Positions 1 through 32,784 of a stretch of DNA of 32,784 bases are shown here, piece by piece. Source of the stretch: Desulfuromonadales bacterium (GTDB taxonomy: Bacteria; Desulfobacterota; JAENJC01); assembly GCA_919902985.1 (NCBI GenBank), contig CAKKSC010000083.1, forward strand, positions 1 through 32,784, in the 5' to 3' direction. Below the pieces are notes generated by a model, which saw nothing but the letters and a program-made list of their open reading frames with translations, had not been told where the DNA came from and did not search any database. Both the position numbers and the translations under genes were made by a program. Position 1 is the first letter of the stretch. The number at the start of each line of letters is the position of its first letter.

Positions 1-53
1 GGGAAGGCGGCAGGACTGTGGGCGCCGGCGCCATCAGTGAGGTGATAGAATAA
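1..53 (+). CDS. tuf: Elongation factor Tu, C-terminal end (partial)
   Basis: Only the last 16 codons are in the window, in frame from base 3 to the TAA at 51-53. The translated tail [16 protein letters not shown] is the characteristic end of bacterial EF-Tu, the GTPase that brings aminoacyl-tRNA to the ribosome. The stop codon overlaps the rpsJ start by one base (TAATG), so the two genes are translationally close and probably cotranscribed, as in the common str-S10 arrangement. The rest of the gene lies upstream of the window. Confidence 0.9.
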
Positions 54-367
54 TGGCTGTAAAAGCACAGAGGATAAGGATAAGGCTTAAGGCATACGAC
101 CATAAGATTCTCGATCAGTCACTAAAGGAGATAATCGAGACAGCCAACAGGAGCGGAGCGAAGCTGTCGGGTCCTATCCCATTGCCTACAGTTATAAACA
201 AGTATTGTGTGAATCGCTCTCCGCATGGTGATAAAAAATCAAGAGAGCAGTTTGAGATAAGGACTCACAAGAGGCTTCTCGATATTCTCGAACCGACTCA
301 GCAGACGATAGATGCCTTGATGAAACTGGATCTCTCTGCTGGTGTTAATGTTGAATTAAAGCTTTAA
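53..367 (+). CDS. rpsJ: 30S ribosomal protein S10
   Basis: The 104-residue product has the normal length for S10 and carries the hallmark stretches [17 protein letters not shown] near the N-terminus and [17 protein letters not shown] in the middle. S10 sits in the 30S head and also serves as NusE in transcription antitermination. A Shine-Dalgarno (SD) sequence GAGGTGA at 39-45 lies inside the end of tuf, about 7 bases before the ATG. It is the first gene of the S10 cluster here. Confidence 0.97.
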
Positions 368-381
368 TTTTGAGGCGGAAT

Positions 382-1017
382 ATGAAAAAGGGAATGATAG
401 GTAAGAAGTTAGGGATGACGCAGCTATTTGCCAGAGATGGCAAGTTGATCCCCGTTACGGTAATACAGGCAACCCCATGCCAGGTTACGCAGAAGAAGAC
501 AGTCGAGGTGGATGGGTATAATGCAATCCAGCTCGGGTTTGATGCAGTGGAGGGCAAGAGGGTCAATAAGCCGCTTACCGGCCATTTCAAAAAGGCTGGC
601 GCAGATACTGCTCGCTATCTAAGGGAGTTCAGGTTTGAGGATACCGGCAAGTATGAGATCGGGCAGCGAATTAATATCGACATATTTGAACAGGGTGAAA
701 GGATTGATGTTGTGGGGATTAGTAAGGGGAAGGGGTTTCAGGGTGGAGTCAAGAGACATCACTTTAAGGGTGGAGGGGCGAGCCACGGCTCCATGCATCA
801 CAGGGCCCCCGGTTCTATTGGCGCCAGTTCGTTTCCTTCAAGGGTATTTAAGGGGCAGAGGCTTCCGGGTCACATGGGACAGGATAGAGTTACTGCCATG
901 GGGTTGGAGATAGTAGCTGTAAAAAAGGAACAGAACCTCCTTCTTGTGAAGGGCGCAGTTCCTGGATCAAAAAATGGCTTGGTCCTGATAAGGGACAGCA
1001 TAAAGAAGTCCGTCTAA
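382..1017 (+). CDS. rplC: 50S ribosomal protein L3
   Basis: L3 is an early assembly protein of the 50S subunit whose internal loop reaches the peptidyl transferase centre. I start at ATG 382 ([14 protein letters not shown]), 7 bases after GAGG at 372-375; the in-frame TTG at 370 would put the SD inside the gene. The product is 211 residues. The loop segment [20 protein letters not shown] is conserved. It reads SIGASS where the E. coli protein has the glutamine methylated by PrmB, so that modification site is absent, as in many non-gammaproteobacterial L3 proteins. Confidence 0.97.
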
Positions 1018-1041
1018 GATTATTTTTACCTGGAGTTAGAG

Positions 1042-1677
1042 ATGCCGCATTTGGATGTATACGATATCGAGAAGAAAAAGGTCGGAGCGATAGATCTGAG
1101 CGATCTGATATTTGGCTCTGAAGTGAATGAGTATCTTATCCACGAAGTGGTTAAGATGCAGCTTGCCAATAGACGCGCTGGTACTTCTAAGACCAAGACC
1201 AGGGCCGAGGTGAGCGGCGGAAAAGCAAAGCCCTGGAAGCAGAAAGGGACGGGCCGGGCCAGGTCTGGCGCCAACACATCACCTATATGGGTCAGAGGTG
1301 GATCAGCCTTTGGGCCGAAGCCAAGGGATTATTCATATCTTGTACCGAAAAAGGTGAGGAGGGGTGCTCTGAGGTCAGCCCTTTCAATGAAGGTTAACGA
1401 AGGCAAGGTCTGGATCATAAAAGACTTTGATCTTAACGAGGTAAAGACAAGCAAGGCCTTGGAGATACTGAAGAGGTTTGACGCCGAGAAGTCCCTTTTT
1501 ATATCTCATAAAGAGATGGTGAATTTTGAGATGTCGTCAAGGAATTTGCGGAAATTTAAGGTAATACGGCCACAGGGGCTGAACGTATACGACATCCTTT
1601 CTTATGATAAGCTACTGATTCTCGAGTCTACAGCTTCCGCTTTTGAGGGAGATGTGAAAGGAGAGGTGAGCGAATGA
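1042..1677 (+). CDS. rplD: 50S ribosomal protein L4
   Basis: The 211-residue protein matches L4 in length and in the extended loop that lines the exit tunnel (KPWKQKGTGRARSGANTSP, then GPKPRDYSYLVPKKVRR). In E. coli L4 also represses its own operon by binding the S10 leader; nothing in this window shows whether that happens here, because the leader lies upstream. A GGAG SD lies about 8 bases before the ATG. The last codons overlap the rplW start by 4 bases (ATGA). Confidence 0.97.
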   Translation: MPHLDVYDIEKKKVGAIDLSDLIFGSEVNEYLIHEVVKMQLANRRAGTSKTKTRAEVSGGKAKPWKQKGTGRARSGANTSPIWVRGGSAFGPKPRDYSYLVPKKVRRGALRSALSMKVNEGKVWIIKDFDLNEVKTSKALEILKRFDAEKSLFISHKEMVNFEMSSRNLRKFKVIRPQGLNVYDILSYDKLLILESTASAFEGDVKGEVSE

Positions 1678-1964
1678 GTGATGTATACAATGTATTAAAG
1701 AGACCTCTGTTGACAGAGAAAGGGACTGATCTAAAAGAGGGAATGAATAAGTATCTCTTTGAAATTGACAGAAGGGCAAACAAGATACAGGTTAAGAATG
1801 CCGTTGAAAAGATATTCAGTGTAAAGGTGGATGCTGTTCATACCATCAGTGTAAAGGGTAAGACCAAGCGCGTAGGTAGAAGCTTCGGCAAGGGATCGGA
1901 CTGGAAGAAGGCCATCGTAACTCTTAAGGCTGGGGAAAAGATAGAAATCATTGAAGGGGTATAG
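1674..1964 (+). CDS. rplW: 50S ribosomal protein L23
   Basis: The 96-residue product starts [18 protein letters not shown], the usual L23 opening, and contains [21 protein letters not shown]23 lies at the tunnel exit and is the docking site for trigger factor and the signal recognition particle. The start overlaps the rplD stop by 4 bases, which indicates translational coupling. An SD (AAAGGAGAGG) is at the end of rplD. Length and position are ordinary. Confidence 0.97.
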
Positions 1965-1966
1965 TA

Positions 1967-2788
1967 ATGGCCGTTAAAACATATAAACCGACGTCCCCGG
2001 GAAGAAGAGGGCAGACCTGTTCCGCCTTTGAGGAGATAACAAGAGGCAGACCTGAAAAGTCGCTTGTTGAATCTGTTAAGAGGACCGGAGGAAGGAACAA
2101 CCGCGGTAAGATTACATGCCGTCACCAGGGTGGGGGACATAAGAAGGCTTACAGGGTAATAGACTTCAAGAGGAATAAGTTCGGGATTCCCGCTACCGTG
2201 GCTTCGATCGAGTATGACCCTAACAGGTCGGCGCGTATAGCTCTTCTGCATTATGCCGATGGGGAAAAAAGATACATAATTGCGCCGCTTCAGCTTGAGG
2301 TTGGGGCAGTGGTCGATGCGGGACTGGATGCAGATATCCGTCCAGGGAATGCATTACCTATAAAGGCTATCCCTCTCGGCACGACCATTCATAATATCGA
2401 GATGAGGCCCGGAAAGGGAGCTCAACTCGTAAGAAGTGCAGGGGCTGGCGCCCAGCTTGTGGCAAAAGAGGGGGCATATGCTCAGGTTAAGCTTCCTTCT
2501 GGCGAGGTCAGGATGATACTTATCGAGTGCCTGGCCACAGTTGGTCAGATTGGAAATATGGATCATGGAAAGGTATCTTTAGGAAAGGCTGGAAGAAGCC
2601 GCTGGCTGGGGATAAGGTCGAGTGTCAGGGGAGTTGCAATGAATCCTGTTGACCATCCACATGGGGGCGGCGAGGGGAAGACATCCGGTGGAAGGCACCC
2701 AGTTTCACCATGGGGAAAGCCTACGAGGGGATATAAGACGCGCAAAAACAAGGCAACAACCAAGTTCATAGTGAGAAAGAGAAAGTAA
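1967..2788 (+). CDS. rplB: 50S ribosomal protein L2
   Basis: At 273 residues this is a full-length L2. The C-terminal segment contains [13 protein letters not shown], which includes the histidine conserved for peptidyl transferase activity, and then [18 protein letters not shown]. The gene starts two bases after the rplW stop with AAGGGG upstream. L2 binds 23S rRNA and helps join the subunits. Nothing unusual. Confidence 0.98.
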
Positions 2789-2800
2789 CTGGAGGTAGTA

Positions 2801-3112
2801 GTGGCACGTTCAGCTAAAAAAGGCCCGTTTGTTGATGATTGTTTGATGGATAAGGTGAATAAGGCCAATGAGGCCAGTGACAGGCGAGTTCTAAAGACAT
2901 GGTCAAGGAGATCAATGGTTACGCCTGATTTTGTTGGTCACACGTTTGCTGTACACAATGGTAAGAAGTTTATACCGGTGTTTGTCACGGAAAATATGGT
3001 TGGGCACAAGCTTGGAGAGTTTTCGCCTACCAGGACTTTCCACGGGCATTCAGCGGGGAAAAAGACTGTTGTAAAAGGTGCAGCAAAAGGCAAGGAAGCC
3101 CCCAAAAAGTAA
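2801..3112 (+). CDS. rpsS: 30S ribosomal protein S19
   Basis: The 103-residue product opens [19 protein letters not shown] and contains [12 protein letters not shown], both diagnostic of S19, a 30S head protein. The start codon is GTG at 2801, 7 bases after TGGAGG. The C-terminal tail is slightly long and basic ([11 protein letters not shown]). The gene lies between rplB and rplV as expected. Confidence 0.97.
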
Positions 3113-3133
3113 TTTAAGAGAAGGTGGAGCAGT

Positions 3134-3466
3134 ATGGATGCGATTGCTAAAGCTAAGTTCATGAGAATTACGCCGAGAAAGGCCCGGCTGGTTGTTGATC
3201 TGATAAGGGGAAAAAGGGTGGACCAGGCCTTTGCTATCCTTGATTTTACACCAAGGGCCGCCTCTAAGATTTTGACTAACCTATTGAAGTCTGCGGTGGC
3301 CAATGCTACGCAGAAAGAGGGAGTCGATGTAAATAATTTGAAGGTCAAGACGATATGTGTGGATCAGGGGCCAAGCCTGAAAAGGTTTATGCCTCGGGCG
3401 ATGGGAAAGGCCTCGCAGATAAAAAAGAGAACCAGTCATATAACGGTTGTTTTGGAAGAGAGTTAA
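3134..3466 (+). CDS. rplV: 50S ribosomal protein L22
   Basis: The 110-residue protein has the L22 core [19 protein letters not shown] at residues 12-30 and the C-terminal hairpin [20 protein letters not shown], which reaches into the exit tunnel near the macrolide site. The SD GGTGGAG lies shortly before ATG 3134. Ordinary length and context. Confidence 0.97.
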
Positions 3467-3485
3467 GAACCAAGGGAGGTAGGTT

Positions 3486-4121
3486 TTGGGTCAGAAGGTA
3501 AATCCGATAGGGCTTAGGCTTGGCATAACCAGAGGCTGGGATTCGAAGTGGTACCTGGATAAGGACTACGCAAAGTCTCTTCATGAGGACATAAAGATAA
3601 GGAAGTTCCTCAAAAAGAAGCTGTTTCACGCTGGGGTCGGCAAGATAGAGATCGAAAGGGTAGCCGATAAGGGAAAGGTTAATATCTTTACTGCTAGACC
3701 AGGCATAATAATAGGCAAGAAGGGAACAGAGATTGAAAGTCTCAAGAAGGACCTGCTAGGCCTAACCGGTAAAGAGATCTATATAAATATTCAGGAGATA
3801 AGGAAGCCTGAAACAGACGCCCAATTGGTGGCTGAGAATGTTGCCTTACAGTTGGAGAGAAGGGTCGCCTTCAGAAGGGCGATGAAGAAGAGCATACAGT
3901 CTGCCCTTAAGTTTGGATGCATGGGGATTAAAATAGCGTGTGCCGGAAGGCTTGGTGGCGCCGAAATAGCAAGGCGAGAATGGTATAAAGAGGGAAGGGT
4001 GCCGCTTCATACCCTAAGGGCTGATATAGATTATGGGTTTGCTCAGGCTATGACCACATTCGGTGTCATAGGTATAAGGGTTTGGATATTTAAGGGCGAG
4101 GTTCTTGAGGGAAGGGGTTAG
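3486..4121 (+). CDS. rpsC: 30S ribosomal protein S3
   Basis: The start is TTG at 3486 after GGGAGG, giving [20 protein letters not shown], the invariant S3 N-terminus. The 211-residue product has the KH domain ([17 protein letters not shown] at about residues 75-91) and the C-terminal domain with [14 protein letters not shown]3 lines the mRNA entry channel and has helicase activity with S4. It is compact, without the long C-terminal tail of E. coli S3. Confidence 0.97.
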
Positions 4122-4126
4122 TAACT

Positions 4127-4549
4127 ATGTTGATGCCAAAGAAGGTTAAACATCGGAAGATGATGAAAGGCAGGATGAGGGGGGCCGCTTACAGAGGGTC
4201 AGACCTTAGCTTTGGGGAATTTGGACTTCAGGCGCAGGAATGCGGCTGGATAACCACCCGACAGATTGAGGCCGGAAGGATTGCCATGACCCGTTTTATA
4301 AAAAGGGGCGGCAAGATATGGATAAGGATATTCCCTGACAAGCCGATAACCAAGAAGCCTGCTGAAACCAGGATGGGTAAGGGTAAGGGGGCCCCTGAAG
4401 ACTGGGTCTGTGTGATAAAGCCCGGAAGGATCCTCTTTGAGATGGAAGGGGTCCCCAAGGAGACTGCTATCGAGGCGTTCAGGCTTGCAGCTTATAAGCT
4501 TCCCATATCCACAAAAATAATTTCCAGGAGTGAAGGCCATGAAGGTTAG
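4127..4549 (+). CDS. rplP: 50S ribosomal protein L16
   Basis: The 140-residue product begins [19 protein letters not shown] and has the conserved [14 protein letters not shown]-type segment (here [20 protein letters not shown]) followed by ILFEMEGV. L16 contacts the A-site tRNA elbow and completes the peptidyl transferase centre. A second ATG two codons in (4133) is possible, but MLMP is the usual family start. Its end overlaps the rpmC start by 11 bases. Confidence 0.96.
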
Positions 4550-4727
4550 CGATATAAAAAGCCTAAGCGATGAGGAACTGAATCAGAAGCCTGTCGAACT
4601 GTCTCACGAGCTTTTTAATCTCCGCTTTCAGCATGCAAGCGGGCAGCTCGAAAACACAGCTCGGTTGTCCCAGATAGCAAAGGACATTGCCAGGGTCAAG
4701 ACGGTTATAAGGGAGAGACGTAAATGA
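4539..4727 (+). CDS. rpmC: 50S ribosomal protein L29
   Basis: I start at ATG 4539 ([17 protein letters not shown]), 8 bases after the SD AGGAG at 4526-4530. A longer reading from GTG 4530 would place its start inside the SD. The product is 62 residues, a normal L29: two helices with [20 protein letters not shown] and a basic end. It overlaps the rplP 3' end in another frame. L29 is part of the tunnel-exit platform with L23. Confidence 0.94.
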
Positions 4728-4981
4728 GTGAAAGAGGCATCAGGAAGACCCTTCAGGGGGTCGTTGTGAGTGATAAGATGGATAAGACCGTAGTGGTAAA
4801 GGTTGACAGGACAGTGAAGCACCATATATATTTAAAGACCATTAAGAAAAGCGCTAAATATAAGGCCCATGATGAGGGGAATACCTGCCATCTGGGCGAC
4901 AAGGTAGTAATAGAGGAAAGCCGTCCTCTAAGCAGGGACAAGCGTTGGAAGGTCAAAGGGAAAGTAGGGCAGTCGGCGTAG
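4724..4981 (+). CDS. rpsQ: 30S ribosomal protein S17
   Basis: The 85-residue protein carries the OB-fold S17 signature [18 protein letters not shown] and the C-terminal [17 protein letters not shown]. It binds 16S rRNA early in 30S assembly. The start overlaps the rpmC stop by 4 bases (ATGA). Downstream is a 71-base gap with an inverted word repeat before rplN. Confidence 0.97.
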
Positions 4982-4987
4982 GGATAA

Positions 4988-5040
4988 TTACATGATGCAA
5001 GAGGCAAGATATCATAGCAACTTGCGACTTGAGGCATAAT
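4988..5040. repeat. Imperfect inverted word repeat between rpsQ and rplN
   Basis: The gap holds reiterated short words such as GCAAGA, GGCAAG, CTTGCG, CTTGAGG and GCAT. The left arm (ATGCAAGAGGCAAG) is an imperfect complement of the right arm (CTTGCGACTTGAGGCAT) around TATCATAG, so the RNA could form a loose hairpin. It resembles in style, not in exact sequence, the arrays at 8090-8160, 12277-12345 and 27165-27247. No ORF or terminator U-tract is associated with it. Confidence 0.5.
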
Positions 5041-5052
5041 TAGGGGTGCAGG

Positions 5053-5421
5053 ATGATACAACAGCAGACTGTGTTGGATGTGGCAGATAACTCCGGCGCA
5101 AAAAAGGTTATGTGTATAAAGGTACTTGGCGGCACCAGAAAGAGGTACGCATCGATTGGAGATGTGATAGTTGTCGCAGTGAAGGAGGCTGCCCCTAACG
5201 CCAAGGTTAAGAAGGGTGATGTACAGAAGGCGGTGGTCGTGAGGACCGCCAAAGAGGTCGCCAGGCGTGATGGCTCTTATATAAGGTTTGACGGGAACTC
5301 CGCTGTTATCATAGATAAAGCGAACGAACCTCTTGGAACGCGGATATTCGGGCCGGTCGCAAGGGAGCTCCGGGCAAAGAAGTTTATGAAAATAATTTCT
5401 CTTGCCCCTGAAGTGTTATAG
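5053..5421 (+). CDS. rplN: 50S ribosomal protein L14
   Basis: The 122-residue product is full length for L14 and starts [20 protein letters not shown], the standard opening. It continues with [16 protein letters not shown] and [14 protein letters not shown]14 sits at the subunit interface, forms bridge B8 and is the site bound by RsfS. SD GGGG(TGCA)GG lies just upstream of ATG 5053. It is followed by a 66-base gap with a small hairpin before rplX. Confidence 0.97.
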
Positions 5422-5434
5422 TAGAAAGATGATG

Positions 5435-5457
5435 GAGAGATGCCGGTATTATCTCTC
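5435..5457 (+). other. Small stem-loop in the rplN-rplX gap
   Basis: GAGAGAT at 5435-5441 pairs perfectly with ATCTCTC at 5451-5457 around a 9-base loop. No U-tract follows, so it is unlikely to be a terminator. It sits about 30 bases upstream of rplX and could be an RNA processing or translational element. This is structure seen in sequence only; function is unknown. Confidence 0.4.
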
Positions 5458-5487
5458 TACTTGTGGAATTCTTAAGGAGAAGGTTTG

Positions 5488-5811
5488 ATGTTAGCAACCC
5501 ATGTAAAGAAGAACGATACCGTCAAGGTAATTGCAGGTAAGGAAAAGGGGAAGACCGGAAAGGTTATAGTGGTCCTTCCAAAGAAGGAAAGGGTTATAAT
5601 TGAGAAGATAAACCTTGTAAAGCGGCACACAAAGCCGAGGGGAGCCGCTGGACAGGGTGGCATCATAGAAAAGGAAGGGGCGATACATATATCGAATGTG
5701 ATGGTTGTCTGCCCGAAATGCGGTTCTGCTGTTCGTTTCGGTTATAAATTGTTAGAGGACGGGAATAAGGTCAGGGTTTGCAAGAAGTGTGATGAGGTTA
5801 TTGATAAGTAA
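5488..5811 (+). CDS. rplX: 50S ribosomal protein L24 with C-terminal zinc ribbon
   Basis: I choose ATG 5488 ([20 protein letters not shown]), 7 bases after AAGGAGA at 5474-5480; TTG 5485 is also in frame but too close. The 107-residue product has the KOW motif near the N-terminus and a C-terminal pair of CxxC motifs (CPKCG and CKKC), a zinc-binding extension found in many bacterial L24 proteins. L24 starts 50S assembly and lies near the exit tunnel. Confidence 0.96.
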
Positions 5812-5882
5812 TGTAATGCGTGGCGTCACTCTTTTTAAGTTGACGGTATAGGGTTTATGCGTCACGATATTGGAGGAAATGA

Positions 5883-6422
5883 ATGGCAAGGCTGAATGAC
5901 TTATATATCAAGAAGGTAGTTCCTGCACTTATGAAGGAGTTTAACTACAAGAGTGTAATGGAAGTACCAAAGATAGAGAAGGTTGTTATAAACATGGGGT
6001 TGGGAGAGGCCGTTCAGAATGTAAAGGTGTTGGATGCAGCTTCTAAAGAGTTGGCAGCCATAACCGGACAAAAAGCGGTTATAACAAAGGCAAAGAAGTC
6101 AATAGCGACCTTCAAGCTCCGTGAAGGTATGCCCATCGGGTGTATGGTGACATTAAGGAAAGAGAAGATGTACGAGTTTATGGATCGCTTCATAAGTGTT
6201 ACATTGCCCAGGGTCAGGGATTTTAAAGGGATCTCCGGCAGGACCTTTGACGGTCATGGTAACTACGCTATGGGTCTTAAGGAGCAGATCATCTTTCCTG
6301 AAATAGAATACGACAAAGTGGACAAGGTAAGGGGCATGAATATAGTATTTGTGACAACAGCCAAGACAGATAAAGAGGGAAAGGCCCTTTTGAGAGAGTT
6401 TGGAATGCCTTTCAGGGATTAA
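5883..6422 (+). CDS. rplE: 50S ribosomal protein L5
   Basis: The 179-residue protein has normal L5 length and motifs: [39 protein letters not shown] and the C-terminal [16 protein letters not shown]5 binds 5S rRNA and contacts P-site tRNA. SD TTGGAGG lies 6 bases before ATG 5883. The 70-base gap upstream has two copies of the word GCGTCAC (or GGCGTCAC), like other word-rich gaps in this operon. Confidence 0.97.
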
Positions 6423-6433
6423 GCGGAGGAGAA

Positions 6434-6619
6434 GTGGCAAAGAAATCATTGATTGCAAAGGCAAACAGAGAGCCTAAATTTGGAGTCAGGGCATACAACA
6501 GGTGCCCGTTGTGTGGCAGGCCGAGAGGGTATTACAGGAAGTTCGGTATGTGTCGTATCTGCCTGAGAGATAGGGCCAATAAGGGAGAGCTTCCTGGTGT
6601 TACAAAGTCGAGCTGGTAG
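6434..6619 (+). CDS. rpsN: 30S ribosomal protein S14, zinc-binding (type Z)
   Basis: The 61-residue product starts at GTG 6434 after CGGAGGAG. It has the zinc ribbon of short S14 proteins: C24, C27, C40 and C43 ([25 protein letters not shown]). This is the zinc-requiring form; the longer C-minus paralogue is not in this window. S14 binds helix 43 of 16S rRNA in the 30S head. Confidence 0.97.
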
Positions 6620-6707
6620 TTGTGTATAGTGCTGAAATCGAAGTTCAGCGAGATTCTTGTATTTTGGCATAAAGTTTAGCTATTAAGTTGTTAAGGAGTA
6701 GATTGAA

Positions 6708-7106
6708 ATGAGTATGACCGACCCCGTAGCAGATATGCTTACACGAATAAGAAATGCAAGCAAGGCAAAGCATGAGAAGGTGGACATCCCTTCGTCTACG
6801 TTGAAGGCTGAAGTGGCAAGGATCCTCAAGGAAGAGGGTTACATAAAGAATGTTAAGATGGTAGCTGACGCGAAGCAGGGTATTATCAGGGTTTTTCTGA
6901 AATATTCATCCGCAAATGAGGGTGTGATCACTGGTCTTGAGAGGGTAAGCACTCCTGGGAGAAGAATGTATGTCGGAACCGAAGAAATCCCAAAGGTTTT
7001 AAATGGATTTGGAATTGCAATCGTTTCTACCTCAAAGGGGTTGATGACGGATAAAGCGGCTCGTGAGGCCAATGTAGGCGGGGAACTGCTCTGTAAGGTC
7101 TGGTAA
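6708..7106 (+). CDS. rpsH: 30S ribosomal protein S8
   Basis: The 132-residue S8 begins [20 protein letters not shown] and ends with [20 protein letters not shown]. In E. coli S8 also represses the spc operon by binding mRNA near rplE. A 6-bp hairpin (GCTGAA/TTCAGC, 6631-6649) lies in the upstream gap, but I see no clear copy of the S8 rRNA site there. SD TTAAGGAG is 9 to 10 bases before ATG 6708. Confidence 0.97.
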
Positions 7107-7165
7107 ACATACAGTTTGAAGGTCGGTGTTACTGGCAAGCTGATAAAAGCTTTTTGGAGAACAAG

Positions 7166-7711
7166 ATGTCACGTATAGGTAAAATTCCAGTTGTAATACC
7201 CCAGGGGGTAAAGGTTGCAGTTGTTGGGGACCTGCTCAAAGTCGATGGGCCTAAGGGCAAACTTTCGCAGAGGATAAACCCCGGAGTCAATATATCTGTA
7301 AACGACGGGAAGATCGTATTTACCAGGCCTGCTGAGAGTTCGGAGGCGAGGACGGTTCAGGGGCTTATTAGAAGCCTTGTTTCTAATATGGTTGCCGGTG
7401 TTACAAAAGGATATGAGAGGAAATTGGAGATATCTGGAGTTGGTTACAGGGCAGAGGTTCAGGGTGACAGTCTTGTTATGAGTCTCGGTTTTTCTCATCC
7501 GGTTAAATATCAACTTCCTGCCGGTGTCAAGGCGGAAGTCGAAAAGCAGACTGTGATAACACTTAGTGGCCCTGACAAGCAGGTCATAGGCCAGGCGGCA
7601 GCCAATATAAGAGGATTCAAACCTCCAGAGCCTTATAAAGGCAAGGGGATAAAATATCAGGGTGAAAAGATTCTGAGAAAGGCCGGAAAGGCTGGGAAGG
7701 CGGGTAAATAA
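7166..7711 (+). CDS. rplF: 50S ribosomal protein L6
   Basis: The start is set at ATG 7166 ([17 protein letters not shown]), 5 bases after TGGAGA; an in-frame TTG at 7154 lies upstream of that SD. The 181-residue product has the two L6 repeats and the C-terminal signature [18 protein letters not shown]. The tail is an unusual run of [10 protein letters not shown]6 supports the sarcin-ricin region of 23S rRNA. Confidence 0.96.
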
Positions 7712-7713
7712 AG

Positions 7714-8082
7714 ATGGGAGAGACTAGTAAAAGGCTTGTAAGCAGGCTGAACAGAAAGACAAGGGTGAGAAAGAAGGTGGCAGGGACTTCTGAGAGGCCG
7801 CGGCTGTGTGTGTTCCGTAGTGCCTCGCATATATACGCTCAGGTAATAAATGACCAGGATGGTACGACACTGGTAGAGGCGTCAAGTGTCAGTCCTGATC
7901 TAAAGGGAGAGATAAAACATGGTGGGAATGTTCTATCTGCACAGAAGGTTGGCGTACTTGTGGCAAGGAAGGCACTTGCTAAGAATATTAAAAAGGTTGT
8001 ATTTGACAGGGGTGGCTACCTTTATCACGGTCGGATAAAGGCGCTTGCTGACGCGGCAAGAGGCGAGGGGCTCGAATTTTAG
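7714..8082 (+). CDS. rplR: 50S ribosomal protein L18
   Basis: The 122-residue product shows L18 features: a basic N-terminus ([14 protein letters not shown]), [17 protein letters not shown] and the end [20 protein letters not shown]. It binds 5S rRNA with L5 and L25. It starts two bases after the rplF stop. The gene is followed by an AT-rich inverted word repeat before rpsE. Confidence 0.97.
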
Positions 8083-8087
8083 ATTGC

Positions 8088-8160
8088 AAAATGCAAGATG
8101 CAAATTGCGAAGCGCAAAACAGGTTTTAATTTTACAATTTACAATTTGAAATTTACAATA
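8088..8160. repeat. AT-rich inverted word repeat between rplR and rpsE
   Basis: The left half reiterates GCAAAATGCAAGATGCAAATTGCG and ends AAGCGCAAAAC. The right half, TTTTACAATTTACAATTTGAAATTTAC, is largely its imperfect complement. A close relative lies at 27165-27247, sharing (A/G)AAGCGCAAAAC in the left arm and a matching (G)TTAATTTT centre. The two arms could pair in RNA. It codes for nothing and resembles an interspersed intergenic repeat family. Confidence 0.7.
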
Positions 8161-8178
8161 TTGAGGTAGGAGGGCAGT

Positions 8179-8685
8179 TTGGCAACGAGGATAAATCCCG
8201 AAGGCTTGGAATTAAAAGATCGCCTGGTAAACATAAACAGAGTGGCCAAGGTGGTAAAAGGCGGAAGAAGGTTTAGCTTCAGCGCCCTTGTAGTAGTTGG
8301 TGATGGCAACGGCGTAATAGGCTATGGGATGGGTAAAGCCAATGAGGTCTCTGAGGCGTTAAGGAAGGCAGTGGAGCAGGCTAAGAAGGAGTTAGTCAAG
8401 GTTTCGCTGAGCGCTGAAAATGCTTCCATATACCACGAGGTTACCGGCAGATTTGGGGCCGCAAAGGTTCTTCTCAGGCCGGCATCTGCGGGGACCGGAG
8501 TCATTGCCGGTGGGGCTGTCAGAGCTGTTGTCGAATCGGCGGGTATTGGGAACCTTCTTGCAAAGTCTCTTGGGTCAAACAACCCGCATAATGTGGTAAA
8601 GGCTGCAGTTGCCGCATTGAAGCAGCTGAGAAGCCCGGAAGATGTTGCCGCCATGAGAGGAAAGAGCGTAGAGGAAATGAGGTAG
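8179..8685 (+). CDS. rpsE: 30S ribosomal protein S5
   Basis: Translation starts at TTG 8179 after AGGAGGG at 8168-8174. The 168-residue protein has the double-stranded RNA-binding domain ([19 protein letters not shown]) and the C-terminal [21 protein letters not shown]5 acts in decoding fidelity and the entry channel helicase with S3 and S4. Ordinary length and place in the spc part of the operon. Confidence 0.97.
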
Positions 8686-8697
8686 AAGGAGTTTTAG

Positions 8698-8889
8698 ATG
8701 ACTAAGAAAGCAAAGCAGCTTAAGATAACCTTGGTAAAGAGTGGAATCGGCAGACCTGAGAGACAGAAGAATACTCTTATCGGCCTTGGGCTCACAAAAG
8801 TCAACAGAACGGTTGTCAGAGATGATACACCCTCAAACAGGGGGATGGTCAATAAGGTTTCGCATCTTGTTTTAGTCGAAGCAATATAG
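8698..8889 (+). CDS. rpmD: 50S ribosomal protein L30
   Basis: The 63-residue product contains [20 protein letters not shown] and the conserved [20 protein letters not shown] segment of bacterial L30. SD AAGGAG lies 6 bases before ATG 8698. It sits in its usual place between rpsE and rplO. Confidence 0.96.
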
Positions 8890-8900
8890 AGGTGATTGGA

Positions 8901-9341
8901 ATGAATCTTGGTGAGCTCCGTGCCCCCGAAGGGGCGAGCAAAAATAGAAAAAGGCTTGGAAGAGGGTCCGGTTCTGGACACGGCAAGACGAGCGGCCGCG
9001 GTCATAAGGGGCAGAGGGCCAGGTCCGGCGGCAGAGGAAAGACTGGTTTTGAGGGCGGGCAGATGCCCTTGCAGAGGAGACTCCCGAAGAGGGGCTTTAC
9101 CAATATCTTCAGGAAGGAGTATGCTATTGTCAACCTGAGCGACCTTGACAGGTTTGATAAAGGCAGCACAGTTGATGTCGCCTTGCTTGTTGCAGCAGGG
9201 CTGGTTAACAAGATTGGGGCTGGAGTGAAGCTTTTGGCAGATGGCGATATAAAGAAGTCCCTTACCATAAAGGTGCATAAGTTTAGTCAGTCGGCTAAAG
9301 CGAAGGTTGAGGCGGCAGGCGGAAGGATAGAGGTGGTCTGA
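8901..9341 (+). CDS. rplO: 50S ribosomal protein L15
   Basis: I start at ATG 8901 ([20 protein letters not shown]), 8 bases after GAGG at 8889-8892; the in-frame GTG 8892 overlaps that SD. The 146-residue product has the glycine-rich arm [19 protein letters not shown] and [17 protein letters not shown], both diagnostic. L15 is a late 50S assembly protein. The secY TTG starts one base after its stop. Confidence 0.96.
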
Positions 9342-9342
9342 G

Positions 9343-10650
9343 TTGTCCGACGCTTATAAGAATATAGGGAAGATACCGGAACTCAGAAAGAGGATACTGT
9401 TTACGTTCCTGATGCTTGTAGTCTACAGGCTCGGGGCTCATATCCCTACGCCTGGAATAAACGGGGATGCTTTGGCCGCATTTTTTGCCCAGATGCAGGG
9501 TACAATCCTTGGGCTCTTTGACATGTTTTCGGGCGGCGCACTCGAGAGGCTTTCTATTTTTGCCCTCGGTATAATGCCTTACATAAGCTCATCTATCATA
9601 TTTCAGCTGCTGACTGTGGTTGTTCCTTACCTCCAGAAGCTTTCCAAGGAAGGGGAGATGGGGAGGAAAAAGATCACCCAGTATACCAGGTATGGGACAG
9701 TCGCCCTTAGTGTTATCCAGGGCATCGGAATAAGCTTTGGGCTGGAGAAGATGACAGGCCCTGCTGGCGAACTTGTAGTACCTCATCCGGGCTGGTCATT
9801 CAGGATAATGGCTGTAATTACACTTACTGCCGGTACGGCATTTATTATGTGGCTGGGCGAGCAGATCACCGAGAGAGGAATAGGCAACGGGATATCTCTT
9901 ATCATATTTGCCGGTATAATTGTGAGGATGCCGAGTGCAGCAGTCAATACCCTTAAACTGGTGAGGACTGGTGAGTTCCCGATTCTGCTCGTCTTAGTTT
10001 TGATAGCCATGATGGTAGCTGTTGTCGGTTTCATTATATTCATGGAAAGGGGACAGCGAAAGATCCCTGTCCAGTATGCAAAACGCGTTGTCGGAAGGAA
10101 AGTATTTGGCGGACAGAGCACACATTTGCCTCTTAAGGTAAACTCAGCAGGTGTGATACCAGCGATATTTGCCTCATCTATAATAATGTTTCCTGCAACC
10201 CTTGCCCAGTTCAGCACTGCTCCATTTATGCAGAAGGTTGCAGGCGCATTGACTCCGGGGAATTGGCCCCATGAGGTTTTGTATGTTGGTTTTATAGTCT
10301 TCTTCTGTTATTTTTATACGGCAGTTACCTTTAATCCTACGGATGTTGCGGATAACATGAAGAAATACGGCGGCTACATACCGGGCATACGGCCGGGGCA
10401 GAAGACGGCTGAGTATATAGACAGGATCCTTACCAGGATCACATTCGGTGGTGCAGTGTATCTTGCAATTGTGTGTGTTCTTCCTACAATATTGGTGAGC
10501 CAGATGAATGTGCCTTTTTATTTCGGAGGGACGTCACTCCTTATTGTCGTTGGTGTTGCCCTGGATACTGTTGCGCAGATAGAGTCCCATCTACTTCAGA
10601 GGAATTATGAAGGCTTTATGGGTAAGGCGAGGATAAAGGGGAGGAGATAG
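9343..10650 (+). CDS. secY: Protein translocase subunit SecY
   Basis: SecY forms the channel of the Sec translocon in the inner membrane. The 435-residue product has the expected ten hydrophobic segments, the N-terminal [23 protein letters not shown] (family signature region), [22 protein letters not shown] near the middle, and the conserved cytosolic [22 protein letters not shown] loop. Translation starts at TTG 9343, one base after rplO. It overlaps adk by one base (TAGTG). Confidence 0.97.
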
Positions 10651-11303
10651 TGCCACGTAACCTTGTCCTCCTGGGCCCTCCCGGTGCGGGGAAGGGTACA
10701 CAGGCAAAGATGCTTGTGGATAAATACTCTATACCACAGATTTCTACTGGTGACATTCTAAGGGAGGCAGTGAAGAGCGGGACTCCTTTGGGAATAGAGG
10801 CAAACTCCTACATGAGTAGGGGGGCTCTGGTCCCTGACGAAGTTGTCATAGGAATTGTCAAGGAGAGGCTAAAAAGGGGTGATTGCGGAAAGGGTTATGT
10901 CCTTGATGGATTCCCAAGGACTATAGCACAGGCGGATGCACTGTTTTCTTATTTGAATGAGTGCGGATGTCCAATAACTAAAGTTATTGATATTAAGGTG
11001 CAAAAGGATTGTCTTGTAATAAGGCTTTCCGGCCGTAGGGTCTGCAGATCTTGCGGAGCAGGATACCATATAGAGTTTAACCCGTCTAAGGACGGTGCCA
11101 AATGTGATAGATGCGGGGGCGAGCTTTTTCAGAGGGATGATGACAGAGAAGATGTAGTGATAAAGAGACTTGAGACCTATGAAGCCCAGACAACCCCGCT
11201 GGCAGAATATTACAAAAAAAACGGGCTGCTTAAGACAATCAACGGCATAGGCGATGTTGAGGCCATCTTTGATGATATATGCAAAATCGTTGATGAAAGA
11301 TAG
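10650..11303 (+). CDS. adk: Adenylate kinase, zinc-lid type
   Basis: Adenylate kinase interconverts ATP + AMP and 2 ADP. The GTG start at 10650 overlaps the secY stop. The P-loop GPPGAGKGT is at residues 9-17, the AMP-binding DGFPRT at 86-91, and the LID has a CxxC pair at C132/C135 and C152/C155 expected to bind zinc. The length (217 residues) is that of the long bacterial form. It keeps the usual secY-adk-map order. Confidence 0.97.
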   Translation: MPRNLVLLGPPGAGKGTQAKMLVDKYSIPQISTGDILREAVKSGTPLGIEANSYMSRGALVPDEVVIGIVKERLKRGDCGKGYVLDGFPRTIAQADALFSYLNECGCPITKVIDIKVQKDCLVIRLSGRRVCRSCGAGYHIEFNPSKDGAKCDRCGGELFQRDDDREDVVIKRLETYEAQTTPLAEYYKKNGLLKTINGIGDVEAIFDDICKIVDER

Positions 11304-12057
11304 GGGTGTGGTTCTAAAATCACCACAAGAAATTGAGGAAATGAGGGTTGCCAACAGGATCGTTGCTGAGATCCTTGAGGCAGTGAGGGAAATAGTAAGG
11401 CCGGGGATCACAACTGATGAATTGAACGGTTTTGCTGAAGCAAGGCTGAGGGAAAGGAAGGCAAAGTCTGCATTTAAGGGATACAGGGGATACCCAAAGG
11501 CCCTTTGTACATCAGTCAACTCTCAGGTTGTTCATGGTGTACCGACTAAAATCCCTTTGAAGGAAGGGGATTTGCTGAGTCTGGATTTCGGAGTCTATTC
11601 CGGCGGATTCTATGGTGACGCGGCTATCACTGTGCCGGTTGGATTGGTCTCCAAGGAGGCCATGAAACTAAAAGAGGTGGCTGAAAAGGCCCTCTATAAA
11701 GGAATAGAAAAGGCATATCAGGGAAACAGGCTTTCAGATATATCATACGCCGTTCAGAGCTTTGTTGAAGGGAACGGCTTTTCGGTGGTCAGGGAGTTTG
11801 TAGGGCACGGGATTGGACGGTCTCTGCACGAAGAGCCCCAGATACCTAACTATGGATCCCCTGGGGTGGGAATAAAGCTACGGGCAGGAATGGTTCTGGC
11901 TATCGAGCCGATGATAAATGCGGGCGGATGTGAAGTTAAGATCCTGCAGGACGGGTGGACCGCAGTTACGAAAGACGGAAGTTTGTCGGCTCATTTCGAG
12001 CATACGGTCGCAATAACCGAAACTGGGCCGGTAATTTTGACGAGTCTGGATGGATAA
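11293..12057 (+). CDS. map: Methionine aminopeptidase, type I
   Basis: Removes the initiator methionine from nascent proteins. All metal ligands of the pita-bread fold are visible in order: D in SLDFGV, D in YGDAAITV, H in GHGIGRSLHEEP, E in AIEPMINAG and E in HFEHTVAITE. I favour ATG 11293 (MKDRGVVLKSPQEIEEM, 254 residues), overlapping the adk end by 11 bases. A longer reading from 11254 runs into adk without homology to the family, and no strong SD decides the start. Confidence 0.95.
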   Translation: MKDRGVVLKSPQEIEEMRVANRIVAEILEAVREIVRPGITTDELNGFAEARLRERKAKSAFKGYRGYPKALCTSVNSQVVHGVPTKIPLKEGDLLSLDFGVYSGGFYGDAAITVPVGLVSKEAMKLKEVAEKALYKGIEKAYQGNRLSDISYAVQSFVEGNGFSVVREFVGHGIGRSLHEEPQIPNYGSPGVGIKLRAGMVLAIEPMINAGGCEVKILQDGWTAVTKDGSLSAHFEHTVAITETGPVILTSLDG

Positions 12058-12276
12058 ATGGCAAAGGAAGAGGCAATAGAGGTTGAGGGAAAGGTTGTTG
12101 AACCGCTTCCAAATGCCATGTTCAGGGTAGAGCTTGAAAATGGCCACAGGATACTGGCCCATATATCAGGAAAGATGAGGATGCACTTTATCAAGATACT
12201 TCCTGGAGACAAAGTCACAGTAGAATTGTCACCATATGACCTTACGAGGGGAAGGATAACCTACAGGGCAAAATAA
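12058..12276 (+). CDS. infA: Translation initiation factor IF-1
   Basis: The 72-residue protein is a standard OB-fold IF-1: [40 protein letters not shown] and [13 protein letters not shown]. It blocks the A site during initiation. ATG 12058 follows the map stop directly. A palindromic word repeat fills the gap to rpmJ. Confidence 0.97.
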
Positions 12277-12345
12277 ACCGTAAACCGTGAGATGTGAACC
12301 GTGAAATGAAAAGAAGTTACAGTTTACGATTTACGGTTCACGAAG
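12277..12345. repeat. Inverted word repeat between infA and rpmJ
   Basis: The left arm reiterates CCGTAAACCGTGA and GTGAACCGTGAA. The right arm, GTTTACGATTTACGGTTCACG, is close to its reverse complement. The RNA could form a long imperfect hairpin between infA and rpmJ. The layout matches the repeat at 8088-8160 but with different words. No U-tract follows, so a terminator is unlikely. Confidence 0.65.
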
Positions 12346-12354
12346 GAGATAGAG

Positions 12355-12468
12355 ATGAAGGTAAAGGCATCAGTAAAAAAGATATGTGAGAAGTGTCAGA
12401 TAGTGAAACGAAGGGGTGTCGTGAGGGTAGTCTGCGAAAACCCGCGTCATAAGCAGAGGCAGGGATAA
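12355..12468 (+). CDS. rpmJ: 50S ribosomal protein L36, zinc-binding
   Basis: A 37-residue [23 protein letters not shown] followed by [17 protein letters not shown], is a complete L36 of the zinc type with ligands C11, C14, C27 and H32. The SD GAAGGAG is about 7 bases upstream of ATG 12355. It lies between infA and rpsM, its conserved place. It is too short for many ORF finders. Confidence 0.96.
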
Positions 12469-12547
12469 GAAATGCGGATTTTATAATTGCGGCTTGCTGA
12501 GCTACAGTTCAGCTGCAATATTTAAAGTCCAAAAAGGGAGGGGTTCA

Positions 12548-12916
12548 TTGGCACGTATATCAGGGATTGATTTACCGAAGGATAAAAGGGTTGTAATAGG
12601 GCTGACCTATATATACGGTATAGGGAACAAGTCTTCTCAGGATATAGTGACGGAAGCAGGAATAAGTCCCGATACTAAGATAAACCAGCTGACAGAGACT
12701 GAGGTTGCCAGCATCAGGGAGATTATAGAGCGCAAGCATACTGTTGAGGGAGACCTCCGCAGGGAAATTGGGATGAATATCAAGAGGCTTATGGATATTG
12801 GTTCGTACCGCGGCCTTCGCCACAGGAAAGGTTTGCCGGTTCATGGACAGCGGACTAAGACAAATGCCAGGACAAGAAAGGGACCTGGAAAGAAGATGGT
12901 AGGAAAGAAGAAGTAA
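12548..12916 (+). CDS. rpsM: 30S ribosomal protein S13
   Basis: The start is TTG 12548 ([19 protein letters not shown]), 4 bases after GGGAGGGG; an in-frame extension back to 12494 has no family similarity. The 122-residue product has [15 protein letters not shown] and the basic end [19 protein letters not shown]-like segment (here [19 protein letters not shown]). S13 is in the 30S head and contacts L5 and P-site tRNA. Confidence 0.96.
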
Positions 12917-12933
12917 GATCATAAGGGGGAATG

Positions 12934-13326
12934 ATGGCAGCGGTTCAAAAAAGTGTTACCAAGAAAAAAGACAGGAAGAGGATAAGCCATGGTGTAGTCC
13001 ATATCCAGTCAACATTTAACAATACGATAATAACGATCACAGATACAGCCGGAAATGTGATCTCTTGGTCCAGCTCAGGGAGCAAGGGATTTACCGGCTC
13101 AAAAAAGAGCACCCCTTTTGCTGCGCAGATTGCAGCGGAGGACGCAGGTAAGAAGGCAATGGAACATGGATTGAAGCATGTAGAGGTATTTGTAAAGGGG
13201 CCCGGCTCCGGCAGGGAGTCTGCGCTCAGGGCTTTGCAGGCCGTTGGTTTTGAGGTAACAATGATAAAGGATGTAACTCCGCTTCCTCATAACGGCTGCA
13301 GGCCGCCAAAGAGGAGAAGGGTTTAA
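12934..13326 (+). CDS. rpsK: 30S ribosomal protein S11
   Basis: The 130-residue product has [35 protein letters not shown] and the C-terminal [15 protein letters not shown], all invariant in S11. The SD AAGGGGGA at 12923-12930 favours ATG 12934 over ATG 12931, three bases earlier. S11 forms part of the 30S platform near the mRNA exit. Confidence 0.96.
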
Positions 13327-13340
13327 AAGGGAGGTTTGAT

Positions 13341-13967
13341 TTGGCAAGGTATATAGGGTCAGTATGCAGATTGTGCCGGAGGGAAGGACTGAAGCTTTTC
13401 CTGAAAGGAGAGAGGTGCTATAGCGATAAGTGCGCCGTGGATAGGAGAAGCTATCCGCCGGGTCAGCACGGGCAGGGGAGGACCAAGGTCTCTGAATATG
13501 GCACGCAGCTGAGGGAGAAGCAGAAGGTAAAGAGACTCTATGGGTTGCTTGAGAAGCAGTTCCGTGGCACCTTTGCGGAAGCCGACAGGCAGAAAGGAAT
13601 AACCGGAGAGAACCTCTTAAGGCTTTTGGAGCGCAGACTTGACAACATGGTTTACCGCATGGGATTTGCAAGTTCCAGAAATGAGGCCAGGCAGCTTATA
13701 CTGCACAACCATTTTCTTGTCAATAGCAAGAAGGTTAACATACCTTCGTATGTCCTTAAGCCGGGCGATGTCCTTCAGGTCAGGGAGAGCAGTAAGACTT
13801 TGATCAGGATTCAGGAGTCACTGGAGGCTGTTCAGAGGAGGGGAGTGCCGAGTTGGCTGGAGTTGGACAAGACCAACTTTAAGTGCGTTGTCAAGACCCT
13901 TCCTGTGAGGGAGGAGCTTACGCTTCCGATCAGGGAACAGCTGATAGTCGAACTATATTCCAAGTAA
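13341..13967 (+). CDS. rpsD: 30S ribosomal protein S4, zinc-binding (C+) form
   Basis: Starts at TTG 13341 after GGGAGG. The 208-residue product has the S4 N-terminal domain with four cysteines (C9, C12, C26, C31; CRLCRREG and CYSDKC) expected to bind zinc, then the RNA-binding S4 domain ([20 protein letters not shown]). S4 starts 30S assembly and in E. coli represses the alpha operon. Together with S14 and L36 this operon uses zinc forms throughout. Confidence 0.97.
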
Positions 13968-14055
13968 TCTGCTGTTCAAATTGCACTTGCAGATGATGCT
14001 GCATTGGCCATTGGCAATATCGATATGTATGAGCTGAAAGAATCCAGGAGGATGA

Positions 14056-15108
14056 ATGTACAGGAACTGGAAAGAACTTATAAAACCAAAGAGGCTTGAG
14101 GCAGAAAAGGAGACCCTGACAGAGACTTACGGGAAGTTCTATGCCGAGCCCTTAGAGAGAGGATATGGAACTACCATAGGAAATTCCCTCAGACGGATAC
14201 TTCTTTCGTCTTTACAAGGGACTGCGATAACAGCGGTCAAGATAGATAGCGTTCTCCACGAATTTACGACAGTACCTGGAGTTACAGAGGATGTTACTGA
14301 GCTTATACTTAACCTGAAGGAGGTCAATCTGAAGCTTCACGGTGAGGGGCCGAAAACTGTCAGGATTAGTGCCAAGGGCAAGAAAGAGGTCAAGGCAGGC
14401 GACATAATTACAGACGGTACTGTCGAGATAATGAACCCTGATCATCATATTGCAACCCTGTCCAAGGACGCCAAGCTCAATATGGAGATGACTGTAAAGT
14501 GGGGGAAGGGATATGTTACATCCGAGAGGAACAGGGACGACTCACTGCCTGTGGGCGCTATCCCTGTGGATTCCATCCATTCCCCCATTAAGAAGGTCAA
14601 TTTTCTTACTTCCCATGCAAGGGTTGGCCAGATAACAGATTACGACAAACTGACAATGGAGGTTTGGACCAACGGGAGCGTTACACCTACAGATGCCGTC
14701 AGTATTGCGGCCAAGATACTCAAAGACCAGCTGTCTGTGTTTATTGGGTTCGAGGAAGAGGATTATGAAGAGGTTGAGACTCCTTATGATGCGGGAGGAG
14801 AAGGGGTGGCCCTTGGAGAGAACCTGCTGAAGAGCGTTGACGAGCTTGAACTTTCGGTGAGGGCTGCCAATTGCCTCAAGAAGGCCAATATCAAGTATAT
14901 AGGAGAGCTTGTCCAGAAGACAGAAAACGAGATGCTGAAGACCAAAAACTTTGGCAGGAAGTCACTGAATGAGATAAAAGAGGTATTAACAGAAATGGGA
15001 CTTCATCTCGGCATAAAGGTAACTGACTGGCCTCCGGAGGGTTTTGTCGAGACGTCCGAGGTCGAGGCTGAAGATACCGAAGATGAAGAAACTGAAGGCG
15101 AGGATTAA
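14056..15108 (+). CDS. rpoA: DNA-directed RNA polymerase subunit alpha
   Basis: The 350-residue product has the N-terminal dimerisation domain ([20 protein letters not shown], at about residues 32-51), an acidic linker ([10 protein letters not shown]), and the C-terminal domain that binds UP elements and activators ([20 protein letters not shown] and [14 protein letters not shown]). An acidic tail ([14 protein letters not shown]) follows. SD CCAGGAGG precedes ATG 14056; an ATG at 14052 is out of frame. Confidence 0.98.
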
Positions 15109-15111
15109 AAT

Positions 15112-15510
15112 ATGAGGCATGGATTTGCAGGAAAGAGGCTCGGAAGAAACAGCAGTCACAAAAAGGCATTGATGAGGAACCTTACCACCTCACTGATTTT
15201 GCATGAAAGGATTCAGACTACTGATGGTAAGGCCAGGGAGCTTAAGGGTGTTGTCGAAAAGATGATAACCCTTGGCAAGCGTGGAGACCTCCATGCCAGG
15301 AGGCAGGCAGCTGCATTTATTATTGGAAAAGAGGCAGTCCAGAAGTTGTTTGAGATAGCCCCGCGTTTCAATGATAAAAACGGAGGATATACGAGAACCC
15401 TCAAGTTAGGCAGACGCCTCGGTGACTCAGCTCCAGTCTCGATCATTGAGTTGATCGGGGCCCCAAAGAAAGAGACAAAGAAGGCGAAAGAAGAGGTAAA
15501 GCCGGCGTAA
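15112..15510 (+). CDS. rplQ: 50S ribosomal protein L17
   Basis: The 132-residue protein begins [20 protein letters not shown] and has [25 protein letters not shown] and [19 protein letters not shown], as expected of L17, a protein of the exit-tunnel rim. It follows rpoA by three bases. The tail is lysine/glutamate rich ([14 protein letters not shown]). Its stop codon lies inside the operon terminator. Confidence 0.97.
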
Positions 15511-15529
15511 AGCCGGCTTTTTTCTTTTT
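15498..15529 (+). terminator. Intrinsic terminator of the ribosomal superoperon
   Basis: AAAGCCGGC (15498-15506) pairs perfectly with GCCGGCTTT (15512-15520) around the loop GTAAA, and is followed by TTTCTTTTT. The stop codon TAA of rplQ (15508-15510) is in the loop, so the terminator overlaps the end of the gene. It marks the end of the ribosomal transcription unit. Confidence 0.92.
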
Positions 15530-15566
15530 ACAGTAGTTCCCCCCTCCATTTACAACACAAAATTCT

Positions 15567-15685
15567 GGTACCAATTGGCTATCAAACAATAATATCCATA
15601 TCGCCTGCATAACACCAAGTAAGCTTTCTTTCGTCTCAATAGTAGATGCTTTAAAGCAACTCAGTATAAGTCTTGATAAGTAACA
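15567..15685. repeat. Divergent intergenic repeat, copy 1
   Basis: Begins with GGTACCAATTGG and a segment ATCAAACAA, then a 57-base core (15612-15668) with ACACCAAGTAAGCTTTC, TAGATGCTTTAAAGCAACT and CAGTATA. The core matches copy 2 at 15813-15868 with scattered substitutions. Ends of the core are near-complementary, as in a small mobile or palindromic element. No ORF of note is present, and I see no transposase nearby. Confidence 0.7.
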
Positions 15686-15747
15686 GCTTGACTTTCAGGG
15701 GATTGATATGGTATTTATTTACCCCACAAAAGGGCATACCGTCTTAT

Positions 15748-15868
15748 TTATACCAATTCGCATTCAAATGAAGACTTATGAACGCTCAGGTATAATACCC
15801 ATCCGGGTATAAATACCGAGTAAGCTTTCATTAAGCTCCATTGTAGATGTTTGAAAGCAACTTGGTAT
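15748..15868. repeat. Divergent intergenic repeat, copy 2, upstream of fdh
   Basis: Starts TATACCAATTCGCATTCAAATG, similar to the start of copy 1. It has a perfect hairpin ATACCC-ATCC-GGGTAT at 15795-15810 and then the 56-base core (15813-15868) with ATACCGAGTAAGCTTTC, TAGATGTTTGAAAGCAACTTGGTAT. The core ends are inverted (TACCGAGT against ACTTGGTA). The element ends only 24 bases before the formate dehydrogenase start, so it forms most of that gene's leader and could carry its promoter. I found no convincing -35/-10 pair. Confidence 0.65.
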
Positions 15869-15891
15869 TACATTGATAAACCGGAGGTACC

Positions 15892-18645
15892 ATGGGAAAG
15901 CTCAATATAAAGATAAACGGCAGGGAGATTGAGGCGGAGGAAGGGAGCACAATCCTTGACGTAGCCAAGACTAACGGTATCTATATCCCAACCCTCTGTC
16001 ACCACCCACAGCTCTCAGTTCAGGGCGCATGCCGCATCTGCATGGTAGAGGTTAAGGGTCTTCCCAAGCCAGTCACCTCCTGCACAACCCCTGTAACCAA
16101 GGATATGGATATCCAGACCGACACACCTGTTGTAATTAAACAGAGGGAGACTGTGCTTGAGCTACTCCTTTCCGACCATCCCCTGGAGTGCCCGACATGC
16201 GATGCAGGGGGCCAGTGCAAGCTCCAGGACCTGACCCATGATTACAAGATAAAGGGAAATCGCTTCGAAGGAGAGAAGAGGAAGGTCCCTGTCGAAGAGG
16301 TAAACCCATTTATCAGAAGGGATTATCAACGCTGCATTCAATGCAGCCGCTGCATAAGGGTCTGCGATGAGGTAAGGGGAATAGGGGCGATCCAGTATGC
16401 GAAGAGGGGATTTTATCAGAAGGTCTCGACCTGCGCAGACAAGGTATTGGACTGCATCTTCTGCGGCTCATGCGTCCAGCAGTGCCCGGTCGGGGCCCTC
16501 ACAGAAAAGCCGTCTAAGTTTAAGTACAGGCCATGGGAGACAAAGCAGGTTGAGACAACCTGCGGATATTGCGGTGTTGGATGCTCCCTTACCCTTCATA
16601 CAAAGAACAACGAGATAGTTAAGGTTACCTCCAGGGATGACACTCTGAACAAGGGGCATCTCTGCGTGAAGGGAAGATATGGGTATGAGTTTGTCAAGAG
16701 CGATAAGAGACTAACCACCCCTTTAATCAGGAAGGACGGCAAGCTCACTCCCGCTTCCTGGGAAGAGGCGCTTTCATACACAGCCAAAAGGTTCAAGGAG
16801 ATAAAGGAGAAGCACGGCCCAGATTCCTTGGGTGGTTTCTCTTCAGCGAAATGCACCAACGAGGAGAACTATCTATTCCAGAAGTTCGTCAGGGTCAACT
16901 TCGAGACCAATAATTTAGACCACTGCGCGCGCCTCTGACACAGCGCCACCGTGGCCAGTTTGGCCACAGCGATAGGTAGCGGTGCAATGAGCAATTCACT
17001 CCACGACCTGGATGAGGCGGATCTCTTCCTTGTCACCGGTTCCAATACAACCGAGGCCCATCCGATCATAGGAATGCAGATCTGGCAGGCTGTGAGACAC
17101 AAGAATAAAAAGCTCATAGTGATAGACCCGAGGAAGATAGAGCTTACAAAATATGCAGCCATGCACCTCAGGCAGAGGCCTGGGACAGATGTGGCCGTCT
17201 ACAACGGCCTGGCAAGGATCATAATAGAGGAAGGGCTTGCCGACCTCGACTTCATAAGAGATAGGACCGATGGGTTTGAAGAGGCAAAAGAGGTCATAAT
17301 GAAGTATACCCCTGAGGTCGTGGAGAAGATATCAGGGATACCGAAGGAACAGCTTATAGAGGCTGCCAGGATGTACGGTAAGGCTGAAAGGGCCTCAATA
17401 TACTGGGCCATGGGCAGTACCCAGCACATAAACGGCGTTCACGGGGTCCATTCCATTGTCAATCTGGCGATGCTGACCGGAAATATAGGCAAACCAGGGA
17501 CAGGGGTCAACCCGCTGAGGGGGCAGAACAACGTTCAGGGTGCATGCGATATGGGATGCCTGCCAAACCAGTTCCCAGGATATAAGCCCGTGAATGTGCC
17601 TGAAAACGTAGAAAGGGTCGAGAAGGTCTGGGGGGTAAAGGTCCCGGCAAAGCCAGGGCTGACCCTTACTGATATGGTAAATTCCATGGGCACGGAAAGG
17701 GGCATTAAAGGGCTATATATCATGGGTGAGAACCCAATGATGAGCGACCCCGACCTGAACCATGCAAAAGAGGCATTTGAGTCCCTCGAATTCCTGGTGG
17801 TCCAGGATATATTCCTGACTGAAACTGCGGAACTGGCCCATGTAGTGTTCCCTGCCACTTCCTTTGCAGAGAAGGAGGGTACGTTTACCAACACGGAGAG
17901 GAGGATCCAGAGGGTAAGGAAGGCCGTCAAACCGCCCGGTGATGCATGGGAGGATACCAAGATAATCTGCTCTCTTTCAAAGGAGATGGGATATCCGATG
18001 GAATACCCTTCCGCCTCAAAGGTAATGGATGAGCTTGCATCGGTAACCCCGATTTATGAGTGTGTCTCCTATGAGTATCTGGACAAGGGGGTTGCTGTAC
18101 ACTGGCCGTGTAACAGCTGCTCCATTGATCGTACTTCATGCGGCACCCTTATAATGGGGACTCCAGTACTTCACGAGGAAAAGTTTACGAGGGGGGCAGG
18201 CAAGTTCCTGGCGTTCGAATTCCAACCCCCCACGGAGTGGCCTGATGACGAATACCCCCTGATACTTACGACAGGAAGAAACCTCTGGCACTGGCACGGA
18301 GGGAGCCAGACGAGAAAGGTAAGTTCTCTAAACGAGAGGTCTCCGGAACCTTATATGGAGCTCAATGCCGCTGATGCAAAGAAGATGGGCATAAAGAACA
18401 GTGAAGAGGTAGAAGTCACGTCCAAGAGAGGTGGGATAACCTTGAAGGCGGTTATAAGCGACAGGCCTACACCTGGAGTAGTATTTATTCCATGGCATTA
18501 CAAGGAGGCAGCCGCAAATATTCTAACTATCAACGCCCTTGACCCGCAAGCAAAGATACCGGAGTACAAGGTTTGTGCAGTAAGGGTTGAAAAGACAGGT
18601 GGTGGACAGAAGGAACCAAACCGATACTCGCATTACCCAGGGTAA
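15892..18645 (+). CDS. fdhF: Formate dehydrogenase catalytic (alpha) subunit, selenocysteine-containing
   Basis: Oxidises formate to CO2, or the reverse, at a Mo/W bis-pterin site. The reading frame is 917 residues if the TGA at 16936-16938 is decoded as selenocysteine 349, in the context DHCARL-U-HSATVASLA; Sec/Cys followed by His is the active-site pattern of this family. Domains in order: [2Fe-2S] ferredoxin with C36, C47, C50, C64; a NuoG-like H96/C100/C103/C109 cluster; two [4Fe-4S] clusters (C148-C158, C188-C198); the catalytic-domain [4Fe-4S] (C224, C227, C231, C258); the molybdopterin domain; and the C-terminal molydopterin-dinucleotide-binding domain near LILTTGRNLWHWH. SD GGAGG at 15883-15887 fixes ATG 15892. 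No signal peptide is seen, so it is likely cytoplasmic. No diaphorase (NuoE/F-like) gene adjoins, so its electron partner must be encoded elsewhere. A plain gene caller would split it in two. Confidence 0.93.
16936..16981 (+). promoter_or_regulatory. Selenocysteine UGA codon and SECIS-like hairpin
   Basis: The in-frame TGA at 16936-16938 is followed 12 bases later by a perfect stem GTGGCC (16951-16956) / GGCCAC (16962-16967) with loop AGTTT. A lower stem CGCCACC (16944-16950) with GGTAGCG (16975-16981) is possible, with one mismatch and a 7-base bulge. Bacterial SECIS elements lie right after the UGA, have a short apical stem, and expose a G (usually GU) in the loop, as here. SelB would bind it to deliver Sec-tRNA. 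Confidence 0.85.
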
Positions 18646-18650
18646 AAATT

Positions 18651-18705
18651 AACGCCCCCGCCTGACGGCACCCCCTCTTATTTTAAGAGGGGGTTAGGGG
18701 GAGTT
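18651..18705. terminator. Nested hairpin between convergent genes
   Basis: ACCCCCTCTTA (18670-18680) pairs perfectly with TAAGAGGGGGT (18684-18694) around TTT. An outer arm AACGCCCCC (18651-18659) pairs with GGGGGAGTT (18697-18705) with one mismatch, and AAAAA follows. It lies between the + strand formate dehydrogenase and a minus-strand gene, so a two-way terminator is likely. The C/G-tract form also resembles REP-like dispersed palindromes. Confidence 0.7.
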
Positions 18706-18719
18706 AAAAAGTCCCGATT

Positions 18720-19220
18720 TCACGCCAACTTCAGCAGTTCGCTCCTTTTGGAAAGAAGCTCTTCAACCTCATCAAGAAATTGTTCCAGCCTCTTTATCTC
18801 CTCTCTGACCTTGGCGTCGTATCCGTCGGAGGTGGCGATCTCTTCTACCATAAGATCCAGCTTGTCAACCTCTTCGAGGAGAGTCATGTCAAAGTTGTAA
18901 AGCCTGTCAAGTTCCTGTCCACCGATCTTGTCGTCTAATACGCTGTAGCTGTATCTGTCGCTCTTCAGCAGGGTCCCCAAGCTTGACAGCCTTCCTATCG
19001 ATTTAGCCATAGGCGCCAGAATCACGACTTTCCCGTCTTCCGAGAACTCCTTCTTTATCTCCTCCATTCGCTCCATCCCCCTCATCACTTTCTCCGAGAG
19101 GTGGAGCCTGAATTCTCCATCCACTTCATCCAACCCGATACCTTCTCTCCCCGAATGTCCGGGTATCAGGCTCTTCAGACTCTCAAGCTTGCCGGACACG
19201 ACCCCCTTCATTCCGTTCAT
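18720..19220 (-). CDS. Hypothetical protein with helical C-terminus
   Basis: I do not recognise this 166-residue protein. It has no signal peptide, membrane segment or metal motif. The N-terminal half includes HLSEKVMRGMERMEEIKKEF and VVILAPMAKSIGRLSSL. The C-terminal 70 residues are charged and leucine-rich (LLEEVDKLDLMVEEIA, EIKRLEQFLDEVEELLSKR) and likely form a coiled coil. The start has a strong SD (AGGAGG 9 bases before the ATG). It is 75 bases downstream of the DUF2905 gene and may be the last gene of a ruvB transcription unit. Confidence 0.8.
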   Translation of the reverse strand: MNGMKGVVSGKLESLKSLIPGHSGREGIGLDEVDGEFRLHLSEKVMRGMERMEEIKKEFSEDGKVVILAPMAKSIGRLSSLGTLLKSDRYSYSVLDDKIGGQELDRLYNFDMTLLEEVDKLDLMVEEIATSDGYDAKVREEIKRLEQFLDEVEELLSKRSELLKLA

Positions 19221-19295
19221 TAAAGAAAACCTCCTAATGTTGTCTGCCAGTTGCCCCTGGTAATTTTAATGCAAAATCTAAATAAGTCAAATCAG

Positions 19296-19508
19296 CTATT
19301 TCCTGAACAGGTACAGAATCAATGTGATTAGAACGCTAATAAGTATGGATGTGGCCAGTGGAAAATAGAAGGTAAAGTTCTCCTTCTTTATGTATATGTC
19401 TCCCGGAAGTCTCCCTATAAAAGGGATTCTGGGGCCGAATGAGACGGCTACGCCTATTGCAATGAGGATGAGTCCAATGACGATGAGAGATCTGCCCATC
19501 CCTTCCAT
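19296..19508 (-). CDS. DUF2905 family small membrane protein
   Basis: The 70-residue product has two hydrophobic segments (LIVIGLILIAIGVAVSF and PLATSILISVLITLILYLF) around the conserved loop RIPFIGRLPGDIYIKKENF, typical of the DUF2905 family, which has no known function. The ATG follows the ruvB stop codon with no gap, so the two are almost certainly cotranscribed; DUF2905 is often found beside ruvB in bacteria. A second ATG three codons in is a possible start. Confidence 0.88.
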   Translation of the reverse strand: MEGMGRSLIVIGLILIAIGVAVSFGPRIPFIGRLPGDIYIKKENFTFYFPLATSILISVLITLILYLFRK

Positions 19509-20549
19509 TTATAAAAGCCTTTCCTGTCTTGAATATCCCGTCATCCCACCCGGATTAACCGGCATCTCTATACCGAAGTGCTGATATGCAAGGCGCGTCG
19601 CGGTCCTTCCCCTCGGAGTTCGGTCAATGTATCCTTCCTGGATGAGATAAGGTTCGTAAACGTCTTCTATGGTGTCCTTCTCCTCGCTTATGGCTGCGGA
19701 CAGGGTTTCAACACCAACCGGGCCGCCGCTATATTTTTTTATGATGGTGAGGAGTATCTTCCTGTCCATCCCGTCAAACCCCTGGTTGTCCACCTCCAGC
19801 ATCTTGAGGGCGTCATCAGCAACCTTCTTTGTTATCACCCCTCCAGCCCTGACCTGGGCAAAGTCCCTGACCCTCCTCAAAAGCCTGTTGGCGATCCTTG
19901 GGGTGCCCCTCGACCTGCGGGCTATCTCCATTGCACCGTCCGCCTCTATCTCGATATTAAGTATCCTTGCGGACCTCGTTACAATGATGCACAGCTCTTT
20001 TGAATTATAGAACTCAAGCCTTGATATGACACCAAATCTGTCCCTGAGCGGTGAGGTCAGCAGTCCTGCCCTTGTGGTTGCGCCCACCAGAGTGAACCTG
20101 GGGAGGTCTATCTTTATTGATCTCGCTGACGGCCCCTGGCCTATGATTAAATCAAGCTGGAAGTCCTCCATGGCGGGGTACAGGATCTCCTCAACTGTTG
20201 AGTTCATCCTGTGAATCTCGTCTATAAAGAGGACATCCTTTTCCTGAAGATTTGTGAGGATTGCGGCAAGGTCTCCTGCCCTTTCTATTACAGGGCCTGA
20301 TGTTGTCTTTATGTTTACATTTAATTCCTGGGAGATGATATATGCGAGGGTCGTCTTACCCAGTCCCGGAGGGCCATAGAAAAGGAGGTGGTCCAACGCC
20401 TCCCCACGGGCCTTTGCTGCCTCGATAAACACCCTGAGGTTTTCCTTTACCTTCTCCTGGCCGATATATTCGTCTAAGGAGCGGGGGCGTAGGCTTGGGT
20501 CAAAGGAAAGGTCGTCTTCTGCAATCTGAGGGGTTATAACCCGTTCCAT
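19509..20549 (-). CDS. ruvB: Holliday junction branch migration helicase RuvB
   Basis: RuvB is the hexameric AAA+ motor that, with RuvA, drives branch migration of Holliday junctions. The 346-residue product has the N-terminal [19 protein letters not shown], Walker [10 protein letters not shown] (residues 59-67), Walker B FIDEIHR (108-114), GATTRAG sensor region (157-162) and the C-terminal winged helix with [20 protein letters not shown]. RuvA and RuvC are not next to it here. Confidence 0.97.
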
Positions 20550-20599
20550 CGTGAGTAAGGATAGTACAAATACTAATTAATGACAAGGGGGAATTGGCA

Positions 20600-20803
20600 T
20601 TACTGTTTCACTGCATTCATGGCATTGTTAAGGGAGGCGTTTGCCTCTTCTACACCCTTTATTGCCTCCATTATATTTTTATTTACTTCCTTCATTCCTT
20701 CCTTCTCGGCTGTAATCGCCCACTTTCTGTACTCCTCTATGTGGGCCTCATTGTGTTCAATCCAGTGGTGAAGGATGTGTGCAAGCTTGTCTTTATCGGT
20801 CAT
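20600..20803 (-). CDS. Small helical His/Glu-rich protein
   Basis: A 67-residue protein starting MTDKDKLAHILHHWIEHNEA, followed by HIEEYRKWAITAEKEGMKEV. I choose ATG 20803 because GGAGGG lies 8 bases upstream; a longer reading to 20932 has no support. It is predicted all-helical with a HHWIEHNEAH stretch that could bind a metal. It resembles a family of small helical proteins or domains (I believe DUF8180-like) whose function I cannot name. It lies 50 bases upstream of ruvB on the same strand. Confidence 0.75.
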   Translation of the reverse strand: MTDKDKLAHILHHWIEHNEAHIEEYRKWAITAEKEGMKEVNKNIMEAIKGVEEANASLNNAMNAVKQ

Positions 20804-20969
20804 GGCAGACCCTCCTGAAGCATGATATACATCATTGTTTTCAATCTGATATACTGAGATGATACGTGCGCAACCGTGAATTGTCAAGCTATCACGATGT
20901 TGAAGTGATGATTGACTAAAGCATTCTGACATGTTAAAGATATGTTACTTAAAGAAAGGGAAACGCTGC

Positions 20970-21827
20970 ATGGGATTCAAATCATATCTGCCTCTCTTAA
21001 AGCTGAGGATTAGCTGCCTCATAACCTTCAGCGCCATTGTCGGGGCCGTTGCAGGAACCACAAATGGCATGTCATGGGACAATATGGGGCTCCTCATAAT
21101 AGTTACCATGCTGGCATCTGCCAGTGCCGGTACCTTTAATCATTATTTCGATAAGGATATAGATTGCCTTATGGGGAGGACAAAGAAGAGGCCTCTGACG
21201 TCCCCTGAGTTTGGCTCACCGGAAAAGGCTTTATATCTGGCCATCTTCCTGATGGTGACCTCTCTGGGCATCTCTTATTTCACCTTGAACTTAATGGTCA
21301 CTATTCATCTTTTCATCGGTGCCTTTGTATATGTAATCCTTTACACTGTATGGCTGAAGAGGAGGAGCTGGGCAAACATCATCATTGGCGGGCTGGCAGG
21401 GAGCTTTGCGGTCATGGCCGGCGGTGCATCCGCGTCCCCAGAGCTATGCTTCGCACCAGTCGTACTTGCGGTATTCATGTTCTTCTGGACACCTTCCCAC
21501 TTCTGGGCCTTTGCCATAGTACACAAGGAGGAGTACAGGAAGGCCAGTGTCCCCATGCTCCCTGTTGTTGTCGGAGATAAGAAGGCGGCGCTCTATATTC
21601 TTGTAAACACAGTTCTACTTTTTATATCCTCCCTGATACCCTCATATCTCGGTTATCTCGGTGGATTCTACCTTACAGTAGCGCTTGTAACTGGCCTCTA
21701 TTTTATATTCAAGAACATCCAGCTTCTCATAAATCCCACAAGAGAACTGGCCTGGGCCAACTTCAAGGTCTCAATGTTTTATCTGGCAGCGGTATTTTCT
21801 GCGGTCATATTCGACATGTCGCTGTAA
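20970..21827 (+). CDS. ctaB: Protoheme IX farnesyltransferase (heme O synthase)
   Basis: Member of the UbiA prenyltransferase superfamily; CtaB/CyoE adds farnesyl to heme b to make heme O for heme-copper oxidases. The 285-residue product has about eight to nine hydrophobic segments and the Mg-binding motif NHYFDKDID (residues 57-65) followed by CLMGRTKKRPL, which is typical of CtaB. Also WTPSHFWAFAIVHKEEYRKA matches the family's second polar loop. I start at ATG 20970, after AAAGGG; the frame is open back to 20931. No oxidase subunit genes are adjacent. Confidence 0.9.
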   Translation: MGFKSYLPLLKLRISCLITFSAIVGAVAGTTNGMSWDNMGLLIIVTMLASASAGTFNHYFDKDIDCLMGRTKKRPLTSPEFGSPEKALYLAIFLMVTSLGISYFTLNLMVTIHLFIGAFVYVILYTVWLKRRSWANIIIGGLAGSFAVMAGGASASPELCFAPVVLAVFMFFWTPSHFWAFAIVHKEEYRKASVPMLPVVVGDKKAALYILVNTVLLFISSLIPSYLGYLGGFYLTVALVTGLYFIFKNIQLLINPTRELAWANFKVSMFYLAAVFSAVIFDMSL

Positions 21828-21854
21828 GTTACCCCTTTTTTGCGTCTTGCGTCA

Positions 21855-22307
21855 CTATTTTTTCCTCATTTTTGACAGAACAATCCCCAGTTGTTTGTTG
21901 ATCGGGTTTTCCCTGGAGAGAATGGGAATTGCCGGACGCTTCCTTGCGCCAAACTTGTACAACTCTTTGAGAATTGCCTTGTTTTCGCCGTCCAGTTCAA
22001 GGCCTGCCTCAAGAGTTTCTATGGCCTTGACCTTGTTCCCCCTTAATTTATAAACCTCGGCAAGGTTGATGTAATACTGAGTGACGTAAAAATCCTTTTT
22101 GACGGCCATTTTACATAGCTCCTCTGCCTTTGCCATGTCCCATTTGGACCGTGCCATTGCAACGCCAAGCCAGGAGTAACAAGCTGAACCCTTATGCCCC
22201 TGGTTTATGACTTGCTCAAGACATTCTATGGCTTCAGCAGGGTAACCACGCTTGATAAGTGCCAATCCCTTATCAAACAACCTTGTTGTTTCGTCGTTCG
22301 TTTCCAT
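21855..22307 (-). CDS. TPR-repeat protein, probably riboswitch-controlled
   Basis: The 150-residue protein starts at ATG 22307 after AAGGAGGAGCT; there is no signal peptide. It has about three tetratricopeptide repeats (for example GLALIKRGYPAEAIECLEQV and INLAEVYKLRGNKVKAIETL), so it is probably a protein-protein interaction adaptor. The tail is basic (KQLGIVLSKMRKK). Upstream lie a promoter, a GEMM-type riboswitch and a terminator, so expression is likely set by a cyclic dinucleotide. The partner is unknown. Confidence 0.85.
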   Translation of the reverse strand: METNDETTRLFDKGLALIKRGYPAEAIECLEQVINQGHKGSACYSWLGVAMARSKWDMAKAEELCKMAVKKDFYVTQYYINLAEVYKLRGNKVKAIETLEAGLELDGENKAILKELYKFGARKRPAIPILSRENPINKQLGIVLSKMRKK

Positions 22308-22379
22308 AGCTCCTCCTTTTCCATCTGAATTTATGTCTTTAATTGACATTACCTCTTATATTATTTCAGCGCCGAATAA

Positions 22380-22412
22380 TAAAAAAAGCCGCCAAAGATA
22401 TCTTTGGCGGCT
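22380..22412 (-). terminator. Intrinsic terminator in the TPR gene leader
   Basis: The 26-base perfect palindrome AGCCGCCAAAGAT / ATCTTTGGCGGCT (22387-22412) is followed on the minus strand by a run of T (22387 down to 22380). The 5' arm overlaps the 3' end of the riboswitch aptamer at 22406-22412. This is a standard expression platform in which ligand binding and terminator formation compete. It lies 73 bases upstream of the TPR start codon. Confidence 0.9.
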
Positions 22413-22490
22413 CGACTGGCATGTCCTTAAAGGATTTAGCCTCGGGGCTCTGCGACCTTCGGTTTCCCGAAGCTTGCTCTGAGCAAAGTA
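22406..22490 (-). promoter_or_regulatory. GEMM-I riboswitch (cyclic di-GMP-I type)
   Basis: Read on the minus strand, the element has the order of conserved parts of GEMM-I: CAGAGCAAG; the hairpin CTTCGG-GAAA-CCGAAG (22457-22472) with a GNRA tetraloop; GTCGCAGAGCC (22446-22456), matching the conserved GACGCAAAGCC; GAGGCTAAA; a second short hairpin TCC-TTTAA-GGA (22424-22434); and ATGCCAGTCGAGCCGCC at the 3' end. The tetraloop and CTAA receptor are both present. The ligand is probably c-di-GMP; the related GEMM-Ib class binds cGAMP, and I cannot decide between them without the model. Confidence 0.8.
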
Positions 22491-22513
22491 CAATATTTAA
22501 CTTTTCTTGATTA

Positions 22514-22542
22514 AGTTTAACACCTACCGGGTTTTATTTCAA
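22514..22542 (-). promoter_or_regulatory. Predicted sigma-70 promoter of the riboswitch-TPR unit
   Basis: On the minus strand TTGAAA (22537-22542) and TAAACT (22514-22519) are separated by exactly 17 bases. Start of transcription would be near 22506, about 15-20 bases before the aptamer. The -10 matches the consensus in 4 of 6 positions, the -35 in 5 of 6. Confidence 0.6.
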
Positions 22543-22722
22543 GGATTATTTGTTCTTATATCAAGCTAAAATAGAAATGGCTGGTTTTTAAGGGAAGGCT
22601 CAGAACCTGGTTCTGGAATGTGGCCTAAGATTGAAAGATATACGCCTGTATCAGAGCGCACAGTTTACCCTGGGGCCGGGAGTGAGCTGTTCCATGGAAA
22701 AAAGGGTTAAGAGTTACTAAAA

Positions 22723-23838
22723 TTACAGAGTCCTCTTGAATGTGGCTATTGCCATGGTCATCGTTATTGCCGCAAATATGGCAAGGAAGGCTATATCCCC
22801 TGAGATTGCGGAAATACCAACATTCTTGAAAATCAGGGACTTCAAGGCATCCACCGCATATGTCTCAGGGTTTACCTTTGCAAAGGCCTTGAGCCATCCC
22901 GGGAAGCTGGCTATGGGGTATATCGCCCCGCTGGGGAAGTAGAATATCACATTCAGGAAGCCGCTGAATACCCCCACTATCCTCGGATGGTTCGCCCTGC
23001 CAAGTAGTATGAACATCATCCCCAGAAGGCCTGCCGATGTGAGGACTATGACAAGGAATATCGAGAGATACTGCTCCAGCCCTCCACTGAACGAAGCCCC
23101 TGTCACAAGTATACTCAGGCCGAATACCAGCATGGCAAGTATGGTGGTTATGAAGAGACCGCTGATGATGAGGCCTGTCACTATGTCGCTCTTGGTTACA
23201 GGGGTAAGGAGGTAGCTTTCGTCCGTCCCCATGAACCTGTCCATGACCAGGTTAAAGACCCCTGTAGTCATGGTTGAGAGGAATATAGCCATTATTATGA
23301 CACCCGGGATGAGGGACTGGTCGTAGTCCACCCTGCCGTACAGATCTATCCCCCGTAAGTATGCTGCATTCCCTTTTTCCCTTATCGGAACATATTCCTC
23401 CCTTATAGAACGCAGCGCCCCCTCAACCGCCCCCCTGACAGACTCTGCTGATATACTGTCCGTATTGTCAACAAAAAGCCCTATCTCGGCCTTGTCGCTT
23501 ACAACCACATGCCTGCTGAATTCCCTCGGTATTATGAGGGCCGCCTTAAACTCCCCGTCCCTGACGGCTTCTATCGCCTCTTTCTGGTCTTTCAACGTCG
23601 TTATCGTAAATGTCTTTGCCCCTGTCTCCAGCGCCCTCAGATTCTCCATCAAACGCCTGGAAGAAGGGCCTGGATCAAGGTCTACGACTGCCATAGGGAG
23701 CTTAGTCAGCTTCCCCTGGAATGCGTTTCCAAGAATAACCAAGTAGATAAGAGGCATTACTACGCTCACCGCTATGACCACCGGGTTTCTCTTGAACTTC
23801 AGCAGGTCTCTCTCGATAACTGCAATTAGACGCGTCAT
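22723..23838 (-). CDS. ABC-2 type exporter permease
   Basis: The 371-residue protein has one N-terminal membrane segment (PVVIAVSVVMPLIYLVILG), a large extracytoplasmic domain (about residues 45-175), and five C-terminal hydrophobic segments, as in YhhJ/YbhS-type permeases. The last sections are TSAGLLGMMFILLG and FAAITMTMAIATF. The gene directly follows the ATPase gene (its ATG adjoins the ATPase stop). The substrate cannot be deduced. Confidence 0.92.
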   Translation of the reverse strand: MTRLIAVIERDLLKFKRNPVVIAVSVVMPLIYLVILGNAFQGKLTKLPMAVVDLDPGPSSRRLMENLRALETGAKTFTITTLKDQKEAIEAVRDGEFKAALIIPREFSRHVVVSDKAEIGLFVDNTDSISAESVRGAVEGALRSIREEYVPIREKGNAAYLRGIDLYGRVDYDQSLIPGVIIMAIFLSTMTTGVFNLVMDRFMGTDESYLLTPVTKSDIVTGLIISGLFITTILAMLVFGLSILVTGASFSGGLEQYLSIFLVIVLTSAGLLGMMFILLGRANHPRIVGVFSGFLNVIFYFPSGAIYPIASFPGWLKAFAKVNPETYAVDALKSLIFKNVGISAISGDIAFLAIFAAITMTMAIATFKRTL

Positions 23839-24837
23839 CTATCTCCCCATCTTCTGTGGCACCCCGGCTCCTAGGAGGAAGCTGACCTTTTTTGCCTCCT
23901 CCTCCCTTATAGAGCGGCCGGTATGATGAATAAATACATCCTCCAGGGACTGCTGGTGAATAGTGGCGGAGGCCATCTTTATACCTATAGACTTTACCTT
24001 TTCCAATAGATATGCAAGGTTTTGTGCACCGTTGTCCACATATATCCTCATGGTATCCCCCTCCATATTTACATTATGGACAAATGGGAGGGCCTTAATT
24101 TCCCCTATGAAGGCATCGGAGAGTGCTTCTACAGTAAGAGATATAATATCATTACCCGGTATCTGTGCCTTCAACTCATTCGGAGAGCCCAGTGCGATTA
24201 TCTTCCCCCTGTCTATTATAGCCACCCTGTCGCAGAGGGAGTCCGCCTCGTCCATATAATGGGTGGTAAGGAACATTGTCATGGAGTCCTCCTTGAACTT
24301 CCTGATAAAATTCCATACTACCCTCCTGCTCTGAGGGTCAAGACCTATGGTCGGCTCGTCGAGAAACAGTATCTTCGGCTTATGAACCAGGACCCTGGCA
24401 AGCTCAAGCCTTCTCCTCATCCCACCTGAATAAGTAGCCACCAGGTCGTCCTTCCTTGCAGTCAGCCCTACCGTTTCAAGGAGGTTCGCAATCCTCTCCT
24501 CTCTCTCTCTTTTAGGGATGCCGTAGAATCTCCCGTATATATCCATGTTTTCATATCCTGTCAGGTCAAGGTCGCTTGTCATGGCCTGGGGGACCACACC
24601 TATCTCCCTTCTCACATCCTCCGGAGTCTTGATGACGTCGCAACATGCGACCCTTGCCCTTCCGCTGGTGGGTCTGATAAGGGTAGTCAGTATCCTTATA
24701 AGGGTGGTCTTCCCTGCGCCGTTAGGCCCGAGGAAGCCGAAGAACTCTCCTTCCGCCACGCTGAAGCTCACATCGTCAACAGCCGTAAGGTCGCCGAATT
24801 TTTTTGTTATGTTTTGGACTTCAACTGCAGGAGGCAT
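23839..24837 (-). CDS. ABC exporter ATP-binding protein
   Basis: The 332-residue ATPase has Walker A GPNGAGKTT (residues 37-45), Q-loop near VVPQA (81-85), signature YSGGMRRRLELA (136-147), Walker B ILFLDEP (156-162) and the H-loop TTHYMDEAD (191-199). It belongs to the DrrA/YhhH-like class that pairs with ABC-2 permeases. I start at ATG 24837 (MPPAVEVQNITKKFG), two bases after the adaptor stop codon. The frame is open further upstream, but that reading lies inside the adaptor gene. Confidence 0.94.
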   Translation of the reverse strand: MPPAVEVQNITKKFGDLTAVDDVSFSVAEGEFFGFLGPNGAGKTTLIRILTTLIRPTSGRARVACCDVIKTPEDVRREIGVVPQAMTSDLDLTGYENMDIYGRFYGIPKREREERIANLLETVGLTARKDDLVATYSGGMRRRLELARVLVHKPKILFLDEPTIGLDPQSRRVVWNFIRKFKEDSMTMFLTTHYMDEADSLCDRVAIIDRGKIIALGSPNELKAQIPGNDIISLTVEALSDAFIGEIKALPFVHNVNMEGDTMRIYVDNGAQNLAYLLEKVKSIGIKMASATIHQQSLEDVFIHHTGRSIREEEAKKVSFLLGAGVPQKMGR

Positions 24838-24839
24838 GG

Positions 24840-25877
24840 CTAACCCTTCCTCGGTATCTGGACCATCACCGTCATCCCCGGTTTCAGCGTTCCGGTCTTG
24901 TCCGTTGTCTTTATCTTTATCCCGAAGGTCTTTATGTCCTGCCTCCCTCTGGTAACATCCCTTTGGGTAGCAAAGTCGGCCTCTTTCCCGATCTCGGCCA
25001 CTGTGCCATTGAAAACCACTCCAGGCATACCATCTACATGAATAGCCACCTCGTTCCCTATCTTCACAAAGCCTATGAGGGTCTCCTCCATGTCTATCCT
25101 CACCCACAGGTCATCCAGATCGACTATGCTTAGTATGGTTATACCAGGTGAAACCACCTCCCCTGTCTCCATGGCCTTGAGTACTACAGTCCCTGAAATA
25201 GGTGTCCTTATAACCGTGTCGTCCATCCTTGCATTCTGGAAGTTCAAGGCGGCCTCAGCTTCTTTAAGCCTTGCAGTCGCTGACGCAACGAGGCTTCGGG
25301 ATGAACTTAACTGGGAGATTGCCGACTCCTTTCTTGCAACAGCCGCTTTTATCTTGGCCGCAGCAGCATTATATGAGGCAGTTGAGGTCTCGTACGTCAT
25401 CATTGCCAGGTCAACCTCTCTGATTGAGATGAGTTCATCTTTATAGAGGAACTCTGCCCTGTGCATCTCCTTTTCAGCCTCCGCCATCTGCGACTTTGTC
25501 TTTTCCTTATCGGCATGGGCGGAGTCTATCTCCGCCTCCGCACTTCTTATGTTTGCCTCGGAATTTTTTACAGATGCTTCAGCAGACGTTATATCCGCCC
25601 TGGCCCTGAGGACGCCGGCCCTTGCCTGCTCAAATGATGCTTTTATATCATTGCTTTCAAGCCTAACAAGGACATGACCGCTGCTGACCTTATCGCCTTC
25701 TTTGCAGCAGAATTCCGATATCCTCCCTGAGATCTTGGATGAGAGGTTTACCTCCGTCCCTTCGACAATTCCGGTTGTGACAATCGGTTCGTCCTTTCCA
25801 TCTTTCCTGGATAGAAAAAGAAAGGCAGTAATCAAGACTATTAGTGCGATGCCTATTAATAAAATCCTTTTTTTCAT
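24840..25877 (-). CDS. HlyD-family membrane fusion (adaptor) protein
   Basis: The 345-residue protein has a single N-terminal anchor (RILLIGIALIVLITAFLFL), a biotinyl-lipoyl-like domain (ISGRISEFCCKEGDKVSSGH), a long helical hairpin rich in A/E (residues about 75-200) and a beta-barrel domain (DLDDLWVRIDMEETL). It is a YhiI/EmrA-type adaptor linking an inner membrane exporter to an outer membrane channel; no TolC gene is seen here. I start at ATG 25877 after AGGTGAG; the GTG at 25886 overlaps that SD. First gene of the exporter operon. Confidence 0.93.
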   Translation of the reverse strand: MKKRILLIGIALIVLITAFLFLSRKDGKDEPIVTTGIVEGTEVNLSSKISGRISEFCCKEGDKVSSGHVLVRLESNDIKASFEQARAGVLRARADITSAEASVKNSEANIRSAEAEIDSAHADKEKTKSQMAEAEKEMHRAEFLYKDELISIREVDLAMMTYETSTASYNAAAAKIKAAVARKESAISQLSSSRSLVASATARLKEAEAALNFQNARMDDTVIRTPISGTVVLKAMETGEVVSPGITILSIVDLDDLWVRIDMEETLIGFVKIGNEVAIHVDGMPGVVFNGTVAEIGKEADFATQRDVTRGRQDIKTFGIKIKTTDKTGTLKPGMTVMVQIPRKG

Positions 25878-25951
25878 CGGTCTCACCTGTTATTTAAGAT
25901 CTGCAATGCCTGTCTTATAAGTATATCATCCAAGTCGTATAGCGCTAACCT

Positions 25952-25981
25952 TTTATACTACAAAGACCACAAACTTGACAA
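25952..25981 (-). promoter_or_regulatory. Predicted promoter of the ABC exporter operon
   Basis: On the minus strand TTGTCA (25976-25981) and TATAAA (25952-25957) are 18 bases apart, each matching the consensus at 5 of 6 positions. It is about 75 bases upstream of the adaptor start codon. On the + strand the same region has TATAAT at 25984-25989, a possible -10 for the divergent secreted-protein gene, but with no good -35. Confidence 0.55.
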
Positions 25982-26034
25982 ACTATAATACTGGGTTAAG
26001 GTTACTCTAATAAAAGAGAAAGGGGGTGAATAAT

Positions 26035-26373
26035 ATGAAGAGATTTACTGGATTGTTTATTGTTGCAATTTTTGCATCGTCTCTGGCAATTACCTCAGCA
26101 TCTGCCAAAATGGGTGGAAAAAAGGGCGACATGATGAAGAACATGACGGAGCATCACCAGATGATGCAAGATATGATGGGGATGATGAAGGAGACCATGG
26201 GGATACTGAAAGAGTTCAACCATTCCCCGACAGCAGAGCAGAAAACCAGGCTTGATGAGATGATAAACAAGATGGATGGATTCATGAAGAAGCACGAAGA
26301 GATGATGAAACAAAAAGAAGAGAGGATGGAAGAAAAACAGCAACGTATGAAGGAAAGGCAAGAGAAGAAGTAG
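26035..26373 (+). CDS. Small secreted methionine-rich protein
   Basis: The 112-residue product has a signal peptide (KRFTGLFIVAIFASSLAIT, cut probably after ASA at residue 24). The mature part is very rich in Met, Lys, Glu and His, including HHQMMQDMMGMMKETMG and EMMKQKEERMEEKQQRMKER, and is likely all-helical. Start ATG 26035 follows AAAGGGGG. Met/His clusters suggest a periplasmic Cu(I)- or metal-binding role or a Spy/CpxP-like chaperone, but I see no LTxxQ motif; this is inference. It is divergent from the exporter operon. Confidence 0.82.
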   Translation: MKRFTGLFIVAIFASSLAITSASAKMGGKKGDMMKNMTEHHQMMQDMMGMMKETMGILKEFNHSPTAEQKTRLDEMINKMDGFMKKHEEMMKQKEERMEEKQQRMKERQEKK

Positions 26374-26394
26374 TGATTAAAGTAATGCTGCAAA

Positions 26395-26428
26395 GATAGG
26401 GCACTTCTTGTATCTGGAGTGTCCTATC
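26395..26428. terminator. Hairpin between the secreted-protein gene and thyX
   Basis: GATAGGGCACT (26395-26405) pairs with AGTGTCCTATC (26418-26428) with one G-T pair around a 12-base loop. It lies in the 56 bases between the convergent ends of the + strand Met-rich gene and minus-strand thyX, and CTTATTTCTT follows. A bidirectional terminator is likely, although the T-run is interrupted. Confidence 0.6.
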
Positions 26429-26429
26429 C

Positions 26430-27155
26430 TTATTTCTTGACCCCGTACCTCTTTCTTACCTCTTCTATCTTGCCGCACGTCATCTCCCCTTCCGTACAGG
26501 GGCCGGAAATACAGCCCGGACCGGCTGTCCTGAATATTGTAGGGGCGACCTCCTGAACAAGCCTGAGCATCTCCTCCGCCATCCTCCTTATCTCCCACTG
26601 CGCGCGGTTGCAGCATCGCTGTCTGAAGAAGTGAAGGAGTTCCCTGGCGTTCATAGTTACCATTATCTTTGTTTCAGCCGCGTTTGGCAGTAAGAACCTG
26701 GCATCCTCGTTGCTCTTCTCCCCCTTGTCGCCGAGGGCCTCCACAAGCTCGTCGTACCACATCTGCATGTGCTCCATCTTTTCGATGAACCACTCCTTCT
26801 TCCCTGCTTCTACAACGCTTGGAGGTATGATGAAGCCGAAACCCTCTTCTCCACCTGCCTTAACATACCTCTGAGACTGCTGGGAGTACGATGCAACCCT
26901 GTGCCTGACAAGCTGGTGCGAGCATGCCCTGGATATTCCCTCTATCCCGAAGGTGAAGGAGACATGCTCTATAGGGGACATGTGGCCGATCTTTACGAGC
27001 TTCTCCACAAAACCTTTCTGGTCTTTGGCCTCTATCTTTTCCTGGAGGTCGCCGATGTCAGCCGAAGAGTAGCAGAGCTTTGCAGCGAGTGCCACGGCCT
27101 CTTCAGGCTCTGGCGTGTGGCGGAGGAGGACTACTTTTAGTTTGGATTGAGGCAT
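26430..27155 (-). CDS. thyX: Flavin-dependent thymidylate synthase ThyX
   Basis: ThyX methylates dUMP to dTMP using methylene-THF, FAD and NADPH. The 241-residue product has the diagnostic RHRVASYSQQSQR motif (R84-R96; RHRxxSxxxxSxR) and the C-terminal segment ELLHFFRQRCCNRAQWEIR. The start ATG 27155 (MPQSKLKVVLLRHTPEPEE) has no strong SD. It is the last gene of the gntR-metV-metF unit and shares its C1 substrate with MetF, which links DNA precursor supply to this operon. Confidence 0.95.
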   Translation of the reverse strand: MPQSKLKVVLLRHTPEPEEAVALAAKLCYSSADIGDLQEKIEAKDQKGFVEKLVKIGHMSPIEHVSFTFGIEGISRACSHQLVRHRVASYSQQSQRYVKAGGEEGFGFIIPPSVVEAGKKEWFIEKMEHMQMWYDELVEALGDKGEKSNEDARFLLPNAAETKIMVTMNARELLHFFRQRCCNRAQWEIRRMAEEMLRLVQEVAPTIFRTAGPGCISGPCTEGEMTCGKIEEVRKRYGVKK

Positions 27156-27164
27156 ATTGAACTC

Positions 27165-27247
27165 TGAAATTGCAAATTGTAAAATGCAAAGCGCAAAACG
27201 CAAAATGAGTTAATTTTTCAATTTGCACTTTGCAATTTGATATTTGC
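27165..27247. repeat. AT-rich inverted word repeat between metF and thyX
   Basis: The left part (as read on +) reiterates TTGCAAATTGTAAAATGCAA and ends in AAAGCGCAAAACGCAAAATG. The right part reads CAATTTGCACTTTGCAATTTG. The arms are imperfectly complementary. It is related to the repeat at 8088-8160. It lies inside a probable operon, so it is either a read-through element or an intergenic processing site. Confidence 0.7.
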
Positions 27248-27256
27248 GTTAATGGA

Positions 27257-28132
27257 TTAGAATCCCGCTCTCTTTAGTATTTCCGGTACCTTGTCCTCAA
27301 GCCCTATGGCCATAACATGGACGCCGTCACATATACCTTTCAGTTCTCTTATCTGCCGGGCTGCTATGTCCATCCCGCAATCAAGGGCCTTTTCCTTCCC
27401 AGCTGCCTTGAGTTCGTCTATTAAGTGCTGCGGGACCGTTATCCCTGGGACATTGGCGTTAAGGAAGTTTGCCATCCCTGCGCTTCTTAAGAGTAGGATG
27501 CCTGCGAGGATCTTTGTATCGAATTTGCGGGCATACTCCATGAACGTCTTGAACTTCTCAATATCGTATATGGCCTGGGTCTGGAAGAACTTCGCCCCAA
27601 CCCTGACCTTCTTTGAAAACTTCATAAGCTGCGGTTCCACAGGGTTTGCCTCAGGGGTAACAACTGCGCCTGCAAAAAGGTCTGTCGCCCCCTTCAGGTC
27701 ATTACCTGCCATATCCTTCCCGTTGTTCATGGTCTCCATGAGTTTCAGCAGCTGCACTGATTCTATGTCGAATACCGCCTTTGCCCCTTTATGGTCACCG
27801 ACTGAAATGCTGTCACCAGTCAGACAGAGGAGATTCCTTATTCCAAGGATATGGGCAGACAAGAGGTCCGACTGGATTGCCAGCCTGTTCCTGTCCCTGC
27901 ACGTGAGCTGATAGATAGGGTCATGTCCCATATCAAGGAGCACCTTGCTTATGGCGAGGGAGCCTGCCCTCATAACGGAAGACTGGTTGTCAGTAACATT
28001 GAGGGCATGGACCTTGCCCAGGAGGTGTTTTGCATGTTCCTTTAACTCTGATATATCAGTGCCTTTCGGAGGGCCGCACTCGGCTGTTATGACGAAGTCG
28101 CCTGCCTCCAGGGCTTCCTTGAATCTCTTCAT
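27257..28132 (-). CDS. metF: Methylenetetrahydrofolate reductase
   Basis: Reduces 5,10-methylene-THF to 5-methyl-THF, for methionine synthesis or the Wood-Ljungdahl methyl branch. The 291-residue product is a TIM-barrel MetF: N-terminal ITAECGPPKGTD, VTDNQSSVMRAGSL, QLTCRDRNRLAIQSD, LLCLTGDSIS and the FAD-contacting GAKFFQTQAIYD. It overlaps metV by 4 bases (ATGA). Pairing with MetV is the arrangement in which the reductase takes electrons through an iron-sulfur partner. Confidence 0.93.
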   Translation of the reverse strand: MKRFKEALEAGDFVITAECGPPKGTDISELKEHAKHLLGKVHALNVTDNQSSVMRAGSLAISKVLLDMGHDPIYQLTCRDRNRLAIQSDLLSAHILGIRNLLCLTGDSISVGDHKGAKAVFDIESVQLLKLMETMNNGKDMAGNDLKGATDLFAGAVVTPEANPVEPQLMKFSKKVRVGAKFFQTQAIYDIEKFKTFMEYARKFDTKILAGILLLRSAGMANFLNANVPGITVPQHLIDELKAAGKEKALDCGMDIAARQIRELKGICDGVHVMAIGLEDKVPEILKRAGF

Positions 28133-28818
28133 CTCTTGCCTCCCTCAGGCCTTTTCCTCATCTTTGCGTACTTCTCTCCTTCAAATACGCCAGGTTTCGT
28201 GTGCTTGGAGTAGTCCTTTGCCTCATGAATCTTTTCCATCCTGTCCAGCCTTCCCTTCTTCTCAAGCCTCCTGTATATCCTTACCCAGGCACACTCTATG
28301 TCAGGGCTTATCTCACACTTCCCGTTGTTCATCCCCCCGCAAGGCCCATTGAGAAGCCCCTTTGCGCAGGTTGTGACCGGACATATCCCGCCAGTCTCTT
28401 CTAAAATGCACTCACCGCAGGTCATGCATCTTTCGTCATAACTTCCTACCCTGATGGTGTTCCCGAGGAACAGGGAGTCACAGCCGGGAATCACGTTTTT
28501 ATCTTCATACGTCTCAGCTATGGAGCCGACTCCGGCGCCGCAGGAGAGTACAATTACCGCATCCGCATCCTTGACCGGCTCACCCAGCTTCTTCATCTCA
28601 ATCTTTGTCCCGACTATGTTGCAGGGCGCTATAGCCACAAAGCTGCCTGTTACCTCTTTCCCCGCGTCTCTAAGCATCTGGGCCATCTCTGCTATCTCAT
28701 CCGGACCGCCGGTCTTGCAAAGGGTGGCGCATTCGCCGCATCCTACTATAAATACTTTCTTATTGTCCCGGAGGTACTCTTTTATCACCTCAAAGGGTTT
28801 CTGCTTTGTGATTATCAT
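28129..28818 (-). CDS. metV: Methylenetetrahydrofolate reductase partner, zinc/Fe-S protein MetV
   Basis: The 229-residue product has many conserved cysteines: C27, C30, C34 (VGCGECATLC), then C131, C134, C137, C146, C151, C160, C168 and C176 (CMTCGECI, CPVTTCAKG, GPCGG, NNGKCEI). This is the MTHFR_C-type domain found fused to or beside MetF in anaerobes and acetogens, needed for full MetF activity. Zinc or iron-sulfur content is inferred from the cysteines. It overlaps gntR by 4 bases and metF by 4, so translation is coupled. Confidence 0.9.
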   Translation of the reverse strand: MIITKQKPFEVIKEYLRDNKKVFIVGCGECATLCKTGGPDEIAEMAQMLRDAGKEVTGSFVAIAPCNIVGTKIEMKKLGEPVKDADAVIVLSCGAGVGSIAETYEDKNVIPGCDSLFLGNTIRVGSYDERCMTCGECILEETGGICPVTTCAKGLLNGPCGGMNNGKCEISPDIECAWVRIYRRLEKKGRLDRMEKIHEAKDYSKHTKPGVFEGEKYAKMRKRPEGGKR

Positions 28819-29516
28819 TTTCTTACCCCCTTTACCACAGCTTCTCCGCTCTTTTGAAACCTCTGGGCCAGAAGTTTTGCACTGTACTCGGCATTCCTTT
28901 TCACAAGCTGTTCGACAAGATTGGAGTCCCTGTCACAGCAGGCCTTAATTATGTCCTTGTGCTGGTCTACCGAGACCTCCATCCTTCCCTTTAGAACAAA
29001 GGAGGCGATCCTGAACCTCTGGAACTGCTGTAGGAGATTTTGAATGATATTGCAGAGTTTGTCGTTACCGCATTTTTGAATGAATATGTCGTGGAAATCG
29101 TTGTCTGCCTTAAAAAAACCCTTTATATCGTCGTTCCTGGCAAAACGCTCCATGGAGGAGTTGAGCATTTCCAGTCTTTTGATGTCCTTTTCGGTAAGCC
29201 TGTCTGTTGCGACCTTTGCAGCATAACTCTCAAGAAGAGACTTCACTTCATAAAACTCCCTTACATCCTCCTCTGTCAGGGACGTAACCTCCGCCCCTCT
29301 CCTCGGTATGACCTTCAGAAACCCCTCTGTCTCAAGCTGTCGGAATGCCTCTCTGATGGGAGTCCTGCTGATCCCGTATTTCTCGGCAAGATCGGATTCT
29401 GCTACGCGCTCTCCAGGCTTCAGCGTCCCCTTTATAATAGATTCCCTGAGGATGTTTACAATGCGCTCCCTCAGGGTCTGTGTCTGGTCTATAGTTCTTC
29501 GTGATCTGCGTGCCAT
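28815..29516 (-). CDS. GntR-family (FadR/FCD) transcriptional regulator
   Basis: The 233-residue protein has the winged-helix GntR domain (residues about 12-78; LKPGERVAESDLAEKYGISR, TPIREAFRQLETEGFLKVIP) and an all-helical FCD ligand domain with the D..H..H metal site pattern (DNDFHDIF, SVDQHKDII). It is first in the gntR-metV-metF-thyX unit and probably autoregulates it through the palindrome at 29520-29534. The ligand is unknown; a folate- or C1-linked acid is only a guess. Confidence 0.92.
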   Translation of the reverse strand: MARRSRRTIDQTQTLRERIVNILRESIIKGTLKPGERVAESDLAEKYGISRTPIREAFRQLETEGFLKVIPRRGAEVTSLTEEDVREFYEVKSLLESYAAKVATDRLTEKDIKRLEMLNSSMERFARNDDIKGFFKADNDFHDIFIQKCGNDKLCNIIQNLLQQFQRFRIASFVLKGRMEVSVDQHKDIIKACCDRDSNLVEQLVKRNAEYSAKLLAQRFQKSGEAVVKGVRK

Positions 29517-29519
29517 AAT

Positions 29520-29556
29520 TGTATACAGTATACAGTAAAAAAAGTGTAAAAGTCAA
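29520..29556 (-). promoter_or_regulatory. gntR operon promoter with overlapping operator
   Basis: On the minus strand TTGACT (29551-29556) and TATACT (29527-29532) are 18 bases apart. The perfect palindrome TGTATAC-A-GTATACA (29520-29534) covers the -10 box and matches the style of FadR/VanR-type GntR operators. The predicted start of transcription is about 3 bases upstream of the ATG at 29516 and no SD is present, so the mRNA may be leaderless. Repressor bound here would block RNA polymerase. Confidence 0.75.
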
Positions 29557-29560
29557 AAGG

Positions 29561-30898
29561 TTATATAGTTGTATCTCCGATCTTGTTTATAACAAGGCCT
29601 GTAAGAAGCTTTGGGTAAAAGTATGTGGACTTCTGCGGCATCTTGTCCCTGGCCTTGGCCACATCCTCAACTTCGGTGACCTTCGTGGGATTCAGTATAA
29701 AAAGGAGCTGACGCTCGCCATTTTGAATCTTTGAGAGCCCTTCACCTTCGTCCTGTATATACTCTATGTTCTCCTTTTTCTTCTGGCGTTCCTTGCTGAC
29801 CCCAAGTATATTCTCAATGACCAGGGTATGTAGAATGGTAACATCAAGCCTTCTGTACGCCTTGGAGTGCTCAGCAACAAACCTGCCCATAATATCCTCG
29901 TTCCTTAAGGTTATTATTGCAGCATGGTTCCATCCCTTTGCATAAACCCCGAAGGAATGGCCGCTCCTCCCCTTTTCCCTTAGCCTCTCCATAAATGGAT
30001 CCCAGAGATCCGCTGCCACCGGCACAGCCATCCTCTCTATTTCGAAGTTCTCAGAAAGCCTGTTTTCAAGCACATCAGGATCAAACTCCTTCACTCCATA
30101 CATGAGCCTGTGGGTAGGGAATACCGTAAGCCCTTCGTCGTCCATATTCGAGAAGTACATGAGGGTATAGTTAAAACCCTCCTTACCGGTATAATCAGGG
30201 TGCTTCTCCCTCATCTCATTCCTGTAATTAAGGGCTGTCTCATAGCGGTGATGTCCGTCTGCGATAAATATCATCTTGTCTGAGATCTCTCTGATAAGGC
30301 CGTTTATAATTGACTCGTCCGTGACACGCCAAAGCCTGTTATTTGCACCGTCCTCACCCTGGACATTCACTATGGGCAGGGTCTTTGATTCCCCTGACAA
30401 AAGGGAATTTGTCTTCAACCCAGGGTCGGAATAGAGGGAAAAGATGGGAGAAAAGTTGGCGTCTGTCGCCTTTGTCAGGTTAAGCCTGTCTGTCTTAGGC
30501 CCTGAAAGGGTAGTCTCGTGAGGAAGGATTACGCCGGAGTCAAGCTCTTCAATGCGTACCAGTGACATAAACCCTTTTCTGGTCTTTACAGTGCCGTCCT
30601 TAAGCCTGTAATCCTGCTCGTAAATGTATATGGCAGGCCTTTCATCACTGACCAGTATTCCATCCGCCTGCCATTTCTTAAAATCAGATGCAGCCCTTGT
30701 ATACCTGTTACTACTCTCATCGTCTGAAGGAGACCCCTTGGCAAAGTCGAGCCTGACTATGTTATAGTCGCTCTTCTGATACAGATTCTCCTGACCATCT
30801 GGGGAGATCACGTCATAAGGAGGGGCTATTACCTTTGACATATCTCCGATTTTTTCCGGATTGTACAAAATCCCTTTAAACGGGGCTATAACTGCCAT
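29561..30898 (-). CDS. DUF1015 family protein
   Basis: The 445-residue product belongs to DUF1015: N-terminal IAPFKGILYNPEKIGDMSKV, VIAPPYDVISPDGQENLYQK, and the conserved FIADGHHRYETALNYRNEM near residue 215. The fold is related to ParB/sulfiredoxin-type nucleotide-binding proteins, and some relatives have, as I recall, been proposed as serine kinases. Its cellular role here is unknown. SD AAGGAAGG precedes ATG 30898. It ends 44 bases before the gntR start, on the same strand; the gntR -35 box begins 4 bases short of its stop. Confidence 0.85.
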   Translation of the reverse strand: MAVIAPFKGILYNPEKIGDMSKVIAPPYDVISPDGQENLYQKSDYNIVRLDFAKGSPSDDESSNRYTRAASDFKKWQADGILVSDERPAIYIYEQDYRLKDGTVKTRKGFMSLVRIEELDSGVILPHETTLSGPKTDRLNLTKATDANFSPIFSLYSDPGLKTNSLLSGESKTLPIVNVQGEDGANNRLWRVTDESIINGLIREISDKMIFIADGHHRYETALNYRNEMREKHPDYTGKEGFNYTLMYFSNMDDEGLTVFPTHRLMYGVKEFDPDVLENRLSENFEIERMAVPVAADLWDPFMERLREKGRSGHSFGVYAKGWNHAAIITLRNEDIMGRFVAEHSKAYRRLDVTILHTLVIENILGVSKERQKKKENIEYIQDEGEGLSKIQNGERQLLFILNPTKVTEVEDVAKARDKMPQKSTYFYPKLLTGLVINKIGDTTI

Positions 30899-30972
30899 AT
30901 GTTTTCCTTCCTTAATCCATCAATTAAATGCGGCGAAATATTAGCATACAAGCATGCAGGGGTAAAGGGGGT

Positions 30973-31413
30973 TTAAGATTCAAAATAGCCAGGTACAAGA
31001 AACTTCTCCACTTCGTTTACATACTCAGGATAGAGTTCTTCGGCCATTCTGACGGCGCCAAGGACCATTGAGTGTTCCAGCATGTCATATTCATGCACAA
31101 GCCTGTTCCTGAGACCTGCAGATGGCGCAAGCTTTTCCGATAGACCGGCAGAGATGATATTTAGCTCCCCTGCCGTTATAAAACTCTCGTAGTAATCATC
31201 AGGCGCAGGATTTCCACTCTGCACTATCGCATGGGTGTTTATATATATAGCCGCTTCTGTTAATTCCTGCAAAAGCCTCTCCGTGGCCTTTCTTTTGTAT
31301 ATGTCCTCAATATATTCATCTTTCGTCATGCATGATATAGGTTTTAGGGCATTGAGATTTTCTATAATGACGACAAGTTTTCTCCTGATAATATCTTTGT
31401 CTAAAGGGCTCAT
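30973..31413 (-). CDS. hepT: HepT-like ribonuclease toxin (DUF86)
   Basis: The 146-residue product is a helical HEPN nuclease with the RX4HXY motif at residues 102-109 (R102, H107, Y109 in LRNRLVHEYD). R and H are the catalytic residues; the tyrosine is the target of MntA adenylylation in the characterised system. It follows mntA with a 4-base overlap, the typical antitoxin-toxin order. It lies 74 bases upstream of the DUF1015 gene. Confidence 0.9.
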   Translation of the reverse strand: MSPLDKDIIRRKLVVIIENLNALKPISCMTKDEYIEDIYKRKATERLLQELTEAAIYINTHAIVQSGNPAPDDYYESFITAGELNIISAGLSEKLAPSAGLRNRLVHEYDMLEHSMVLGAVRMAEELYPEYVNEVEKFLVPGYFES

Positions 31414-31838
31414 GTTAGACCTCTTGCAGCAAGAAAAGAGTTAATTACAGACTTCTGTGCCTCACGTAACTTCTTCGTATCCGCGTATATCCTGAAGGCA
31501 AGGGAATAAAACTGATTAAATACGCCAGCCTCCCGTTCATAGATCAGTGTGCCGTTTTTTGCAGCAGAGAACTTTAACAGCGGACTGGCACGACTTAAAT
31601 CCACTACATCGACATTGTTTGTATGCAGGAGTTTTATAACTTTATTAGTGAGGGCCAGTATATCAACAGGTCTGTCGAAGAGAAACGCAACATCAATATC
31701 GCTCTGCTTGTGCAGCTTACCGGATGCATGCGACCCGAAAAGGAGGATGAGCTGGAGCCCCTCTTCTGTGAAAAGAGGGCTCAACCTCTCCCTGATCGCT
31801 TCTATAGAAATACCTGCCGTGCTCTTTTTCGTAAACAT
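31410..31838 (-). CDS. mntA: MntA-type antitoxin, minimal nucleotidyltransferase
   Basis: The 142-residue protein has the minimal nucleotidyltransferase motif GSHASGKLHKQSDIDV (G35-S36 ... D47, D49; GSx10DxD) and a third acidic residue around D77-D80 (VDVVD). MntA adds AMP to the HepT tyrosine and so silences the toxin. All catalytic residues are intact. Start ATG 31838 has only a weak SD. It is divergent from an XRE-like remnant, 45 bases away. Confidence 0.9.
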   Translation of the reverse strand: MFTKKSTAGISIEAIRERLSPLFTEEGLQLILLFGSHASGKLHKQSDIDVAFLFDRPVDILALTNKVIKLLHTNNVDVVDLSRASPLLKFSAAKNGTLIYEREAGVFNQFYSLAFRIYADTKKLREAQKSVINSFLAARGLT

Positions 31839-31883
31839 GAACCTATTTTTGCATAAGACAGTTGAAAAGACAACAATCTATCC

Positions 31884-32054
31884 ATGACTACCTCACTTTT
31901 ATCCACAACCGAAATGCGAACCCGTCCCCGATTATTGTTTCCGAGCCAGCAGGCAGTATCACGCATAGAGAGCGGGGAGTATGAGGGCATGACCCTTAAG
32001 GCACTGGAAAAGATTGGCAGGGCGACCGGGACATTGCCCGCCATGTGTTCCTGA
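31884..32054 (+). pseudogene. XRE/Cro HTH antitoxin remnant
   Basis: An open frame of 56 codons from ATG 31884. The C-terminal half reads SQQAVSRIESGEYEGMTLKA then LEKIGRATGT, which is the recognition helix and following helix of HigA-like XRE antitoxins. The N-terminal third (MTTSLLSTTEMRTRPRLLF) does not look like a normal HTH start, and the usual toxin partner is absent. I take it as a decayed gene, though a short expressed protein is possible. Confidence 0.6.
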
Positions 32055-32092
32055 TATGTTTGCGGTAAGTGGTGGCTGCCCTGCGAACGGTG

Positions 32093-32257
32093 CTACCCTC
32101 TTTTCTCCGTAACCTTCTTGATTCCTGTCCTTTTCATGAAATCCTTCAGTCCGGCGTTAAAAAAGCTGACCCGCTCGTCCCTTGTCATCTTTTTTGTCTT
32201 CTGATAGACGTCTTCTTTCCATTTCCACACCTCTTTCAACTTCTTTGACTCATTCAT
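32093..32257 (-). CDS. Small PIN-partner protein, hypothetical
   Basis: A 54-residue ORF starting MNESKKLKEVWKWKEDVYQK and continuing TKKMTRDERVSFFNAGLKDF. It is too short for many ORF finders. It overlaps the end of the PIN-domain gene by 8 bases and has AGGTGAT-type SD at its start. Small charged proteins directly after PIN toxins act as antitoxins in some reversed-order TA pairs; here that is inference. Confidence 0.7.
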   Translation of the reverse strand: MNESKKLKEVWKWKEDVYQKTKKMTRDERVSFFNAGLKDFMKRTGIKKVTEKRG

Positions 32258-32723
32258 CCCCAATCACCTCCATAGGCGTTATCATTTCCAGTTCCTTAAG
32301 GTAACCCTGTAGAAGGCTGATAGCGCGCACCTTCTCTTTTTTCGCAAGGTTGGCCAGATGTTTATAATTCCAACTGACCAGTGCGTCCATCTCATTGACT
32401 GTAGCAACAGCAATGTGCATGGCGTCATCCCGTTTCTTTTTGGGGATTACGCCTTCAGCAATATAGATATCCGCAAGTTCGTCAATCTCACTACTGACCT
32501 CTAACATTATCGGTGGATGCTCTTTTATCAGGGCTATCAACGCTGAGGCTGTTTTTTCGTCTGCATTTTCAATTTCCCTGAGAACAACAGGTGAAGAGTA
32601 TATCTGATAGCGGTACGACTTATTAAGGTTTTCAAAAAAGAGCCTTGTTACTTCCTTCTTTTCCGGCGCGTCATCGGCATAATAGAAGTTCCAGACTGAT
32701 GTATCAAGGTCAGCCTTGTCCGG
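32250..32723 (-). pseudogene. PIN-domain (VapC-like) toxin with no start codon
   Basis: From 32723 the frame reads PDKADLDTSVWNFYYADDAP and goes on to SSPVVLREIENADEKTASAL and the C-terminal half with KKKRDDAMHIAVATVNEM and DALVSWNYKHLAN. The catalytic-type D in DLDTSVWN and the DDAMHIA acidic patch are present. However, TAA lies at 32724-32726 in frame, and no ATG, GTG or TTG occurs between it and the conserved D. The nearest ATG upstream is out of frame. It is a 5'-damaged gene, or it has a small sequencing error. Confidence 0.7.
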
Positions 32724-32784
32724 TTAGGAAATTGCATAAGTTTTTTTGTTGAATAAAAGTTCATAAACCCAGCATGGAGGCCAC

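Follow-up and report, generated by a model that had tools for sequence, protein, structure and literature searches.

A GEMM-I riboswitch with an A20/G48:C90 pocket ahead of a small TPR protein gene: a candidate 3',3'-cGAMP ON switch

We identified a GEMM-I riboswitch on the minus strand of the window (the whole 32,784-nt stretch of DNA analysed here), directly upstream of a gene for a small TPR protein. In the reading that we favour, with a probability of about 0.68, this leader is a transcriptional ON switch of the A20 subtype that senses 3',3'-cGAMP and drives a TPR adaptor; what we infer is the ligand, the direction of switching and what the TPR protein does, while the aptamer, the shared strand, the pocket bases, the conservation and the recurrent pairing can be read from sequence. 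The riboswitch is real and its architecture is ordinary; it varies a riboswitch kind already known and does not represent a new class. What is out of the ordinary at this locus is the A20/G48:C90 pocket together with the repeated pairing with one TPR family. It is in Geobacter that cGAMP signalling by way of GEMM-Ib riboswitches has been worked out, and most of the targets named there are genes for extracellular electron transfer, pili and lipoproteins. Here A20 occurs naturally in a P2 that is otherwise canonical and goes together with a changed 48:90 pair, which makes the aptamer a ready test of the choice between cGAMP and c-di-GMP. A TPR family brought repeatedly under riboswitches of this sort is a concrete candidate for a protein through which the signal acts inside the cell. 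The features of the locus are the following:

22514-22542, minus strand: promoter-like TTGAAA-17-TAAACT, its second hexamer preceded by TG (stretch conserved in the sister species)
22403-22488, minus strand: GEMM-I (c-di-GMP-I, RF01051) aptamer of the A20 subtype (60.1-bit match)
22484-22488, minus strand: P1 5' strand CUUUG, pairing with CAAAG at 22406-22402
22478, minus strand: A equivalent to Vc2 position 20 and 4YAZ A14, the ligand selectivity base (alignment; 4YAZ numbering from PMC6274999)
22450, minus strand: G equivalent to position 48 (4YAZ A42), with its partner C90 at 22409 (aptamer alignment)
22406-22409, minus strand: CGCC (positions 90-93), also within the terminator 5' arm (aptamer alignment)
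22407, minus strand: C92 equivalent (4YAZ C75), which forms the Watson-Crick pair with the ligand (PMC6274999 numbering)
22386-22413, minus strand: intrinsic terminator hairpin (expression platform), its 5' arm overlapping the 3' strand of P1 (hairpin and fold)
22381-22387, minus strand: terminator U tract (sequence)
22312-22318, minus strand: Shine-Dalgarno AAGGAGG (sequence)
21855-22307, minus strand: small TPR protein of 150 aa with the conserved C-terminal motif GxRkxPxxxxLSRxNPxNKxxG (open reading frame, Pfam, alignment and AlphaFold)

An earlier note, made from the letters of the window, had read the leader as GEMM-I, and the covariance check with RF01051 bears this out: the match at 22488-22403 scores 60.1 bits (gathering cut-off 35; E 1.5e-9 over the whole window), covers the model end to end (1-87 of 87) and is the sole Rfam match in the window. 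The GAAA tetraloop, GTCGCAGAGCC, CTAA and the 3' arm lie where that note had placed them, and the core of the family is present, namely GAAA, CTAA, CGCAG with A47, CGCC with C92 and the P1/P2/P3 junction. The related model c-di-GMP-I-GGC (RF03167) belongs to the same Rfam clan, but the window matches RF01051 instead. Matches to RF03167 were seen at three loci (L143, L144 and L145) of G080, the genome of a relative.

The terminator at 22413-22386 is a 12-bp hairpin (7 GC) followed by a 7-T tract, and it overlaps the last 11 bases of the aptamer, as the earlier note had proposed in taking the end of the aptamer for the terminator 5' arm. One strand, GCCGCCAAAG, serves twice: paired with CUUUG (22488-22484) it completes P1, and it is also the terminator 5' arm. 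The same sharing, with the aptamer 3' end serving as terminator 5' arm, recurs at each of the 18 related loci examined; at 15 of them P1 pairs over 5 bp or more in the same register, with CAAAG/CUUUG replaced by CAGAG/CUCUG in G045 and by CAGAG/UUCUG in G080, and the best P1 falls in another register at three (one G400 locus, G402 and G403). The predicted folding energy of the leader is -46.8 kcal/mol with the terminator and -24.9 kcal/mol with P1 forced. Given this gap of about 22 kcal/mol, termination is the predicted default, and the ligand would therefore have to act during transcription, as in a kinetic switch, a point that counts against our reading.

In the pilM cGAMP ON switch, the C that pairs with the ligand is sequestered in the terminator, so that terminator and aptamer are alternatives (PMC9262584). 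The window terminator likewise excludes P1 and takes up the C92 equivalent, and by likeness to pilM the leader is a putative ON switch. GEMM-I switches of the opposite sign exist (Cd1, PMC9262584), and ligand binding might accordingly favour termination here; however, the terminator dismantles P1 and captures the C92 equivalent, making the bound aptamer and the terminator mutually exclusive as in pilM and unlike Cd1, and we regard an OFF switch as very improbable. In the preferred ON switch, GCCGCCAAAG would pair with CUUUGGCGGC when the ligand is absent, and transcription would halt at the U tract ahead of the TPR gene. With the ligand present, the P2/P3 aptamer would dock, C92 would pair with the ligand and CUUUG would hold CAAAG in P1, so that the terminator would be blocked and the TPR protein made.

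The promoter suggested by the earlier note is, as a motif by itself, no better than chance (3 found, 2.6 expected), whereas the sister species retains the stretch that carries it and not the DNA upstream of that stretch: similarity to the leader of the sister species (G001) begins at about 22570, the DNA further upstream is not conserved, and the upstream gene is different. The leader and the TPR gene would fit a transcription unit of their own. The ATG at 22307, served by AAGGAGG, yields the 150-aa product; an in-frame ATG further upstream, at 22349, is out of frame in the sister species, and 22307, the start already chosen in the earlier note, is therefore the likely one. With an ABC transporter operon upstream in the same orientation, the leader might be no switch at all, and instead a decayed aptamer beside the terminator of that operon. 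This is barely credible, given that the sister species keeps the leader despite a different upstream gene, that the 60-bit match comes with an intact pocket, and that the Shine-Dalgarno sequence and the start codon come after the terminator.

The choice of ligand turns on the pocket. In 4YAZ, A14 corresponds to position 20, C15:G40 to 21:46, A41 to 47, A42 and U73 (the P3 base) to 48:90, and C75 to 92 (PMC6274999). By this numbering, checked against A14, the window aptamer has the A of GEMM-Ib, and not G, at Vc2 position 20 (Rfam model position 11). An A-to-G change of nucleotide 20 turns a Geobacter cGAMP aptamer into a c-di-GMP aptamer (PMC6456294), and the G20A form of the c-di-GMP-I aptamer (4YB1) binds cGAMP (listed in PMC7288161). 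Because position 20 is A, cGAMP is more likely than c-di-GMP as the ligand of the window aptamer. The remainder of the pocket (G21:C46, C22:G45, G48:C90) is unlike that of the solved Geobacter cGAMP aptamer, and the Geobacter-type P2 base, C21:G46 and U22:G45, is absent, which counts against cGAMP. We found no statement that cGAMP binding needs these two pairs, which occur in characterised Geobacter members; nor did we find the sequence of the Geobacter cGAMP aptamer in the open literature.

Compared with Geobacter GEMM-Ib riboswitches (pgcA GSU1761, pilM, PDB 4YAZ), the window shares the RF01051 fold, A20, a terminator that takes in the 3' strand of P1 together with the C92 equivalent, a layout that implies ON logic, and a genome with Hypr-type GGDEF proteins. 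It differs in the P2 base (G21:C46 and C22:G45 in place of C21:G46 and U22:G45), in the P3 base (G48:C90 in place of A48:U90) and in its target, a TPR protein where the best-known Geobacter targets are cytochrome, pilus and lipoprotein genes. With GEMM-Ia of the Vc2 type (c-di-GMP-I) it has in common the scaffold, the canonical P2 base, A47 and C92, and it departs from that type in A20 and G48:C90 (G20 and A48:U90 in Vc2). The placement of A20 within a canonical P2 is that of 4YB1, which is engineered whereas the window aptamer is natural, a likeness judged at position 20 and in P2.

We compared the pockets of 180 distinct GEMM-I aptamers from the phylum and four Geobacteraceae genomes, aligned with a covariance model. 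They sort into aptamers with G20 and either G21:C46 or C21:G46, those with A20 and C21:G46 (Geobacter type, 24) and those with A20 and G21:C46 (33), and 29 of the last 33, the window included, carry G48:C90. Every G48 aptamer has C90 (31/31) and 29 of the 31, across several families, have A20; among the A48 aptamers, U90 is found in 120 of 149. The 48:90 pair thus changes on both sides in the alignment, and the change accompanies A20, as an association and not a count of events, because related sequences were tallied separately. Since part of the sample was chosen with a model of the window's subtype, these fractions are biased; in the part chosen blind to the pocket, G48:C90 is found in 11 of 13 A20/G21:C46 aptamers and G48 in no other aptamer. 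On this comparison, the A20/G21:C46/G48:C90 pocket is a recurrent subtype (29 of 180 aptamers). We found no earlier report of the A20/G48:C90 pocket in the openly readable literature. A strict coupling of G48 to A20, true for the first 138 aptamers, was abandoned after two G20/G48 aptamers appeared (L255 and L257, in G200 and G286); both have a very long P3, lie ahead of predicted secreted proteins and are possible intermediates between subtypes.

Both GEMM-I copies of the window's own genome, and their closest relatives, carry A20. The second and only other copy (L002, C4:47951-48036) has the same A20/G48 pocket and a terminator, lies 47 bases ahead of a gene for a 103-aa HTH_25 protein and is conserved in G002 (L140). 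Elsewhere, aptamers of the A20/G48 subtype precede similar proteins with an N-terminal hydrophobic stretch, in tandem at L346 (G404:C31) and singly at L149 (G045:C248), a second recurrent target of the subtype. At L139 of the sister species (G001:C36, 1031-1314), tandem A20/C21:G46 aptamers of the Geobacter type precede a lipoprotein-like gene, and this species therefore carries two A20 subtypes.

The own genome (2.13 Mb in 88 contigs) encodes 14 GGDEF domains. Using the features of Hypr proteins (cGAMP synthases) described for GGDEF proteins (PMC6456294), and placing the cross-dimer site by a distance of 44 residues, we found the Hypr signature in three proteins (L037, L039 and L044), which have Ser at the selectivity site, GGDEF and not GGEEF, and a non-Arg cross-dimer residue; a fourth GGDEF protein (L041) has Asn. 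Synthesis of cGAMP in this genome is thus plausible from sequence, and the signature is consistent with driving the window switch without being diagnostic. Relatives with and without GEMM-I encode Hypr-type proteins, which weighs somewhat against our reading, and Hypr-type GGDEF was rejected as a predictor of GEMM-I after it was also seen in G056, G401 and G018, where no GEMM-I was found.

The same ON switch might instead respond physiologically to c-di-GMP, or to c-di-GMP and cGAMP together, through a promiscuous A20 aptamer with a canonical P2. The G21:C46 and C22:G45 pairs would suit this, as would the canonical D/GGEEF cyclases that the genome also encodes; omcST, a Geobacter riboswitch of this kind, reportedly responds to both messengers (PMC6456294), and position 20 is a selectivity factor, not a hard filter (PMC9262584). 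Against it stand A20 in both own-genome copies and in 29 of the 31 G48 aptamers across several families, and the binding of cGAMP by the G20A aptamer 4YB1. We consider c-di-GMP or dual sensing unlikely, though with a real chance of being correct, and continue to favour cGAMP.

The earlier note had also named a 150-residue TPR protein as the controlled gene, and Pfam agrees (TPR_2, 40 bits; cut-off 27). The AlphaFold model (mean pLDDT 90) consists of seven TPR helices, a linker bearing the motif and a C-terminal helix. The family occurs in the source phylum, Nitrospirota, Geobacteraceae and others, and the 18 members in one alignment all share G120, R122, L130, R132, P135, N137, K138 and G141 of the C-terminal motif, which follows the repeats. 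The riboswitch-controlled members from family f44 share 24-32% identity with the window protein, and the profile of the TPR family scores them at 80-138 bits; they keep only the core LxRxxxxNxxxG, and most have lost the P and K of the motif. By these alignments the window protein is no isolated oddity: it belongs to a conserved family in which GEMM-I controls further members as well. Fold and PDB sequence searches returned generic TPR domains, and the motif falls after the part alignable to solved TPR structures. MamA and other small TPR proteins share a TPR solenoid of similar size; identity with MamA was rejected, as the protein scores 29.9 bits against the NCBIfam equivalog cut-off of 200 and its conserved C-terminal motif extends beyond the aligned part. 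Among the neighbours of the TPR genes we found no shared partner, the contexts varying (coaX, ruvB, tRNA and others). In the proposed mechanism, the protein would be a soluble three-repeat adaptor that, with its C-terminal linker motif and helix, relays the cGAMP signal to a partner.

The pairing of GEMM-I with this TPR family recurs. It is conserved in the sister species though the upstream gene differs, and it is found at seven further loci in five genomes of family f44 (G344, G150, G399, G404, and G400 with three): a model for the window's subtype, run over 395 genomes of the phylum, yielded G344 and G150, and a search of family f44 added G399, G404 and the three G400 cassettes. At each recurrent locus the TPR gene is the first after the terminator. 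A search near members of the TPR family (the surroundings of 20 members in related genomes, the regions upstream of another 40 and 43 loci in named genomes) revealed no GEMM-I other than those of the sister species, G344 and G150; most members lack an upstream GEMM-I, a further point against our reading. The G400 cassettes lie within about 3 kb (L341, G400:C149, 2595-5716). One of them has A20/G48 and two have G20/A48, which also counts against cGAMP, so the ligand may have changed within this one genome, as if among paralogous switches.

In a tree built from 36 members of the family, the proteins under riboswitch control form two separate, well-supported groups, and a single clade was rejected (p 0.013); the link between riboswitch and TPR protein therefore probably arose twice, two recruitments or transfer of the leader being the simplest readings. 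By our own rough calculation, chance would place a GEMM-I and a TPR gene together (one GEMM-I and two such genes in 2.3 Mb, at most 200 bases apart and correct in order and strand) in about 1 in 10,000 genomes. Since the pairing recurs in a distant lineage, the TPR protein is probably a genuine target of a cyclic-dinucleotide signal, and the recurrence in a second family strengthens the hint, given in the earlier note, of a cyclic-dinucleotide output with an as yet unnamed effector. It is distinctly unlikely that the aptamer works but controls the TPR gene only incidentally, the protein playing no part in such output: the scarcity of GEMM-I among family members would allow this, but the pairing has come up in two families that sit on separate branches, one genome has three cassettes, and the TPR gene is first past the terminator every time. 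More tentatively, and at somewhat less than even odds, the A20/G21:C46/G48:C90 aptamers would be a separate subtype sensing cGAMP or another cyclic dinucleotide, with the TPR family as its dedicated intracellular output recruited independently in two lineages, an output that would stand alongside the known cytochromes and pili of Geobacter. In the openly readable literature we found no earlier report of the pairing of GEMM-I with this TPR family.

Elsewhere in the window, two same-frame open reading frames on the plus strand (15892-18645), split by one TGA (codon 349), join into the alpha subunit of a formate dehydrogenase; it contains DHCARLUHSATVA and, as judged from this sequence, is very likely a selenocysteine enzyme. 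The own genome has a tRNA-Sec (75 bits, above the Rfam cut-off). On the minus strand (30973-31838), a HepT-like ribonuclease gene adjoins a nucleotidyltransferase gene in what looks like a HepT/MNT toxin-antitoxin pair.
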